Source: Flavobacterium sp. WC2421
Lineage (GTDB): Bacteria; Bacteroidota; Bacteroidia; Flavobacteriales; Flavobacteriaceae
Assembly (NCBI RefSeq): GCF_040822115.1
Contig: NZ_CP162004.1
Location: 3,457,001-3,521,000 of the forward strand
Length of the DNA: 64,000 nucleotides
Reading direction: 5' to 3'
The translations under genes were made by a program, and so were the position numbers. Below the pieces are notes generated by a model, which had not been told where the DNA came from, made no database searches, and worked only from the letters and a program-made list of their open reading frames with translations. Shown here piece by piece: positions 1 through 64,000 of the stretch (the stretch's first letter is position 1; every line of letters starts with the position of its first letter).

Positions 1-2
1 TG

Positions 3-1340
3 AGTGTTTATTTAAAAATACGTGATAAATTCCCTAATAGTTTATTGCTTGAAAGTAGTGATTATCATGGAAGTGACAACAGTTTTTCTTACATCTGTTG
101 CAATCCTATCGCTTCGATAAAAATCGAAAACGAAACTATTTTCAAAACCTATCCTGATGGGACTTCTGAAAAAATAGCGATTGATGAAAATACTTCAATT
201 CCAGAAGTTATTCAAGAATTTTCACACCAATTCAAATCAGAAAAAAATGATTTTAAATTCATAAACAATGGGTTGTTTGGATATATCTCTTATGATGCAG
301 TTCGTTATTTTGAAAAAGTAAAAATTGCCAAAAAAGAAAATAGCAATACCATTCCTGATGTGTATTATGCCGTATACCAAAATATAATTGCGATTAACCA
401 TTTCAAAAATCAAGCTTATATTTTCTGTCATAGTTTAGACGGAAGAAATAATATTTCAGAGATGGAGCAACTGTTACAATCAAGAAATATTGCCTCTTAT
501 AAATTTACCAAAGAAGGAGAAGGTTTCTCTAACTTAACTGATGAAGAGTTTAAACACAATGTGGCTCTGGCCAAAAAGCATTGTTTCCGTGGAGATGTAT
601 TTCAATTAGTATTATCACGCCGTTTTACTCAAGGTTTCAAAGGAGATGAATTCAATGTCTATAGAGCATTAAGAAGCATCAACCCATCCCCTTACCTCTT
701 CTTTTTTGATTATGGTGATTTCAAAATATTTGGCTCTTCGCCCGAAGCTCAAATTATAGTTAAAGACCGTAAGGCAGAAATTCATCCTATAGCAGGAACG
801 TTCAAACGTACTGGTGATGATGAAAAAGATGCGGTTCTTGCCAAACAATTATCTGAAGACAAAAAAGAAAATAGCGAACATGTGATGCTAGTCGACTTAG
901 CTCGTAATGATTTAAGTCGCAACGGTCATAACGTAAACGTAGAACGCTATAGAGAAGTGCAGTTTTTCTCTCATGTAATTCATTTAGTTTCAAAAGTAAC
1001 GGGGCATTTACATGAAAAAGCCACTACAATGCAAGTGGTAGCGGATACTTTCCCAGCTGGAACATTGAGTGGAGCACCTAAACACAGAGCGATGCAATTG
1101 ATTGAAGATTACGAAAAAACAAATCGTAATTTCTACGGTGGCGCCATCGGTTTTATGGATTTTGAAGGCAACTTTAATCACGCGATAATGATACGAACAT
1201 TCTTAAGTAAAAATCACCAATTGCATTCGCAAGCCGGCGCCGGAATTGTAGCCAGCTCTGATGAAGAAAGCGAAATGCAAGAAGTATATAACAAATTAAG
1301 AGCATTGAATACCGCACTTGATTTGGCAGAAACAATTTAA
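3..1340 (+). CDS. trpE: Anthranilate synthase component I, 5' end cut by window
   Basis: Converts chorismate plus ammonia (delivered by TrpG) to anthranilate, the first committed step of tryptophan synthesis. The reading frame is open to the left edge of the window and reads sensible TrpE sequence upstream of the first possible start (a TTG at 45), so the true start lies outside and the gene is 5'-partial. Chorismate-binding family signatures are clear: HPIAGTFKRTG, HVMLVDLARNDLSR, FPAGTLSGAPKHRA, and GGAIGF followed by GAGIVASSDEESE near the C-terminus. It is the first visible gene of a trpEGDCFBA operon and is separated from trpG by about 90 bp of AT-rich sequence. PabB or menaquinone-specific isochorismate synthases are alternatives for the fold, but the operon settles it. 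Confidence 0.97.
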   Translation, partial: SVYLKIRDKFPNSLLLESSDYHGSDNSFSYICCNPIASIKIENETIFKTYPDGTSEKIAIDENTSIPEVIQEFSHQFKSEKNDFKFINNGLFGYISYDAVRYFEKVKIAKKENSNTIPDVYYAVYQNIIAINHFKNQAYIFCHSLDGRNNISEMEQLLQSRNIASYKFTKEGEGFSNLTDEEFKHNVALAKKHCFRGDVFQLVLSRRFTQGFKGDEFNVYRALRSINPSPYLFFFDYGDFKIFGSSPEAQIIVKDRKAEIHPIAGTFKRTGDDEKDAVLAKQLSEDKKENSEHVMLVDLARNDLSRNGHNVNVERYREVQFFSHVIHLVSKVTGHLHEKATTMQVVADTFPAGTLSGAPKHRAMQLIEDYEKTNRNFYGGAIGFMDFEGNFNHAIMIRTFLSKNHQLHSQAGAGIVASSDEESEMQEVYNKLRALNTALDLAETI

Positions 1341-1433
1341 AAAATAATTAAAAGATTTAATAATTTAAGTATTTAAAGATTACTCGAAATGAGCTTTTTT
1401 CAATCTTTAAATCTTTCAATTTTCAATAAAAAA

Positions 1434-1997
1434 ATGAAAATACTAGTTATAGATAATTACGATAGTTTCACATACAATCTGGTACATTACCTAGAGGATT
1501 TAAACTGTGAAGTGACAGTATATAGAAACGATGAATTTGATATAGATGAAATAGCGCGTTTTGATAAAATACTACTTTCTCCAGGTCCTGGAATTCCAGA
1601 TGAAGCAGGATTATTGAAAGCTGTAATTCAAAAATACGGTCCTACCAAAAGTATCTTTGGAGTATGTCTTGGTCAACAAGCCATTGGTGAAGTATATGGA
1701 GGAACGCTTTCTAATCTAGACAAAGTGTATCATGGTATAGCTACCAATGTAAAAACCGTTGTCGACGATGAACTTTTATTTGAAGGATTAGGTAACGAAT
1801 TTGAAGTAGGACGCTACCATTCTTGGGTGGTTGATGCCAGTTTACCCGATGTACTTGAAGCTACTTCATTCGACGAAAATGGACAAGTAATGTCGTTGCG
1901 TCACAGAACCTATGATGTACGCGGTGTACAATTTCATCCCGAAAGTGTTCTGACACCAAACGGGAAAAAAATGCTAGAGAATTGGGTTAAAGCATAA
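1434..1997 (+). CDS. trpG: Anthranilate synthase component II (glutamine amidotransferase)
   Basis: Class I glutamine amidotransferase subunit that releases ammonia from glutamine and passes it to TrpE. The 187-residue protein starts with MKILVIDNYDSFTYNL, the classic TrpG/PabA N-terminus. I chose ATG 1434 because the 15 codons available upstream (from 1389) are low-complexity AT-rich leader sequence not seen in the family. The catalytic triad is visible: Cys78 in GVCLGQQ, and His168 and Glu170 in FHPES. Its length is normal for the family. It lies between trpE and trpD and may also serve PabB for folate synthesis, since no separate pabA is seen here (inference). Confidence 0.96.
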   Translation: MKILVIDNYDSFTYNLVHYLEDLNCEVTVYRNDEFDIDEIARFDKILLSPGPGIPDEAGLLKAVIQKYGPTKSIFGVCLGQQAIGEVYGGTLSNLDKVYHGIATNVKTVVDDELLFEGLGNEFEVGRYHSWVVDASLPDVLEATSFDENGQVMSLRHRTYDVRGVQFHPESVLTPNGKKMLENWVKA

Positions 1998-2050
1998 TGT
2001 TCAATTTTTAGAACTTGAAACTTGAAACCTAAAACTTTAAACAAAAAAAA

Positions 2051-3043
2051 ATGAAAAACATACTAAATAGATTAATCAACCACGAAATGCTATCCAAAGA
2101 AGAGGCAAAAAATGTATTGATTAATATCTCAAACGGAAGTTATAATCCAAGTCAGATTTCCGCTTTTTTAACCGTGTATATGATGCGTAGCATTAGTATT
2201 GAGGAACTTGCAGGATTTAGAGAAGCACTATTGGAATTGTGCATTCGTGTTGATTTAGCATCCTATAATGCTATTGATTTATGTGGAACTGGTGGTGACG
2301 GAAAAGACACTTTCAATATCTCTACATTGGCTTCATTTATAGCGGCTGGTGCGGGGATTAAAGTCGCCAAACATGGTAATTACGGTGTTTCTTCCATCTC
2401 TGGATCTAGTAATGTCATGGAAAAACTAGGAATCAAATTCAGTAATGAAAATGACTTCTTGGAAAGAAGTATTGATAAAGCTGGAATTTGTATTTTACAT
2501 GCTCCCCTTTTTCATCCCGCTATGAAAAATGTAGGTCCAATCCGAAAAGAATTGGCCGTAAAAACCTTTTTCAATATGTTAGGACCAATGGTAAATCCTT
2601 CCTTTCCAAAAAATCAGTTGGTGGGTGTTTTTAACTTAGAACTAGCTAGAATGTATGCGTATTTATACCAAAATACCGATGTGAATTTCACTATTTTACA
2701 TTCATTAGATGGCTATGATGAAGTTTCATTGACTAGCCCAACAAAGATTATCACTAGCAGTATGGAAGGAATGTTATCCCATGAAAGTTTTGGTGTTCGC
2801 CTTTTATCACAAAGTGAAATAGAAGGAGGGAAAACAATTGATGAATCAGCTCAAATGTTTACTGACATTCTATCCGGTAAAGGAAATGAAGCGCAGAATA
2901 ATGTGGTATGTGCCAATGCGGCCATGGCAATTGCAACAGTGACAAAATGCACGCCACTAGAAGGATTTGGTCAAGCCAAAGAAAGTTTACTTTCAGGAAA
3001 AGGATTAAAAGCGTTGAAGACGTTGCAGGAGTTAAGTAAATAA
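2051..3043 (+). CDS. trpD: Anthranilate phosphoribosyltransferase
   Basis: Transfers the phosphoribosyl group of PRPP to anthranilate. The 330-residue protein has the glycosyltransferase family 3 layout: a helical N-terminal domain (about 1-70), then the PRPP-binding loop CGTGGDGKDTFNIST (about 75-90), the KHGNYGVSS segment, and GPMVNP near residue 180. In many homologues the KHGN segment reads KHGNRxxSS; here a Tyr-Gly replaces the usual residues, which I take as lineage variation. The gap to trpG is 53 bp and to trpC 84 bp. Both gaps are AT-rich and carry short repeated CTTTAAAC-type words, as is common between flavobacterial operon genes. Confidence 0.96.
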   Translation: MKNILNRLINHEMLSKEEAKNVLINISNGSYNPSQISAFLTVYMMRSISIEELAGFREALLELCIRVDLASYNAIDLCGTGGDGKDTFNISTLASFIAAGAGIKVAKHGNYGVSSISGSSNVMEKLGIKFSNENDFLERSIDKAGICILHAPLFHPAMKNVGPIRKELAVKTFFNMLGPMVNPSFPKNQLVGVFNLELARMYAYLYQNTDVNFTILHSLDGYDEVSLTSPTKIITSSMEGMLSHESFGVRLLSQSEIEGGKTIDESAQMFTDILSGKGNEAQNNVVCANAAMAIATVTKCTPLEGFGQAKESLLSGKGLKALKTLQELSK

Positions 3044-3127
3044 AAAAATAGTTTAAATTTTAAGGTTTAAAGTTGATCAAAACGGGGACTTTAAACTTTA
3101 AACAAAGAAAACTTTAAACAAATAACA

Positions 3128-3913
3128 ATGAACATACTCGATAAAATAATAGTTGATAAAAAACGAGAAGTCATTCTCAAGAAATCCATAATTCCCGTTT
3201 CGCAATTGGAAGCTTCGATTTTCTTTGATAAAAAGACTATTTCATTAAGTGAAAACTTAAGAAACAGTACTACTGGAATCATTGCGGAGCACAAACGTCG
3301 TTCTCCTTCAAAATCAGTTATCAATCATAGTTTTACCGTAGAAGAAGTGGTAAAAGGATATGAAACTGCCGGTGCTTGTGGTATTTCAGTATTGACTGAT
3401 GGGAAATATTTTGGAGGTTCTTTGGATGATTTGCTTTTGGCAAGAGCTTCAGTGAATATTCCGCTATTGCGAAAAGAATTTATTGTCGATGAATACCAAA
3501 TCCTAGAAGCCAAAGCACATGGAGCCGATTTGATTCTACTAATCGCAGCGGTTTTAACGCGTGACGAAATCAAATTATTATCTGAGTTTGCCAAAAGTTT
3601 AGGTCTCGAGGTTTTACTTGAAGTGCATAACCAAGAAGAATTAGAAAAATCAATCATGCCTACCTTAGATATGATAGGTGTGAACAATAGAAACCTAAAA
3701 ACCTTCGAGGTAAGTTTGGATTTCAGTAAGCAATTGGCTGATAAAATCCCGAATGAGTTCGTCAAAGTTTCCGAAAGTGGAATATCGTCAATCGAAGCCA
3801 TAACCGAATTAAAGCCGTATGGATACAAAGGTTTTTTAATTGGTGAAAACTTCATGAAAACAGATAATGCTGGTCAAGCTGCAGCAGAATTTATAAAGCA
3901 ATTAACTCGTTAG
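3128..3913 (+). CDS. trpC: Indole-3-glycerol phosphate synthase
   Basis: Closes the indole ring, converting carboxyphenylaminodeoxyribulose phosphate to indole-3-glycerol phosphate. At 261 residues this is the monofunctional, single TIM-barrel form; PRAI is a separate gene (trpF) downstream. Visible family features are an N-terminal MNILDKIIVDKKREV helix, the catalytic EHKRRSPSKS segment (usual form KxxSPSKG), RKEFIVDEYQI, LEVHN, GVNNRNL, VSESGI and a C-terminal GFLIGENFM phosphate-binding turn. Long open frames on the opposite strand of this gene are shadows. Confidence 0.96.
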   Translation: MNILDKIIVDKKREVILKKSIIPVSQLEASIFFDKKTISLSENLRNSTTGIIAEHKRRSPSKSVINHSFTVEEVVKGYETAGACGISVLTDGKYFGGSLDDLLLARASVNIPLLRKEFIVDEYQILEAKAHGADLILLIAAVLTRDEIKLLSEFAKSLGLEVLLEVHNQEELEKSIMPTLDMIGVNNRNLKTFEVSLDFSKQLADKIPNEFVKVSESGISSIEAITELKPYGYKGFLIGENFMKTDNAGQAAAEFIKQLTR

Positions 3914-3954
3914 AGAAAAGAAAAAAGAGCAAAGAATAATATAGAATAAAATTA

Positions 3955-4006
3955 AAGCAAAGCTTAGCGAACTTCGCGAAACCCTTGCGCACTTTGCGGT
4001 TAAATA
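3955..4006. repeat. GCG-rich intergenic repeat between trpC and trpF
   Basis: A GC-richer patch in an otherwise AT-rich gap contains two imperfect copies of a roughly 20-base unit, of the form CTTAGCGAACTTCGCG and CCTTGCGCACTTTGCGG. Similar 'CTTTGCGnACTTTGCGG' strings are, from memory, common between genes in Flavobacterium. It is not coding in any sensible frame. Function is unknown; a local RNA fold or a mobile repeat are both possible. Confidence 0.45.
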
Positions 4007-4023
4007 CGTTTAAATAAAAGATT

Positions 4024-4662
4024 ATGAAAATCAAAATCTGCGGTATGAAATATCCCGACAATATTCTCGAACTAGGACCGCTCCTACCCGATTATATGGG
4101 ATTTATATTTTGGGAAAAGTCAGCGCGCTATTTTGATGGAATTATTCCTGAATTGCCAAAATCAATAAAAAAAACGGGCGTATTTGTCAATGAATCGATA
4201 GCAAATATTGTTGAAAAAGTAAAGCAACACGATTTACAAGCCGTACAATTGCATGGCAAAGAATCAGTGGTTTTTTGTGCCGAATTAAAAAAAACATTGT
4301 TAAAGGATATCGAAATCATAAAAGTATTTTCAATTTTGGATACCTTTGACTTTGAACAGCTTAAACCATTTGAATCGGTTTGTGATTATTTCCTTTTTGA
4401 TACCAAGGGAAAATTACCTGGCGGAAACGGAACCACATTTGATTGGAAAGTATTAGAGAACTACCCTTCGTCAAAACCCTTTTTCCTAAGTGGCGGAATA
4501 GGACTCGACGAAATGGAAGCGGTTAATGAAATTTTAAAAACTAATTTACCTGTTTATGCTATTGATGTAAACAGTAAATTTGAAATAGAACCAGGATTAA
4601 AAAATATATCATTCTGTAGAGAAGCGCTGCAGTGCGTCTCCACGTTGAATGATCCACAATAA
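4024..4662 (+). CDS. trpF: Phosphoribosylanthranilate isomerase
   Basis: Isomerises phosphoribosylanthranilate to CdRP, the step between TrpD and TrpC. The 212-residue TIM barrel begins MKIKICGMK, with the catalytic Cys6 in the conserved KICG motif. Further motifs are [15 protein letters not shown]-like KTGVFVN, VQLHG, the catalytic Asp in FLFDTKG followed by [10 protein letters not shown], and FLSGGIG as the phosphate-binding turn. The stop is 13 bp upstream of the start chosen for trpB. Confidence 0.95.
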
Positions 4663-4675
4663 AAAAAATAAAAAG

Positions 4676-5857
4676 ATGTCATACAACGTAAACGAAAAAG
4701 GCTATTATGGTGAATTTGGAGGAGCCTACATTCCTGAAATGTTATATCCAAATGTAGAAGAGTTGCGTCAAAATTATCTAAAAATCACGGCTGAACCTGA
4801 ATTTCAAGCCCAGTTTGACGCGCTACTTAAAGATTACGTAGGTCGCCCTACACCATTATATTTTGCAGAACGTTTATCTGAAAAATACGGAACTAAAATC
4901 TACCTAAAAAGAGAAGATTTGTGCCATACTGGTGCGCATAAAGTGAATAATACTATTGGACAAATATTATTAGCCAAGTGTTTAGGTAAAAAACGCATCA
5001 TTGCTGAAACTGGTGCAGGTCAACATGGTGTGGCAACTGCCACCGTATGTGCGTTGATGGGATTGGAATGTATCGTGTACATGGGAGAAATTGACATCAA
5101 ACGTCAGGCACCAAACGTAGCACGTATGAAAATGTTAGGTGCAGAGGTTCGTCCTGCACTTTCGGGTTCAAAAACTTTGAAGGACGCTACAAACGAAGCT
5201 ATTCGCGACTGGATCAACAACCCTGTAGATACCTATTATATCATTGGGTCTGTAGTTGGACCGCATCCGTATCCTGATATGGTGGCGCGTTTTCAGTCGG
5301 TGATTTCTAAAGAAATAAAAGAGCAATTATTAGAGAAAGAAGGTCGTGAAAACCCAGATTATGTAATCGCTTGTGTAGGTGGTGGTAGCAATGCCGCTGG
5401 TGCTTATTACCATTTTCTAGACAATCCTGATGTAAATATTATAGCTGTTGAAGCTGCTGGTTTAGGTGTGCATTCTGGTGAAAGTGCTGCAACTTCTGCT
5501 TTGGGAAAAGTGGGGGTTATTCACGGAAGTAAAACTTTGTTGATGCAAACGCCTGATGGCCAAATTACCGAGCCGTATTCTATTTCGGCAGGGTTAGATT
5601 ACCCTGGTGTTGGACCTATGCACGCCCATCTATTTGCTTCGGGTAGAGCACAATTCATTTCAATTACCGATGATCAAGCCATGAATTGGGGATTGCAATT
5701 GTCCAAAATGGAAGGAATTATCCCTGCCATCGAGAGTGCTCATGCCTTTGCTGTACTAGACGAAATGAAGTTCAAAAAAGAAGATATTGTGGTCATCAAT
5801 CTTTCGGGACGTGGCGATAAAGATTTAAATACCTATATCGATTATTTCAAATTATAG
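4676..5857 (+). CDS. trpB: Tryptophan synthase beta chain
   Basis: PLP enzyme that joins indole and serine to make tryptophan. ATG 4676 was chosen because the protein then begins [21 protein letters not shown], matching the family start; an in-frame ATG at 4649 lies inside the trpF tail. The 393-residue length is typical. The PLP lysine is Lys89 in HTGAHKVNN. Other landmarks are [14 protein letters not shown], the phosphate-binding [12 protein letters not shown], and [12 protein letters not shown]. Unusually, trpA does not follow directly: a repeat and a small gamma-glutamylcyclotransferase-like gene intervene. Confidence 0.97.
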
Positions 5858-5866
5858 TTGGGTATA

Positions 5867-6003
5867 CCCTGAATTTATTTCAGGGCGTTACCGTTTACCC
5901 TGAAAAAGTTCAGGGCAAGCGGTCGGGCTATTCGCTAAATTTTTTGTTTCGTTCCTAGAGGCGGGACAAAACAAAAAGATACCGCTGCTATCCCTAACGC
6001 AAA
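5867..6003. repeat. Dispersed flavobacterial repeat element, copy 1, with preceding hairpins
   Basis: The 194-bp gap after trpB holds two small hairpins with CCCTGA/TCAGGG arms (5867-5885 and 5898-5915). A GC-richer element at 5918-6003 follows. It starts with GGTCGGGCTATTCGC and ends with ACCGCTGCTATCCCTAACGC. Between these ends lies another hairpin, TTTTTGTTTCGT against ACAAAACAAAAA. The ends match those of a second element at 20911-20996, so this is a repeat family. The hairpins could attenuate transcription into the downstream genes. Confidence 0.7.
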
Positions 6004-6051
6004 CAAAAACGAGAAGATTAAATTTTTAAATAAATTTTCAAAACAGAAAAA

Positions 6052-6372
6052 ATGGAAAAATTATTCGCTTACGGAACCCTAAAAGACAAAGACATTCAAG
6101 AAGATGTTTTTGGACGAACACTTCGTGGAGTTCCTGAAACATTGATGGGATACGTAGTAAAAGAAATCCTAATTGAAGAAGAATTTGGAATGGAGCCTTA
6201 TCCTATTATTGCTCCTACTCAAAACAATGAAGACACCATTGAAGGGATGGTTTATGATTTAACCGAAAAGGAATTGCAGCTTGCTGACACCTATGAAGGG
6301 AGCCATTACAAACGTGTTGAAGTACAGTTGCAGTCCAAAGAAATCGCTTGGGCCTACAGTGCAAAAATTTAA
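6052..6372 (+). CDS. Gamma-glutamylcyclotransferase-like (AIG2/GGCT family) protein
   Basis: A 106-residue protein with the GGCT fold signature LFAYGTLKD at its N-terminus (the YGSL-type substrate-binding loop) and DTYEGSHYKRVEV near residue 85. The Glu of the YEG segment is the family's usual catalytic acid. Members release 5-oxoproline from gamma-glutamyl compounds or open related amide bonds; the substrate here cannot be told. The protein is somewhat short but within the range of bacterial members. It has no known role in tryptophan synthesis and sits inside the trp operon between trpB and trpA, directly after a dispersed repeat, which suggests a later insertion. It is probably co-transcribed with trpA (50-bp gap). 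Confidence 0.8.
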   Translation: MEKLFAYGTLKDKDIQEDVFGRTLRGVPETLMGYVVKEILIEEEFGMEPYPIIAPTQNNEDTIEGMVYDLTEKELQLADTYEGSHYKRVEVQLQSKEIAWAYSAKI

Positions 6373-6422
6373 ACACCTATAAATAAGCTAAAAACAGATT
6401 TTACATCTGAAAAAATACAAAA

Positions 6423-7184
6423 ATGAACAGAATAAATCAAAAACTACAAGAAGGCAAAAAAATACTCTCTATTTATTTTTCTGCTGGATATCCTAACTTA
6501 AACGATACGGTACAAATCATTGAAGATTTAGAAAAAAACGGTATCGACATGATTGAGATTGGTTTGCCATTTAGCGATCCATTGGCCGATGGGCCTACTA
6601 TTCAAGCCAGTTCGACTCAAGCCTTGCATAACGGGATGACAACGCAACTGTTGTTTGACCAACTAAAAGACATTCGTAAAACGGTTTCAATTCCGTTAGT
6701 GATTATGGGTTATTTCAACCCCATGTTGCAATACGGAGTAGATAATTTTTGCAAGAAATGCCAAGAAATAGGCATCGATGGCTTAATCATCCCAGATCTT
6801 CCAGTTGATGTGTATGCAGAACAATACAAAGTCACTTTTGAAAAATATGGCTTAATCAACGTATTCTTAATAACTCCACAAACATCTGATGCCCGCATTC
6901 ATTTTATTGATAGCGTTTCTAATGGATTTATCTACATGGTAAGTTCAGCAAGTGTAACAGGATCTTCGGCAGGTTTTGGAAGCACGCAAGAAGATTACTT
7001 CAAGCGCATTGCGGGAATGAATTTAAAAAATCCACAAGTGATAGGCTTCGGAATCAACAATGCCGAAACCTTTAATCAAGCCACTCAATTTGCCAAAGGA
7101 GCCATTATTGGTAGTGCTTTTATTACGCATTTAACGGAAAATGGAACAGGAAAAATTGCCGAATTTGTAAAAGCAATTCGATAA
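6423..7184 (+). CDS. trpA: Tryptophan synthase alpha chain
   Basis: Cleaves indole-3-glycerol phosphate to indole and glyceraldehyde-3-phosphate; indole is channelled to TrpB. The 253-residue TIM barrel shows FSAGYPNLNDT, then MIEIGLPFSDPLADGPTIQ with catalytic Glu45 and Asp56 at the family's 11-residue spacing, GLIIPDLPVD, and the phosphate-binding region MVSSASVTGS and GFGINN. It is the last gene of the trp operon and a terminator-like hairpin follows. Confidence 0.97.
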   Translation: MNRINQKLQEGKKILSIYFSAGYPNLNDTVQIIEDLEKNGIDMIEIGLPFSDPLADGPTIQASSTQALHNGMTTQLLFDQLKDIRKTVSIPLVIMGYFNPMLQYGVDNFCKKCQEIGIDGLIIPDLPVDVYAEQYKVTFEKYGLINVFLITPQTSDARIHFIDSVSNGFIYMVSSASVTGSSAGFGSTQEDYFKRIAGMNLKNPQVIGFGINNAETFNQATQFAKGAIIGSAFITHLTENGTGKIAEFVKAIR

Positions 7185-7201
7185 ATAAAAATGTATTTAT
7201 A

Positions 7202-7266
7202 TACCGCAAATTCGCAAATTATAATAGCTATTTATTTAATTTTCGATTTTGCGGTTTCCTTTTTCA
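7202..7266 (+). terminator. Terminator-like hairpin after trpA
   Basis: ACCGCAAATTCGCAAATT pairs imperfectly with AATTTTCGATTTTGCGGT across a loop of about 20 bases and is followed by TTCCTTTTTC. It is placed directly after the trp operon. The stem is long but the T-run is interrupted, so termination strength is uncertain. Confidence 0.6.
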
Positions 7267-7319
7267 TCATAATGATTAGAAAAGAATCAATCAACTACAA
7301 ATAAAAATCATTCCTCCTC

Positions 7320-7835
7320 ATGAACTACCAATTTAGAAAAGCCAATCTATCCGAAATAACTCCTATTTGGGAAATATTACAACAAGCAATCATTCGAAGA
7401 AAAGTAGAAGGTAGTGCGCAATGGCAAGATGGTTACCCTAACCCGGATGTGGTACAAAATGACATTGAAAAAGGAGAAGGTTTTGTTCTGGTTGATGGAG
7501 AAACAATTATTGGGTACAGCGCAGTAATCATAAATGACGAACCTGCTTATGCTGGTATTGAAGGAAAATGGTTGACAAATGATGATTTTGTAGTAATTCA
7601 TAGAGTCGCGCTTTCTGAAAACTATTTGGGCAAAGGACTCGCTAAATTGATTATGGGTTGTGTTGAAGATTTTGCACTACAAAACAATATTTACAGCATC
7701 AAAGCCGACACGAATTTTGATAATTTTCCGATGATGAAAACATTTGAAAGCCTTGGTTATGTTTTATGTGGCGACGTTTTTTTTAGAGGCGCTCCTAGAA
7801 AAGCATATGAAAAAGTATTGAATAAACGCAACTAG
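7320..7835 (+). CDS. GNAT family N-acetyltransferase
   Basis: A 171-residue single-domain GNAT protein. The acetyl-CoA-binding segment is visible as VIHRVALSENYLGKGLAKLIM (about 97-117), containing the family's Q/RxxGxG/A-like loop (YLGKGLA), followed by the beta-5/alpha-4 region IKADTNFDNFPMMKTFESLGY. This resembles stand-alone acetyltransferases of unknown substrate often annotated simply as GNAT. The gene stands alone between two hairpin terminators. The acceptor substrate cannot be inferred. Confidence 0.85.
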   Translation: MNYQFRKANLSEITPIWEILQQAIIRRKVEGSAQWQDGYPNPDVVQNDIEKGEGFVLVDGETIIGYSAVIINDEPAYAGIEGKWLTNDDFVVIHRVALSENYLGKGLAKLIMGCVEDFALQNNIYSIKADTNFDNFPMMKTFESLGYVLCGDVFFRGAPRKAYEKVLNKRN

Positions 7836-7871
7836 TTCCTATTCAGTACGAACTTCAATCTAAAAAGTAAA

Positions 7872-7942
7872 AGACCGCAAATTAGCAAATTATTAAAACC
7901 GCTTCATTGGTTTAATTTGCAAATTTGCGGTCTCTATTTTTT
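7872..7942. terminator. Bidirectional terminator hairpin
   Basis: AGACCGCAAATTAGCAAATT pairs with AATTTGCAAATTTGCGGTCT, about 18 pairs with one mismatch, and is followed by CTATTTTTT on the plus strand. It lies between two convergent genes, the acetyltransferase and the DUF4494 gene. The GACCGCAAAT core resembles the post-trpA hairpin at 7202, so the two may be related repeats. Confidence 0.85.
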
Positions 7943-7952
7943 ATAAATAGGA

Positions 7953-8516
7953 TTAAACAGTAGTCTCTTCTTCCACTTCGTCTTCTGTGACAAATTCCAT
8001 ATGATCTTCGACTTCAACAGCTACTTCAGGTTTAGAGGCTTTCAGTGCATTGAATCTTTCTAATTGTTCTAATTCTCCTTCTTCACCACTAAAATAAGGA
8101 AATACATCCATTATAGGCGATTCAGTAATAGCAGGAATACTATAATCGCCCATAGTTCCTTTCATCACAGCTGTTGTATTATCAAACGCTTCTTTTACAT
8201 CATTGGCTTGCAATAAGATATACATATTGGTCTTGCGTTCTTTACCGCTTTCTTCGTCATAAGCCAATAAAGATACTTTGGATTTAAACCACCGATCACT
8301 ATTTTCGAAGGGATGGATCTCCGCATAATTCGCCACTTTGATATTCGTGATTTTAAACTCTTCACTAATATAAGCCGACATCTCTTCGTTAATTCTGCTC
8401 TCCGCCTCTGTATATGATAAAGCGTCAACTAAATAAGGTTCCGTTGTAACCTTTTGTAATCCAGTTTCATCAGTTTTTCTATATTTTACTTTGCATTCGT
8501 ACCAAGTTGAACTCAT
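7953..8516 (-). CDS. DUF4494 domain-containing protein
   Basis: A 187-residue protein beginning MSSTWYECKVKYRKTDETG, with ALSYTEAESRI, WFKSKVSLLAYDEESGKERKTN and a C-terminal acidic tail rich in Glu and Val. This matches the DUF4494 family, a cytosolic protein widespread in Bacteroidota without a known function. No signal peptide or membrane segment is present. The gene is monocistronic, convergent with the upstream acetyltransferase and divergent from the tetR operon. A TAnnTTTG-type box (minus strand, 8537-8544) lies about 20 bp upstream of the start. Confidence 0.85.
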   Translation of the reverse strand: MSSTWYECKVKYRKTDETGLQKVTTEPYLVDALSYTEAESRINEEMSAYISEEFKITNIKVANYAEIHPFENSDRWFKSKVSLLAYDEESGKERKTNMYILLQANDVKEAFDNTTAVMKGTMGDYSIPAITESPIMDVFPYFSGEEGELEQLERFNALKASKPEVAVEVEDHMEFVTEDEVEEETTV

Positions 8517-8793
8517 AATTTTTTATTTAAGGATGTCAAAGATAGATTTTAAAGCAAAAAATAAACCCTATTCGTGAAATAGATATTCACAATTTCAAAA
8601 TGATATTTAAACTGCTGACTTTCCAACTTTTTAATTAACAAAAAAGATACAATAATACAAACCCAATTGCGAAGAAGTGACCTAGAGCCTTTTAAAATAG
8701 ATTTTTTTAATTTTTAAATTCCAAAATGCGTTCTAAAAATACAAGCACCAAAAAACACAACGATTTCAATGTTAATATTATGTTAAATTTAAA
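8517..8793. other. Divergent intergenic region between DUF4494 and tetR
   Basis: Together with the operator at 8794-8831 this makes a 331-bp gap. On the minus strand TATCTTTG (8537-8544) fits the Bacteroidota -7 consensus TAnnTTTG for the DUF4494 gene; the matching TTG at -33 is poor (GTT). The rest is AT-rich (runs of A and T around 8690-8720) and I see no small gene or other repeat in it. Confidence 0.5.
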
Positions 8794-8831
8794 TTAAACG
8801 ATTGTTTAAATTAAACGGTTGTTTAATTTTG
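8794..8831 (+). promoter_or_regulatory. tetR operon promoter with twin palindromic operator
   Basis: Two copies of a palindrome TTAAAC-nnnn-GTTTAA stand in tandem at 8794-8809 and 8811-8826, with centres 17 bp apart. They overlap a good Bacteroidota promoter: TTG at 8802-8804, a 19-bp spacer, then TAATTTTG at 8824-8831 (consensus TTG-N17-23-TAnnTTTG). The start codon of tetR is at 8848. A TetR dimer on each palindrome would cover both promoter boxes, so autorepression of tetR and its efflux operon is the natural reading (inference). Confidence 0.8.
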
Positions 8832-8847
8832 TGTCCAATTAAAAAGT

Positions 8848-9480
8848 ATGTCAGTAGAAACCAATTTTAACGATAAGCAAATTCAAATACTACAAGTAGC
8901 TGAATCCCTTTTTGCCGAAAAAGGATTTGATGGTACTTCGATTAGAAATATTGCAAAAGAAGCCAAAATAAATATAGCAATGGTTTCTTATTATTTTGGA
9001 TCAAAAGAGCGTTTGTTAGAATCATTAATCCTCTATAGAGCTACCGATATTAAATTACAATTAGACAATTTAATATTAGAGAATTTAGACCCAATGGAAA
9101 AGATTAACAAACTAATCGAATTATACATAGATCGTGTTCTTTGCTACAAAGGAATTTATAAAATTTTACATTTTGAATTTTCTTCTAAAAAGAGAAACGT
9201 AAACTTGGAGGCTTTTATTGAGTTAAAAAAAGGAAACTTAAAATCGCTAGAAACAATTATTGTTGAAGGTCAAGCAAAAGGTATTTTTAGAAAAGATATT
9301 ATCATCCCACTTATAACACCCACGATACTAGGTACCTTTTTTCATTTCCAAACTAATAGACCTTTCTTTGAAACATTATTAAACCTTCATACCGACGAAT
9401 TGTATAACAATTATATAAAAACTGATTTAACAAAACACATTCAACAAACAATAAAAGCGCTATTAATATATGAAAGTTAG
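8848..9480 (+). CDS. TetR/AcrR family transcriptional regulator
   Basis: A 210-residue repressor-type protein. The N-terminal helix-turn-helix is clear: ILQVAESLFAEKGFDGTSIR followed by NIAKEAKINIAMVSYYFGSK (about 14-55), the TetR_N pattern. The remaining helical domain would bind the inducing ligand and form the dimer. It is the first gene of a four-gene operon: its last 11 bases overlap the tolC-like gene, followed by hlyD- and MFS-type genes. A tandem palindrome in its own promoter is the likely operator. The ligand is presumably a toxic compound exported by the downstream pump (inference from organisation). Confidence 0.92.
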   Translation: MSVETNFNDKQIQILQVAESLFAEKGFDGTSIRNIAKEAKINIAMVSYYFGSKERLLESLILYRATDIKLQLDNLILENLDPMEKINKLIELYIDRVLCYKGIYKILHFEFSSKKRNVNLEAFIELKKGNLKSLETIIVEGQAKGIFRKDIIIPLITPTILGTFFHFQTNRPFFETLLNLHTDELYNNYIKTDLTKHIQQTIKALLIYES

Positions 9481-10798
9481 TCAACTCATGCTTTTTGGAT
9501 TTTTCTTTATTGGAATTTCCTCCGTGGAAGCACAAGACAAAACGAGTTTAACACTCGATCAAGCTATTCAAATGGCTTGGAGCAAAAGTAATGAAGTCAC
9601 ATTAGCAAACACAAAAGTGGAAACTTCAAGACTTGAATTGCAATCAACCAAAAATGACAAGTATCCTAACTTTAAAGTTTCTGGACAGTACCAAAGGTTA
9701 ACTAAAGCAACTATTGACTTAAAAATCAATAACAATAGTAGTAGCTCAGAACCTATGCCAGTGGTTGATCAATTATTACTTGGGCAAGCCAATGCTACTC
9801 TACCTTTATTTGCTGGTTTTAAAACGGTAAATAAAATCAAGGTATCAGATAATATGTACCAGGCCGAGACTGCAAATGCATTACAAACTAAAGAAGAAGT
9901 AGCAATGAAAGTGGTTAATTTCTATGCTAGTTTGTATAAAGCACAAAAAACGGTGGAACTGCTAAAAGAAAATCAAAAAAGTGCAAAACAACGTGTAGTT
10001 GATTTTATTCAATTAGAAAAAAATGGAATCATTCCTAGAAATGATTTATTAAAATCACAACTTCAAGTTTCAAAAATTCAATTGACATTAGACAGAGCCA
10101 TTAGCGATTTAAACGTGGTAAACTTTGAGCTGATTAGTCTTTTAAAAATGGACCCTAAGACGAAACTAGAAGTTAGAGAAAGTGATTTTGCTGACTTTCA
10201 AATGAATAATATTCCTACCGATGACCAACTTGCATTACAAAATCGTAAAGATCTTGAAGCGGTACAATTACAAGAAAAAGCAAGTTTGGCTAATATAAAA
10301 GTAGCCAAAAGTGGTTACTACCCTTCTATCTCGCTTATTGGAGGTTATACAGCCTTGAGTTTAAAAAATGTTATTACGGTGCAAAATGCAATGAATATTG
10401 GTGTTGGCGTATCTTACGATATCAGCGGGATTTTGAAAAACGGAACCAATGTAAAAATTGCGGAAAGCAAAGCACTTGAAATTCAAAACTCAGAGGCTAT
10501 GCTTACTGACTACATCAAAATACAAGTTCAAAAAGCAATCGAAGATTATGATTTGGCTCTAAAACAAAATGTGGTTTATAACCAAGCAGTGGAACAAGCA
10601 TCCGAAAATTATAGAATCATAAAAGATAAATATGACAATGGGCTTTCGGACACCAATGATTTATTAGAAGCCGATGTGGAACAACTAGGCTCTAATATTA
10701 ATAAAACATTGGCTAGAGCAAATGTTATTCAAAAATATTATGAGCTGCTTTCCGTAAGCGGACAATTAAACCAAACCTTCAATCTTTCAAAAATATAA
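9470..10798 (+). CDS. TolC family outer membrane efflux protein
   Basis: A 442-residue outer membrane channel for the tripartite pump encoded by the next two genes. A Sec signal peptide is visible (MKVSQLMLFGFFFIGISSVEAQ, cleavage probably after the Ala of VEAQ). The mature part starts SLTLDQAIQMAWSKSNEV, the typical first OEP repeat, and the second repeat begins near residue 260 (LALQNRKDLEAVQLQEK), with long amphipathic coiled-coil helices between. The end GLSDTNDLLEADVEQL is the usual closing motif. Translation is probably coupled to tetR through the 11-bp overlap. Confidence 0.92.
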   Translation: MKVSQLMLFGFFFIGISSVEAQDKTSLTLDQAIQMAWSKSNEVTLANTKVETSRLELQSTKNDKYPNFKVSGQYQRLTKATIDLKINNNSSSSEPMPVVDQLLLGQANATLPLFAGFKTVNKIKVSDNMYQAETANALQTKEEVAMKVVNFYASLYKAQKTVELLKENQKSAKQRVVDFIQLEKNGIIPRNDLLKSQLQVSKIQLTLDRAISDLNVVNFELISLLKMDPKTKLEVRESDFADFQMNNIPTDDQLALQNRKDLEAVQLQEKASLANIKVAKSGYYPSISLIGGYTALSLKNVITVQNAMNIGVGVSYDISGILKNGTNVKIAESKALEIQNSEAMLTDYIKIQVQKAIEDYDLALKQNVVYNQAVEQASENYRIIKDKYDNGLSDTNDLLEADVEQLGSNINKTLARANVIQKYYELLSVSGQLNQTFNLSKI

Positions 10799-10810
10799 TC
10801 AATACCCAAA

Positions 10811-11890
10811 ATGGAAAAGAAAAAATCAAACCCAAAGTTTATCATAATAATAGCTTCATTAGTGCTATTAGGTCTTGCTTATGGAACTTATAAATACATC
10901 CACTCGCTTTCTCATGAAGGGACTGATGATGCCCAGATTGAAAAAAACATGAATCCTATTATACCAAGAGTATCAGGATATGTGAGTAAAGTTTACATTA
11001 AAGACAATGACTTTGTAAAAAAAGGAGATACTCTATTTACAATTGACAAAAGAGATTATCAATTAAAAATTGATGAAGCAACTGCAAATTTAGCTGCAGC
11101 CGAAGGAAATTTTGAAGTTTCAAAAGCGGATATTGGTAGTATTTTAGCTAGTATTTCAGTATCAGATGCCAACGTAAGATCAGCAGGTGGAAATATCGAA
11201 TCTGCGAGAATTAAATTGGGACGTATGACTAGCGATTACAACAGGTATAATAATTTATATCAATCACATACGATTACAAAACAACAATACGAACAAGCAT
11301 TAGCAGCAAAACAAGAAGCTGAAAATGAAGTTCGCATTTTACAACAGCAAGAAAAAGCGTCAGCTTTTCAAAAATCGGTTAATGTAGCTAAGTCAAAATC
11401 ATCCGACAAACAAACGGATGTAGCAGCAGCCAACATTAAAAGAGCAAAAGCATTATTGGATACGGCCATTTTAAATTTAAGTTACACAATTGTAACAGCT
11501 GCAATTGATGGTCAAGTTTCTAAAATTGATATTCAACCAGGACAATTAGTTCAACCGGGACAATCCCTTTTTTATATCATCAATAACAATCAAGCTTGGG
11601 TTATTGCTAATTTCAAAGAAACGCAATTGAACAAAATGGTAGCTGGACAAAAAGTAACATTGAAAGTAGATGCGTATCCTGATTACGAATTTAAAGGGAC
11701 TATCACTTCATTTTCACCAGCCACAGGGGCACGTTTTTCTATCTTGCCTCCTGATAATGCAACTGGAAATTTTGTTAAAACAATTCAACGTTTGCCTGTA
11801 AAAATTAATATCGATACAGACAACGATGTTGAGAAAATAAAATTATTGCGTCCGGGAATGAATGTGGATGTTGACGTACATATAAAATAA
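10811..11890 (+). CDS. HlyD/EmrA family periplasmic adaptor
   Basis: A 359-residue membrane fusion protein linking the inner-membrane MFS pump to TolC. It has one N-terminal membrane anchor (about 10-30), a lipoyl/biotinyl half-motif (NPIIPRVSGYVSKVYIKDND, about 46-65), an alpha-helical hairpin (about 90-220), the second lipoyl half (IVTAAIDGQVSKIDIQPGQL) and a beta-barrel domain ending SILPPDNATGNFVKTIQRLP, the EmrA signature. The protein is normal in length. It lies 12 bp after tolC and one base before the MFS gene. Confidence 0.93.
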   Translation: MEKKKSNPKFIIIIASLVLLGLAYGTYKYIHSLSHEGTDDAQIEKNMNPIIPRVSGYVSKVYIKDNDFVKKGDTLFTIDKRDYQLKIDEATANLAAAEGNFEVSKADIGSILASISVSDANVRSAGGNIESARIKLGRMTSDYNRYNNLYQSHTITKQQYEQALAAKQEAENEVRILQQQEKASAFQKSVNVAKSKSSDKQTDVAAANIKRAKALLDTAILNLSYTIVTAAIDGQVSKIDIQPGQLVQPGQSLFYIINNNQAWVIANFKETQLNKMVAGQKVTLKVDAYPDYEFKGTITSFSPATGARFSILPPDNATGNFVKTIQRLPVKINIDTDNDVEKIKLLRPGMNVDVDVHIK

Positions 11891-11891
11891 A

Positions 11892-13472
11892 ATGGTAAAA
11901 TCAGAAGACGATTTAGTAGAATACGGCTTTAGAAGAATCATTATTACAATAACAGCAGTACTATGTGCTTTACTGGAAATTGTAGATACTACTATTGTCA
12001 ATGTTGCACTAACTAATATGCGAGGAAGCCTTGGAGCTACGTTAACTGATGTGGCTTGGGTAATTACTGCTTATGCTATTGCAAATGTAATTGTGATTCC
12101 AATGACGAGTTGGCTTTCACAACAATTTGGAAGACGTAATTATTTTGCCGTTTCCATCATCATTTTCACAACAGCGTCCTTTTTATGTGGTAATGCAACC
12201 AATATTTGGGAACTAGTAGCCTTTCGATTTATTCAAGGGCTTGGTGGTGGCGCACTATTGGTGACTGCACAAACGATTATTACGGAGAGTTATCCTATCG
12301 CTAAACGAGGAATGGCACAGGCTATTTATGGAATGGGAGTTATTGTAGGACCTACATTAGGACCGCCTTTAGGAGGGTATCTTGTGGATCATTTCTCCTG
12401 GCCTTATATTTTTTATATCAATATCCCTCTAGGAATCATTGCTACACTTTTGACTTTAACTTTTGTTAGAAGTCCAAAATATGGTGAGAAATTAAAAGCA
12501 AACCAAGTAGATTGGATAGGAATTATACTTTTAGCTTCTTTTATCGGTTCTTTACAATTTGTTTTAGAACACGGTCAGCAAGACGATTGGTTTAATGACG
12601 GATTGATACTAAGTTTAAGTGTTATCACCATATTTGGTTTGATTTTATTTATTTGGAGAGAGTTGACTTACAAATACCCCATTGTAAACTTGAGTGTTTT
12701 AAAAGATGGAAATTTAAGAATTGGTACTGTTATGTGCTTTATCTTAGGTTTTGGATTATATGGTTCGACTTTGATTATCCCTATTTATACGCAATCCATT
12801 TTAGGCTGGACCGCTACAGATGCGGGTCTATTATTAATTCCTGGATCTATAACAACCGCTTTCATGATGCCTATTATAGGTAAATTGATTCAAAAAGGAG
12901 TGCCGCAAGGATATATGGTAGGTGTAGGATTTTTAATTTTCTTTTTCTTTACTTTAATGATGCATAATAACATGACTCCTGATACTGGAACTGAGCATCT
13001 GTATTGGCCATTAATTTTAAGAGGAATTGGTTTAGGATTATTATTTGTACCTATCACAACTTTATCTCTTTCTACTTTATCCGGTAAACATATTGGTGAA
13101 GGAGCTGCATTTACAGGGATGATGAGACAATTGGGAGGGTCGTTTGGTATTGCAATCATTACCACATTTATAACAAGATTCAGTCAAGAACACCGTGTTA
13201 ACTTAGTAGCTCATTTAGATGGAAGTAGATTTGAAGTACAACAACGAGTGATACAATTACAGCGTGCTTTTATGTCTAAAGGTTTTACTGCTAATGAAGC
13301 ATTAAAAAAAGCCTATCAAGCCATTGATTATGCAGTTATGAAACAAAGTACAGTTTTATCGTATATGGATATTTTCTTATACTTAGGAATCATGTTTTTA
13401 TGTTGTATTCCAATTATATTTTTAATCAAAAAAGGAAAAAATAAGATCAATCCTGCCGATGCTATGCATTAA
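11892..13472 (+). CDS. DHA2 family (EmrB/QacA-like) MFS drug exporter
   Basis: A 526-residue inner membrane transporter with about 14 hydrophobic segments, the DHA2 layout. Segment 1 has LLEIVDTTIVNVALTNM, matching the D1 motif (LDxTIVNVALP) of proton-drug antiporters; motif A is SWLSQQFGRRNYF, and motif C appears as GMGVIVGPTLGPPLGGYL. It should work with the preceding HlyD- and TolC-type proteins as a tripartite pump under the TetR gene. The substrate is unknown. A strong bidirectional terminator follows. Confidence 0.93.
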   Translation: MVKSEDDLVEYGFRRIIITITAVLCALLEIVDTTIVNVALTNMRGSLGATLTDVAWVITAYAIANVIVIPMTSWLSQQFGRRNYFAVSIIIFTTASFLCGNATNIWELVAFRFIQGLGGGALLVTAQTIITESYPIAKRGMAQAIYGMGVIVGPTLGPPLGGYLVDHFSWPYIFYINIPLGIIATLLTLTFVRSPKYGEKLKANQVDWIGIILLASFIGSLQFVLEHGQQDDWFNDGLILSLSVITIFGLILFIWRELTYKYPIVNLSVLKDGNLRIGTVMCFILGFGLYGSTLIIPIYTQSILGWTATDAGLLLIPGSITTAFMMPIIGKLIQKGVPQGYMVGVGFLIFFFFTLMMHNNMTPDTGTEHLYWPLILRGIGLGLLFVPITTLSLSTLSGKHIGEGAAFTGMMRQLGGSFGIAIITTFITRFSQEHRVNLVAHLDGSRFEVQQRVIQLQRAFMSKGFTANEALKKAYQAIDYAVMKQSTVLSYMDIFLYLGIMFLCCIPIIFLIKKGKNKINPADAMH

Positions 13473-13480
13473 TACTAAAC

Positions 13481-13522
13481 AAAAAAAACGCCGATATCAC
13501 AATTGATATCGGCGTTTTTTTT
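13481..13522. terminator. Bidirectional terminator between efflux operon and yaaA
   Basis: A perfect 19-bp stem, AAAAAAAACGCCGATATCA with its complement, around a 4-base loop CAAT. The A-run on one side and T-run on the other make it a bidirectional intrinsic terminator for the two convergent genes. Confidence 0.95.
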
Positions 13523-13536
13523 ATAATGTGAAATGC

Positions 13537-14295
13537 TTATCTAGTAAAAACCAAATGATTTCCTTTGGATAAATTAGCATCAAATTGGTAGCCATCATAA
13601 TTGAATCCTTTCAAATCATCAATCGTTTTGGCATTGGTATCAATAATATAACGCACCATCATTCCCCTTGCCTTCTTAGCAAAAAAACTAATTATCTTTA
13701 GTTTCCCATCTTTATAATCCTTAAAATCTGGAGTAATTACAGGAACTTTCAAGGCTTTTACATCAATTGCCGAAAAATATTCATTACTAGCCAAATTAAT
13801 AAATAAATCCCCTTTTTTAAGTTCTTTATTCAACGCTTTTGTAATAGTTGTTTTCCAATATTCATATAAATTTTTGCTTTCGCCAATAGGCAATTTGGTT
13901 CCCATTTCCAGTCGGTACGCTTGCATTAAATCCAATGGTTTCAACAAGCCGTATAGGCCTGATAGAATTCGTAAACTATCTTGTAAAGTAGCTAACTTAT
14001 CCAATGGAATCGAGTAAGCATCTAATCCAGTGTAGACGTCACCATCAAATGTGTAAAGAGCAGGACGTGCGTTTTCTATGGTAAAAGGTGTTTTCCAATC
14101 TTGGTTTCTTTGCCAATTTAAATTAGCCAGCTTTTCTGAAATATCCATCAATTCTGATAAATTTTTTGGAGATTCTTGTTTCAATACTTTATGAATCTGT
14201 CTTGATTCTTTCAAAAATGAAGGTTCAGTATGTTGTAGTGTAGGCAATTCTTTTTCAAAATTCAAAGATTTGGCAGGCGAGATAACAATTTTCAT
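13537..14295 (-). CDS. yaaA: Peroxide stress protein YaaA (UPF0246/DUF328)
   Basis: A 252-residue cytosolic protein starting MKIVISPAKSLNFEKELP, the family hallmark. Further conserved blocks are ARPALYTFDGDVYTGLDA, LSGLYGLLKPLDLMQAYRLEMGTKL, NLASNEYF, and FFAKKARGMMVRYII. In E. coli YaaA lowers free intracellular iron during peroxide stress and shows DNA-binding behaviour; the same role is inferred here. The gene is monocistronic. A TAnnTTTG-like box is on the minus strand at 14332-14339, but no good -33 element was found. Confidence 0.92.
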   Translation of the reverse strand: MKIVISPAKSLNFEKELPTLQHTEPSFLKESRQIHKVLKQESPKNLSELMDISEKLANLNWQRNQDWKTPFTIENARPALYTFDGDVYTGLDAYSIPLDKLATLQDSLRILSGLYGLLKPLDLMQAYRLEMGTKLPIGESKNLYEYWKTTITKALNKELKKGDLFINLASNEYFSAIDVKALKVPVITPDFKDYKDGKLKIISFFAKKARGMMVRYIIDTNAKTIDDLKGFNYDGYQFDANLSKGNHLVFTR

Positions 14296-14472
14296 AAATA
14301 ATCCTTTTTCAGGTTGATGCTATTAACGTCCCAAAAGTACAAATTGCAAATAAGAATTCCCTATTTGTAAATTGAATAGTTCTATGGAGAAATAGAAATT
14401 AAAAATGGTTTCAAGTTTTATTTACATTATTTTTGAGTTTGATAAGAAATTAAAAATATAGTTTAAAATATC

Positions 14473-14994
14473 ATGACACTAATCTCCATAAAAAAAGCTT
14501 CTTTATCGGATTTAGATACGCTGCAAAAAATAGGTAAGCAAACCTTCATAGAAACATTTGAACCGGTAAATACCCCCGAAAACATTGCTAATTACCTGGA
14601 ACAAAGTTTCAATACTACTCAATTGACAACCGAACTTAACAACCCTGACTCTCAATTTTATCTAGCTGTTTTAGAACAAGAAGTAATTGGGTATCTTAAA
14701 ATAAATTTTGGCAAAGCCCAAACTGAATTAATCAATGAACGCGCTTTAGAAATCCACCGAATTTATGTATTACAACAATTTCACGGAAAAAAAGTAGGTC
14801 AACTATTTATTGATGAAGTATTGAAAGTGGTACAACAAAAACCTGTTGAATATATTTGGTTAGGCGTTTGGGAAGAAAATCATAGAGCAATAGCATTCTA
14901 TACTAAAAATGGCTTCACTCCATTTGACAAACATATTTTTACACTAGGAAATGATGTTCAAACTGATCTATTAATGAAACGTCAAATCCATTAA
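14473..14994 (+). CDS. GNAT family N-acetyltransferase (PaiA-like)
   Basis: A 173-residue GNAT protein. The layout is ISIKKASLSDLDTLQKIGKQTFIETF at the N-terminus, LEIHRIYVLQQFHGKKVGQLFIDEVL (acetyl-CoA loop, about 95-120), then IWLGVWEENHRAIAFYTKNGF. The 'FxETF' start and the WLGVWEENxRAixFYxKxGF block resemble PaiA-type polyamine/small-molecule acetyltransferases. Substrate remains a guess. A TATTTTTG box lies at 14428-14435 upstream, without an obvious -33 partner. Confidence 0.85.
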   Translation: MTLISIKKASLSDLDTLQKIGKQTFIETFEPVNTPENIANYLEQSFNTTQLTTELNNPDSQFYLAVLEQEVIGYLKINFGKAQTELINERALEIHRIYVLQQFHGKKVGQLFIDEVLKVVQQKPVEYIWLGVWEENHRAIAFYTKNGFTPFDKHIFTLGNDVQTDLLMKRQIH

Positions 14995-15066
14995 TGAACA
15001 GACTGCATCTCCACATTTAGAATACAAAGGGGACTTATATAACGTCTCCAAATTAAATCAATAACA

Positions 15067-16074
15067 ATGAAAAACAAATTCCATAACATCCCCATATCCA
15101 TTTTAGATTTAGCCGTAATTTTAGAAGGAAAAACAGCAGCTAATTCTTTTAAAAATAGTTTGAGTTTAGCCCAAAAAGCAGAAAACCTTGGCTACAATAG
15201 GTTTTGGTTAGCAGAACATCATAATATGGCAAGTATCGCTTCATCAGCAACTTCAATTTTAATAGGTCATATCGCCAATGGGACTTCAACAATTAGAGTG
15301 GGCTCAGGAGGCATCATGTTACCCAATCATGCTCCTCTAATTGTTGCAGAACAATTTGGAACTCTAGCTTCCCTATATCCTGACCGCATTGATTTAGGTC
15401 TAGGACGTGCTCCAGGAACAGATCAATTGACGGCAAGAGCGTTACAAAGAAACGATCAGGCTGCATTTGAATTTCCAAAAACGGTACGAGAATTACAAGA
15501 GTATTTATCGATTGAAAATAGGGACTCACCAGTAAGAGCCATTCCTGGGGAAGGATTAAACATCCCCATTTGGATATTGGGTTCAAGTACGGATAGCGCT
15601 CGATTAGCGGCTTCGTTTGGGTTGCCTTATGCTTTTGCAAGTCATTTCGCACCACAACAACTGCTAGAAGCTTTACGCATTTATAGAACCAATTTTAAAC
15701 CATCTGAACATTTAAAAGAACCGTACGTAATGGCTTGTGTAAATGTTACCGCTGCCGAAACTACCCATGAAGCACAAGTACTTGCCACTTCGATGCAAAA
15801 AATATTTTTAGGAATACTTACTAATGATAGGAGACCGCTACAACCTGCAGATGAAAATTTTAAAATCAATGACAAAGCAAAAAGTGTTTTGAGACAGTTT
15901 TTAGCCTATTCATTTGTAGGAAGCCCATCTGATATAAAAACAGCACTTGAACAATTTGTTGAAGAAACTCAAATCGATGAACTTATGGTTGTTTCGCATA
16001 TCTATGATCATGAAGCAAGATTAAATTCTTATAAAATTATTAAAGAATCACAAGATGTTACAAAAAAAGATTAA
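15067..16074 (+). CDS. LLM class flavin-dependent oxidoreductase
   Basis: A 335-residue luciferase-like monooxygenase. The N-terminus [34 protein letters not shown] and [20 protein letters not shown] are typical of the single-component LLM (MsnO8-like) family, as are [12 protein letters not shown] and [16 protein letters not shown] further on. Such proteins use reduced flavin from a separate reductase to oxidise small organic molecules; the substrate is unknown. It follows the acetyltransferase by 72 bp, so co-transcription is possible. Confidence 0.92.
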
Positions 16075-16348
16075 TCCTATTTAATTTAAACTAATCAAAC
16101 CACAATTAGATTCAATGAATTGGAATCCTACTCCTTAAAAGAGATGTTATTTTAGGCAGATTGTAAAAAATAGGCCGTTAGAATACATTTTTAAAAATTT
16201 CTATTGCTAATTTTTAAAACATTATTATCCCTTTCTACAATGGGATTTACTTTGAATTGGTTATTTTTGTGAATCCTACCCTAACCAATAAAAATCAAAT
16301 ACGCCATCGGCACATTTCCGAGTTTTGGTAAAAAAAAATAAAGACTAC

Positions 16349-17539
16349 ATGAAAATAAAAATGAAGAAGACAATAAAGAAGATTTATAATAGTGAATTAT
16401 TTAATGAGTTTTTTGAAAATGAGAAAGCCAGCGGAATCATCTTAATAGGATGCACTTTATTTTCCTTATTTATGGCCAATTCGATTTTCGGATCACAATA
16501 TTTACATACTTGGCATACTCAATTTGCAGGTGAAAGCTTAGAATATTGGATAAATGATGGTTTAATGACCATTTTCTTTTTATTGATTGGATTGGAATTA
16601 GAGCGCGAAATATATGAAGGAGAATTATCCAATATAAAAGATGCTTTGTTACCTATTTTTGCTGCCTTAGGTGGTATGATAGTGCCCGCAGGCTTGTACC
16701 TTTTTCTAAATTATGGAACTGTTGCCCATTCAGGAGCAGGAATTCCTATGGCGACTGATATCGCCTTTGCCTTGGGTATCCTATCATTATTAGGAAGCCG
16801 AGTTCCGCTGTCATTAAAGATCTTTTTAACAGCTTTAGCCGTTATCGATGATTTAGGGGCTATATTAGTAATCGCCATTTTCTATACAAAAACCATTTTT
16901 TGGGGCAATCTATTTAGTGCTTTTGGAGTATTATTAGTTCTTTTCATATTAAATAGAATGAAAGTCCGTAATTTAATACCTTACCTTATTGGTGGTGTAA
17001 TTATGTGGTGGTTCATGCTTCATTCAGGAATACATGCTACAGTTACGGGAGTATTATTGGCTTTTGTAATTCCTTTTGGTAATGGTGATAAAAAATCAAC
17101 TTCTTATAAATTACAGCATTTTCTACATAAACCTGTTGGATTCATTATTCTTCCTTTATTTGCATTAGCGAATACCGCTATAGTAATTGGGGCTGATATC
17201 GTTGATATTGTAACACAACACTATAGTTTAGGAATCGCCTTAGGATTAGTCATAGGAAAACCTGTAGGTATATTTGTATTTAGCTTTTTAGCGGTTTCAG
17301 TAGGGTTATGTAAATTACCTGACGACTTAAATTGGAAAACAATATTTGCAGTAGGCTTTTTAGGAGGAATTGGCTTTACCATGTCAATATTCATTACTTT
17401 ACTTGCTTTTACTGATCAAACCATAATTAGCCATGCAAAATTTGCGATTCTACTTTCTTCATTAATTGCAGGTATAATTGGATTGTTATTCTTGAAAAAA
17501 ACGTTAAAAGTGGAAGCAGATGCAAGCAACTCTAATTAA
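16349..17539 (+). CDS. nhaA: Na+/H+ antiporter NhaA
   Basis: Inner-membrane antiporter exchanging protons for sodium, for pH and salt homeostasis. ATG 16349 gives 396 residues and an N-terminus MKIKMKKTIKKIYNSELF; a TTG at 16325 would add eight lysine-rich residues, and ATG 16361 is also possible. Family hallmarks are LLIGLELEREIYEGEL, IPMATDIAFALGIL (with the Asp of the ion site), AVIDDLGAILVIAIFYT (the paired Asp that bind Na+/H+), the GLVIGKPVGIF segment with the functional lysine, and GIGFTMSIFI. The stop overlaps the next gene by 20 bp. Confidence 0.95.
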   Translation: MKIKMKKTIKKIYNSELFNEFFENEKASGIILIGCTLFSLFMANSIFGSQYLHTWHTQFAGESLEYWINDGLMTIFFLLIGLELEREIYEGELSNIKDALLPIFAALGGMIVPAGLYLFLNYGTVAHSGAGIPMATDIAFALGILSLLGSRVPLSLKIFLTALAVIDDLGAILVIAIFYTKTIFWGNLFSAFGVLLVLFILNRMKVRNLIPYLIGGVIMWWFMLHSGIHATVTGVLLAFVIPFGNGDKKSTSYKLQHFLHKPVGFIILPLFALANTAIVIGADIVDIVTQHYSLGIALGLVIGKPVGIFVFSFLAVSVGLCKLPDDLNWKTIFAVGFLGGIGFTMSIFITLLAFTDQTIISHAKFAILLSSLIAGIIGLLFLKKTLKVEADASNSN

Positions 17540-18860
17540 ATTAATTGCTTATATCAACCTCCATAAAGGGGAAGAAGATAAAAATAAAGTCTTGGACGAC
17601 GTAAAGTCCAACATTTCATTTAGAGGCTCTAATCTATGGATTTTAGCATGTGCTATTGTAGTGGCGTCTATAGGGTTAAATGTAAATTCGACTGCCGTAA
17701 TTATTGGAGCGATGCTTATATCTCCGTTAATGGGACCTATTGTAGGTGCTGGATTTAGTCTAGGAATTTATGATTTTAATTTACTTAATAAGTCCCTCAA
17801 GAATCTTTTGGTAGCCACATTAGTTGGTTTATTTGTATCGACAATCTATTTCTATGTTAGCCCTTTTAAAGAAGCTCAACCGGAATTATTATCCAGAACT
17901 GCACCCAATATCTATGATATTTTGATCGCCTTTTTTGGTGGAATTGTGGGTGCCGTAGCAATAACCCGAGTTGAAAAAGGAAATCCAATTCCGGGAGTAG
18001 CAATTGCAACTGCCCTAATGCCTCCACTTTGTACTGCTGGTTATGGATTGGCATTAGGGAATCTAAAATTCTTTTTTGGAGCTATGTATTTATACTCCAT
18101 AAATTGTGTTTTTATTTGTATTTCCACTTTTTTAATTGTCAAGTTTCTAAAGTACCCTGTAAAAAAACAGCTAGATGAAAAGCATCAAAAACAAGTTAAA
18201 AATAGTATCACCATCTTAATCACACTTTTAGTACTTCCTAGTATTTATTTTGCCTACCAACTGTTTCAGGAAAAAAAATACCAACATCAAATAGACGTTT
18301 TTATGGAAACGGAATTTACAAATAAAGGGATTGCTATTTTATACAAAAAAACCAAATTCAATGTCAGTCCAAAAAAACTCGAACTTGGTTTTCTAACCAA
18401 ACGATATAGTGAAAAAGAGATTAAAGCACTTAATGAAAAATTAAAGCTTTATGATATCAACAACACTAAATTGATTGTGATACAAGACACCACAGATCTT
18501 AAAAGTGATATTCTAAACGAAATCAATTTCAACAAATCTGTATTAAGTCAAAAAGATGTGACGATATTAAATCTAAAAAAAGAAATTACAAATAATAGAT
18601 ACGATAACAAAGCCATTCTATCCGAGATAAAAATTCTATTTCCTGAGATTGAAAACATTTCGATATCCAATCATACTTTTAATGAAAACACGGACAGTAC
18701 AAAAATAGTTCCTGTTGTGATTTATAATAGTAAAAAAGAAATATCTGATTCCTCAAAAGCAAAATTAACTCTTTGGTTAGAACAACGCTTGACAAAAAAA
18801 GAAATCGAAATTTATAATAATCCCACTAAGGAAAAAACCACTGGTAAAACTAAAAAATAA
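17520..18860 (+). CDS. DUF389 (TIGR00341-like) membrane protein
   Basis: A 446-residue protein. The first ~210 residues hold about six membrane segments with the DUF389 signature ASIGLNVNSTAVIIGAMLIS followed by PLMGPIVGAG, and GAVAITRVEKGNPIPGVAIATALMPPLCTAGYGLA. The second half (about 230-446) is a hydrophilic domain, predicted outside the membrane, rich in Lys and Ile/Leu. The function of DUF389 is not settled. The start overlaps the nhaA stop by 20 bp, so the two are translationally coupled and may act together in ion or pH homeostasis (inference). A clear terminator follows. Confidence 0.85.
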   Translation: MQATLIKLIAYINLHKGEEDKNKVLDDVKSNISFRGSNLWILACAIVVASIGLNVNSTAVIIGAMLISPLMGPIVGAGFSLGIYDFNLLNKSLKNLLVATLVGLFVSTIYFYVSPFKEAQPELLSRTAPNIYDILIAFFGGIVGAVAITRVEKGNPIPGVAIATALMPPLCTAGYGLALGNLKFFFGAMYLYSINCVFICISTFLIVKFLKYPVKKQLDEKHQKQVKNSITILITLLVLPSIYFAYQLFQEKKYQHQIDVFMETEFTNKGIAILYKKTKFNVSPKKLELGFLTKRYSEKEIKALNEKLKLYDINNTKLIVIQDTTDLKSDILNEINFNKSVLSQKDVTILNLKKEITNNRYDNKAILSEIKILFPEIENISISNHTFNENTDSTKIVPVVIYNSKKEISDSSKAKLTLWLEQRLTKKEIEIYNNPTKEKTTGKTKK

Positions 18861-18902
18861 TCTTTTGACACACTAGTTTCATAAAGAAGTCCCTTCTGAT
18901 TA

Positions 18903-18943
18903 AATCACAATCTTGACTTATCTCGATTGTGATTTTTTTTTTG
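18903..18943 (+). terminator. Terminator after nhaA-DUF389 operon
   Basis: AATCACAATC pairs perfectly with GATTGTGATT around a 12-base loop, followed by a run of nine T. Classic intrinsic terminator. Confidence 0.9.
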
Positions 18944-19097
18944 TTCTAGTTCATCCTAGCAAAGTATAAATTCGATTTTCTTCAAAACACGCATTTTACC
19001 CAAATAATCTGATTATAATCGGTTAATTTAGTTAATACTGCATTTAATTATTAGCTTTAAATTAGTTTGACAGACACGAACCTAAATTTCACACATT

Positions 19098-19946
19098 ATG
19101 GGTAAATCTTTACACTGGTACTTACGAAGACATCCTTTATTATACAAAATACGCTATAGATTAGTTTCTAAAAAAGTGCCTGTATCTACTATTGAAAAAT
19201 TTTGCTACAATACAATCAATAAGAAAAAAGATATCCCATCTCTTTATTTTGAGTTGAACCAATCCATTTTTGGTGATAACTATAAAAATCGAACTGATCT
19301 AAAAAAGGCGAAAAAAATTGCGAAATGGCTTAAAAATAATATTAAAGGAGGGCCTGGCTTGGGGAAATCATCTCAAAACGCATTGATTAAAATGCTTGCT
19401 GGACAAGGTGGCGTTTGCAGTGATTTAGCACAGGTATTTAATAATTTTTGTGTTATTAATGATCTAAAAGTAAAGGAATGGGGCTTAAAAATTGAATCCA
19501 AAGACAGTAATCTTAGAGGGGGACATTCCTTCAATGAAGTGTATTCTAGCGAAGTAGAAAAATGGATTGCAATTGATGTTTCAAAGTCGATTTTATTTTA
19601 TCAAACGAATTCGAAACAACCCCTATCGGTTATCGAAATGATTGATTTAAAAACAGAAAACCAAGAAATTTATTTTACTAATTTCAACAAAAAAAAGCAA
19701 CTTGACGAAGACCGCGTTAGAGATCTTTACTTCACCCCTAATTCAAACCCTTTTTTAATTACCCATTACAGCAATAAAACCTACGATACTTTTCTGGATA
19801 CTTTAGGATTTCTTCCAGAATCCATTATTCACGGATTAATTTATCTTACGGGGAACAGTTATGTATATGAGTTTCCGATTATTACCTCTAAAAAGCAAGT
19901 AGCTGCCAATAAAATAGTGGTTCAAGAACACCATTTTTCCATTTAA
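19098..19946 (+). CDS. Transglutaminase-like domain protein
   Basis: A 282-residue protein. The core carries a transglutaminase/protease-fold triad in order: Cys in GQGGVCSDLAQVFNNFC (about residue 111), His in GGHSFNEVYS (about 142) and Asp in WIAIDVSKSI (about 160). Such domains act as proteases, amidases or acyltransferases; specificity is not visible here. No signal peptide is evident: the N-terminus MGKSLHWYLRRHPLLYKIRYR is strongly basic. The C-terminal third has no recognised motif. The gene is monocistronic, between a terminator and the ada-like gene. Confidence 0.75.
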   Translation: MGKSLHWYLRRHPLLYKIRYRLVSKKVPVSTIEKFCYNTINKKKDIPSLYFELNQSIFGDNYKNRTDLKKAKKIAKWLKNNIKGGPGLGKSSQNALIKMLAGQGGVCSDLAQVFNNFCVINDLKVKEWGLKIESKDSNLRGGHSFNEVYSSEVEKWIAIDVSKSILFYQTNSKQPLSVIEMIDLKTENQEIYFTNFNKKKQLDEDRVRDLYFTPNSNPFLITHYSNKTYDTFLDTLGFLPESIIHGLIYLTGNSYVYEFPIITSKKQVAANKIVVQEHHFSI

Positions 19947-20028
19947 AAGTCAAGCAAAACTAAAAGTAGCAAGTTTCGGATTTTATATTCCTATTTAACT
20001 TCCGATATTTGTCTTCTAAAAAGAACCT

Positions 20029-20862
20029 ATGGACACTCCAGAAACGCTTAATTACCATCGCATAGCTACCGCAATTGAATACATTAAAAATCATTTTAAA
20101 GACCAACCCAATCTGGATGAAGTGGCTGCCAAAGTAAACCTAAGCCCATTTCATTTTCAGCGTCTTTTTACGGAATGGGCAGGCACAAGTCCCAAGAAGT
20201 TTCTACAATACATTAGCGTAGCCCATGCTAAGAAATTACTGAAAGAAAACCAAACCACCCTTTTTGAAGCAGCCTTTGAAACAGGACTTTCGGGCAGTAG
20301 TCGCCTGCATGATTTGTTTGTCAACATCGAAGGCATGACCCCAGCCGAATATAAAAATGGGGGTAAAAACCTAGTCATCAATTATAGTTTTGCTTTCACT
20401 CCTTTTGGGACCATTATTGTGGCTTCGACTACAAAAGGAATTTGCTATATGGCTTTTTCCGAAGAGAAGTTGTTGGCAATTAATACTTTACAAAGTCAGT
20501 ATCCCAATGCCCAATTCCAGGAAAGAGAAGATCAATTGCAACAAAATGCTTTACATATTTTTAAGAATCCTAAGGATAAACTACAAGAAATAAAACTGCA
20601 TCTCAAAGGCACTAATTTCCAACTAAAAGTATGGGAAACGTTGCTTAAAATCCCTTTAGGCCAACTCACCACTTACGGTGGCATCGCCCAACAAATAGAT
20701 AAACCAAATGCCTCCAGAGCGGTGGGCACAGCTATTGGCAAGAATCCCGTAGCGTTCTTGATTCCGTGTCACCGCGTGATTCAGTCCACAGGAACACTGG
20801 GCGGTTATATGTGGGGAAATACTCGAAAAACAGCGATTATAGGTTGGGAAGCCTCTAAATAG
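20029..20862 (+). CDS. AraC-type HTH plus methylated-DNA-cysteine methyltransferase (Ada without Zn domain)
   Basis: A 277-residue two-domain protein. Residues about 10-110 are an AraC-type helix-turn-helix (NLDEVAAKVNLSPFHFQRLF and GMTPAEYKNGG). Residues about 115-277 are O6-alkylguanine-DNA alkyltransferase with the acceptor Cys in IPCHRVIQ (about residue 247) preceded by the ASRAVGTAIGKNP recognition block. This is Ada lacking its N-terminal zinc/phosphotriester domain. A separate small protein with Ada-type zinc-domain features is encoded 140 bp downstream (21002), and alkB follows, so the three form an alkylation-repair group. It should remove methyl groups from guanine O6 and may regulate the neighbours (inference). 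Confidence 0.9.
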   Translation: MDTPETLNYHRIATAIEYIKNHFKDQPNLDEVAAKVNLSPFHFQRLFTEWAGTSPKKFLQYISVAHAKKLLKENQTTLFEAAFETGLSGSSRLHDLFVNIEGMTPAEYKNGGKNLVINYSFAFTPFGTIIVASTTKGICYMAFSEEKLLAINTLQSQYPNAQFQEREDQLQQNALHIFKNPKDKLQEIKLHLKGTNFQLKVWETLLKIPLGQLTTYGGIAQQIDKPNASRAVGTAIGKNPVAFLIPCHRVIQSTGTLGGYMWGNTRKTAIIGWEASK

Positions 20863-20910
20863 TAGTAAAATCTATGCCGCTATCTGGTAAAAATTAAATT
20901 GCAAATAGAA

Positions 20911-20996
20911 TTAGGGCGTGCCCCTACGGGTCGGGCTTTACGTTACAATCTCCCGTAAAAACGGGAGGATTTCCACTGCAATCCCTCACGCAAATC
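20911..20996. repeat. Dispersed flavobacterial repeat element, copy 2
   Basis: GC-rich element starting TTAGGGCGTGCCCCTACGGG, with GGTCGGGCTTTACG inside and ending TTTCCACTGCAATCCCTCAC. The centre forms the hairpin CTCCCGT-AAAA-ACGGGAG. Both the left (GGTCGGGCT-T) and right (CTGC-ATCCCT-ACGCAAA) parts match the element at 5918-6003, while the central hairpins differ. The same design, conserved ends with a variable central hairpin, is what I recall of abundant intergenic repeats in Flavobacterium. Confidence 0.75.
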
Positions 20997-21001
20997 CAAC
21001 T

Positions 21002-21289
21002 ATGATCACACACACTCAAATCACCGATACCGAGCTCAAAGTCAAAATCAAGAACCAAGAAATTGCCTTTGGCGGCAACCTCAAACTCCACATTTATGGA
21101 ACCCTACATTGCAAATCCGGTAAACGAATGAAAAGAGAAAATCGCGTGTTTTTTTCCTCCGAAGATGAAGCAATCCAAAACAATTTCCGACCTTGTGGTC
21201 ATTGTATGAAAACCCAATATAAGCAATGGATTTATTCAACCCAGAACCAGACCAAAACACAAACCTATTGCCCAAAGACGGCACCGTAA
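21002..21289 (+). CDS. Ada-type metal-binding domain small protein
   Basis: A 95-residue protein starting MITHTQITDTELKVKIKNQE. An ATG-less extension upstream (from 20918) reads through the repeat and is unlikely to be used. The centre LKLHIYGTLHCKSGKRMKRE then RVFFSSEDEAIQNNFRPCGH ending CGHC resembles the zinc/phosphotriester-repair domain of Ada, in which two Cys pairs hold zinc. Here I can see CGHC and one further Cys in LHCKSG, so the ligand set is reduced or altered. The last 21 codons overlap alkB in another frame (64 bp). It could complement the downstream-truncated Ada protein at 20029 (inference). Confidence 0.7.
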   Translation: MITHTQITDTELKVKIKNQEIAFGGNLKLHIYGTLHCKSGKRMKRENRVFFSSEDEAIQNNFRPCGHCMKTQYKQWIYSTQNQTKTQTYCPKTAP

Positions 21290-21840
21290 ACTATTATGGC
21301 ACCTTAATGACGCCAACCAAAGCCAATGAATATTTGGCCGAATTACTGGAAAACATAGACTGGCAAAATGACCAAGCCATCATTTTTGGCAAACTTATCA
21401 TTACCAAACGCAAAGTCGCTTGGTATGGCGATGCCAATTACAACTACACCTACTCTAACACCACCAAACAAGCCTTGCCTTGGACAGCCGCTTTACTGGA
21501 ACTCAAAGCACTGGCCGAAGCCACCACTGGCGAAACTTACAATTCCTGCCTACTCAATTTATACCATGACGGCAACGAAGGCATGGCATGGCACAGTGAT
21601 GGAGAAAAAGACCTCAAGAAAAACGGCGCCATCGCTTCCCTAAGTTTTGGTGCCGAACGCAAGTTTGCTTTCAAGCACAAAGAAACCAAAGAAACCGTTT
21701 CTAGAATACTACAAAACGGCAGCCTGCTCGTCATGAAAGACCAAACCCAAACCCACTGGTTGCACCGCCTCCCTCCTACTAAACTCATCAATAAACCCAG
21801 AGTAAATCTTACTTTTAGAACAATTGTGGTAGGGCAATAA
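21226..21840 (+). CDS. AlkB-like 2-oxoglutarate/Fe(II) dioxygenase
   Basis: A 204-residue alkylation-repair dioxygenase that removes methyl groups from 1-methyladenine and 3-methylcytosine in DNA. The iron site is visible as MAWHSDGEKDL (His-x-Asp, about residues 125-127) and THWLHRLPPT (second His, about 184), and the 2-oxoglutarate Arg lies in RVNLTFRTI at the C-terminus. This is the AlkB/ALKBH2-3 type fold, with KVAWYGD and NSCLLNLYHDG. ATG 21226 lies inside the preceding gene, giving a 64-bp overlap and probable translational coupling. Its base composition is GC-richer than the cassette genes downstream. Confidence 0.93.
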   Translation: MDLFNPEPDQNTNLLPKDGTVNYYGTLMTPTKANEYLAELLENIDWQNDQAIIFGKLIITKRKVAWYGDANYNYTYSNTTKQALPWTAALLELKALAEATTGETYNSCLLNLYHDGNEGMAWHSDGEKDLKKNGAIASLSFGAERKFAFKHKETKETVSRILQNGSLLVMKDQTQTHWLHRLPPTKLINKPRVNLTFRTIVVGQ

Positions 21841-22005
21841 ATTAATTCCTAAATATCACTAAATGTGGGTATAGGATTATTAATTTATAATTAAGTTATT
21901 TACTACAAAGTAAATTAACAGCAATACCATTGTATTGAAAAGGCAATAGAAGTTGATGTTATATACAAGTTAGTGGTCAGCTTAAAAAACGAAAAGCGAA
22001 AAATT

Positions 22006-22548
22006 ATGATGCATAAAATTGAAATTCCATCCAGCAAAATTAAACTTATTTTAATGTTGATTGGAACATCTGTTTTTATTGTAGGTAGTTATTATCTTTT
22101 TCAATATCCAGAACGGTTTATTTCTTATAGATTCAGAAGCGTTGAATTTATAAAAACAATAGGATTGCTTCTGCTTGTTTTTTGTAGCACTGCTTGGGTT
22201 TATATTCCAATAAAATTATTTGACAAAAAGCCAGGATTAATTCTTGATGAAGACGGAATTTATGATAATTCTAGTGCCGTAAGTGTTGGATTGATATTAT
22301 GGAAAGACATTGAATCAATTCGGGTCGAAAAAATAAATTCGACAAAAATGCTAATAGTAAATATCTATAATCCCGAAAAATATATTGACCGCTCAAATAG
22401 ATTTAAAAAAGTGCTTCTAAATTTAAATACTAAATTATATGGAACACCATTAACCATTGGGTTGGCAGGTTTAAAATATAACCGCGAAAGGCTCGAAAAA
22501 TTAATTATTCTAAATTATGAACTTTACAAAGAAAAGCCGAACCACTAA
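22006..22548 (+). CDS. STM3941-like membrane protein (cassette 1)
   Basis: A 180-residue protein beginning MMHKIEIPSSKIKLILMLIG. A GTG at 21973 could start a longer form but lies at the cassette edge, so I chose ATG 22006 (22009 is equally possible). Two membrane segments are visible (about 14-33 and 50-70), followed by a cytosolic part with GLILDEDGIYDNSS, LILWKDIESIRVEK and a C-terminal ERLEKLIILNYELY. This pattern matches what I recall as the STM3941 family, common in Bacteroidota and without known function. The stop codon is inside the left arm of the attC-like site. It is the first gene of the cassette array. Confidence 0.7.
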   Translation: MMHKIEIPSSKIKLILMLIGTSVFIVGSYYLFQYPERFISYRFRSVEFIKTIGLLLLVFCSTAWVYIPIKLFDKKPGLILDEDGIYDNSSAVSVGLILWKDIESIRVEKINSTKMLIVNIYNPEKYIDRSNRFKKVLLNLNTKLYGTPLTIGLAGLKYNRERLEKLIILNYELYKEKPNH

Positions 22549-22666
22549 CAGCCATTTTGAGCTAGCTGGAATTTAGTGGAATTGTCGTTTCACATCAAGT
22601 TTTCGTTAAGCCGAAAATTGAGCGGTTACGAACTTCCAGCCATCTCAAAGTGGCATAACGTTAGCT
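22543..22666 (+). repeat. attC-like recombination site 1
   Basis: 124 bp. Outer ends CACTAAC and GTTAGCT carry the invariant AAC/GTT of integron attC sites. The inner arms GCCATTTTGAG and CTCAAAGTGGC, then GCTGGAA and TTCCAGC, are complementary with small offsets that would leave unpaired bases in the folded strand, as attC sites do. The top of the stem holds the perfect hairpin TTTTCG-TTAAGC-CGAAAA. The site differs from site 2 at only about 11 positions by hand alignment. Confidence 0.8.
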
Positions 22667-22712
22667 GAAATATTAGAAAAAACGGAGAATTCAATAAAAA
22701 TTAAATATAATT

Positions 22713-23741
22713 ATGCCAGAAAGTCTTTTATCTATTCAAAATTCATTTGGAAGTAATTCATTCAAAAACCTAGCTGATTCACTTAGAAAATCGAATGAAA
22801 TAAACTTAAGTCTTTCAGGACTCGGCGGAATTACAGATATAGCGAAATCGGTAGCTATACAAATGAAAACAAGTAGCGAATTTACTAACTCCATTACTAC
22901 AATTGGTAAGACATTGAGTTCTCAATTCGTTAATCTAAATATCCCGAAAAATAATTTCGCGCTATATGGATTATCTTCTCATATCGCAGAAATTTCAAAA
23001 AATAGTCAGTTGATAGGACAAAGTTTCTCAAATTTAGCATCAAGCCAAATATTGCTTTCAAATAGTTTATTAGAAATTTCAAAAACACTTTCAAAATCAC
23101 ATTTAAATCAATTTAACAGCCTAAATGTTGCGTTACAGGGATTGTCAAAATCTTTTCTACAAGAAATCGTAAGAAATAGAGATTGGGAAGATTTTGACTT
23201 TATTAAAGAAACTAATGAAACAATTTCTATAACCACAAATGATTTTGTTAGTAGTCATAGTGAAGTAACAATTCAAGATTTAGAAAATTTAAAATTGTCA
23301 ATTGTTGAAAATTTATCAACATTATTAAGCAAAACAAATTCTGAAAAGAACAGAACATTTTTGTTTGATTTGATGGCTGTTATTAGTTTTATACTTAGCT
23401 TGTATGGAACATATGGTACATATCAATCATCTATTGATAAAAATAATAAAGAAACTTATTTGGAAGTTAAAAAAGATATGGACACTTTCAAAAAAGAATT
23501 ATATGCTAAAATAGATGAGAAATTTAATAACAAACATAAATCTAAAATTGCAAAGACTAAACTTAATCTAAAATATTCCACTAAAAAAAATAGTAAAATT
23601 ATTGGAATAATAAACATCGGTCAGAAAGTAACAGTAATTGAAATTAGACATAAATATTTTTTAATCACATATCTTGATAAAGAGACTCAAGAACCAAAAT
23701 CAGGTTTTGTTTTGAAAAAATATTTTGAAACTGAAAAATAA
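22713..23741 (+). CDS. Membrane protein with C-terminal SH3-like domain (cassette 2)
   Basis: A 342-residue protein with no close family that I recognise. Residues 1-160 are rich in Ser, Asn and Leu with repeated hydrophobic spacing (SLSGLGG, ALYGLSSHIAEISK, SNLASSQILLSNSLLEISKT), suggesting long amphipathic helices. One membrane segment is visible at about 215-233 (FLFDLMAVISFILSLYG), followed by a charged helix (ETYLEVKKDMDTFKKELYAK, about 250-270). The end, about 280-340, resembles a bacterial SH3 domain: KLNLKYSTKKNSKIIGIIN and IGQKVTVIEIRHKYFLITYL. It stands alone between attC-like sites 1 and 2. No function is proposed beyond membrane anchoring. Confidence 0.75.
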   Translation: MPESLLSIQNSFGSNSFKNLADSLRKSNEINLSLSGLGGITDIAKSVAIQMKTSSEFTNSITTIGKTLSSQFVNLNIPKNNFALYGLSSHIAEISKNSQLIGQSFSNLASSQILLSNSLLEISKTLSKSHLNQFNSLNVALQGLSKSFLQEIVRNRDWEDFDFIKETNETISITTNDFVSSHSEVTIQDLENLKLSIVENLSTLLSKTNSEKNRTFLFDLMAVISFILSLYGTYGTYQSSIDKNNKETYLEVKKDMDTFKKELYAKIDEKFNNKHKSKIAKTKLNLKYSTKKNSKIIGIINIGQKVTVIEIRHKYFLITYLDKETQEPKSGFVLKKYFETEK

Positions 23742-23748
23742 ATACTTC

Positions 23749-23872
23749 AGCTAACAGCCATTTTGATATAGCTGGAATTTAGTGGAATTATCGTTCCGCA
23801 TCAAGTTTTCGTTAAGCCGAAAATTGAGCGGTTACGAACTTCCAGCCATCTCAAAGTGGCAAAACGTTGGGC
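23749..23872 (+). repeat. attC-like recombination site 2
   Basis: 124 bp, ends AGCTAAC and GTTGGGC; the right end fits the attC consensus GTTRRRY exactly. The inner palindrome is the same as in site 1 (GCCATTTTGA with TCAAAGTGGC, GCTGGAA with TTCCAGC, top hairpin TTTTCG-TTAAGC-CGAAAA). The near-identity of sites 1 and 2 around unrelated genes is a hallmark of cassette arrays built from one source. Confidence 0.82.
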
Positions 23873-23898
23873 GACATTATAAAAAACAGAACAAAAAT

Positions 23899-25887
23899 AT
23901 GGCTATAGGAATACATCGATCAGTTAATTTGGATAAAGCTTTTTTTAATCAAGCTGAAAAAGAAATTATTCAAAATTTCGGATTACTATTTGAAATAACA
24001 TTTGCTAAAACACATGTTTTTAAAGGCATATCATATAATTATGTATTCCTTAAACCAACTGATTCATTAAGAGAACAATTTAGATTTCAAAATGAAATAT
24101 TATTATTAATAACTAATCATCATGATTTTGATAATCGAACTTTTGATTATGTTGATAAATTAATGTCAGACTATCAAAATAGACTTGATAAATTATGTCT
24201 AATTTTAATAAGTAAAGACAATAATATTAAAAAGAAAGTAAATTCTTTAATTCAACAAAATCCAGATTCAAGAATAATAATTCCTTTCAATTACTTGGAT
24301 TTCTACAAAAACTTGCCAGAACAAATAATAAATCAACGTCTTAAAGAATATTTCTATGGCAGAGATTTATTTGCATTTGAATCACCTTTACAAAATGATG
24401 CATATTTTTATGGTAGAACAGCGACTGTCCAATTCTTTTATGACAAATATAAATCAGGAGAAAATAGCGGTTTATTTGGATTAAGAAAAATTGGAAAAAC
24501 ATCTGTACTATATGCATTAAATAGATATTTAAATTTACGAAATGAAAACACTGTTTTTATTGATTGTCAAGAACCTTCTTTTCATTTAAGAAGATGGTAC
24601 GAGTGTTTAGAATATTTGATAAATGAACTAGTCCAACAAATCCAAGAAAGAAATGATATTATTTTAGATATTGAATTTAATAAAAACTATAATGAAAAGG
24701 ATGCCTCAAAATATTTTGAAGAAGATTTAAAAAAAATATTTAATCATCAAAATAATCAGAGAATATTAATAATTTTTGATGAAATTGAAAACATAACATT
24801 TGAAATATCTCCAACAAAACATTGGAGAGAGGAAAATGATTTTCTTTACTTTTGGCAATCACTTCGAGCAATTTATCAAAAAAATCAAACTTTATTTTCT
24901 TTTGTTATTGCAGGAGTAAATCCTAAAACAATTGAAACAGGTACCGTTAACGGACATGACAATCCTATTTACAGAATGATTACACCAAATTATTTAAAAC
25001 TATTCAATCATAATGATGTTGAAGAAATGGTTAAGAATATTGGTAACTATATGGGATTAGATTTTGATAAAGAAATATTTACTTTCTTAACTGATGATTT
25101 TGGAGGACATCCTTTTTTAATTAGACAACTTTGTTCAAAAATTCATCAATCCCTTTCTAAACAAAGACCTTTGAAAGTAACAAAATTATACTACAAGGAG
25201 AAAATTCAAGATTTTAATAAAGGCCTAATTGACTATGTAGAAGTAATTGTTGATGTTCTAAAAAAATGGTATCCGAACGAATATGAACTTTTAGAGGCGC
25301 TAGTTCTTGATAACAGAGAAAAATTTGAAGAAATAACTAGTTTTTCTGAACAACCAATCATTCACTTATTAGGCTATAACTTAATTGAAAAATCAGACAC
25401 TAATAAATATCACATCAAAATTAATGCAGTAAGAGATTATGTGATTGAAAAATCTATAAATAAAAGAAAAATAGTTACCGTTGAAGATAAATGGGAACTT
25501 GTAACAAATAGAAGAAATCAACTTGAATTAAAAATCAGAGAAATAATTAAGTTGAATATTAAATCAAAATTTGGTGCTAAAGCTAAAGACCATTTCTTAA
25601 AGTGTATTGAAGAAAGAAGAAGAGAAAAATTAAATCAATTAAATTTAAATGATATTTTTTCAGATAAAGGAGAAATTTATTTATTAGACTTAAAAGTCTA
25701 CATAACAAAAAATTGGAGTGATTTTGAGAATATATATTTGGATAAACCAAAATTTGAAATGTATTTAGATATTGTAAATACAAATAGAATTGATGCACAT
25801 GCAAAAGATTTAAATAATGAAGATTTAACCATAACAATTAGTGCTTTGAATTGGCTCAATGATAAATCTGACAAATATTTGGAATAA
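23899..25887 (+). CDS. P-loop (nSTAND-like) ATPase with possible HEPN-like C-terminus (cassette 3)
   Basis: A 662-residue protein. ATG 23899 was chosen; the frame is open for 39 codons upstream, but those codons read through attC site 2. Residues about 1-160 form an unrecognised N-terminal domain. The linker RDLFAFESPLQNDAYFYGR leads into an ATPase with Walker A GLRKIGKTS (194-202) and Walker B ILIIFDE (Asp294, Glu295), then GGHPFLIRQLC, a helical sensor and a winged-helix-like part. This is the STAND-like AAA pattern. The final 75 residues (WSDFENIYLDKPKFEMYLDI then NRIDAHAKDL) resemble Swt1-type HEPN domains, with Arg630 and His634; the spacing Rx3H is shorter than the usual Rx4-6H. An abortive-infection role is plausible but unproven. 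Confidence 0.7.
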   Translation: MAIGIHRSVNLDKAFFNQAEKEIIQNFGLLFEITFAKTHVFKGISYNYVFLKPTDSLREQFRFQNEILLLITNHHDFDNRTFDYVDKLMSDYQNRLDKLCLILISKDNNIKKKVNSLIQQNPDSRIIIPFNYLDFYKNLPEQIINQRLKEYFYGRDLFAFESPLQNDAYFYGRTATVQFFYDKYKSGENSGLFGLRKIGKTSVLYALNRYLNLRNENTVFIDCQEPSFHLRRWYECLEYLINELVQQIQERNDIILDIEFNKNYNEKDASKYFEEDLKKIFNHQNNQRILIIFDEIENITFEISPTKHWREENDFLYFWQSLRAIYQKNQTLFSFVIAGVNPKTIETGTVNGHDNPIYRMITPNYLKLFNHNDVEEMVKNIGNYMGLDFDKEIFTFLTDDFGGHPFLIRQLCSKIHQSLSKQRPLKVTKLYYKEKIQDFNKGLIDYVEVIVDVLKKWYPNEYELLEALVLDNREKFEEITSFSEQPIIHLLGYNLIEKSDTNKYHIKINAVRDYVIEKSINKRKIVTVEDKWELVTNRRNQLELKIREIIKLNIKSKFGAKAKDHFLKCIEERRREKLNQLNLNDIFSDKGEIYLLDLKVYITKNWSDFENIYLDKPKFEMYLDIVNTNRIDAHAKDLNNEDLTITISALNWLNDKSDKYLE

Positions 25888-25895
25888 TAACGATC

Positions 25896-26017
25896 GCCCA
25901 ACACACGTCTTGCGCCATTTGCGAATTTAGTGGAATTCGTTTCGCATCACCTTTGCTGCAAAGGAGAAAGTTGAAAGATTACGAATTCCCAACCATCTCA
26001 AAGGCAACACGTTAGCG
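25896..26017 (+). repeat. attC-like recombination site 3
   Basis: 122 bp. The left end GCCCAAC fits RYYYAAC exactly; the right end is GTTAGCG. The right half keeps the CCATCTCAAAG block of sites 1 and 2 and the TTTAGTGGAATT block is shared on the left, but the top hairpin is different (CCTTTG-CTG-CAAAGG). It therefore belongs to the same broad type but is a distinct site, as expected if cassette 3 came from another source or diverged. Confidence 0.78.
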
Positions 26018-26053
26018 GTTATATTACAGCAGAACTTTAAAAAACAACATTTT

Positions 26054-26905
26054 ATGAAATATATTTTAATCCTTTTTACATTTTTTTCAATTACTTTAAA
26101 TGCTCAAAATATTTTAAAGTTTGACAAAACAAACGTTCAATGTGAAGATAAGTGGATTGCATACCAAATGGAAAAAGATAGTACTTATACATTAGGATTT
26201 ATTTATATCGATTCACAAGCAGGATTAACCTTAAACTATGAGGGAAAATTTAAAATTGAAAAAGATGGTAAATTTATTAGAATAGATAATGAAACTAAAA
26301 ATGAAGTAGGTTTTATAAAAGCAAGGCTTCAACCAAACAGAACTGCAATAGCTGAAATTCCTGAAGCAAAATTTAAAGAACTAAATATTGAAAAAACACC
26401 TAATTGGTTAAAAACATATAAAACTGATGAAAATTCTGTTGAAAGATTATATCGTTGGGGTTATATGTATAATGGCTGGAACGAATGCGAGAAGGCTTTA
26501 ACTTTTTTAGAAAAAGTAGATAAAATTAATCCGAAATTTAAAGGATTACAAACTGAATTAGCATTTTCTTATAATGCTTTACAGAAATTTGATAAGGCAG
26601 AAATATCATTAAAAAAAGCAATTATAGAAAATCCAGAAGACTGTTATACTTATAAAGAATTGGCTTATACTTATACAAAACTTTTGAATTTTGAAAAAGT
26701 AGCAGAAACTTATTTAACAATGTCTAAAATATGTAAGGAACAAAATTTCATTCAAGAAACTGCATATAATTTAGCATATGAATATTTTAAAACAAAAGAT
26801 GTAATTAAGTTTAATAAGTGGAAAAGTGAGGCTGAAAAATGGTCTAAATCCGAAAATCAGTACACACAAAACTTAAATAAAATGGAATCTGAATTAAATA
26901 AATAA
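26054..26905 (+). CDS. Secreted tetratricopeptide repeat protein (cassette 4)
   Basis: A 283-residue protein with a Sec signal peptide (MKYILILFTFFSITLNAQ, cleavage probably before QN). After a beta-rich N-terminal part (about 20-125; TLGFIYIDSQAGLTLNYEGK) there are tetratricopeptide-like repeats from about 130: YMYNGWNECEKALTFLEKVD, LAFSYNALQKFDKAEISLKK, and ELAYTYTKLLNFEKVAETYL. TPR units bind other proteins; the partner is unknown. It sits alone in the last cassette, 36 bp after attC-like site 3. Confidence 0.78.
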   Translation: MKYILILFTFFSITLNAQNILKFDKTNVQCEDKWIAYQMEKDSTYTLGFIYIDSQAGLTLNYEGKFKIEKDGKFIRIDNETKNEVGFIKARLQPNRTAIAEIPEAKFKELNIEKTPNWLKTYKTDENSVERLYRWGYMYNGWNECEKALTFLEKVDKINPKFKGLQTELAFSYNALQKFDKAEISLKKAIIENPEDCYTYKELAYTYTKLLNFEKVAETYLTMSKICKEQNFIQETAYNLAYEYFKTKDVIKFNKWKSEAEKWSKSENQYTQNLNKMESELNK

Positions 26906-26915
26906 AAAACACAAC

Positions 26916-26972
26916 CGCCAACAGCCCCTCCGCTACCGAATCCTTTCGTGTGGTACTTGTTTGGTAAAGCAC
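26916..26972 (+). repeat. Partial attC-like site closing the array
   Basis: Starts CGCCAAC, the near-complement of the cassette-4 start GTTAGCG, and continues with a weaker palindrome (GCTACCGAA against TTTGGTAAAGC). No GTT-type right end follows before ordinary intergenic sequence, so the site seems cut off or decayed. Confidence 0.55.
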
Positions 26973-27213
26973 TAGTTTTCAATTCAATTTCAAGCGCAAC
27001 CTACTGGATCAATCCTGTGATGTGGTAGATAATTAAGAAACTAATCATTCTATTTTAGATCCATTGAATTAAGTTCCAAAGTACGTATCCATTCATTATT
27101 CGAATGAAAATACAGGTTTGATTTTGAATTATAATTTTACAAAGTCATTTGAAAAATAAATAGTAAATTAGTATTCTAATTTGAATTTAAATCCATTCCT
27201 AAAACCACATATA

Positions 27214-27639
27214 ATGGCAGCAATTACAATCGCAATCACTGATCAAGAAATTTTGATGTGCTGGGAAGCACTTTATGCATTAAGACCCATGTTGCAACCC
27301 CATCTTTTTGTGAACCAAATAAAAGAAATGCAAAAGGAAGGATATGTTCTTTTATACATAATCGAAGATCACAAAGTAGTTTCAATTGCTGGATATCGCA
27401 TTTATAGTATGCTCTATTGTGGTAAAATGTTGTATATCGATGATTTGTCCACCCTTGAATCGGCCAGAGGAAAAGGACACGCAACTATGTTATTAAAACA
27501 TCTTTATGAAATTGCGGCTAATCAAAATTGTAAAGCGGTTCATCTAGATAGTGGACACCTAAGAACGGTAGCACACAAACTATACTTCAAAGAAGATTTT
27601 ACCATCAGTGCGTTTCATTTTAGCAAACCCATTGTATAA
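27214..27639 (+). CDS. GNAT family N-acetyltransferase
   Basis: A 141-residue GNAT protein. ATG 27214 gives MAAITIAITDQEILMCWEAL; a TTG at 27181 would add 11 residues, with no family support. The acetyl-CoA site is in MLYIDDLSTLESARGKGHAT (RGKGHA fits R/QxxGxG/A), with AVHLDSGHLRTVAHKLYFKE downstream. This form, with 'LDSG...R..AH.FY', is common among small acetyltransferases of unknown substrate. It precedes a DinB-like gene by 24 bp and is probably co-transcribed. The 241 bp before it, after the cassette array, show no gene or clear repeat. Confidence 0.85.
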   Translation: MAAITIAITDQEILMCWEALYALRPMLQPHLFVNQIKEMQKEGYVLLYIIEDHKVVSIAGYRIYSMLYCGKMLYIDDLSTLESARGKGHATMLLKHLYEIAANQNCKAVHLDSGHLRTVAHKLYFKEDFTISAFHFSKPIV

Positions 27640-27663
27640 GTTGGGCACAATTATAAAAACAGT

Positions 27664-28140
27664 ATGATGCTAAAAAGAAGAAATGCAGTACTTGCCTTAG
27701 TAGCCGAATATGAAAAAGTAATTCGGGAATTACAAGCAGTGATTGAAGATATAAGTCCCACTACTTTAGTTGCAATTCTTGATGAAACGACTACCAACCC
27801 CGACTGCAAATCCATACAAGCGATGCTAACACATGTTGTCAGTGCAGGTTACTCCTATTGTATTTACATCCAAAATTTAAAAGACCCAAATGCCAAACGA
27901 CCTGATAAAAAGTATCATTCCAGCATTTCTGATTACAAAGAGGACTTAGATGCTGTAATTGCTTTTACCCAAAAAACCTTTGAATCCATTCACGATGAGG
28001 AACTCGAAGAATATGACAATTCGAAAAAAATAATGACTTCTTGGGGGCAATTGTATGACATCGAGCAATTGATGGAACATGCTATTGTACATATTTTGAG
28101 ACACCGAAGACAAATAGAAAGTTTTAAAAAAAACAACTAG
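27664..28140 (+). CDS. DinB-like domain protein
   Basis: A 158-residue four-helix protein of the DinB/YfiT superfamily. The three metal-binding histidines expected of the fold can be placed in MLTHVVSAGYSY (about residue 57), and in MEHAIVHILRHRRQIE (about 138-146). Family members include thiol-dependent transferases and hydrolases, but the substrate is not visible. It follows the acetyltransferase by 24 bp. Confidence 0.8.
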   Translation: MMLKRRNAVLALVAEYEKVIRELQAVIEDISPTTLVAILDETTTNPDCKSIQAMLTHVVSAGYSYCIYIQNLKDPNAKRPDKKYHSSISDYKEDLDAVIAFTQKTFESIHDEELEEYDNSKKIMTSWGQLYDIEQLMEHAIVHILRHRRQIESFKKNN

Positions 28141-28278
28141 AAAAAACATACAAAAACCCATTTTTAACTGTAACAATTAGCATAAAAACAGTCTAACAAA
28201 AATATAGGCTTTGAAAGGTAGCATAATTGCTATTTATATTTTCCTTACACCCTTTAACCATTTAATAAAAATTGTACT

Positions 28279-29592
28279 ATGAAAAAAATAATACTGCCGC
28301 TGTTTCTTTTGCTGTCTTTTATTTCTAGGGCACAAATGAAAGCAGATGATGTAAAAACATTCACTCTTAAAAACGGAATGAAATTTCTGGTTGTGGAGGA
28401 TTTTTCGATTCCCAATGCCAATATGTATTTGTTTTACAAAGTAGGAAGTCGCAATGAACACCAAGGAATTACGGGACTTTCGCATTTTTTTGAACACATG
28501 ATGTTTAATGGAGCAAAAAAATATGGCCCAAAACAATTTGACCGTACCATGGAATTTAATGGTGGTGCGAATAATGCTTATACCACCGAAAATGTAACCG
28601 TATACACAGATTGGTTTCCAGCATCGGCCACCGAGACTATTTTTGACTTAGAAGGCGATCGTATTGCCAGTTTGAGTATTGATCCCAAAATGGTGGAAAG
28701 CGAAAGAGGCGTGGTATTAAGTGAGCGCAGTACAGGATTAGAAAACTCCCCTTGGAGACTTTTATCACAATCGATGCAAGCCACTGCTTTTCAAGAACAT
28801 CCGTACCACTGGCCAGTTATAGGTTATGAGGATGATATGAAAAACTGGACACAAGCAGATTTAGAACACTATTTTAAAACCTATTACGCCCCTAATAATT
28901 GTGTAGTAGTCGTTTCAGGAGCAATCAAATTTGACCAAGTAAAACAATTTGCCGAAAAATACCTAGAGCCAATTCCCGCACAACCAGCTCCACCAGTGGT
29001 ACATATCGTGGAACCAGCACAAAAAGGAGAACGCAGGATTACGGTTCAAAAAGAAGTGGCTAATCCGTACTTGATGATTGGATACCATACGCCAGAATCA
29101 AAAAACGAAGATTATTATGCCTTGAACATATTGAGTTCTATACTTTCAAGTGGAGAATCCTCAAGATTATATACTTCACTAGTAGACAAACAGCAAATTG
29201 CCAATCAAATTTTTACCGATTATGGGGATAGTTTTGACCCAGGCCTTTTTAATATTTATGCCGTTGCTAATACTAATGTTAGTGAAGTGGATTTAGAAAA
29301 TGCCATCTATACTGAAATTGAAAAAATAAAAAAAGACGGAATCAGTGAAAGAGAGCTTCAAAAAATAAAAAATCAAAAGTTAATGGAATTTTACGGTCAG
29401 GTAGAAACCATCAACGGGAAGTCGAACAATATTGGAACCTATGAAGTCTTTTTTGGTGATTATAAAAAAATGTTTGACGCACCAAAAAACTACAATAAAG
29501 TTACCGTAGCTGATGTACAGCATGTAGCCAAAAAATACTTCACAAAAAGCAATCGAACTGTAGGTGTATTAAAAACTAATGTAGAAAACTAA
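28279..29592 (+). CDS. M16 family zinc metallopeptidase, active subunit
   Basis: A 437-residue insulinase-family peptidase. The signal peptide is MKKIILPLFLLLSFISRAQ. The inverted zinc motif HxxEH is HFFEH (69-73) in GITGLSHFFEHMMFNG, and the third ligand Glu lies in the MVESERGVVLSER segment about 75 residues on. The second M16 domain starts near 190 (TYYAPNNCVVVVSGAI). It is followed after 4 bp by a partner lacking HxxEH, the usual two-subunit arrangement of periplasmic M16 enzymes that degrade small peptides. Expected location: periplasm. Confidence 0.93.
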   Translation: MKKIILPLFLLLSFISRAQMKADDVKTFTLKNGMKFLVVEDFSIPNANMYLFYKVGSRNEHQGITGLSHFFEHMMFNGAKKYGPKQFDRTMEFNGGANNAYTTENVTVYTDWFPASATETIFDLEGDRIASLSIDPKMVESERGVVLSERSTGLENSPWRLLSQSMQATAFQEHPYHWPVIGYEDDMKNWTQADLEHYFKTYYAPNNCVVVVSGAIKFDQVKQFAEKYLEPIPAQPAPPVVHIVEPAQKGERRITVQKEVANPYLMIGYHTPESKNEDYYALNILSSILSSGESSRLYTSLVDKQQIANQIFTDYGDSFDPGLFNIYAVANTNVSEVDLENAIYTEIEKIKKDGISERELQKIKNQKLMEFYGQVETINGKSNNIGTYEVFFGDYKKMFDAPKNYNKVTVADVQHVAKKYFTKSNRTVGVLKTNVEN

Positions 29593-29596
29593 TTTT

Positions 29597-30979
29597 ATGG
29601 AATCAATAAATAAAAAATACATACTCATTTGCCTATTGGTTTTTAGTTCAATCAATATAATAGCACAAGGTTATAAATTACCTAACTATACCACTTTCAG
29701 ATTGAGTAACGGACTTACATTTAACTTAATGGAACAACATGATGTTCCTATTGTTGATGTTTCTATTTTATTCCCTGCAGGAGCTATTTACGATCATGAA
29801 AAAGCAGGACTTGCTTCATTGACTGCAACCGCTCTTAAACACGGAACCATCAGTTTTTCCAAAGCCAAACTGGAAGAAGAACTGGATTTTATAGGTGCTA
29901 ATATTGATACCTACGCCAACAAAGAATACGCTGGACTATCCTCTAATTTTGCTGCCAAAGACAAAGAAAAAGTTCTTTTATTAATCAAAGAAGTGGTACT
30001 GAATCCGGTTTTTGATAGTACCGAATTTGAAAAGGAGAAAGCTAGGCTACTAGTTCGTTTAGAGCAACAAAAAGAAAGCCCGCGATCTGTAATAGGATTT
30101 TACTTTGATGGTCTTTTATACGGCAATCATGTCTATGGTAATAATATCAATGGTACCAAAACTACTGTAGGTAAACTATCTGTAGATGATGTAAAGGATT
30201 TTTACAAAACCAATTATAGACCCGATGAATCTGTTATCAGTATTGTGGGAGATTTTAATTCGGTAGAGATGAAAAAAACGCTAACAAAATTATTTTCTAA
30301 TTGGAAAAACGGTACACATGAGAAAGAAAACTTGGCTTCAAAACCAATTGCCATTCCTACTGAAAATAAAGTGTTATTAGTAAATAAAGACGATGCCAAA
30401 GAGACAACTATGTATATTGGCGCTTCTGGAATAAATAGAAATAATCCTGATTATGTAGCAATTGATGTAGTCAACACCTTATTTGGCGGTCGATTTACAT
30501 CGATGTTAAATGATGAATTAAGGGTAAACTCCGGTCTTACGTATGGAGCAAGTAGTCGTTTTAGCGCCTTGAAAAATGGGGGTTCATTCATTATGAGTAC
30601 ATTTACAGCTGTAAATACTACGGAAGCTACAATAGATAAATTACTAGAAGTATTAAAGAAATTACATACAAACGGAATTGATGAGCAATCATTGGCTTCA
30701 GCCAAAAACTATGTAAAAGGACAATTTCCTCCACGTTATGAAACAGCTGGACAATTGGCGAGCTTGCTTTCGCAAATGCATTGGTATGATCTTGATCGTT
30801 CTTACATTGATAATTTTGAGAAGAATGTAGACGGACTAGATTTAGCCAAAGCAAACCAAATTATTGAGAAATACTATCCTAAAGACAAATTACAGTTTGT
30901 ACTCGTTGGTAAAGCCTCAGAGATAAAAAAAATAGCTGAAAAGTACGGACCTGTTACCCAAGTGGAGATAACAGAATAA
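29597..30979 (+). CDS. M16 family peptidase-like protein, non-catalytic subunit
   Basis: A 460-residue paralogue of the preceding gene. The signal peptide is MESINKKYILICLLVFSSIN, ending IIAQ. Where the active subunit has HFFEH, this protein reads AGLASLTATALKHGT, so the zinc site is absent. The C-terminal M16 domain is complete, including RFTSMLNDELRVNSGLTYGA, the substrate-binding R/Y region typical of the inactive half. Together the two probably form a heterodimer with one catalytic centre. A terminator follows. Confidence 0.92.
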   Translation: MESINKKYILICLLVFSSINIIAQGYKLPNYTTFRLSNGLTFNLMEQHDVPIVDVSILFPAGAIYDHEKAGLASLTATALKHGTISFSKAKLEEELDFIGANIDTYANKEYAGLSSNFAAKDKEKVLLLIKEVVLNPVFDSTEFEKEKARLLVRLEQQKESPRSVIGFYFDGLLYGNHVYGNNINGTKTTVGKLSVDDVKDFYKTNYRPDESVISIVGDFNSVEMKKTLTKLFSNWKNGTHEKENLASKPIAIPTENKVLLVNKDDAKETTMYIGASGINRNNPDYVAIDVVNTLFGGRFTSMLNDELRVNSGLTYGASSRFSALKNGGSFIMSTFTAVNTTEATIDKLLEVLKKLHTNGIDEQSLASAKNYVKGQFPPRYETAGQLASLLSQMHWYDLDRSYIDNFEKNVDGLDLAKANQIIEKYYPKDKLQFVLVGKASEIKKIAEKYGPVTQVEITE

Positions 30980-30998
30980 TGTAAAAATTTATTCAATT

Positions 30999-31026
30999 AA
31001 AAGCAGGACTAGTATCCTGCTTTTTT
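30999..31026 (+). terminator. Terminator after M16 pair
   Basis: AAAAGCAGGA pairs with TCCTGCTTTT around a 6-base loop and runs into six T. Intrinsic terminator for the M16 peptidase operon. Confidence 0.9.
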
Positions 31027-31184
31027 ATGTTAAAAGGGTTTGTAATTTCAAACATTTGTAAAAATTCAGTTTTGTTTTTTAAATTTATATATATTTACAT
31101 TTAATGCTATATGCTTCCTCTAAAAAAATTTGCTTTTAAAGAACAATCAGTAGCCCTAATTATAATCAATCAAATCGTATCATT

Positions 31185-31631
31185 ATGAACTGGAAAATAT
31201 CAATTTGTCTTCTTATTAGTTTATTTGCAATGGAAAGTAAAGCACAAAATAGTGAACAGGAAAACATCAAAAAGCTACTTGAAAAAGAATCAGCAACCTA
31301 TCGTTCAGGAGATAGTAAAGCACACGCTTCTTGCTGGCATATTCAGCCTTATAGTCGAATATTAGTTTCTACAACGGATGGAAATACGTACGACGTACCA
31401 CCAGCTGAAATGGTGAAAGTTACGGAAGACACCACTCCTAGAGGCGGAAGCTCTAAAAATACCAATTATAAAATGAGTATCAATGGCAATACTGCATGGG
31501 TAAGTCACAATGAAGAATCTACTGCCAAAGACGGAACAATAAGTTATTCTTATGAAATTCGATTATTAGAAAAAATAAAAAAGGAATGGAAACTTGTGGG
31601 ACAATCGATTCATATGTATAAAAAGAAATAA
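31185..31631 (+). CDS. Secreted NTF2-like protein
   Basis: A 148-residue protein with signal peptide MNWKISICLLISLFAMESKA. The mature part looks like an NTF2/SnoaL-type cone fold: an N-terminal helix ENIKKLLEKESATYRSGDSK, then AHASCWHIQPYSRILVSTTD and a C-terminal strand region KIKKEWKLVGQSIHMYK. The family includes many non-enzymatic ligand-binding proteins; no catalytic residues can be assigned. Monocistronic. Confidence 0.7.
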   Translation: MNWKISICLLISLFAMESKAQNSEQENIKKLLEKESATYRSGDSKAHASCWHIQPYSRILVSTTDGNTYDVPPAEMVKVTEDTTPRGGSSKNTNYKMSINGNTAWVSHNEESTAKDGTISYSYEIRLLEKIKKEWKLVGQSIHMYKKK

Positions 31632-31824
31632 AAAACAATCCTGTTGTTGCTATACGAACGTTAAATTCAAAAACGTACACTCTCAAAATCAATCATATTA
31701 TCATAAAAGGGGCTTTTATTTAGATTTATTATAACCTTGATTAGCAAATAATTAACTTATTCCGCTTCTGTTTTTTTATTAAAAAAAATACTTTTCTAAT
31801 TTATCAAAAACAAAATAATCCCAA

Positions 31825-32874
31825 ATGACAGATATTGCCAATCGCTATAAAAACAATCCCATACTATCTCCAAAAGACTTAAATGCTAGTGATGATGCTA
31901 TGATTATCGAATGTTTGCTTAACCCAGGAGCATTTGAATTCAATGGAAGAATAGGGTTACTTTTAAGAGTTGCCGAAAGAACAGTTCAAAAGGACGGCCT
32001 TTTATCAGTTCCAATTTATAATAATGAGGGGAAAATTGAAATTTTAAATTTTAAATTAGATGACCCTAAATTAAATGCTTCCGATTCAAGAGTAATTAAA
32101 TATGATGGGACCGATTACCTAACCACTATTTCTCATTTGCGATTAGTTTGGAGCACAGACAGCGTTAATTTCATAGAAGACCCTGAGTATTCTTCTCTTT
32201 TTGGAGAAGGAGAATATGAATCCTATGGTATTGAAGATTGTCGTGTTACCAAAATTGAAGATACCTATCACCTTACCTATACGATGGTTTCTGCAAATGG
32301 TGTTGGTGTTGGGCTTAGAACAACAAAGGATTGGAAAACTTTTGAAAAAAAGGGGATGATTTTTAGTCCACACAATAAAGATTGTGCCATTTTTGAAGAA
32401 AAATTCAACGATAAATTTTATGCTTTACATAGACCTAGCAGTCCTGAATTGGGAGGTAATTATATATGGCTAGCCGAATCACCTGATGGCGTACATTGGG
32501 GGAACCATAAATGCATCGCTAAAACGCGTGAAGGAAAATTTGACAGCAAACGCCTTGGTGCAGGAGCGGCACCCATAAAAACAGATAAAGGCTGGTTAGA
32601 GATATATCATGGTGCTACAAAAGAAAACAGGTATTGTCTTGGGGCCCTTTTATTAGATTTAGAAGACCCATCTATCGTTTTGGCGCGCTCCGAAGAACCT
32701 ATTATGGAACCAATGGAAACGTATGAACGTACTGGCTTTTTTGGCGAAGTAATTTTTACCAATGGCCATATTGTTAAGGGAGATGAAATTCAAATGTATT
32801 ATGGGGCTGCAGATGAATTTGTTGGTTTAGCCACGTTTTCTATTACAGAAATCTTAAAAACACTACACGTATAA
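31825..32874 (+). CDS. GH130 family beta-mannoside phosphorylase/glycosidase
   Basis: A 349-residue five-bladed propeller enzyme. GH130 features are RYKNNPILSPKDL at the start, FNGRIGLLLRVAER, YGIEDCRVTKIEDTYHLTYT (the ED motif with a catalytic acid), HNKDCAIFEEKFNDKFYALH and IYYGAAD-like MYYGAADEF at the end. GH130 enzymes phosphorolyse or hydrolyse beta-mannosidic bonds; exact linkage cannot be read. There is no signal peptide, so it acts in the cytosol. It heads a four-gene carbohydrate cluster; its stop overlaps the MFS start by one base. Confidence 0.88.
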   Translation: MTDIANRYKNNPILSPKDLNASDDAMIIECLLNPGAFEFNGRIGLLLRVAERTVQKDGLLSVPIYNNEGKIEILNFKLDDPKLNASDSRVIKYDGTDYLTTISHLRLVWSTDSVNFIEDPEYSSLFGEGEYESYGIEDCRVTKIEDTYHLTYTMVSANGVGVGLRTTKDWKTFEKKGMIFSPHNKDCAIFEEKFNDKFYALHRPSSPELGGNYIWLAESPDGVHWGNHKCIAKTREGKFDSKRLGAGAAPIKTDKGWLEIYHGATKENRYCLGALLLDLEDPSIVLARSEEPIMEPMETYERTGFFGEVIFTNGHIVKGDEIQMYYGAADEFVGLATFSITEILKTLHV

Positions 32875-34115
32875 TGGAAAAATTAGCAAGAATAGGCTTG
32901 AAGGATTTCACTAGAAGCACCAAAATATTAATACTTACCAATTTAATATATTCATTTGTATTGCCCGTAATTGATATTTTTGTAGCCTCTTACATAATGC
33001 GAAATTCAAATGATCCATCAAAAGTGATGCTCTATCAATTAGCCATATATACTGGTATTCCAGTCACTTTTTTCATAAATGGTTTTTTGCTAAATAAAAT
33101 AAAAATTAAAAAATTGTTTTCACTTGGTATGCTATTGAGTGGCGTTTCTATGGTGTTTATGATGTCTTTGACAGAAATAACGTATTACGGAATAATCCCT
33201 GCGGGCTTGATTATGGGAATGTCATTTGGCCTGTATTGGTCCAATAGAGATTACTTGGTACTGGCTACCACAAGCGATAAAACTCGAAATTTTTATTATG
33301 GTTTAGATACTTTTTTCTACACTTTAACAGCCGTTATTGTTCCAGTAATTATTGGATGGTATTTAATGAATGGAAATGGAACTTCTAATGCAGGAGTTAA
33401 TTCTGGATATAAGGTAGTTACTGGAATTGTATTTATTTTCACCATTTTAGCATCAATAGTATTTCATTTTGGAGATTATGAAAAACCTAAAAATGAAAAA
33501 TTTCTATATTTTAAATTCCACAAACTTTGGACAAAAATGCTGCAAATGGCGGTTTTGAAAGGCTTAGCTCAAGGATTTATAGTAACAGCTCCAGCGATGC
33601 TTATGATGAAATTTTTTGCCTCTGAAGGCGCATTAGGAACCGCACAATCAGTAGGCGCTATTATCGCGGCAGTTATTATGTTGATTTTAGGGAAACTTTC
33701 CTCTCCTAAACATCGGTTGGTCATTTTTAGTATCGGACTAATCTTTTTCTTTTTAGCTTCCTTTTTTAATAGTCTAATGTTTAATTCGACAGGAGTAATT
33801 ATTTTTATCTTTCTATTATTGATAGCAAGGCCCATTCTTGACATTGCCTACTTCCCTATCCAACTTAGAGTTATCGATTTATTATCGGAAGTAGAAAACC
33901 GAAATGAATTCTCGTATATCTTAAATCATGAATTTGGTTTGTATGCAGGACGCCTCTTAGGAGCAGGAACTTTCTTAGGAATCGCCTATTTTGGAAATGC
34001 CGATGATGCTTTGCGTTATGCTTTATTAATCATTGCCGTTATCCAATTACTCTCTATACTAATTGCCAAACAACTTTTGGATCAACAATCAAAATTAGAA
34101 AATAAACATGCTTAA
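32874..34115 (+). CDS. MFS transporter, probably for an oligosaccharide
   Basis: A 413-residue inner-membrane protein with about 12 hydrophobic segments and a central polar loop (about 195-215, HFGDYEKPKNEKF). Major facilitator features are PVTFFINGFLLNKIKIKKLFS (motif A region) and GMSFGLYWSNRDYL. It overlaps GH130 by 1 bp and the next gene by 8 bp, so it is part of one tightly coupled operon. Import of the sugar processed by GH130 is the natural inference. There is no SusC/SusD pair nearby. Confidence 0.85.
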   Translation: MEKLARIGLKDFTRSTKILILTNLIYSFVLPVIDIFVASYIMRNSNDPSKVMLYQLAIYTGIPVTFFINGFLLNKIKIKKLFSLGMLLSGVSMVFMMSLTEITYYGIIPAGLIMGMSFGLYWSNRDYLVLATTSDKTRNFYYGLDTFFYTLTAVIVPVIIGWYLMNGNGTSNAGVNSGYKVVTGIVFIFTILASIVFHFGDYEKPKNEKFLYFKFHKLWTKMLQMAVLKGLAQGFIVTAPAMLMMKFFASEGALGTAQSVGAIIAAVIMLILGKLSSPKHRLVIFSIGLIFFFLASFFNSLMFNSTGVIIFIFLLLIARPILDIAYFPIQLRVIDLLSEVENRNEFSYILNHEFGLYAGRLLGAGTFLGIAYFGNADDALRYALLIIAVIQLLSILIAKQLLDQQSKLENKHA

Positions 34116-35838
34116 AAAATCATATATACCGTTATTATTACTCTGTATTGGATTTAATTCTTGCAGTGTAACTCAATCTAAAATGGCGTTGGTTCCTGCT
34201 GTAAAGCAAGAATCGTTAGCTCGCATAACTGCAATGCCTAACCTTCCAAAACCATTTAAAATTTTAGATTTTAATCAATTAGCTAAAGACTACGATGCCA
34301 AAGTGTACGATGCAAATCAAACAGGGAAATACTGGCCATTAATTTGGAAAGATGATTCCCGTAAAAATTTCGATCAAGAAACCTTCGGGATTTACACTGC
34401 CATGGGCGATGTAAGACAGGGTGTAGAACATTATAAAGGCATTTTTCATGAATCGTTAGCGAGTATTGGATCCGTGATGGGAGCCAGTTTAGTAGGAATT
34501 GACAAGTCCAACCAAAAAGGGAAAGACTATGTAGGAATGCTAAAAAATTATTACAATAGTGATACCAAATGGAATATAATCATGAACAATACTTCTCCTG
34601 AGGTTGCTCTTCTAGGAGGTGGTTATGCTAGAGACTGGTGGTATGATGTGTATCCCAATTTAATGTTTTATGCGGTTGCTGATTTTTATCCAAATGAAAA
34701 AGATTATACAACAATACAACGTTCAATTGCTGATAAATTTTATCAAGCCGATTCAACAATGGCGGGCAATTACCATCATTCTTTTTTTGATTATTCCACT
34801 TTAGAACCTAAAGACAGTTGGATTTGCAAACAAGAAGATGTCGCCGCAGGTCATGCCTATGTGCTTTATTCGGCTTATCAAAAATTTAAAGACCCTAAAT
34901 ATTTAAAAGGCGCCGAATCATCATTGCAAGCACTTTTAAATCAAAAAGACAATCGGTACTATGAAATACTAATGCCTTTTGGCGCTTATGTTGCAGCCCG
35001 ATTAAATGCAGAAGAAGGTAAAAACTATGATTACTCTAAAATTATGGATTGGACCTTTAACGGCACTCCTGAATGTAGAGAAGGATGGGGCATGTTATTG
35101 GATAATTGGAATGGTTATGATGTTTCAGGATTAATGGGAAGTACGGTTGATCATGGCGGTTTTGCCTTTTTGATGAATACCTATGACTCCATGTGGCCAT
35201 TAGTGCCAATGGTTCGTTACGACCCTAGATATGCCAATGTAGTTGGAAAATGGATGCTGAATGCCAGTAATGCTATTAAATTCTTTTATCCATACGAAAT
35301 TGCAGATGACCATCAAACGATACCAGAACAAAAAGAGTATACTAAAGGTGTAATTGCCTATGAAGGTTTGATCAAAAAATCACATCTTAAAAAATATGAA
35401 AATATTCAAGCGCCTGTTGCTATTGGTGATGGTCCCAACTGGATAGAAGGAAATCCAGATGTTTCTCAGTTTAGTGTTTATGGAAGTGGTCATGTAGGAA
35501 TCGCAGGAGCTATTATTGAAAAAACTAATGTTCCAGAAATTCTAAAATTGAATTGTTTAGCGACTGATTTTTATCGCGGGGACGCCTTCCCTACTTCCCT
35601 ATTGTACAATCCATTTGGAGAAGGAAAAACGGTTACTTATCAAACAAAAAATAAGGCAAAAGTAGATTTATACGATGCTATTACTCATCAAGTGATATTG
35701 AAAAATGTATCTATGACTGGAGAAATTACAATTCCTATGATGGCTTCACGGTTGATTGTTGAAATTCCAGCTGGATCACGAATCAACTTAAAAGACGGAA
35801 AGTATTATGTGAATAATACAGTGATTTCGTATTTGTAA
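34108..35838 (+). CDS. Lipoprotein resembling a six-hairpin glycoside hydrolase
   Basis: A 576-residue protein with a lipoprotein signal (LLLLCIGFNSC, lipidated Cys near residue 19). The body contains many aromatic/Asp motifs spaced as in (alpha/alpha)6 barrel glycosidases: GGGYARDWWYDVYPNLM, GNYHHSFFDYSTLEPKDSW, DVAAGHAYVLYSAYQKF, ECREGWGMLLDNWNGYD and DGPNWIEGNPDVSQ, ending in a small beta-domain (about 500-576). I do not recognise the exact family and would call it uncharacterised. Position between the MFS and GH13 genes (8-bp overlap upstream) suggests glycan hydrolysis in the periplasm or on the outer membrane. Confidence 0.6.
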   Translation: MLKKSYIPLLLLCIGFNSCSVTQSKMALVPAVKQESLARITAMPNLPKPFKILDFNQLAKDYDAKVYDANQTGKYWPLIWKDDSRKNFDQETFGIYTAMGDVRQGVEHYKGIFHESLASIGSVMGASLVGIDKSNQKGKDYVGMLKNYYNSDTKWNIIMNNTSPEVALLGGGYARDWWYDVYPNLMFYAVADFYPNEKDYTTIQRSIADKFYQADSTMAGNYHHSFFDYSTLEPKDSWICKQEDVAAGHAYVLYSAYQKFKDPKYLKGAESSLQALLNQKDNRYYEILMPFGAYVAARLNAEEGKNYDYSKIMDWTFNGTPECREGWGMLLDNWNGYDVSGLMGSTVDHGGFAFLMNTYDSMWPLVPMVRYDPRYANVVGKWMLNASNAIKFFYPYEIADDHQTIPEQKEYTKGVIAYEGLIKKSHLKKYENIQAPVAIGDGPNWIEGNPDVSQFSVYGSGHVGIAGAIIEKTNVPEILKLNCLATDFYRGDAFPTSLLYNPFGEGKTVTYQTKNKAKVDLYDAITHQVILKNVSMTGEITIPMMASRLIVEIPAGSRINLKDGKYYVNNTVISYL

Positions 35839-35860
35839 ATTGTAATGAATTTTAAATCAA

Positions 35861-37489
35861 ATGAACTACTCCAAAATAGGTATATCAATTGTAATGCTTT
35901 TGCTTTTTTTCTCCTGCAACAAAGAAAAGAAATCAACTGCAGATAAAGTGTGGTGGAAAGAATCGGTTTTTTACGAAATCTACATGCCCAGTTATAAAGA
36001 CTCCGATAGGGATGGATTTAGTGATTTTAAGGGATTAACCTCTAAATTGGATTATATTAAAGGTCTTGGTGTAAAAGGAATTTGGTTAACCCCGTTTCTA
36101 GAATCTCCCAAAGTGGATAACGGATATGATGTTGCTAATTATTACAAAGTGGATCCCACGTATGGTACTATCGAAGACTTCAAACTATTTTTGGCGGAAG
36201 CCCATAAAAAAGATATTAAAATTATTATGGATATGGTTGTCAACCATACTTCCACCGATTCAAAATGGTTTCAAGAATCTCGTAAGTCAAAAGACAATCC
36301 GTATCGCGATTATTATATTTGGAAAGACAAACCCAACAATTGGGAATCCTTTTTCGGAGGATCCGCTTGGGAGTTCGACAAGAATACCAATCAATACTAC
36401 TATCATCAATTTGACACCAGAATGGCTGATCTCAATTGGGGAAACCCGAAAGTAGTTGCCGAGATTCAAAAAATGTTACGATTTTGGTTGGATTTAGGTG
36501 TAGATGGTTTTCGCATGGATGTGATTAACTTTCTTACTACAGATGGAATTACAAAAGACAACCCTTTCAAAAATGGTATTCAAGAACATTTGAATGACAT
36601 CAATCAAAAAGGAGTTAAAACTGCCATGAAATCAATAAAATCGGTGGTAAATGAGTATGAGAATCGGTTTATCGTAGGAGAAATAGGAAGCGACAAAATA
36701 GAAGTTCTTAAACAGTATCAATCTCCTGATTTACTGGATGTGGTTTTTAATTTCAATTTTGGGAGCATCAAAGAATTCTCTGCCAAAAGAATCTATGATG
36801 AGTTGCAAAGCATGGAGAAAAATATGCAAAACTACCCTACACTCTTTTTTGGAAGTCATGATATGCCCCGTTTGGTTGATCGTTTGGCAAAAAACAATCC
36901 CAAAAGAGCCGAATCATTAGCCGCTTTGATGTTAACTGCCAAAGGAGTGCCTTTTATTTATTATGGAGAAGAAATTGGAATGGAAAATATTGTAGCTAAT
37001 TCGATTACTGAAATAATGGACATTCAAGGGCGTACCCAATATGAATTGGCGTTGAAAGCAGGAAAATCAAAAGTCGAAGCACTAAAAATTGGAAACGAAC
37101 ACAACCGAGACAAGTCAAGAAGTCCAATGCAATGGAATAATCAATCATTTGCGGGTTTTTCGGATAAATCTTCTTGGATTAAAGTAAATCCAAACTACAC
37201 CAACTTGAATGTAGTTAATTTAGATAAAAATGAAAATTCCATTTTAAATAAATATAAAAAACTTATTGCTTTACGTAATTCCCAGCTTGCACTTCAATAT
37301 GGAAGTTATACAAACTTATCGTTTTCGAATGATTGTATTCGATTTGAAAGAACTTTTAAAGGAGAGCATATTAAATGTTATTTCAATTTTGGAAAACAAC
37401 CCCTTGAAATTAAATTAAACTCTAAAGAAACCATCTTAGCGGGTGAAAATAAAATGGAACCCGATAGTTATTTACTTGTAAAACAATAA
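35861..37489 (+). CDS. GH13 alpha-amylase family lipoprotein
   Basis: A 542-residue enzyme with lipoprotein signal MNYSKIGISIVMLLLFFSCN. The four GH13 regions are visible: DMVVNH (region I), GFRMDVINFL with the nucleophile Asp (II), FIVGEIGS with the acid/base Glu (III) and FFGSHDMPR (IV). PFIYYGEEIGME and SRSPMQWN match oligo-1,6-glucosidase/alpha-glucosidase subfamilies. It hydrolyses alpha-glucosidic bonds of oligosaccharides, probably in the periplasm. It closes the GH130-MFS-lipoprotein operon (22-bp gap). A mixed mannose/glucose substrate would explain GH130 with GH13 (inference). Confidence 0.93.
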   Translation: MNYSKIGISIVMLLLFFSCNKEKKSTADKVWWKESVFYEIYMPSYKDSDRDGFSDFKGLTSKLDYIKGLGVKGIWLTPFLESPKVDNGYDVANYYKVDPTYGTIEDFKLFLAEAHKKDIKIIMDMVVNHTSTDSKWFQESRKSKDNPYRDYYIWKDKPNNWESFFGGSAWEFDKNTNQYYYHQFDTRMADLNWGNPKVVAEIQKMLRFWLDLGVDGFRMDVINFLTTDGITKDNPFKNGIQEHLNDINQKGVKTAMKSIKSVVNEYENRFIVGEIGSDKIEVLKQYQSPDLLDVVFNFNFGSIKEFSAKRIYDELQSMEKNMQNYPTLFFGSHDMPRLVDRLAKNNPKRAESLAALMLTAKGVPFIYYGEEIGMENIVANSITEIMDIQGRTQYELALKAGKSKVEALKIGNEHNRDKSRSPMQWNNQSFAGFSDKSSWIKVNPNYTNLNVVNLDKNENSILNKYKKLIALRNSQLALQYGSYTNLSFSNDCIRFERTFKGEHIKCYFNFGKQPLEIKLNSKETILAGENKMEPDSYLLVKQ

Positions 37490-37500
37490 TAAATTTTATA

Positions 37501-37532
37501 AAAAAAGGACTTGAATAATTTCAAGTCCTTTT
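37501..37532. terminator. Bidirectional terminator between GH13 and sulP
   Basis: AAAAGGACTTGAA pairs perfectly with TTCAAGTCCTTTT around TAAT. The A-run and T-run flanks serve both convergent genes. Confidence 0.93.
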
Positions 37533-37538
37533 CTTATT

Positions 37539-39071
37539 TTAATCAATTGCCACTTTGTAAGTGGGATCTTCGATGATATTGATATCGATAACATCATCGG
37601 CATTGTGAAGTAACTGACGACAGTCGGCACTTAAATGGCGCAAATGGATCTTCTTCCCTACTTTGGCATATCGTTCCGTTAATTTATTTACAGCATCGAT
37701 AGCACTCATATCAGCAATCTTACTTTCTTTAAAATCTACAATTACATCATTTGGATCATTTAAAATATCAAATTTTTCAGCAAAAGCAGTGGTTGAACCA
37801 AAAAATAAGGGTCCAAATATTTCATAATGTTTTACCCCTTTTTCATCTACATATTTTTTAGCTCGAATGCGTTTGGCACTTTCCCAAGCAAAAACTAAAG
37901 CTGAAATTATAACTCCGATTAAAACTGCCAAGGCTAAATTGTGTAATAAAATGGTAATCACCGCCACAAGGACACCAACAAATATATCTTGTTTTGGCAT
38001 TTTGTTAATTATTCTAAAACTAATCCATTCAAATGTACCAATGGCAACCATAATCATTACCCCAACTAGTGCGGCAATAGGCAATTGTTCAATGATAGGA
38101 GCTCCAAATAAAATAATGACAAGTATAGTCAAAGCAGCAATAATTCCTGATAAACGAGCTCTAGAACCTGCTGATAAATTAACCAAGGTTTGTGCAATCA
38201 TAGGACAACCACCCATACCAAAGAAAAATCCATTCAATACATTAGCACTGCCTTGTGCAATACACTCTCGGTTTCCTTTTCCTTTAGTTCCTGTTATTTC
38301 ATCTACTAGATTTAAAGTCAATAATCCCTCCGTTAATCCAACTGAAGCCATAATTAAAGCATAAGGAAAAACCAATTGCAAGGTTTCAACAGTCCATTCA
38401 ATATTTGGAATATGAAAAGGAGGAAAACCACCACTGATAGAAGCAATATCTGCCACCGTTTTTGTATGAATTCCTAGACCCAAAACGAGTCCAAAAACTA
38501 CAATAATAGCAACTAAGGAGGCTGGCACTGCTTTTGTTATTTTAGGAAAAAACAAAACAATGGCAATGGTTAACAGTACTAATCCCGCCATAATATATAA
38601 TGGATTTCCAGATAACCAAACACTTTGACCATTAACAATGGTTTTGAATTGTTCCAGTTGGGACATGAAAATAATAATGGCTAAACCGTTAACAAATCCA
38701 AACATAACGGGCTGTGGAACGAGTCGGATAAATTTACCCAACTTAAACAGTCCTACCAATATTTGCAAAATACCAGCCAAAGCGACTGCTGCAAAAACAT
38801 ATTCTAATCCATTTGACTTCATTAAAGCAATTAAAACAATAACTGTTGCTCCTGCTCCACCTGAAACCAAACCTGGTCTTCCTCCAAAAATAGCGGTAAC
38901 CAAGCCCATTATAAAAGCAGCATATAAACCTACCAAGGGAGGAAAACCAGCTAAAATTGCAAAAGAAAGTGATTCAGGAATCATCGTCATGGCGACTGTT
39001 AAACCTGCTAAAACTTCCGTTTTGTAATTTACTTTTTGAGTAAAATCGAATAAATTGAAATACTGTTTCAT
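37539..39071 (-). CDS. SulP family anion permease with STAS domain
   Basis: A 510-residue inner-membrane transporter. Its start was placed at 39071 (MKQYFNLFDFTQKVNYKTEV); the frame continues 32 codons upstream but those encode Phe-rich nonsense. About 11-12 membrane segments carry the SulP signature IPESLSFAILAGFPPLVGLYAAF and GGMGGCPMIAQTLVN-like FGMGGCPMIAQTLVNLSAG. The C-terminal domain, from about 410, is STAS-like: DVIVDFKESKIADMSAIDAV. SulP proteins move sulfate, bicarbonate or other anions; the substrate is uncertain. The gene is followed by a shared terminator. Confidence 0.9.
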   Translation of the reverse strand: MKQYFNLFDFTQKVNYKTEVLAGLTVAMTMIPESLSFAILAGFPPLVGLYAAFIMGLVTAIFGGRPGLVSGGAGATVIVLIALMKSNGLEYVFAAVALAGILQILVGLFKLGKFIRLVPQPVMFGFVNGLAIIIFMSQLEQFKTIVNGQSVWLSGNPLYIMAGLVLLTIAIVLFFPKITKAVPASLVAIIVVFGLVLGLGIHTKTVADIASISGGFPPFHIPNIEWTVETLQLVFPYALIMASVGLTEGLLTLNLVDEITGTKGKGNRECIAQGSANVLNGFFFGMGGCPMIAQTLVNLSAGSRARLSGIIAALTILVIILFGAPIIEQLPIAALVGVMIMVAIGTFEWISFRIINKMPKQDIFVGVLVAVITILLHNLALAVLIGVIISALVFAWESAKRIRAKKYVDEKGVKHYEIFGPLFFGSTTAFAEKFDILNDPNDVIVDFKESKIADMSAIDAVNKLTERYAKVGKKIHLRHLSADCRQLLHNADDVIDINIIEDPTYKVAID

Positions 39072-39316
39072 TCTTTTGTTTAAAAATTTGTAAAAATAAT
39101 GGCAGTGGAAAAATTTAAATTTCCAAAAAAAATGAAAAACCAATAAAAAATTGGAAATGACACACATGCCAAAATGCCTATGTCAAGGCGTAGTAACTTA
39201 AGAAAACGAGGGTTTTCTCTATTCTCAAGAATTACAAATGTAAATCTTTTTAACAGATGTTCAAATAGAATTATAAAAAGGATGAATTTAGAAAAACTAT
39301 ACTTAGTAATTTATTC

Positions 39317-41281
39317 CTATATATCTAAATTAAGGTTTCTATATAATTTTTCAAGAAGCACATTAAAATCAAATGGTTTTGATAAATAATCATTCATTCC
39401 TGAGTTAATACATCTCCTCTCTTCATCAGCAGTAGCGTGTGCAGTTAAAGCAATAATGGGTACTTTTGATTTTATTCCAGGAAGATTTCTCACCTTTTCA
39501 GTCACTTCATTACCATCCATTTCTGGCATTTGAATATCCATCAAAATAATATCATATTGATTTTCTATTATTTTTTCAAGAGCAATTAACCCATTTTCGG
39601 CAATTTCAATTTGTTTATTCCACTTCTCAAAAACTTTTTTTGTTAGAAGTTGATTAATCTTATTGTCTTCAACCAATAAAATATTTTTATTCTCTAAAAA
39701 ACTAAAATCCAATTGTTTTGCTAATACTCTATTCAAGTCTATACTATTTAATTCTGCTATTTTATATTGAATTCCAAATGAAAACTCGCTCCCTTTTAAA
39801 AGTTCACTTTTTACTTTAATAGAGCCACCTTGTAATTCTATTAATTTTCGTGTAATTGTAAGTCCTAAACCCGTTCCTCCAAATTTTCTAGTAGTTTCAT
39901 TTGATGCTTGATTAAAACTTTCAAATATAGCATCAATTTTATCTTCGGGTATCCCTATTCCGGTGTCAATTACATTAAAAAGAACTAATGTTGACTTGTC
40001 GGCCTTCTTCTCTTGATTTACAACTAATTCAACTTGTCCTTGTTCCGTAAATTTTAATGCATTCCCTACAAGATTAATTAATATTTGAGATAATCGTGTT
40101 GGGTCACCAATTAATGCATCATTAATTTTAGGATCAATTGTGCTTTTTAGAATAACTTTTTTTTCATTTGAAAGAGGAGATAATAATTCAATAACTGAAT
40201 TCACTGTTTTTGACAATGAAAATTCAATTGATTCAAATGTCATTTTATCGGCTTCAATTTTAGAAAGATCTAAAATATCATTAATGATAACCATTAAATT
40301 TTTTCCTGCTATTTTTATAGCTTCAACACTTTGTTTTTGATTTCCATCCAATTCTGTAAATTCAAGAATACTAGCAAATCCAATAATTCCATTCATCGGA
40401 GTACGAATTTCATGACTCATGTTTGTCAGGAACCGCTCTTTAATTCGTACTGAGTTTTCGGCTATATTTTTGGCATGAATTAACTCTTTTTCTGTTTTCT
40501 TCTGTTCTGTTATGTCTTGAATGGTTCCTAAAACTTTGAACGGTTTATCACTTTCATCATTAATACAAATAATATATTCGTTTATGTGTTTTATAGTCCC
40601 TTTTTTAGTCATAATGCGATGACTAAAACTAACTTCTTCATTATTAGCCTTAACTTCTTCTAGTTTATTTTCAAATAATAAAATATCATTTGAAGAGGTA
40701 ATACAAGACTTAAAAGTACTCATTGATGGCATCACTGTATTATCTAATTCAAGTATCTTAAACATTTCTTCAGAAAAGAATACCTCGCCATCATTCAAAT
40801 TGATTTCCCAGCTCCCTATCTTGGCTAACTTTTGAGCCTCAGAAAGTCTTTTGGAATTTATTTTTAAAGCAAATTCAGTTTTTTTACGAAGATTCTGACT
40901 TTCAAATAATTTCATAGCATTTCTCACACTATGGGAAATACCATCAGAAGTCAATAGTGTTTTAGGCATATAATCAGAAGCACCAGCTAGAATCGCTTGA
41001 CTTGCAATTTTTTCATCTCCTTGAGAAGTAATAAAAATCACAGGTGTTTCTATGGCTAAGCTCCTTATTTTTTTAAGGATACTTATTCCATCTGAATCTG
41101 GCATCATATAATCTAAAAAGATGAGATCAAAACAAACTGATTCCAATTTTTCAAAACCTTCTTTTGCTGAATAAGCACTTTCAATTTCAGCATTAATATC
41201 TGAACGAGAAATAGAACGTATTATAGTAATTGAATCAACTTTATCATCATCAATTATTAATATTTTTAATGGTTTTGTCAT
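39317..41281 (-). CDS. Hybrid sensor histidine kinase with two receiver domains
   Basis: A 654-residue cytosolic protein with domain order receiver (1-125: ILIIDDDKVDS, phospho-Asp in LIFLDYMMPDSDG), PAS (about 145-260: IGSWEINLNDGEVFFSEEMF), HisKA (about 285-350: FLTNMSHEIRTPMNGIIGF), HATPase (about 395-510: LVGNALKFTE, DTGIGIPEDK, GGTGLGLTITRKL) and a second receiver (about 530-654: NILLVEDNKINQ, ILMDIQMPEMDG). No membrane segment is present. It is the last gene of a five-gene minus-strand signalling operon and overlaps the preceding receiver gene by 4 bp. Confidence 0.93.
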   Translation of the reverse strand: MTKPLKILIIDDDKVDSITIIRSISRSDINAEIESAYSAKEGFEKLESVCFDLIFLDYMMPDSDGISILKKIRSLAIETPVIFITSQGDEKIASQAILAGASDYMPKTLLTSDGISHSVRNAMKLFESQNLRKKTEFALKINSKRLSEAQKLAKIGSWEINLNDGEVFFSEEMFKILELDNTVMPSMSTFKSCITSSNDILLFENKLEEVKANNEEVSFSHRIMTKKGTIKHINEYIICINDESDKPFKVLGTIQDITEQKKTEKELIHAKNIAENSVRIKERFLTNMSHEIRTPMNGIIGFASILEFTELDGNQKQSVEAIKIAGKNLMVIINDILDLSKIEADKMTFESIEFSLSKTVNSVIELLSPLSNEKKVILKSTIDPKINDALIGDPTRLSQILINLVGNALKFTEQGQVELVVNQEKKADKSTLVLFNVIDTGIGIPEDKIDAIFESFNQASNETTRKFGGTGLGLTITRKLIELQGGSIKVKSELLKGSEFSFGIQYKIAELNSIDLNRVLAKQLDFSFLENKNILLVEDNKINQLLTKKVFEKWNKQIEIAENGLIALEKIIENQYDIILMDIQMPEMDGNEVTEKVRNLPGIKSKVPIIALTAHATADEERRCINSGMNDYLSKPFDFNVLLEKLYRNLNLDI

Positions 41282-41700
41282 ATTTTATTATTATCTCTTG
41301 GAAACTCAATAATGTCTAAGTATGCATTAAGTATAGAGTAAACTTCAGTTATTTTATCTTTATCCATAGGCTTATGAATAAAGCCAGCAATGTTTAAGTC
41401 TAAAGCTTCGTTCTTGTTACTGTCTGAATTGGTTAATACAAAAACTAAGAGGGATTTTAATATTGGATGTTTCCTTATTTTTTTCAATAATTCCATCCCG
41501 TTTACTCCTTCTCTATTTATATCTATAAAAATTACTTTTGGTACTGGACTTAATTTAGTATTACCTTGTAACAATGACCATGCCTCAATTTCATTTTCAG
41601 CTAAATAAATAATAGACTGATAGTTTAGGCCCAAAAAAATATCTTTTGTGCTTTGAGCATCAATTTTATTATCTACCACAATAATATTCAAATTCTTCAT
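41278..41700 (-). CDS. Stand-alone response regulator receiver, atypical acidic pair
   Basis: A 140-residue single receiver domain. The phospho-acceptor is Asp60 in VIFIDINREGVNG and the conserved Lys lies in FIHKPMD. The acidic pair that holds magnesium is normally Asp-Asp or Glu-Asp; here it reads IVVDNKID, that is Asp10-Asn11, so metal binding may be changed. There is no output domain. It sits between a similar receiver gene and the hybrid kinase, with a 4-bp overlap to the latter. Confidence 0.88.
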   Translation of the reverse strand: MKNLNIIVVDNKIDAQSTKDIFLGLNYQSIIYLAENEIEAWSLLQGNTKLSPVPKVIFIDINREGVNGMELLKKIRKHPILKSLLVFVLTNSDSNKNEALDLNIAGFIHKPMDKDKITEVYSILNAYLDIIEFPRDNNKI

Positions 41701-41718
41701 AAATATTATTTTAAAATT

Positions 41719-42129
41719 TTACATCTCACATAACTGCCAATAATTTTTTAATGTTGAAACAGACATAAGAAATTTTTCAAATGATAATGGTTTAAGAATG
41801 TAACCTGCGACATTAAGATCATAGGCTTTAATTTTATCACTGTCTTCATTTGAAGTCGTCATGACAAAAACAGAAATATTTTTCAGTTTCTCCGTTTCTC
41901 TAACAATTTTCAAAAATTCAATCCCATTCATTTTCGGCATATTTATATCCAAAATAATAATTCTTGGTAAAGGAACTATAGTATTTTCAAGCATTTCAAG
42001 TGCTTCAACACCATTTCCAGCTATAAAAAGAGGATTTTTAATATTATTTTTTAAAAATGCTCTTTTAACATTCATTACATCTACTTCGTCATCTTCAACT
42101 AATAAAATGTTTACTAATTTTTCACTCAT
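41719..42129 (-). CDS. Stand-alone response regulator receiver (Rcp1-like)
   Basis: A 136-residue receiver domain with all standard residues: acidic pocket Glu12-Asp13-Asp14 (ILLVEDDEVDV), phospho-acceptor Asp61 in IIILDINMPKMNG, Thr in FVMTTSNE and Lys in YILKPLS. Length and sequence resemble Rcp1-type receivers that pair with bacteriophytochrome-like kinases. There is no DNA-binding output. It is probably a phosphate carrier between the kinases of the operon (inference). Confidence 0.92.
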   Translation of the reverse strand: MSEKLVNILLVEDDEVDVMNVKRAFLKNNIKNPLFIAGNGVEALEMLENTIVPLPRIIILDINMPKMNGIEFLKIVRETEKLKNISVFVMTTSNEDSDKIKAYDLNVAGYILKPLSFEKFLMSVSTLKNYWQLCEM

Positions 42130-42160
42130 TTTTTTTATTTTAAAATAAATTTATATTTTT

Positions 42161-42871
42161 TTATTTGGGCCAATTAAATTTAAAAACGGATCCCCTATCA
42201 ATACTAGGTGAATACTCCATTTTACCACCTACCCTTTTTATTATTTTATTGCAAATTGTTAATCCTGCCCCTGTAGTTTCTAGAATGTCCTTTGAATTAA
42301 CGGTATAGAACATATTGAAAATTTTTTCTTTAACTTCTTCTGGAATTCCAGGTCCATCGTCTCTTATAGTAAACTCGTAATTCGTTGCTGATTCATTTAC
42401 TTCAATAAAGATATTCATTTTCTCTTTATCGTGAAATCGGATTGCGTTATCTAAAAGATTTGTTAGTACTTTTTGTAGTTTCTTACCTAAAGAATTGCTG
42501 TTTTCATTTTCAATTGTATACAAAAAATGAAATTCAGCTTTATCTTTTTCTTTTGTCAGTTCGACACAATCCGCTATCATTCGAGGAATATTAAACTCAT
42601 ACATTTCATTATCAAAATTATTGACTCTTGAAAGTTCCAGTAAAGCATTCATCATCATTTCTAGACGTCCAACTCTATTTTTCAACAAACTAAAATTAGC
42701 CAAGACCTCATTATTACTAATTCCTTCTAGGTCTTCTTCAATCCAATTAGTAATATTAGTGATAGCTCTCATGGGACTTTTTAGATCGTGGGAAACGATA
42801 TAAACAAATTCTTCGTGTTCTTTTTTGAGAGCTATTAATTCCTCTTCTTCTTCGTTTACGAATTCCTTCAT
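42161..42871 (-). CDS. Histidine kinase, short cytosolic (HisKA-HATPase)
   Basis: A 236-residue kinase made only of a dimerisation/phospho-acceptor domain (FVYIVSHDLKSPMRAITNI, His about residue 31) and an ATPase domain (LTNLLDNAIRFHD, DDGPGIPEEV, GAGLTICNKI). There is no sensor domain, so it must take input from a partner. The missing sensor and 6-bp gap to the large PAS kinase upstream suggest the two work together. It is the second gene of the signalling operon. Confidence 0.93.
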   Translation of the reverse strand: MKEFVNEEEEELIALKKEHEEFVYIVSHDLKSPMRAITNITNWIEEDLEGISNNEVLANFSLLKNRVGRLEMMMNALLELSRVNNFDNEMYEFNIPRMIADCVELTKEKDKAEFHFLYTIENENSNSLGKKLQKVLTNLLDNAIRFHDKEKMNIFIEVNESATNYEFTIRDDGPGIPEEVKEKIFNMFYTVNSKDILETTGAGLTICNKIIKRVGGKMEYSPSIDRGSVFKFNWPK

Positions 42872-42877
42872 TTCATT

Positions 42878-45625
42878 TTATTTAGGGATTGTAAAAATAA
42901 AACTTGTTCCGTTACTTTCTAATGATTCAATATATATATCGCCTCCTTTTTCTTCGATTATTTTTTTTACAATTGACAAACCAATTCCTGTACTTTCCTT
43001 TTTATCTCTTGCTTCAATTGTTTGGAAAACTCCAAATACTCTTTCCTGATATTCTTTAGGAATTCCAGGTCCGTTATCGCTAATTTTAAATTGATGAAAA
43101 TCAGGTAATTCAATATAAACACATTCTATTTTACCAATTTCTTTATCATTATATTTTACCGCATTACCAATAATATTACTAAAAACTTGATACAATAAAA
43201 TTTTGGCATCAAAAATTTGTGGTATTTTATCTGCAATCGAAACTTCAAAATCCTTGTTTGGAACTATCGTTTCTACAATTTGGTCCAACATTAACTTAAT
43301 ATCAATTGTTTCCATTTCGATCTGGGTTCTTCCAATTCTAGAATAATCCAAAACCCCATTAATTAAGTTTTCCATACGCAATATACGACCACGTAATAAT
43401 CCTAAATTATTTTTTACATCCTCTGGCATTTCTGGCATATCTTCAACAATCCATTCAGCAAGGTTATTGATTGCTCTTAAAGGAGCTTTCAAATCATGCG
43501 AAACAACATAAGCAAATTGATCTAACTCTTTATTGTTTTTTTCTAAATCACTTAAAGCATGATTTAAATTTTCTTGAGCTAATTTTTGTTCGGTTATATC
43601 TGTACTTATTGCTATATATTGATAGATCTTTCCTTTAGTGTCTAAAAAGGGAACAATTGTAGTTTTTTCCCAATAAAGTGATCCATCTTTTGCCCTATTT
43701 CTTATTTCCCCTTTCCAAATTCCTCCATTTACAACAACTCTTAAAATACTTTTTGCAAATTCGAAGGAAAGATAATCTGATATCATCCGTTGATTTTTAC
43801 CTATCAGTTCTTCTTTATTGAATTTTGAAATAGCGCAAAAATTATCATTTACATACGTAAATACTCCATTAAGATCTGTCACTGACACAATTGCTGACTC
43901 ATCTAAAGCCGCTCTAATATCATTTACTTCTTTAGATTTTTCTTGAATCTTTTGTTCTGCTATCGTTTTTTCAGTAACATCTTGAACTGAACCTTGAAGC
44001 CCCACTATTTCACCCTTTGTATTCTTAAAAGGTCTTCCTATTTCTGATATATATTTTATTCTATTTTCTGGTAATAAAATTCTATAATTTGTATTGTAAT
44101 CTTCTCCCGTTTTTATGATTTTTTTATCTAATTCATCTAATAACACTAAATCATCCTTATGTATTCTACCTCTATATGATTCATAAAGTTTTCCATCAGG
44201 TACATTATCCAATTCAAATATTATAGATTGTCCCTTAGACAACATCAGGTCTTTTGTTACTAAATTAAATTTCCAACTTCCAATTTTAGCGATGTTTTCT
44301 GATTCATCTAATAACATATTGCTATTTAATAGATTTAATTCAGCTTCTTTCTCTTTAGAAATATCTTTTGCTATTCCTAAATATCCAGTTACCTCACCCT
44401 CATTACTTTTAATGGCAGTTACTGATAACCTCATAGGAAAAGTGGTGCCGTCCTTTCTAACATACGACCATTCTTGGGAATCAGCTATACCAAATTCTCG
44501 AGCTTTCACTACAAATGTGTCATATCCAGGCTCGATTACCCTTCCTAATTCAATAGATAACTCTTCCGCTCTTTTTACCACTTCTTCCTTAATATGAAAG
44601 ATTTCTGGTGTAATTTTACCTTCGACATCCTCCGCTTTATAACCCAAGAGTTTTTCGGCCCCTCTATTAAATTGTTTAATAACACCATCGAGATCTGAAG
44701 AAATTATTGAAAATTCAGTTGCATTTAGGATCGCTTTTAAATCAGTTGTAGTAGAAAGTAGCTCCTCTTTGTGCCTATTTTCTATAGTCATGTCCCTAGC
44801 AATACAATATAAATTGCCAGTAACTGGATCAGGAGAAGCATTCCAACTAAGTCCTACATATTCTCCTTTTTTGGTGCGATATCGATTTTCAAAACTAATT
44901 GTTTTTTCTCCTCTAGCGAGCTTTTCAACTTCTTTGTAAGTTTTATCTAAATCTTCTGGATGAACAAAATTTATAAAGGGGGTTTTCCCCAATTCTTCTT
45001 TTGAATATCCCAAAACAGTAGTAAAAGCAGGATTTACACTAACGAACAGCCCATCACTATTGGCGATACCAACCATATCCTTCGATAACTCTAAAAAGTT
45101 TTTAAACTCTTTTTGGGCTAGAATAAGTTGCATGTTTTTTCTACGAAGCTGTAGTAAATTTATAACTTGATTTGCTAATAATTGAAGTGCATTTTTCTGC
45201 ATATCCGTGAGCGTCCTTGGTATAGTATCAATTACACAAAGTGTTCCTAGATTAAATCCTTCATGATCCTTAAGCGGTGCTCCCGCATAAAACCGAATAT
45301 CAGGATTTCCAGTGACTAATGGATTATCTGAAAATAATGTATCCTCTAATGCATTTTGAACTTCATAAACCTCATCTCCCATTATAGCGTATTGACAAAA
45401 AGAAATAGCTTTTGGAGTTTCTTTTGCTTTCAATCCAACACTTGATTTAAACCATTGTCTGTCTTTATCTAAGAGGCTAACTAATGAGATTGGTGTATCA
45501 CAAATATAAGAAGCCAATTTTGTAATAGAATCAAACTCTTTTTCAGTCAAAGAATCCATTACTAAATAACTTTCTAGTGCCTGTAACCTATCTTTTTCAT
45601 TAGATGGAGTAGGTAATTCTTTCAT
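42878..45625 (-). CDS. GAF/multi-PAS sensor histidine kinase
   Basis: A 915-residue cytosolic kinase, first gene of the operon. Domains in order are GAF (about 10-165: RFYAGAPLKDHEGFNLGTLC), then four PAS units starting near 170 (DMVGIANSDGLFVSVNPAFT), 295 (ILNATEFSIISSDLDGVIKQ), 435 (IGSWKFNLVTKDLMLSKG) and 550 (IRAALDESAIVSVTDLNGVF), then HisKA (about 690-755: AYVVSHDLKAPLRAINNLAE) and HATPase (about 790-915: IIGNAVKYND, DNGPGIPKEY, GIGLSIVKKI). There is no membrane segment. The ligand of the GAF/PAS domains is unknown; the N-terminal GAF lacks an obvious chromophore-attachment Cys context. Confidence 0.92.
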   Translation of the reverse strand: MKELPTPSNEKDRLQALESYLVMDSLTEKEFDSITKLASYICDTPISLVSLLDKDRQWFKSSVGLKAKETPKAISFCQYAIMGDEVYEVQNALEDTLFSDNPLVTGNPDIRFYAGAPLKDHEGFNLGTLCVIDTIPRTLTDMQKNALQLLANQVINLLQLRRKNMQLILAQKEFKNFLELSKDMVGIANSDGLFVSVNPAFTTVLGYSKEELGKTPFINFVHPEDLDKTYKEVEKLARGEKTISFENRYRTKKGEYVGLSWNASPDPVTGNLYCIARDMTIENRHKEELLSTTTDLKAILNATEFSIISSDLDGVIKQFNRGAEKLLGYKAEDVEGKITPEIFHIKEEVVKRAEELSIELGRVIEPGYDTFVVKAREFGIADSQEWSYVRKDGTTFPMRLSVTAIKSNEGEVTGYLGIAKDISKEKEAELNLLNSNMLLDESENIAKIGSWKFNLVTKDLMLSKGQSIIFELDNVPDGKLYESYRGRIHKDDLVLLDELDKKIIKTGEDYNTNYRILLPENRIKYISEIGRPFKNTKGEIVGLQGSVQDVTEKTIAEQKIQEKSKEVNDIRAALDESAIVSVTDLNGVFTYVNDNFCAISKFNKEELIGKNQRMISDYLSFEFAKSILRVVVNGGIWKGEIRNRAKDGSLYWEKTTIVPFLDTKGKIYQYIAISTDITEQKLAQENLNHALSDLEKNNKELDQFAYVVSHDLKAPLRAINNLAEWIVEDMPEMPEDVKNNLGLLRGRILRMENLINGVLDYSRIGRTQIEMETIDIKLMLDQIVETIVPNKDFEVSIADKIPQIFDAKILLYQVFSNIIGNAVKYNDKEIGKIECVYIELPDFHQFKISDNGPGIPKEYQERVFGVFQTIEARDKKESTGIGLSIVKKIIEEKGGDIYIESLESNGTSFIFTIPK

Positions 45626-46214
45626 ATAAAATGAATTAGATTATTTGAAATTAAATCAGAATATGGGGTATTTATTCTAATTAATATTTGTATGCATTAA
45701 AATACATTGGTCTTTACAAAAATAAAATTAATTTCCAATTATACATGTATTTAGAGTTATAATATCCTAATAATTAAATTTTTAAAGCTTCTTAAATTCA
45801 TAGTTACATATTCTAAGGCATGTATTATTTCGATAATGGATTTTAACTGTTTCGATATCAAATGAATAAATTCTAGTTTTACTATTTATTATTTAAAATA
45901 TTTAAAAAACACCCAAAGTTTATAATTCACTACAAAAACAACATAAATACTTACAAAACAAGCTATTATGACTAAATTATATTCAAAAAAAATCATAATT
46001 TAACATTGAAAAAAAAATATTTGCTTAAATTTACGATATGTCCCTTTTATACAAGAAACAGGAATATCCTCTTGTATTTATCCGTTTCTAATGAACCCTA
46101 ATTTGCTTTGAATCCCTTTTAGAATTTTTCTATATATGGCTTAGTCAATCTGTTATTCATTTGTTTTTTAAGTTAGAATACCAACCACCTTACATTTTAA
46201 ATATTTAAAACGAT
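45626..46214. other. Divergent intergenic region between signalling operon and PEP synthase
   Basis: A 589-bp AT-rich gap. I see no small ORF of convincing length. One notable structure is a hairpin at 46049-46077: ATACAAG and CTTGTAT as outer arms and AGGA-ATA-TCCT inside. It lacks a T-run and may be a regulatory fold or protein site upstream of the PEP synthase gene. No exact TTG-N19-TAnnTTTG pair was found on either strand. Confidence 0.5.
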
Positions 46215-48629
46215 ATGGAAAATTCAAAACTTATTCTTTTTTTCGACCAAATTAGCATAACGGATATTGAAATTGTGGGAGGTAAAAATGCCTCATTAGG
46301 TGAAATGTATAATCAATTGAATCCTTTGGGTGTAGCTATTCCTAATGGTTTTGCTGTTACTGCCAATGCATATCGTTTTTTTAGAAAAAAAAACCATCTT
46401 GAAGACACCTTAAACGAATTACTCTTTTCACTTGATACAAAAAATTATTCGAATCTTTCCGAAATTGGGAAAAAAGCAAGGCAAATTATTTTATCAGCTA
46501 AGATTCCAGATACCATTAAAACTGAAATTGATACTGCATACCAATTGCTTTGTAAGCAAACAGGTATTGACAATGTAGGCGTAGCGGTCCGAAGTAGCGC
46601 AACTGCTGAGGATTTACCTACAGCTAGTTTTGCAGGGCAAATGGAGTCTTTTTTAAATATTTCAGGAAAGGAACAATTATGGGACGCTTTACTTCATTGC
46701 TATGCCTCCCTTTTTACAGATCGCGCCATTAAATACCGCCATGACATGAATTTTACTAAAATAGATATTGCTATTTCGGTAGGTGTTCAACAAATGGTTC
46801 GAAGTGATAAAGCATCATCCGGCGTGGCTTTTACCATCGATCCGGATACAGGTTTTCAAAATACAATTATCATTAATGGTTGTTGGGGATTAGGGGAAAA
46901 CATTGTTAAGGGAACAATTACTCCAGATGAATGGATGGTTTTTAAACCCACTTTACAAAATAAAAACTTCAACCCTATACTAAAAAAACGTTGTGGAAGG
47001 AAAGAGTTCACCATGATTTATACCGAAAAATCAAAAATAAGCTCTGCCGAAAATACCATTGTAAATATCTCTACTCCAATAGAAAAACAAAACCAATATG
47101 CATTGAATGATAGTGAAGTAATACAACTAGCGCAATGGTGTAAAACAATAGAACTACATTACAAGAAACCAATGGATATTGAATGGGCAAAAGACGGTAT
47201 AAATAATCAGTTATACATAGTGCAAGCAAGACCAGAAACCATTTATGGGACAATTAAAAGGAAAATAAGAGAAATTTATAAACTCAAGGAAAAAGGGACT
47301 TTAATAACGCAAGGAATAGCTCTTGGGGACAAAATTGCTAGCGGTAAAGCTCGAATTCTTAATAATCCTCAAGAAGGTAATTTATTACTTGAAGGTGAAA
47401 TCCTAGTGACTGATATGACCAATCCCGACTGGGATCCAATAATGAAAAAAGCTTCGGCTATCATTACCAATAAAGGGGGGCGTACCAGCCACGCCGCGAT
47501 TGTAGCTCGAGAACTAGGAACCGTTGCTGTGGTGGGAACTGGAGATGCAACTCAATGTATAAAAAACGGGCAATTAGTTACCGTTTCCTGCGCCGAAGGT
47601 AAAGAGGGCAATGTATATAATGGTCAGTTAAAATGGGAAGTGACTGAGCATGATTTTAGTCAATTAGCAATGCCCGAAACAGAGCCCATGTTTATCCTTG
47701 CTGATCCTGAGCGCGCGTTCGAGCTCAGTTTTTATCCAAATAAAGGTGTGGGTTTAATGCGAATGGAATTTGTCATTTCAAACGTTATAAAAATTCATCC
47801 ATTGGCATTATGTGAACCTGAAAAAATAACTGATAAAACTATAAATGCAGAAATTCAAACACTTACAAAAGGCTATCAAGACGGCAAAAAATATTTTATA
47901 GATCAATTGGCCGAAGCTGTAGCTACTGTAGCCGCTGCATTCTACCCCAAAGAAGTTATTGTTCGCATGAGTGATTTTAAAAGCAATGAATATGCAAATC
48001 TTATTGGTGGAAAATATTACGAACCTAAAGAGGAAAATCCCATGATTGGTTTTCGTGGCGCCTCTCGTTATTACAGTGATTTTTATCGAAAAGGATTCGC
48101 TTTAGAGTGCAAAGCCATGAAAAAAGTGAGAAATCAAATGGGTTTAAAGAACGTGAAATTGATGATTCCTTTTTGCAGAACAATTGAGGAAGGGGAAAAA
48201 GTACTTGCCGAAATGGCAAAAAATGGCTTAACCCAAGGCGAAAACAATCTAGAAATTTATGTTATGATTGAAATTCCGAGTAATGTCATCTTAGCCGATG
48301 AATTTGCTACTCTTTTTGATGGATTTTCGATTGGGTCCAATGATTTAACACAACTTACATTGGGTTTAGACCGAGATTCTGAATTGGTAAGTTATTTATT
48401 TAGCGAACAAAATTTAGCTGTAAAAACTTTAATCAGAGAAACAATAAGTGCTGCCAAACGCAATAAGATAAAAGTGGGGCTTTGCGGTCAAGCCCCAAGT
48501 GATATTCCAAAATTCGCACAGTTTTTAGTCGAAGAAGGAATTGATAGTATTTCCTTTAATCCAGATGCCTTAATAAAAGGAATTGAAAATATATTGGAAG
48601 CCGAAAAGAAAAATAAAGTACGCCTATAA
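46215..48629 (+). CDS. ppsA: Phosphoenolpyruvate synthase
   Basis: An 804-residue enzyme that makes PEP from pyruvate and ATP (pyruvate, water dikinase). The N-terminal ATP-grasp domain shows VGGKNASLGEMY, VAVRSSATAEDLPTASFAGQ and DIEWAKDG. The phosphohistidine swivelling domain contains GGRTSHAAIVARELG, with the catalytic His. The C-terminal PEP-binding TIM barrel has VRMSDFKSNEY, GSNDLTQLTLGLDRD and GLCGQAPSD. The gene leads a plus-strand series that includes OsmC, D-lactate dehydrogenase and a site-2 protease. A hairpin terminator follows, so it is probably monocistronic. Confidence 0.94.
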   Translation: MENSKLILFFDQISITDIEIVGGKNASLGEMYNQLNPLGVAIPNGFAVTANAYRFFRKKNHLEDTLNELLFSLDTKNYSNLSEIGKKARQIILSAKIPDTIKTEIDTAYQLLCKQTGIDNVGVAVRSSATAEDLPTASFAGQMESFLNISGKEQLWDALLHCYASLFTDRAIKYRHDMNFTKIDIAISVGVQQMVRSDKASSGVAFTIDPDTGFQNTIIINGCWGLGENIVKGTITPDEWMVFKPTLQNKNFNPILKKRCGRKEFTMIYTEKSKISSAENTIVNISTPIEKQNQYALNDSEVIQLAQWCKTIELHYKKPMDIEWAKDGINNQLYIVQARPETIYGTIKRKIREIYKLKEKGTLITQGIALGDKIASGKARILNNPQEGNLLLEGEILVTDMTNPDWDPIMKKASAIITNKGGRTSHAAIVARELGTVAVVGTGDATQCIKNGQLVTVSCAEGKEGNVYNGQLKWEVTEHDFSQLAMPETEPMFILADPERAFELSFYPNKGVGLMRMEFVISNVIKIHPLALCEPEKITDKTINAEIQTLTKGYQDGKKYFIDQLAEAVATVAAAFYPKEVIVRMSDFKSNEYANLIGGKYYEPKEENPMIGFRGASRYYSDFYRKGFALECKAMKKVRNQMGLKNVKLMIPFCRTIEEGEKVLAEMAKNGLTQGENNLEIYVMIEIPSNVILADEFATLFDGFSIGSNDLTQLTLGLDRDSELVSYLFSEQNLAVKTLIRETISAAKRNKIKVGLCGQAPSDIPKFAQFLVEEGIDSISFNPDALIKGIENILEAEKKNKVRL

Positions 48630-48680
48630 GTAATCAAAAAAAAGAAATTATGGTCAAAAAAATTAAAGAATCAAGATTGA

Positions 48681-48711
48681 AAATAAACTACTGTATCGAG
48701 TTTATTTTTTA
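48681..48711 (+). terminator. Terminator after ppsA
   Basis: AAATAAACT pairs with AGTTTATTT around a 9-base loop and continues into T. It is AT-rich but well placed 52 bp after the stop codon. Confidence 0.65.
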
Positions 48712-48808
48712 TATAAAACCTTTCTAAAATACTAGTCTATAACAACTAAAAATCGCTATTCCTGTTGTTTTATTTCAAATTAATTATTAATAACTAAACC
48801 TATTTAAT

Positions 48809-49276
48809 ATGCAGACTTACGAAGTAAATTTAAAATGTAAAGACAATAGAAGCGGATTTTTAATTTCATCCGTATTTCCTCAAAATTCAGAAAAAGAGAC
48901 ACCGCTTGAGTTACCAAAAACGATGAAAGATATCTGGTCTCCCGAGCATTTATTGCTTTCCTCTTTAAACAGCTGTCTAATGACTACTTTTTTATCCAAA
49001 GCCGAAAATGCTAATATTCAATTTGTAAGTTTTGAAAGTAGTTCCAGCTGTTCTATTGAAGTCATAAAAGGAAAAAATATAATAAGTGAAATTACGCTAA
49101 GACCAAAAGTAGTTATTCCCTATTTCCAAAATCCAGAACAGGTTAAATACATTTTGGAAATGAGCAAAAATTCCTGTTTGATTTCAAACATCATTAAAAC
49201 AAATATTAGATTAGAACCCGAAGTAAGTATTGAACTCACACTCATTTCTAAAGAAGAAAAATATGATTTTGGATAA
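48809..49276 (+). CDS. OsmC-like peroxiredoxin
   Basis: A 155-residue OsmC/Ohr fold protein. The two redox cysteines are in SSLNSCLMTTFLS (about residue 57) and MSKNSCLISNI (about 121), at the positions expected for peroxide-reducing OsmC proteins. The segment IWSPEHLLLSSLNSC is the family signature (xxxPxxLLxxAlxxC). It detoxifies organic hydroperoxides in the cytosol. It is separated from ppsA by about 180 bp and from the dehydrogenase by 156 bp, so each probably has its own promoter. Confidence 0.9.
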   Translation: MQTYEVNLKCKDNRSGFLISSVFPQNSEKETPLELPKTMKDIWSPEHLLLSSLNSCLMTTFLSKAENANIQFVSFESSSSCSIEVIKGKNIISEITLRPKVVIPYFQNPEQVKYILEMSKNSCLISNIIKTNIRLEPEVSIELTLISKEEKYDFG

Positions 49277-49432
49277 AAACAAAAAATTCTAAGAGCCCCA
49301 AAAGTATTACAACTAACCTCTGATTATGTGGTTATTACCAACTGTAAAAGGCTTACCTTACTATTTGAATAACAAATTGAAGCCAATATAATTACAATTC
49401 TTATGGGTTGTGTTAAATAAAATACCAAAATC

Positions 49433-50425
49433 ATGAAAATATTAATGTACAGCACCTTCGACTTTGAAAAACCATTTATAGAAAAAGCTAAACATGGCAA
49501 GCTAGAATTAGTTTATACTTCTAAAAACCTAAACCATGATACAGTGGATCTAGCTAAAGGTTTTGAAGGGATATCTCTTTTTACATCAGATATTGCAAAT
49601 AGTACAATGCTAGAAAAATTGTACCATTTGGGAATAAAATACATTGCTTTACGTACTGTGGGCCATGATCATATTGATTTAAAAAAAGCTAGGTCATTAG
49701 GAATAAAAGTTGCAAATGTGCCTGAATACTCCCCTTTTTCGATTGCTGAACATGCAGTTGCTTTACTTATGGCACTAAACAGGAAAATAGTTCTAGGTCA
49801 AAAACTAATGGAAATGGGAGATTATCGTTTGGATAATTTGGTAGGTTTTGATCTACATGGAAAGACAGTGGGCATTATTGGAACTGGAAAAATAGGTAGC
49901 GCTTTTGCTAAAATAATGCACGGATTTGGATGTACCCTTCTCGCCTATGATCCCTTTATAAATGAAGAACTGATTCAACAAACCAAAATTCGGTATTGTA
50001 ATTTAGAAGAATTATGTCAAAGTGCAGATGTGATTTCCATCCATTGCCCATTGAATGTAGATTCTAAATATATGTTTAATAAATCCATTTTTTCTCAAAT
50101 GAAAAAAGGGGTTGTTTTTATAAATACGGCGCGCGGAATGATTGTGAATACTGAGGATTTAATAGAGGCTATCAACAAAGGTATTATTAGCGCAGTAGGT
50201 CTTGATGTTTATGACAAAGAAAGACCTATCTTTTTTAAAAACCACATTAGTGAAAAATTTACGGATCATGTGTATACGATTCTTCGTTCTCTTCCCAACG
50301 TATTAATTACGGGGCATCAAGGGTTTTTATCTAACGAAGCCTTACAGGGAATCGCAAATACTACTATGGCCAATTTAAATGCTTGGGCGTACAATAGTAT
50401 TTGTGAAAACGAACTTGAAAAATGA
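49433..50425 (+). CDS. D-lactate dehydrogenase (2-hydroxyacid dehydrogenase)
   Basis: A 330-residue NAD-dependent D-2-hydroxyacid dehydrogenase, close to LdhA. The Rossmann motif is GKTVGIIGTGKIGSAFA (about 142-158). The catalytic Arg lies in FINTARGMIVN, the Glu in GLDVYDKERPIFF, and the His in ITGHQGFLSNEAL. Substrate-binding IALRTVGHDHIDL is typical of lactate-specific members. It reduces pyruvate to D-lactate during oxygen shortage. The neighbours ppsA and osmC fit a shared stress or low-oxygen response (inference). Confidence 0.92.
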   Translation: MKILMYSTFDFEKPFIEKAKHGKLELVYTSKNLNHDTVDLAKGFEGISLFTSDIANSTMLEKLYHLGIKYIALRTVGHDHIDLKKARSLGIKVANVPEYSPFSIAEHAVALLMALNRKIVLGQKLMEMGDYRLDNLVGFDLHGKTVGIIGTGKIGSAFAKIMHGFGCTLLAYDPFINEELIQQTKIRYCNLEELCQSADVISIHCPLNVDSKYMFNKSIFSQMKKGVVFINTARGMIVNTEDLIEAINKGIISAVGLDVYDKERPIFFKNHISEKFTDHVYTILRSLPNVLITGHQGFLSNEALQGIANTTMANLNAWAYNSICENELEK

Positions 50426-50755
50426 TATCCTAAAATAAAAGCAAATCCCAAAAATTTTTACTAAAAATAACTTCTGATAAATTAGTGCTTACTTCCAGTT
50501 ATTGAAGCACAAAACTATTCGCACTAAAAGAATAAATCCAATCGACACTTTAATAGCAAGTATTATTCAAATAAATCAGTTTTGAATAATACCAAAATTC
50601 TTAATAAACAATACCGACTATTCTTCAGAAAAAAGTCGTAAATTAGTAACGCATTGATTCCCATAATCTTTCGCTTAAACCTGCATTTTTTGATTTTCAT
50701 AATTGACACATTTTTTTTCTAATTATGCTTTTTAAAGCATTTAAAAAAAAGAGAA
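50426..50755. other. Intergenic region upstream of the site-2 protease gene
   Basis: A 330-bp AT-rich gap. The only clear structure is a perfect palindrome ATGCTTT-TT-AAAGCAT at 50725-50740, ending 15 bp before the start codon, which could sequester the translation start or bind a regulator. No small gene or exact promoter consensus was found. Confidence 0.5.
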
Positions 50756-51856
50756 ATGAAAGGATCATTTAAACTTGGAAAAGTAGCAGGAATTGGTTTG
50801 TTCATTCATTGGACCTTCTCATTACTACTCCTATTTATCATATTTGTCAATTACCGTTCAGGATATAATATCCTTCAAATAACGTGGTCTATTGCTTTTA
50901 TTCTTTCTATATTTATTACTGTTGTTTTACATGAATTAGGTCATGCTTTAGCAGCAAAAAACTATGGAATTAAAACCAAAGATATTACGTTGCTTCCTAT
51001 TGGCGGATTAGCCAGGTTAGAAAAACTTCCCGAAAAACCAATAGAAGAATTAATCGTTGCATTTGCTGGTCCGATGGTCAATCTTTTTTTGGCACTATTG
51101 ACCAGTTTTTTTGTTACAGTACCCGAAAATGAAGAACTTCTTATGACTCAATTATCAGGAGGAATTAACTCGCACAACTTCCTCTTGAATTTCTTAATCG
51201 TTAATTTAGCGTTAGCTATTTTTAATTTAATTCCAGCATTCCCAATGGATGGAGGGCGCATTTTAAGAGCGCTCTTGGCATTTAAATTTCAACGACATAC
51301 TGCAACTAAAATTGCAGCTCGAATAGGCCAATTATTAGCAATAGGTTTTATATTTATTGGTTTTTTCTCCAATCCGTTTTTAATTTTCATAGGCATTTTT
51401 GTCATTTTGGGTGCGCAAATGGAAACCGAATATACTGCCTCGAAATACCTTCTTAAAGGCTACACAGTGCGGGACGTAGTCATGAAACAATACCAAACTA
51501 TTGATGCAAATCAACCCATAAAAAGAGCTATAGAATTACTTTTAGACAGTCAATCCAAGATTTTTTTAATAACCGCGAATAGCCAACCTGTAGGAACCCT
51601 AAATAGAGATCAAATAATAATAGCTCTTTCTGAAAAAGGCGAGAATACTCCCATAGTCAATGCGATGAACAAAAACTTAGTTTTCTTAAATATAGAAACT
51701 CTACTTGCGGATATTTTTGAGTTGGTTTATCATAATAAATCTAATTTGATGTTAGTCATGGAGAACAATCAACTTGTGGGTACTTTGGATACTGAAAATC
51801 TTTTAGAGTTTATATTAATTAAAGAAGTAAAACAAAAAGGTGCTTATGCTAATTAA
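50756..51856 (+). CDS. Site-2 protease family (M50) metalloprotease with CBS domains
   Basis: A 366-residue inner-membrane protease. The zinc motif HELGH is at 59-63 in VVLHELGHALAAKNYG, and the second metal motif is in LIPAFPMDGGRILRALLAF (about 158-176). About five to six membrane segments occupy residues 1-220. A pair of CBS domains follows (about 235-290 and 300-355: VRDVVMKQYQTIDANQPI, GTLDTENLLEF), which bind adenine nucleotides and may gate the protease by energy charge. This is the S2P/CBS arrangement known from archaea and many bacteria. It overlaps the next gene by 17 bp. Confidence 0.92.
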   Translation: MKGSFKLGKVAGIGLFIHWTFSLLLLFIIFVNYRSGYNILQITWSIAFILSIFITVVLHELGHALAAKNYGIKTKDITLLPIGGLARLEKLPEKPIEELIVAFAGPMVNLFLALLTSFFVTVPENEELLMTQLSGGINSHNFLLNFLIVNLALAIFNLIPAFPMDGGRILRALLAFKFQRHTATKIAARIGQLLAIGFIFIGFFSNPFLIFIGIFVILGAQMETEYTASKYLLKGYTVRDVVMKQYQTIDANQPIKRAIELLLDSQSKIFLITANSQPVGTLNRDQIIIALSEKGENTPIVNAMNKNLVFLNIETLLADIFELVYHNKSNLMLVMENNQLVGTLDTENLLEFILIKEVKQKGAYAN

Positions 51857-53006
51857 CAATTACATTAAAAACGACATAGAAAAGGTAAAATTAGTTCATA
51901 GTGGAACCGATTATTTTTCACGTTTAGAATATATAATCCAAGAAGCAAAATATGAAATTCATCTTCAATATTATATCTTTAAGAATGATTCTATTGGAAA
52001 TAAAATCTTACAAGAATTAAAAAAAGCAGCAGTACGCAGGGTAAGAATCTATATTTTATTAGATGGTTTTGGTTCCTTTTCGTTTCCCAAAGATGTAATT
52101 GAGGAATTAACAAAAACTGGAATTAATTTTCGTTTTTTTTCTCCATTCCTATCCTCAAGCTCTTTATATATGGGCCGAAGATTACATCATAAAGTTGTTG
52201 TTGCGGATGACCAGGTAGTGTTAATTGGAGGAATTAATATAGCTGACAAATATGTGGGGTCCAAAGAAAATGGGGCCTGGCTCGATTATTCAGTGCAAAT
52301 AAATGACGTGAAAATTGCAAAAAAACTGCAATTACTTTGTAGAGACTTATTCTTTAAGAAAAAGTACTTCTTCAAAAGAAAAATAGAATCTGTCTTTAAT
52401 TCAGGGGAAGAAACTGCTGTCAGTATACTACAAAATGATTGGCTGAAAAGTAAAAACGAAATATACAATGCCTATATAGGTGCTTTTACACATGCTGAAA
52501 AAGAAATCACCATTGTGGGTAGCTATTTTTTGCCAGGTCGAAGACTTAATAATGCAATTAAAAAAGCAGCAAAAAACAAAGTAAAAATAAGATTAATCTT
52601 ATCTGGAAAATCAGATGTTCCACTTTCTAGAAGAGCGACTTACCATATTTATTCTACGTTACTTACCCATAACATCGAATTGTATGAATGGAATAAAACA
52701 ATACTTCATGGAAAAGCGGCCATTGTCGATAATTATTGGACAACTATTGGCTCATTTAATCTCAATAATTTAAGTTGTTATGGAAGTTTAGAAATGAATG
52801 TTGAAATCAAATCCATCCCATTTTCAAATACATTTCAACACCATCTAGATGAAATCATTTCACAAAGCCATAGAATAACACCTAAATCATTAAAAAAAGG
52901 AACAATGATTTCCCGTTTAAAAAATTATTTATCCTACTGGACCGCCAGGTTCATTCTTAATTTTGTTACCTATTTCCCAAATAAAAAATTTAAAAAATAC
53001 TACTAA
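51840..53006 (+). CDS. Phospholipase D family / cardiolipin synthase-like protein
   Basis: A 388-residue protein with two HKD motifs: LHHKVVVADDQVVLIGGIN (about 116-134) and LHGKAAIVDNYWTTIGSFN (about 286-304). This is the bacterial cardiolipin synthase (ClsB-like) pattern without the N-terminal membrane segments of ClsA. The reaction would be phosphatidyl transfer between two phosphatidylglycerols or with another alcohol. ATG 51840 or 51846 can start; the 17-bp overlap with the S2P gene suggests coupled translation. Confidence 0.9.
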   Translation: MLMLINNYIKNDIEKVKLVHSGTDYFSRLEYIIQEAKYEIHLQYYIFKNDSIGNKILQELKKAAVRRVRIYILLDGFGSFSFPKDVIEELTKTGINFRFFSPFLSSSSLYMGRRLHHKVVVADDQVVLIGGINIADKYVGSKENGAWLDYSVQINDVKIAKKLQLLCRDLFFKKKYFFKRKIESVFNSGEETAVSILQNDWLKSKNEIYNAYIGAFTHAEKEITIVGSYFLPGRRLNNAIKKAAKNKVKIRLILSGKSDVPLSRRATYHIYSTLLTHNIELYEWNKTILHGKAAIVDNYWTTIGSFNLNNLSCYGSLEMNVEIKSIPFSNTFQHHLDEIISQSHRITPKSLKKGTMISRLKNYLSYWTARFILNFVTYFPNKKFKKYY

Positions 53007-53198
53007 ATATCCAAAAAAAATAGGGAACTCCAATAGCCGTTAAAATTCCATTATTATAGCAATTCACTCTAGTTTGTTAAATAATCGTATGGGTTTTTAA
53101 TTTTTATATTAAAAATTTTAACGATTTGTTAATAGTATTAAACGCATAAAAACACAAATATGTATATATTTACTATCCAATAAATTAAACAAACAATT

Positions 53199-56100
53199 AT
53201 GAAGCATTTTTACTTAAAAAGGCAGTTCTTTCTTGTAGCTGTATTTACTTTTTTAAGTGTGATTTCCTTTGCTCAAGTTCCTACGTATTATAATGGAGCA
53301 AACATTAGCCAAACTGGAGATGCCTTAAAATCAAATCTTTCTAACCTAATAACCACTACACATACGACAAAGTTGTCGTATACACCTGGAGTTTGGGATG
53401 CATTAAAACAAACAGATTTAGATCCAAACGATCCAACAAAAGTTTTACTGATTTATGGTTATAATGATAGTGATTCTGATGTTACAAATGACCGAACTCG
53501 TTCTAAAGATCAAAATGGTGGAAACCAAGGCGATTGGAATAGAGAGCACATTTTTGCCAAATCATTAGGAAACCCTAATTTAGGTACTGATGGCCCAGGA
53601 AGTGATGCACATCATTTACGAGCTGCAGATGTTACTTTGAATGCAACTAGAAATAACTATCCCTTTGGTGATGGATCTGGAAATGCTAAATTAGTTAATG
53701 GTGCCTGGTATCCAGGAGATGAATGGAAAGGTGATGTTGCCCGTATGATTATGTACATGCACTTGCATTATGGTGCTCAATGTCTTCCTAGTGCCGTGAC
53801 CATCAGTTCACAAAACTACAGTGTTGATATGGCTGATATTCTATTAGAATGGAATGTTGAAGACCCTGTTTCTCAAGTAGAAATCAATAGAAATACAATA
53901 TTAGAAGGAGTTCAAGGAAATAGAAATCCTTTTATTGACAACCCTGCTTTTGCTACAGCAATTTGGGGAGGACCACAAGCTCAAAATAGATTTGATGGAA
54001 GTGTACAATTAGATACTGAGGCACCATCTGTTCCAGCAACTTTATATGCTACTAATACAACCCAAACTGGAACAACTTTAACTTGGGTTCAATCAACAGA
54101 TAATGTTGGTGTTTTGGGCTATCGAATTTATAATGGAACAGTACAAATTGCTTCATCATCAACAGCTAGTTATGTTTTAACTGGATTAACAGCGAATACA
54201 AATTATACCTTGTCAGTAAAAGCATTTGATGCAGCTGGAAACAATTCAACTGCTAGTAATAGTGTAGCGGTAACGACTCTAGTTAGTACGCCACCTACAA
54301 CTCCAGCAACTTCTGTTGTTTTCATTAACGAAATTCATTATGATAATGCAGGTGCTGATGTGGGTGAAGGTGTTGAAATTGCTGGAACTGCAGGAACCGA
54401 CTTAACAGGTTGGAGCATTATTCCTTATAATGGAAATGGTGGTGCATCGTACACTCCTATAGGAAGTTTATCCGGTGTAATTCCGAATCAATCTAATGGA
54501 TTTGGAACTATTTTCGTAGCCATAAGTGGATTACAAAATGGAGCTCCTGACGGACTTGCATTAGTAAATAACTTAGGAAATGCAATTCAGTTTTTAAGCT
54601 ACGAAGGCTCATTTGTTGCTACTAATGGTCCCGCAATCGGAATGACAAGCACGGATATTGGCGTTTCTCAAGCTGGAACCGAAGCAGTTGGTTTATCATT
54701 ACAACTGAAAGGGACTGGAAATCAATACAGTGATTTTACATGGCAAACCTCTGTAGCAAGCACGTATGGAAGCATCAATAACGGGCAATCATTCTCTACG
54801 GTTATCGAGCCTCTCGCGGCACCAACAAATTTTGTCGCTAGTAACATCACACAAACCGCGACTAATTTATCATGGGATGCAGCTACCTCTGCAGTATCGT
54901 ATGAAATTTATAGTGGAACTACTCAACTAGGAGCTACAACATCAACTACTTTTGACCTGACTGGGCTAACGGCTAATACGGTTTACAACTTAACAGTAGT
55001 AGCTTTAGATGCTGATGATAATTCTTCTGAAGCAAGTAATATAGTTACTATAACAACCTTAAACAATACTACGCCTACTCCAGCTGGAGCTGTTTTTATC
55101 AACGAAATTCACTATGATAATTCAGGGACAGATGTTGAAGAAGGAGTTGAAATTGCTGGTCTTGCAGGAACCGACTTAACAGGATGGAAAATTATTCCTT
55201 ACAATGGTAATGGTGGTGCTTCTTATACTCCAATAGGTAATTTATCTGGTAGTATTCCAGATCAATTAAATGGTTATGGTACTGTATCTGTAACTATAGC
55301 AGGATTACAAAATGGTTCTCCTGACGGAATTGCATTAGTAGATGCAAATAATAATGTAATTCAGTTTTTAAGCTACGAAGGTAGTTTTACTGCTACCAAT
55401 GGTCCTGCTGCAGGAATGACAAGTACTGATATTGGTATCATTGAAGCAAGTACTGCAACTGTTGGAAATTCACTTCAGCTAGTGGGTAAAGGAACAAAAT
55501 ATGCTGATTTTACATGGGAAGCAGCTGTAAGTACTTTCGGAAAAGTAAATAAAGGACAAAAATTTGGTGATTTAGTTTTCATCAATGAGATTCATTATGA
55601 CAATGCAGGAACAGATGTTGGTGAAGCAGTTGAAATTGCCGGTTATGCCGGAACTGACCTAACTGGATGGAGCATTATCCCTTATAATGGTTCAGGTGGA
55701 GCAAGCTATACCCCAATAGGAAATTTATCTGGTAGTATTCCAGATCAATTAAATGGTTATGGTACTGTATCTGTAAACATTGCTGGATTACAAAATGGTT
55801 CTCCTGACGGAATTGCATTAGTAGATGCTACTGGAAAAGTAATTCAGTTTTTAAGCTACGAAGGTAGTTTTACCGCTACTAATGGTCCTGCTGCAGGAAT
55901 GACAAGTACAGATATTGGTATTGCAGAAGCAAGTACAGCTGCACTAGGAACTTCATTACAATTAATAGGAGCAGGATATAACTATGCTGATTTTACTTGG
56001 CAAGCAGCCAATACTACTTTTGGAGCTATAAATAAAGGACAATTTTTTGGTGATGCTTCTGATATTTTAGTTGTAATTCCAATTGCTGAAGCAAGAAGTA

Positions 56101-58451
56101 AAGCAGATGGCGATATTGTAACTGTAACTGGTGTTTTAACTGTTTCAGACCAATTTGCTGGATCAGCTTACCTCCAAGATGCTACTGGAGCGATAGCCGT
56201 TTTTGACAAATCAGTACATGGTACTGGACTTTTCAAAATAGGAGATTCTATCACTGTTACAGGAACTAGAAGTTCCTACAGCGAGCAAGTTCAAATAAGC
56301 CCTGTAAGTGCGGTTACTAATAACGGATTACCTAATCAACCTATTTCGCCAGTTACTATCACTTTGAGTGAAATGGCAAACCACCCAGCTGAATTAGTAA
56401 GAATAGAAAATACGACTTTCCCTAAGCCTGGTGCTATTATGTTTGGTAATTCAAACACTGATATTACAGATGCAAGTGGAACAGCTCAATTGAGAATTGA
56501 TGCAGATGTAAGTGATCTTACCGGTTTTGCACAACCTGAAAATTGTTCAGAAATAATAGGTGTAGTTGGAAATTATTTTGCCACTCAACAACTGTTACCT
56601 CGAATGAGAACTGACTTCCCGTGTGCCGATAAATACCAACAAACAGGAAGTGATTTAAATATTTCAAAAGACAAAACTTTAGATATTGCCACTTGGAATA
56701 TGGCGTGGTTTGGTGATGAAACTAATTCACCTGCTGCAGGAAAAATTAATTCAGATGCGATACAAAAAGACGCAGTCAAAAATGTTTTGCAACAATTAGA
56801 TGCTGATATTTATGCGGTAGAAGAAATATCTGATGATGTTTTATTTGCTCAAATGGTTAGCGAAATGAATGATTACAGTTATGTTTTATCTGAAGCAACT
56901 TCCTACCCAAATGATTTTAGTAGTCCAAAACAAAAAGTTGGTTTTATTTATAAAAACAAAACCGTTACACCTGTAAGTACCAAAGTACTATTAGAAACCA
57001 TTCATCCTTATTATAATGGTGGCGATGTTTCTGCATTGGCTAATTATCCTGATGCTGATAAATCACGCTTTTTTGCTAGTGGTAGATTGCCCTTTATGAT
57101 GACTGCAAATGTTACAATTGATGGAAATCAAAAACAAATCAATATCATTGATCTTCATGCTAGAGCAAATACAAGTGGTGATGCCCAAGGCAAATATGAC
57201 ATGCGTAAGTTTGATGTAGAAGTTTTAAAAGACACCTTGAATGCACAATATCCGGATGCTAACTTAGTATTACTAGGAGATTATAACGATGATGTAGATT
57301 ACACCGTTTCAGATGTTCCTACAACTGTTTCTAGTTATGAAGCATATGTAAATGATAGCGCAAACTTTAGTGTTGTTACAAAATCATTAAGTGAAGCAGG
57401 ATTTAGATCGTATGTGACCTATGAAAATATGATTGATCATATTACACTTTCAAATGAACTTGCGGATTTATACATCAATGAATCAGCAAGAGTACACTAT
57501 GAATTTTACACGAGCGATTATACTAAAACAGCCTCTGACCACTTCCCTGTTTCAGTAAGATTACAATTAAAAGAATTGACGCTTGACGCTAGTAATACAA
57601 TAGATATAACTTGCAATGGCGAAGCTAATGGTACTGCTTCTGTATCTGTTTCAGGCGGAATTGCACCATACACTTATACTTGGAATATTGGTGAAATTAC
57701 CAACACAAACTCTATATCAAATCTTGATGCGGGAACTTATAGTGTAACTGTAAAAGATATTTTAAATAATGAAGTAGTTGCAACATTTACTATAAATGAG
57801 CCTTCAATAATTGAAATTCCTGAAACTGAATCACCAACTGTATATTACGGGTATACAAATTCTTCTTGTACAACGCTAACTGCAGGCAATGTAACTGGAG
57901 GTATATTACCTTATTCATATACATGGAGTAATGGAGCTACGACAAGCAGTATTAATGTATGTCCAAGCGCAACAACAACTTTTACATTAACTGTTACAGA
58001 TGCTAATGGTTGCTCATCAGTATCCGAAAAAGCAGTAAATGTAATTGACGTAAATTGTGGTTCTAACCCAAAAAACCCTAAAGTTGCATTATGTCACAAA
58101 GGGAAAACAATATGTATTGATGAAAATGCAGTTGCCTCTCATTTAGCACATGGTGACGTTTTAGGAAGTTGCGATACAGCAATTGAGGATGTAAAAATCA
58201 CAGCTGTAAACGTTTTTCCAAATCCATTTGTAAGCCAAATCAATGTGGAAATTAATAGCTCATCTATTGCAAAAGTAGATTTTCAAATTTATAATTTCTT
58301 TGGACAATTAGTCAGCCAATCATCTCATAACATTACTTCAGGAAAATCAACTGTAAATCTACAATTAGCTGATTTAAGAAGAGGATTCTATTTCCTAAAA
58401 ACAGTAGTTAATGGAAACATAAAACATATTAAATACCTTGTAAAGAACTAA
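53199..58451 (+). CDS. Giant secreted dual nuclease with lamin-tail domains and T9SS tail
   Basis: A 1750-residue protein. In order: signal peptide (1-25, ending ISFAQ); endonuclease I (about 26-270; DWNREHIFAKSLGNP, GSDAHHLRAADVTLNATRNN); FN3 (about 272-360); lamin-tail domain 1 (about 373-535); FN3 (about 540-625); lamin-tail domains 2 and 3 (about 630-787 and 790-950, 161-residue period); an OB-fold-like domain (about 958-1140; TVTGVLTVSDQFAGSAYLQD); endonuclease/exonuclease/phosphatase domain (about 1160-1460; LDIATWNMAWFGD, LLGDYNDDVD, ASDHFPV); SprB-like repeats (about 1461-1620); and a type A sorting domain (about 1665-1750; VNVFPNPFVSQINVEI to IKYLVKN). It is expected on the surface or outside, degrading DNA for nutrients or biofilm turnover. 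Confidence 0.93.
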   Translation: MKHFYLKRQFFLVAVFTFLSVISFAQVPTYYNGANISQTGDALKSNLSNLITTTHTTKLSYTPGVWDALKQTDLDPNDPTKVLLIYGYNDSDSDVTNDRTRSKDQNGGNQGDWNREHIFAKSLGNPNLGTDGPGSDAHHLRAADVTLNATRNNYPFGDGSGNAKLVNGAWYPGDEWKGDVARMIMYMHLHYGAQCLPSAVTISSQNYSVDMADILLEWNVEDPVSQVEINRNTILEGVQGNRNPFIDNPAFATAIWGGPQAQNRFDGSVQLDTEAPSVPATLYATNTTQTGTTLTWVQSTDNVGVLGYRIYNGTVQIASSSTASYVLTGLTANTNYTLSVKAFDAAGNNSTASNSVAVTTLVSTPPTTPATSVVFINEIHYDNAGADVGEGVEIAGTAGTDLTGWSIIPYNGNGGASYTPIGSLSGVIPNQSNGFGTIFVAISGLQNGAPDGLALVNNLGNAIQFLSYEGSFVATNGPAIGMTSTDIGVSQAGTEAVGLSLQLKGTGNQYSDFTWQTSVASTYGSINNGQSFSTVIEPLAAPTNFVASNITQTATNLSWDAATSAVSYEIYSGTTQLGATTSTTFDLTGLTANTVYNLTVVALDADDNSSEASNIVTITTLNNTTPTPAGAVFINEIHYDNSGTDVEEGVEIAGLAGTDLTGWKIIPYNGNGGASYTPIGNLSGSIPDQLNGYGTVSVTIAGLQNGSPDGIALVDANNNVIQFLSYEGSFTATNGPAAGMTSTDIGIIEASTATVGNSLQLVGKGTKYADFTWEAAVSTFGKVNKGQKFGDLVFINEIHYDNAGTDVGEAVEIAGYAGTDLTGWSIIPYNGSGGASYTPIGNLSGSIPDQLNGYGTVSVNIAGLQNGSPDGIALVDATGKVIQFLSYEGSFTATNGPAAGMTSTDIGIAEASTAALGTSLQLIGAGYNYADFTWQAANTTFGAINKGQFFGDASDILVVIPIAEARSKADGDIVTVTGVLTVSDQFAGSAYLQDATGAIAVFDKSVHGTGLFKIGDSITVTGTRSSYSEQVQISPVSAVTNNGLPNQPISPVTITLSEMANHPAELVRIENTTFPKPGAIMFGNSNTDITDASGTAQLRIDADVSDLTGFAQPENCSEIIGVVGNYFATQQLLPRMRTDFPCADKYQQTGSDLNISKDKTLDIATWNMAWFGDETNSPAAGKINSDAIQKDAVKNVLQQLDADIYAVEEISDDVLFAQMVSEMNDYSYVLSEATSYPNDFSSPKQKVGFIYKNKTVTPVSTKVLLETIHPYYNGGDVSALANYPDADKSRFFASGRLPFMMTANVTIDGNQKQINIIDLHARANTSGDAQGKYDMRKFDVEVLKDTLNAQYPDANLVLLGDYNDDVDYTVSDVPTTVSSYEAYVNDSANFSVVTKSLSEAGFRSYVTYENMIDHITLSNELADLYINESARVHYEFYTSDYTKTASDHFPVSVRLQLKELTLDASNTIDITCNGEANGTASVSVSGGIAPYTYTWNIGEITNTNSISNLDAGTYSVTVKDILNNEVVATFTINEPSIIEIPETESPTVYYGYTNSSCTTLTAGNVTGGILPYSYTWSNGATTSSINVCPSATTTFTLTVTDANGCSSVSEKAVNVIDVNCGSNPKNPKVALCHKGKTICIDENAVASHLAHGDVLGSCDTAIEDVKITAVNVFPNPFVSQINVEINSSSIAKVDFQIYNFFGQLVSQSSHNITSGKSTVNLQLADLRRGFYFLKTVVNGNIKHIKYLVKN
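55239..56050 (+). repeat. Near-identical tandem lamin-tail repeats, 483-bp period
   Basis: DNA of lamin-tail domains 2 and 3 repeats with an offset of 483 bp (161 codons). For example the 55 bases from 55239 match those from 55722 without a difference, and most of the following 150 bases also match. Domain 1 (from about 54319) is more distant. The synonymous-level similarity implies a recent duplication or gene conversion within the gene. Confidence 0.88.
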
Positions 58452-58497
58452 TTATTTCAACAAGTTAGATTGAGATAATTTGTTTTTATCTAAAATT

Positions 58498-58530
58498 AAA
58501 GCCTCCAAAATAATTGTTTTGGAGGCTTTT
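58498..58530 (+). terminator. Terminator after the dual nuclease gene
   Basis: AAAGCCTCCAAAA pairs with TTTTGGAGGCTTT around TAATTG, then continues in T. It separates the nuclease from the retron region. Confidence 0.92.
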
Positions 58531-58687
58531 CATTTTAAGTCGTAACAAAAAAAAATCTGCACAGATTATACTAAAATGTAAATAAAAAATTGTAAATTTA
58601 TGTAGAGATACACCCCATTAATCGTTTGATATTATAATACTTACAAATTAAAAACATCTTAATTGATGCTTTAAATACTTTGATATT

Positions 58688-58813
58688 ATGGAACCAAATA
58701 TAAAAGTAAAACAAAAAAAAGAGGAATGGATTACAAAGGATCTAAAAAGTAAAATCCCAAAATTAGATTCAAAAACCATTTATATTCCAAATCAGAATAA
58801 GTTGTCATTTTGA
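58688..58813 (+). CDS. 41-codon small ORF upstream of retron RNA
   Basis: ATG 58688 opens a 41-residue reading frame, MEPNIKVKQKKEEWITKDLK then SKIPKLDSKTIYIPNQNKLSF, ending 6 bp before the a1 arm of the retron RNA. It is basic and has no helix-turn-helix or other motif I can recognise. The 10 bases before it repeat an upstream stretch (TTTGATATTAT at 58624-58634 and 58678-58688). It could be a real retron-associated peptide, a leader peptide, or chance; there is no way to decide from sequence alone. Confidence 0.4.
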   Translation: MEPNIKVKQKKEEWITKDLKSKIPKLDSKTIYIPNQNKLSF

Positions 58814-58819
58814 TTTATT

Positions 58820-58993
58820 TTTAAAATTACGTTGGCTAAGCTAACTTTGGAGCAGTGAGTCACTGTTCTGTAATTGAATGTTTTTTCAAGCACTGGGTTT
58901 AAAAGGCTCTCCGCAGAGCTCCGAACCTTTTAAACCCGTATTCCTAATTGGAGTGAGTGACATAAAAGTCCTCACTCCATTAACGATTTTAAA
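58820..58993 (+). ncRNA. Retron msr-msd RNA
   Basis: The region directly before the reverse transcriptase folds as a retron RNA by hand. The ends are complementary: a1 TTTAAAAT-TA-CGTT (58820-58833) pairs with a2 AACGATTTTAAA (58982-58993), 12 pairs with a two-base bulge. Inside come the small msr-type hairpins GTTGGC-TAA-GCTAAC (58831-58845), CAGTG-AGT-CACTG (58853-58865) and TTGAA-TGTTTT-TTCAA (58874-58889). Next is a long msd-type hairpin with the 12-bp stem GGGTTTAAAAGG/CCTTTTAAACCC (58895-58937) and inner GCTC/GAGC, then GGAGTGAG...CTCACTCC (58950-58978). The branching guanosine cannot be assigned. Confidence 0.8.
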
Positions 58994-58996
58994 GCT

Positions 58997-60058
58997 ATGG
59001 ATTTTGCTCAATACAAAGAAACTTTCATGAAAGAAGCCACAAAAATAGGCTACTCTAAACAAAACATAAATCGTTGTTTGAATTATGCTGAGCCATTGTT
59101 TTCAAACAATGTTCCTGTTATTTATAACTCTTCCCACTTAACCTTACTTGTAGGATATAAAAAAGAATACATAAAAAAAGCCGCATTACACACCAAATAT
59201 TTTTATCGTGATTTTGAGATTACAAAAAAGAACGGAAAAAAAAGAGCCATTTCAGAACCACTCCCAAGTTTAAAAGAAATACAACATTGGATTTTAAAAA
59301 ACATCTTATATAAAATTCCTATTAGCCCATTTGCAAAAGCATATAGACCTAATGTAAGTATTTTAGAGAATATAAGATTTCACAAAAACCAACCTAAAGT
59401 ATTCACCCTTGACTTAGAAAATTTTTTTCCATCAATTAAAATTGAAAGTGTAGAGCAAATATTTTTAGAAGTGGGTTATTCAAAAAGCATTTCAAATCTA
59501 CTTTCACAACTATGTACTAAAGATGGTTTTTTACCACAAGGTGCACCAACAAGTCCTTATCTTTCAAACCTCATTTTTAAAAAAGCTGATATGGCTATTG
59601 CTGATTACTGTATACAACATAAAATAAGATATACCCGTTATGCCGATGATTTGAGTTTTTCAGGAAATTTTGACGAAAAAAAATTACTCGAAAAAGTAAC
59701 CGACAATATTCAAGTAATGGGATTGCAAATCAATGCTGCAAAAACAAATCTTATGACTCCAAATATGAGACAAACTGTCACAGGTATTGTTGTCAATGAA
59801 AAACCACAAGTCGTTTTCCATAAACGCAATAAATTGAGACAAGCCATGTATTATATCATGAAATTTGGTATTGATGAACATCGGGAATACAAAGAAATAG
59901 ATCAGGTTCACTTTCTAGAACATCTCTTGGGAAAAATAAATTTTGTTTTGCAAATCAATCCAAAAGATCATGAATTTATCGGTTACAAATCACATCTTAT
60001 CGAATTAAAAGAAAAGCAAAAAGCAAGAATGATAAAAACAGAATTACTACTGATGTAA
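58997..60058 (+). CDS. Retron-type reverse transcriptase
   Basis: A 353-residue RT. The catalytic motif is YTRYADDLSFSG (about 211-222), with LDLENFFPSI as motif A (about 136-145) and FLPQGAPTSPYLSN (about 181-194). Retron-specific regions are present: NIRFH (variant of NAxxH, about residue 120) and VTGIVVN (VTG motif, about 260), which recognises the msr. The C-terminal thumb is rich in Lys/His (FHKRNKLRQAMYYIMKFGI). The start codon lies 3 bp after the a2 end of the RNA. Family role: makes msDNA for anti-phage defence. No fused or adjacent effector is recognised; the gene ends in its own terminator. Confidence 0.92.
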   Translation: MDFAQYKETFMKEATKIGYSKQNINRCLNYAEPLFSNNVPVIYNSSHLTLLVGYKKEYIKKAALHTKYFYRDFEITKKNGKKRAISEPLPSLKEIQHWILKNILYKIPISPFAKAYRPNVSILENIRFHKNQPKVFTLDLENFFPSIKIESVEQIFLEVGYSKSISNLLSQLCTKDGFLPQGAPTSPYLSNLIFKKADMAIADYCIQHKIRYTRYADDLSFSGNFDEKKLLEKVTDNIQVMGLQINAAKTNLMTPNMRQTVTGIVVNEKPQVVFHKRNKLRQAMYYIMKFGIDEHREYKEIDQVHFLEHLLGKINFVLQINPKDHEFIGYKSHLIELKEKQKARMIKTELLLM

Positions 60059-60087
60059 AAAGCAATATGAACAACTAATAATAGTAG

Positions 60088-60116
60088 AAAAGCCCTTTAT
60101 TGGGCTATTTTTATTT
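60088..60116 (+). terminator. Terminator after retron reverse transcriptase
   Basis: AGCCC pairs with GGGCT around TTTATT and is followed by ATTTTTATTT. A short but typical intrinsic terminator, separating the retron from the DinB-like gene. Confidence 0.8.
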
Positions 60117-60241
60117 CGCTTCCTCTCTCAAAATGAAAATTTTAGACTAAATTCACAATTCAACACCCTTTTTTCGTTTCAGGAAAATTAGAGCCCTATC
60201 ACAACAATACAAAGTTGAAATCACTAAAAAACCCTTATTTA

Positions 60242-60703
60242 ATGAAATCAAAAACTCAGTTATTTATTGCGCTATGGCAAGAAGGTAGAACTAGATTTAC
60301 AAAGCAATTAGATTTAATTATAGAAAATGATTTGAAAAAGAAATTGGCAACTTCGCCCAATAGCCTTGGTTTTCTTATTCGCCATATTAGTGATGTTGAG
60401 TTGCTTTTTACAAAAAATATATTTGGTGCAAGCGAAGTTAAAGTAATTGCAAAAACAGTAATTGCAAAAAAGGATACCGGTGAATGGACCAACCTATCCG
60501 AATTAAAAGAATACTCCCATTATGCCTATCAAAATTTATTAGCTATACTTGAAAAACAAACGGATACCGACTGGGATACCTCTATTACTACGTCAGAATT
60601 TGGCACAAAGACAAAAGCTGAAGCCCTAGGAAGAATTGTATCCCATACTGCTTATCATGCTGGACAAATGTCCATCATTAATAAATATGGAACCAGTACC
60701 TAA
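60242..60703 (+). CDS. DinB-like domain protein
   Basis: A 153-residue four-helix DinB/YfiT-type protein. ATG 60242 was chosen (MKSKTQLFIALWQEGRTRF); a TTG nine codons earlier is less likely. Metal-ligand histidines can be placed in GFLIRHISDVELLF (about 46) and VSHTAYHAGQMS (about 137-141). It is distantly similar in layout to the DinB-like gene at 27664. It stands outside the retron transcript because a terminator lies between them. It is convergent with the efflux operon to the right. Confidence 0.8.
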   Translation: MKSKTQLFIALWQEGRTRFTKQLDLIIENDLKKKLATSPNSLGFLIRHISDVELLFTKNIFGASEVKVIAKTVIAKKDTGEWTNLSELKEYSHYAYQNLLAILEKQTDTDWDTSITTSEFGTKTKAEALGRIVSHTAYHAGQMSIINKYGTST

Positions 60704-60715
60704 TTCATTGTTCTG

Positions 60716-62308
60716 CTAAATAGGAATTACTTTAGCTCCAATTTTTCTGAAATGAAAATGAAAATGAGGGATTAATGCGATGCCTAGCATAATTAAAAAT
60801 ATTACAATCCCCATAAAATAATAGTAATCCCTTGCGAACAAGGTATTAGTATGAATAGCAACTGCTTTACCTAACAATTTTTTAGCCACAACTTTAGCTT
60901 TCATTGCCGAAGCTCCGTTGGCAAGTGCTGCATTTTCATACAATTGCAAACGCTTACTCGATTCATAATTTAAAGTAGTAACTGAGTTGCCTAACTCATG
61001 ATAATGCACACTTACTTGTCGTAGATTCATAAAAGAAATTAGCGCTAAACTCACAGTAAAAGCAAAAAATCGGAAAGAAACACCACTCAATGAGGCAGAA
61101 AAACTTTTAGATTCTGGTACTGATGCAATTGTAAACATAACGATAGAAAGCATTAAAATTCCATTTCCTAAACCTTGAAAAAACAGCGGTAATAAAACAC
61201 TTTCTTCATTGGCCTGCGAGCCAAAAATAAAAAACATTTGAATATGATAGAGTAATAAAAAAGCGAATCCTGTAAGCCAAATTAAGCGCATATTTCTTTT
61301 ACTTAACAGGAAACGAGCCGTTAATGCAATTCCTACAACAATTCCTAAAGCATTAAAAAACATAATGTAAGCATAATGATACGAATCTAATCCCATATCA
61401 TTAAAAAGAAATGTGTTTGCAGCACTCAAATCTCCTTTACAAATATAATACAGTACGAGTAGCGCTCCACCTATTCTAAAATTTCTAAATTTGTAAATAG
61501 TTAAATCTATAAACGGACGCTTATTTTTTTGCTGCATGATAATAAAAGTAGCAAGTAATAACATTATTGTCCCTAAACAAACCCAAATACGAATACTTTC
61601 AAACCAATTGTAATATTGTCCATACAAAAGAACATAGGCAATTAATGTTAGTAGAGAACTATAAATCACAAAACTTTTCCAATCCAATTGATGTAAGGGA
61701 AACCTTTTACTATGCAAACGTATGTTAGTTTTAAGACAAAGAAATAGTAATAATACTCCTGGAATTTGAACATAAATAATGGCAAGATACATTACATTAA
61801 AATCATAGTTTTGAAATACATAAGCATCAAACAAGTATGTAAAAGCATTCGAAATAAGTAGCGTTCCGTAAAAAACAGCATACCCTAATACTCTGGAGCG
61901 CTCTGAATGAAATTGAGAAAAAATTAAACTTAATGTAATTCCAATCATTGCAACAGTAACTGCTCCACCTAAAAATCGTAAAATAAAGAAAAGTAGCGCG
62001 TCATTAGTATTATACAATACTAAATTGATAGCCGTGAACAATAAAACACTCATTAGAAAATACGTTTTGGAAGCAAAATAGCTAAAAAACCTTCTTTCTA
62101 ATGGAAAGAAACTGGCAATTCCAACATAATATAAAACGATGGAGAATTGGATATCAGTAGGATCCAGACCGTAATAACTGGCAGCACTATTAATTCCTCC
62201 AATGTAACCTGCTAACATGGATACCGCTGGCAGAATTACTAAAAAAATAACCGCTTTAATTAACCATTTGGGAACCCAACTTTTAAATATGTTTGATGAC
62301 TGATCCAT
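60716..62308 (-). CDS. MFS-type transporter of EmrB-like pump (divergent)
   Basis: A 530-residue inner-membrane protein with about 14 hydrophobic segments. The length and the adjacent HlyD and TolC genes place it with DHA2-type pumps, but the usual D1 motif is not seen and the A-motif region reads FFPLERRFFSYFASKTYF, so it is a diverged member. It is the last gene of a minus-strand TolC-HlyD-MFS operon (8-bp gap to hlyD). The first pump operon in the window (9470-13472) has the same gene order. Confidence 0.82.
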   Translation of the reverse strand: MDQSSNIFKSWVPKWLIKAVIFLVILPAVSMLAGYIGGINSAASYYGLDPTDIQFSIVLYYVGIASFFPLERRFFSYFASKTYFLMSVLLFTAINLVLYNTNDALLFFILRFLGGAVTVAMIGITLSLIFSQFHSERSRVLGYAVFYGTLLISNAFTYLFDAYVFQNYDFNVMYLAIIYVQIPGVLLLFLCLKTNIRLHSKRFPLHQLDWKSFVIYSSLLTLIAYVLLYGQYYNWFESIRIWVCLGTIMLLLATFIIMQQKNKRPFIDLTIYKFRNFRIGGALLVLYYICKGDLSAANTFLFNDMGLDSYHYAYIMFFNALGIVVGIALTARFLLSKRNMRLIWLTGFAFLLLYHIQMFFIFGSQANEESVLLPLFFQGLGNGILMLSIVMFTIASVPESKSFSASLSGVSFRFFAFTVSLALISFMNLRQVSVHYHELGNSVTTLNYESSKRLQLYENAALANGASAMKAKVVAKKLLGKAVAIHTNTLFARDYYYFMGIVIFLIMLGIALIPHFHFHFRKIGAKVIPI

Positions 62309-62316
62309 GTAAACTA

Positions 62317-63378
62317 TTATAATTTAGGAATCAATACCTCAGCATTCATCCCTGCACGTAGATTATTTGTTTTAGCAACAGCATCTGTCAAAAGAATTCG
62401 AACTGGAAATCGTTGAATAATTTTTACAAAATTTCCCGTAGCATTGTCTGGTGGTAAAAGCGAGAAACGAGATCCTGTAGCTGGCGCAAGCGACTGTATT
62501 TTACCATGATAGGTTTCATCTGAATAAGCATCAACTTTAATCACTACTTCCTGCCCTTCTTTCATATTGGCAATTTGGGTTTCTTTAAAATTAGCTACAA
62601 TCCATTTTCCCTGGTCTTGATCTACAATGAATCCTAAAGTTTGTCCTTTTTGAATTAATTGTCCTACCTGCAAGGTTTTGTCACCCATAATTCCATCTGC
62701 GGGAGCCGTAATAACAGCATAAGTCAAATTGAGTTTTATATTCTCGACTATAGCTTCTCTCTGCTGTACATTTGCTTTAGCAACGGCCAATTGAGAATCG
62801 ACATCATTTATTCTCCCCCTGGCTGTTTTATAGGTATTTTGAACTGCTTTGTACTCTGATTTTGCAATTTCAAAACTCGTTTTTATGGCTTCAAAATGCT
62901 GTTGTGTAACCGCTTCCTCATCCAATAGTTTTTTATATCTATTAAATTCTTGCTCTTGCTGCCACAATTTAGCTCTAGATGCAGCAATACTTGCCTCACT
63001 TACTGAGGCACTACTAGTTGTTGTTACAGCATTACTTTCTAATACTAATAATGAAGCTTTTGCTGAACTCAATATGGCTTCGGCTTCTTGTAATTGCATT
63101 AGCGTTTCATTTTTATCTATCACAAACAAGGTATCTCCTTTATGAACTCTTTGATGATCTCTAAATTTAATTTCCTGCACAAAACCTGTTGTACGGCTCA
63201 ATATAGGATTTATATATTCTTCTACTTGTGCATCATTAGTTTCTTCATATCGATACATTTTTACCAGTGTATAACCACCATAAACTAACAATAAAATTAA
63301 TACTATAGAGGCAATGCTATAGGTAATCTTAACCGTTATCCTGTCAATACGTTCGTGTTTTTCTGTTATTGTAGCCAT
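62317..63378 (-). CDS. HlyD/EmrA family adaptor protein
   Basis: A 353-residue membrane fusion protein with one N-terminal membrane anchor (about 18-40), lipoyl half-motifs (NPILSRTTGFVQEIKFRDHQ; VITAPADGIMGDKTLQVGQL), a coiled-coil hairpin between, and the beta-barrel end SRFSLLPPDNATGNFVKIIQ. The last block is almost the same as in the HlyD protein at 10811 (ILPPDNATGNFVKTIQRLP), so the two are paralogues. It lies 1 bp downstream of the TolC gene and 8 bp before the MFS gene. Confidence 0.93.
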   Translation of the reverse strand: MATITEKHERIDRITVKITYSIASIVLILLLVYGGYTLVKMYRYEETNDAQVEEYINPILSRTTGFVQEIKFRDHQRVHKGDTLFVIDKNETLMQLQEAEAILSSAKASLLVLESNAVTTTSSASVSEASIAASRAKLWQQEQEFNRYKKLLDEEAVTQQHFEAIKTSFEIAKSEYKAVQNTYKTARGRINDVDSQLAVAKANVQQREAIVENIKLNLTYAVITAPADGIMGDKTLQVGQLIQKGQTLGFIVDQDQGKWIVANFKETQIANMKEGQEVVIKVDAYSDETYHGKIQSLAPATGSRFSLLPPDNATGNFVKIIQRFPVRILLTDAVAKTNNLRAGMNAEVLIPKL

Positions 63379-63379
63379 A

Positions 63380-64000
63380 TTATAGGTCTCCTGTATTTTT
63401 TAAAAGTTCGTAATAATGTAATTGTTCTGATATTTTGGCTGAAATGAGCTCGAATTGGGCTTGTAACAATTGAGTATCTGCATCCAATAAATCAGTAATT
63501 AAAGACAATTGGTTAAAATAAGTTTGATTGAGAATTCGGTAATTCTCTGTCGCTTGTTTTATATTCAATTGTAGTTCTTCAATTTTTTCTTGATCCTCTA
63601 TATAATGTTTGTAGGCTTTATTGATATCCTTACGCAAATTATCTTGCACATTTTCTTGTGCTATTTTTTGCTCTTCATATACTATTTTAGCTTCTTCTTC
63701 CTTATGAACATCATTATAAATCGATGAAATAGTATAAGATAATTTCACTCCTACTACACCTAATAAGTAAGGTGCATTTTCATAGGGATATAACTTAATT
63801 TGTGGATACGAATAATTATAATCCCCAAACAACCCTATTCTTGGCAATTTATCTGCTTTTAACCCTTCAACATTTAATTTGCTTAGTGCTACTTTTTGCT
63901 TTGCAATCTTCTGTAATGGTGATTTGTTTATGGCACTGTCAATATAATCATCGTAGCTCAATAATTTTTGATTTTCCTGAAGACCTATATTATCTGTGGG
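63380..64000 (-). CDS. TolC family outer membrane protein, 5' end cut by window
   Basis: C-terminal part of a TolC-type channel, at least 206 codons, open to the right edge. A TTG at 63961 could be mistaken for its start, but the frame continues upstream without a stop (reading ...NIGLQENQKLLSYDDY), so the true start lies outside the window. It has the OEP coiled-coil pattern: IDSAINKSPLQKIAKQKVAL, an IGLFGDYNYSYPQIKLYPYE strand pair, and TYFNQLSLITDLLDADTQL near the end. First gene visible of the second efflux operon; any TetR-type regulator would be further right. Confidence 0.88.
   Translation of the reverse strand, partial: PTDNIGLQENQKLLSYDDYIDSAINKSPLQKIAKQKVALSKLNVEGLKADKLPRIGLFGDYNYSYPQIKLYPYENAPYLLGVVGVKLSYTISSIYNDVHKEEEAKIVYEEQKIAQENVQDNLRKDINKAYKHYIEDQEKIEELQLNIKQATENYRILNQTYFNQLSLITDLLDADTQLLQAQFELISAKISEQLHYYELLKNTGDL

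Follow-up and report, generated by a model that had tools for sequence, protein, structure and literature searches.

A probable secondary cassette platform of an integron-type system with an I2-less integrase in Flavobacterium sp. WC2421

Sedentary chromosomal integrons, whose IntI belongs to TIGR02249, are the closest described counterparts of the system found in Flavobacterium sp. WC2421, which shares with them a tyrosine recombinase whose gene adjoins an attI site, arrays of cassettes derived from circles, a GTT crossover and hairpin attC sites with a stable bottom strand. Unlike these integrons, it has an integrase without the I2 insert and with an N-terminal extension, an array that lies downstream of the integrase gene and is co-oriented with it, R arms of 15 nt whose position 11 carries a fixed mismatch, L arms with T.G at position 5 and A.C at position 14 rather than bulged bases, and a genome that has several orphan attI platforms. 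Its exchangeable gene cassettes resemble those of the integrons by which resistance genes spread. XerC, XerD and XerA, which act on dif without cassettes, resemble the integrase in their core fold and in having no I2. Integrons are on record for the Bacteroidota in the accessible parts of three reports (PMC8618304, PMC9668308, PMC2426708), and the available text of the IntegronFinder 2.0 paper names complete integrons only in Salinibacter, Chlorobi and Ignavibacteriae (PMC9024848). A literature search, with preprints and most subscription papers outside its scope, gave among the matches listed no description of comparable chromosomal integrons in Flavobacterium or the Bacteroidia. An integron-type system very probably has a secondary cassette platform in the window, i.e. 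the whole 64-kb stretch of DNA analysed here; to judge from the sequence, its I2-less integrase would recombine folded bottom strands and serve scattered attI sites in trans.

The window array (21969-26922) consists of four one-gene cassettes, each with a single long ORF, together with three attC hairpins and one half-site, all on the plus strand. At its head lies an attI module (21849..21971), the core of which, TTGATGTTATATACAAGTT, occupies positions 21953-21971, with the cassette junction at the GTT of the core. Cassette 1 (21969..22549) encodes a 191 aa protein of the STM3941 family (21973-22548; NF041635, 7.4e-38); its start (21969), GTTAGTGGTCAGCTT, and the reverse complement of its end, GTTAGTGGTTCGGCT, pair at 11/15 positions, the first nine contiguously and with positions 10 and 11 (A.G) unpaired. 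It is followed by attC site 1 (22543..22663; model R1 106.0 bits; fold z -4.1 on the plus and -5.0 on the minus strand). The 342 aa product of cassette 2 (22660..23755; ORF 22713-23741) matches no Pfam family above cut-off save for a marginal Pox_D5 (23.1 bits, cut-off 21.4), and the cassette start (22660), GTTAGCTGAAATATT, pairs with its end, GTTAGCTGAAGTATT in reverse complement, at 14/15 positions, the sole unpaired one being position 11 (A.C). The attC site 2 behind it (23749..23869; fold z -5.6 and -6.5) scores 106.6 bits with model R1, for which it is itself a training site. Cassette 3 (23866..25902) codes for a 662 aa AAA ATPase (about 23899-25887; PF13401, 4.9e-7); between its start (23866), GTTGGGCGACATTAT, and the reverse complement of its end, GTTGGGCGATCGTTA, the first nine positions pair in a row and positions 10 and 11 (A.G) do not. 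The third attC site (25896..26014) is more degenerate (R1 34.7 bits, E 9e-6; fold z only -1.1 and -1.8). Cassette 4 (26011..26922) encodes a 283 aa TPR protein (26054-26905; PF00515, at its cut-off), and its start (26011), GTTAGCGGTTATATT, and reverse-complemented end, GTTGGCGGTTGTGTT, pair at 12/15 positions, the unpaired ones including position 11 (A.C). The fourth site, at the array end (26920..26972), comprises only the R'' and L'' side, lacks L'/GTT and gives no model match.

Cassettes of this system mostly carry one gene and are bounded by 15-bp terminal inverted repeats in which position 11 is unpaired, as it is in 4/4 window cassettes, a feature that the original prediction does not mention. 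Among strict pairs, selected without use of position 11, this position is mismatched in 91/91, 89 of them A.C. A chain search fixing only positions 4-8 proved too loose, producing chains in shuffled sequence too, and the strict test was substituted for it. Some of the 88 R-chain sites are spurious, shuffles giving 10 chained pairs where the real sequences give 92. Position 11 is paired in none of the 53 sites that were retained by arm match (3/4 at positions 12-15) and site length, a choice in which L pairing played no part. When consecutive sites were picked by L-arm pairing at 27 loci, the two ends of the same cassette gave 5.9/7 matches at positions 4-10, against 2.6/7 for mispaired ends, and at least six matches were found in 35/42 pairs versus 2.7% of 1722 control pairs. 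All four one-gene cassettes with start-to-end complementarity that had been described in the window are confirmed, and the two ends of a cassette jointly constitute one attC, as in cassettes derived from circles.

The attC site is a covarying palindromic hairpin of ~120 nt with AAC/GTT ends, and its bottom strand folds more stably in 52/53 sites, as opposed to 17/53 after shuffling. The 18 pairs of the L arm are 92.8% paired (59.1% in shuffled sequence) and show a covariation of 0.724 versus 0.168 in shuffles (0/500), with slid registers reaching at most 0.117; double changes occur in 17/18 pairs, where shuffles average 14.0 and 8/500 reach 17. Extrahelical bases are lacking from the L arm: an interpretation in which these would be canonical, bulge-bearing attC was rejected because a single ungapped pairing register with fixed mismatches at L5 and L14, found in the 53 sites, fits better. 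A family covariance model was built from a 30-site alignment (A4) drawn from the 53 sites, in which the visibly misaligned rows L051:15645 and L066:12601 were retained. In the 64-kb window this model recovers the three complete attC sites (3/3), the next matches having E 3.2, and it finds 37 places genome-wide, 9/30 of its training sites being from this genome. An Rfam search of the array yielded no attC family, only chance matches and a Flavo-1 RNA upstream.

The core of the window attI is identical over 19 nt to a site 3' of an integrase gene elsewhere in the genome (G000:C1:2617878-2619629), which is accompanied by its own array and lies 0.86 Mb from the window array, bearing out the suggestion that an unusual integrase might be encoded at another place in the genome. 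This recombinase gene thus has an adjoining attI, and the covariance-model and attI searches together give about 37 such attC sites and six attI-headed arrays in the genome. Each of the five attI copies in this genome with at most two mismatches (5/5) is followed, 0.5-2.5 kb downstream on its strand, by a modelled attC. Elsewhere in the genus 15/25 attI matches are likewise followed by one on their strand, at a distance of up to 1.5 kb (two being cut by the locus edge), compared with 0/8 flank loci. The conserved sequence behind the integrase stop codon ends at GTT in 20/21 named loci, the 21st being cut by a contig edge, and the sequence after attI, judged by eye, varies from one to another of the 20 integrase-linked loci shown.

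Four close relatives of the window flank were inspected. At the orthologous locus, G440 carries the same attI (95/143 positions of the module identical to the window, including 17 of the final 18 as far as the GTT) followed by different sequence with another gene, its cassette being visible only as far as the contig edge. From G532 and G503 both the array and the attI are absent, the segment 21842..27185 being missing and the flanking genes lying 67-68 nt apart, while in G537 neither the attI nor the downstream flank gene is in view. Cassette content thus differs between relatives at the attI GTT, where breakpoints had been expected. Overall the original prediction is supported: in the substitute forms used here, neither the attC-model search nor the comparison of relatives came out against it. 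As in a CALIN, no integrase is encoded in cis. The array is more than a plain CALIN, because an attI-like site (21953-21971) heads it; unlike a CALIN, it also has a matching integrase encoded at another locus of the genome and attC sites of another kind. The term in its ordinary sense understates a locus with fixed mismatches, 15-nt R arms and no need for a bulged base.

The integrase is an intact 584-aa tyrosine recombinase with an N-terminal extension of ~290 aa made up of three b-b-a-b-b-a repeats. R430, H520, R523, H546 and Y555, presumably its catalytic residues, are invariant in 18/18 aligned integrases. The I2 insert specific to IntI, which would lie between the K and H patches, is absent, appearing as a gap in the alignment to 2a3v, and the K-to-H spacing is 60 aa in this integrase and 59-62 in 18/20 N-extended rows (two not measurable), versus 101 in 23/29 canonical IntI rows; another five IntI rows gave 103 or 131, where the motif had caught an earlier site, and one was not measurable. 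The genome's own Xer-like proteins have a spacing of 67 in one case, the second not being measurable. The whole protein scores 216.2 bits with TIGR02249, below the curated cut-off of 265 bits. Matches to the extension profile, mostly partial, occur in 40/395 sampled genomes of the phylum. The sequence similarity of the N-terminal repeats to the DRD of archaeal XPB and the HARP domain of SMARCAL1 is not significant (Pfam HARP, 1/17 at E 0.012 and 0/10 among distant ones), and no Foldseek match to the N-terminal model reached E 0.001. That the extension reads the mismatch is a weak idea only, because G172, without the extension, still has the mismatch.

Trees were based on 15/29 IntI rows, the integrase of this genome with nine other Flavobacterium rows, and 18/20 distant rows; L099 and L103 were omitted as masked or cut, OwnY_L160 and L161 had no usable motif, and some of the analyses lack four further own rows. 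The N-extended family and IntI group to the exclusion of Xer with support of 100/100 in two trees, where Xer is represented by three rows only, on long branches, and of 94/100 in another; this placement, unlike the core fold, sets the integrase apart from XerC, XerD and XerA and indicates common ancestry with IntI. IntI itself is one clade (100/100), and AU tests (p 0.46 and 0.35) do not decide between a position nested within the family and one sister to it. The I2-less integrases form one clade in 0/200 bootstrap trees, yet AU tests do not reject such a clade and a proven paraphyletic grade is not claimed.

That the sites are dispersed REP- or MITE-like repeats between unrelated genes, with complementarity by chance, is hardly credible: sites 1 and 2 are indeed 90% identical across 136 nt, and about 20 stretches of the genome resemble the window attC sites, but the complementarity links ends of the same cassette and not of different ones, the stems covary, and at the GTT the gene changes while the attI stays. 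An ordinary CALIN, with canonical attC sites imported or left over from an I2-bearing IntI-type integron, would account for the GTT/AAC cores, the cassette structure and the hairpins with a more stable bottom strand, and canonical IntI above cut-off does occur in 105/395 genomes of the phylum. It is nevertheless very improbable, as only 1/105 of these carriers falls in the same class, the genome itself has no TIGR02249 match above cut-off, and the linked integrase has no I2. Moreover, eight canonical loci, of which only 2/8 show clear cassette chains, yield two strict pairs, neither mismatched at position 11 (0/2), and a single weak match to the family model.

The resemblance of the I2-less enzyme core to Xer/XerA, and the view that I2 confers single-strand recombination, given in the accessible part of one report (PMC7790495), would fit Xer-like recombination of double strands, with the palindromes as recognition arms and not folded single strands. 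This is unlikely given the covarying L arms, for which a fixed double-stranded recognition sequence has no need, the bottom-strand bias and the several tens of nucleotides of loop between the two L arms. A similarly small chance is accorded to a dead relic, in which nothing but fossils would remain of array and attI and the integrase would have taken on another role. Consistent with decay are the truncated last and degenerate third attC of the window, insertion-sequence ends at attC junctions of the main array, the decayed remnant of a second integrase at 2483.7 kb and integrase frames that are interrupted in L064 and L066. Against it stand the intact integrase with its invariant residues, the 21 cassettes of this genome (20 of them strict pairs) that match at all of positions 4-9 and 12-15, and the varying sequence behind attI at integrase-linked loci and at the orthologous orphan attI.

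In the sequence, cassettes are joined to the GTT of attI sites, of which one directly follows the integrase gene and the rest are dispersed along the chromosome. Under the favoured reading of the array as a secondary platform, the integrase would excise and insert these cassettes as circles. Recombination may take place at G/TT between the folded bottom strand of attC and an attI in double-stranded form, the non-Watson-Crick pairs fixed at R-arm position 11 and L-arm positions 5 and 14 putatively replacing the bulged bases and the I2 helix and setting strand choice and orientation, and orphan attI sites such as that of the window would be served in trans. It is about an even chance that the system represents an older type of integron lineage, with integrases that never had I2, folded single strands, mismatches marking strand and polarity, several attI platforms served in trans by one integrase, and the I2-bearing IntI derived from it. 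The I2 helix is held to have enabled single-strand cassette recombination, and a natural integron without I2 makes this question directly testable; a recombinase lacking I2, together with fixed-mismatch cassettes, likewise renders the origin of integrons testable. If the system is real, cassette exchange would be much wider in the Flavobacteriaceae and their kin than surveys indicate, and would carry a simple sequence signature of 15-nt ends with A.C at position 11.

The four one-gene units claimed by the original prediction are present in the window as described (sequence reading; 21969-26922). Their start-to-end complementarity covers positions 1-9 or beyond in all cases, with a single break at position 4 in cassette 4, and position 11 is unpaired in all four. 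A covariance model built from 30 attC sites matches three complete attC-like sites between the cassettes (22543-22663, 23749-23869 and 25896-26014), and the array terminates in an attC half-site. The first two sites fold much more stably than shuffles (z -4.1 to -6.5) and the third barely so (z -1.1 and -1.8). Upstream of the array, at 20925-21005 on the minus strand, two genes flank a Flavo-1 RNA (RF01705; 56.6 bits, above the gathering score). The array is linked to an integrase elsewhere on the chromosome by its attI: the sequence TTGATGTTATATACAAGTT lies 28 nt past the integrase stop codon, with a cassette after it, and all 19 letters recur at window positions 21953-21971, abutting the first cassette.

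The unpaired position is a fixed feature of the cassette ends. The only criteria for picking strict start/end pairs were the GTT and pairing at positions 4-9 and at 12-15; at position 11, which played no part in the choice, they were mismatched in 20/20 cases in the own genome, 41/41 in the named loci and 30/30 in the distant loci, the last derived from 14 of 20 loci. Read in the array direction, 89 of the 91 have A at the start versus C at the end. Markov shuffles yield 0.6, 1.8 and 1.0 strict pairs, respectively. As chance pairs would be mismatched three-quarters of the time, the weight lies on the 91/91 and the one-base identity. Canonical loci gave two strict pairs, both paired at position 11, a thin control because clear cassette chains occur in L151 and L152 only. 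Cassette-end complementarity ends beyond position 15.

The inner stem (L arm) was evaluated on 30 aligned attC sites selected through the 15-nt cassette-end repeats (R arms) and length, without use of L pairing. Its 18 pairs are 92.8% paired versus 59.1% in shuffles, with a covariation of 0.724 versus 0.168 (reached by 0/500 shuffles; slid registers at most 0.117), and both sides have changed at 17 of the 18 pairs, a count reached by 8/500 shuffles. Among 53 sites, R11 is paired in none, and L5 (T.G in 43) and L14 (A.C in 40) are fixed non-Watson-Crick positions. By DNA energies, the bottom strand is the more stable in 52/53 sites (mean -30.8 versus -26.5; shuffled 17/53). The A.C at R11 becomes a T.G wobble on the bottom strand, so that the R arm closes there, and this closure is likely the source of the bottom-strand bias.

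With the IntI family profile TIGR02249, one recombinase of the own genome stands out; it lies at 2.618 Mb and matches in two pieces (120 and 102 bits). This protein of 584 aa scores 216 bits as a whole, under the family cut-off of 265, and its best PDB match is IntI4 (2a3v; 1e-37), with the alignment gap exactly at the position of the IntI-specific insert I2. The K-to-H spacing, where I2 is located in IntI, is 60 aa, and 59-62 in 18/20 distant N-extended integrases, two being unmeasurable; it is 67 in one Xer-like protein of this genome. Of 29 rows of canonical IntI from the phylum, 23 have a spacing of 101; five gave 103 or 131, the motif having picked up an earlier site there, and one could not be measured. 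Relatives were drawn from 21 named loci of Flavobacterium and the Flavobacteriaceae/-ales, of which L050 is cut by a contig edge, leaving 20 with downstream sequence; the frames are interrupted in L064 and L066, and the core is strongly conserved across 18 aligned integrases. A second-integrase remnant, comprising the 3' end only, occurs at 2483.7-2485.8 kb of the own chromosome (L036 4700-6830); behind it come an attI-like site, one cassette with A.C at position 11 of its ends and an attC. The whole represents a second, decayed integron of the short-integrase kind.

Behind the integrase stop, conservation continues in all 20 named loci with downstream sequence, halts at the GTT and then gives way to divergent sequences, as judged by eye. 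The sequence TATATTTG, immediately upstream of the crossover at integrase-linked attI sites, is similar to the -7 promoter element of Bacteroidota (TAnnTTTG) and may be a cassette promoter. The attI pattern has two exact matches and three with two mismatches in the own genome, and 0.5-2.5 kb downstream of every one of these, on its strand, lies a modelled attC; among four matches with three mismatches, one (2763909; attC at 2765084) has such a site, and the reversed pattern gave two matches at up to three mismatches. At no more than one mismatch, 27 matches occur in 17/249 genomes of the genus (reversed control, one). Of the 25 matches outside the own genome, 15 are followed on their strand by a modelled attC at no more than 1.5 kb and 10 are not, and the N-terminal profile A2, built on the integrase extension, matches 13 of the 16 other attI-bearing genomes, six strongly. 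A CACTAAATGTGGGTAT block with a module of ~110 nt is found upstream of several orphan attI sites (window 21849-21889 and many Flavobacterium genomes), and also at places without an attI match.

Relatives were also compared for breakpoints at the GTT, the check proposed in the original prediction. G440 carries a related attI module at the orthologous place (95/143 positions identical, 17/18 of the last positions up to the GTT) and differs thereafter, with an ORF of ~400 aa that looks caspase-like by our reading; its cassette is visible as far as the contig edge, beyond which the far end lies. The two flanking genes are 67-68 nt apart in G532 and G503, despite the presence of the integrase in both, while neither attI nor the downstream gene was seen at this place in the fourth relative, G537.

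Across the own genome, the attC model matches at least 37 places at E <=0.1 (38 matches, one an opposite-strand echo). This count comes from scoring 150 of the 7386 candidates of the first look, and the model's training set of 30 includes 9 sites from this genome. Clusters lie at 2.263-2.278, 2.599-2.617, 3.479-3.483 (window) and 3.680-3.685 Mb, alongside single or paired sites. At three attC junctions of the own chromosome (2614192, 2609936 and 2603887) and one in L049 (18122), the place of the cassette start is taken by an insertion-sequence-like end (GTCAGGCTGTG...), presumably of an IS1182-like element, a pattern suggestive of targeting of the crossover in attC. This observation also covers L027 6564-8102, and one junction has a transposase-like ORF of 512 aa beside it. 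A main-array cassette at L027 8962-9726 has its ORF opposite to the array direction, and this looks like a DNA methyltransferase by our reading.

IntI and the I2-less integrases group together against Xer, with support of 94/100 in one tree and 100/100 in two others, and IntI forms one clade (96/100 in one tree, 100/100 in later trees). The integrase of G172 (L219; 312 aa) has neither I2 nor the N-terminal extension and adjoins IntI at 94/79; all four strict cassettes downstream are mismatch-marked, and the attC model found no match in this array. An AU test did not reject monophyly of the I2-less rows taken together (p 0.35). As Xer is without I2, a gain of the insert in IntI takes fewer changes than its loss, but on a thin outgroup of three Xer rows with long branches.

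Among 395 genomes sampled across the phylum, 40 have an A2 match, including 24 from the same class. Most of these matches span the first 50-95 residues only and some are weak (to 6e-4); inspected proteins are 345-582 aa. Of 20 distant places among them, 14 have a GTT and cassette-like start within 150 nt past the stop (by eye; including L098, without array evidence). The attC model matches 17 of the 19 distant loci searched, in the integrase direction, plus one overlapping opposite-strand echo; it gave one weak match in eight canonical loci and none in four control loci. Canonical IntI exceeds the cut-off in 105/395 genomes, just one of which is in the same class. Seven genomes (G001, G016, G048, G098, G157, G284 and G303) have both a canonical IntI above cut-off and an N-terminal-profile match, two kinds of integron in one cell.
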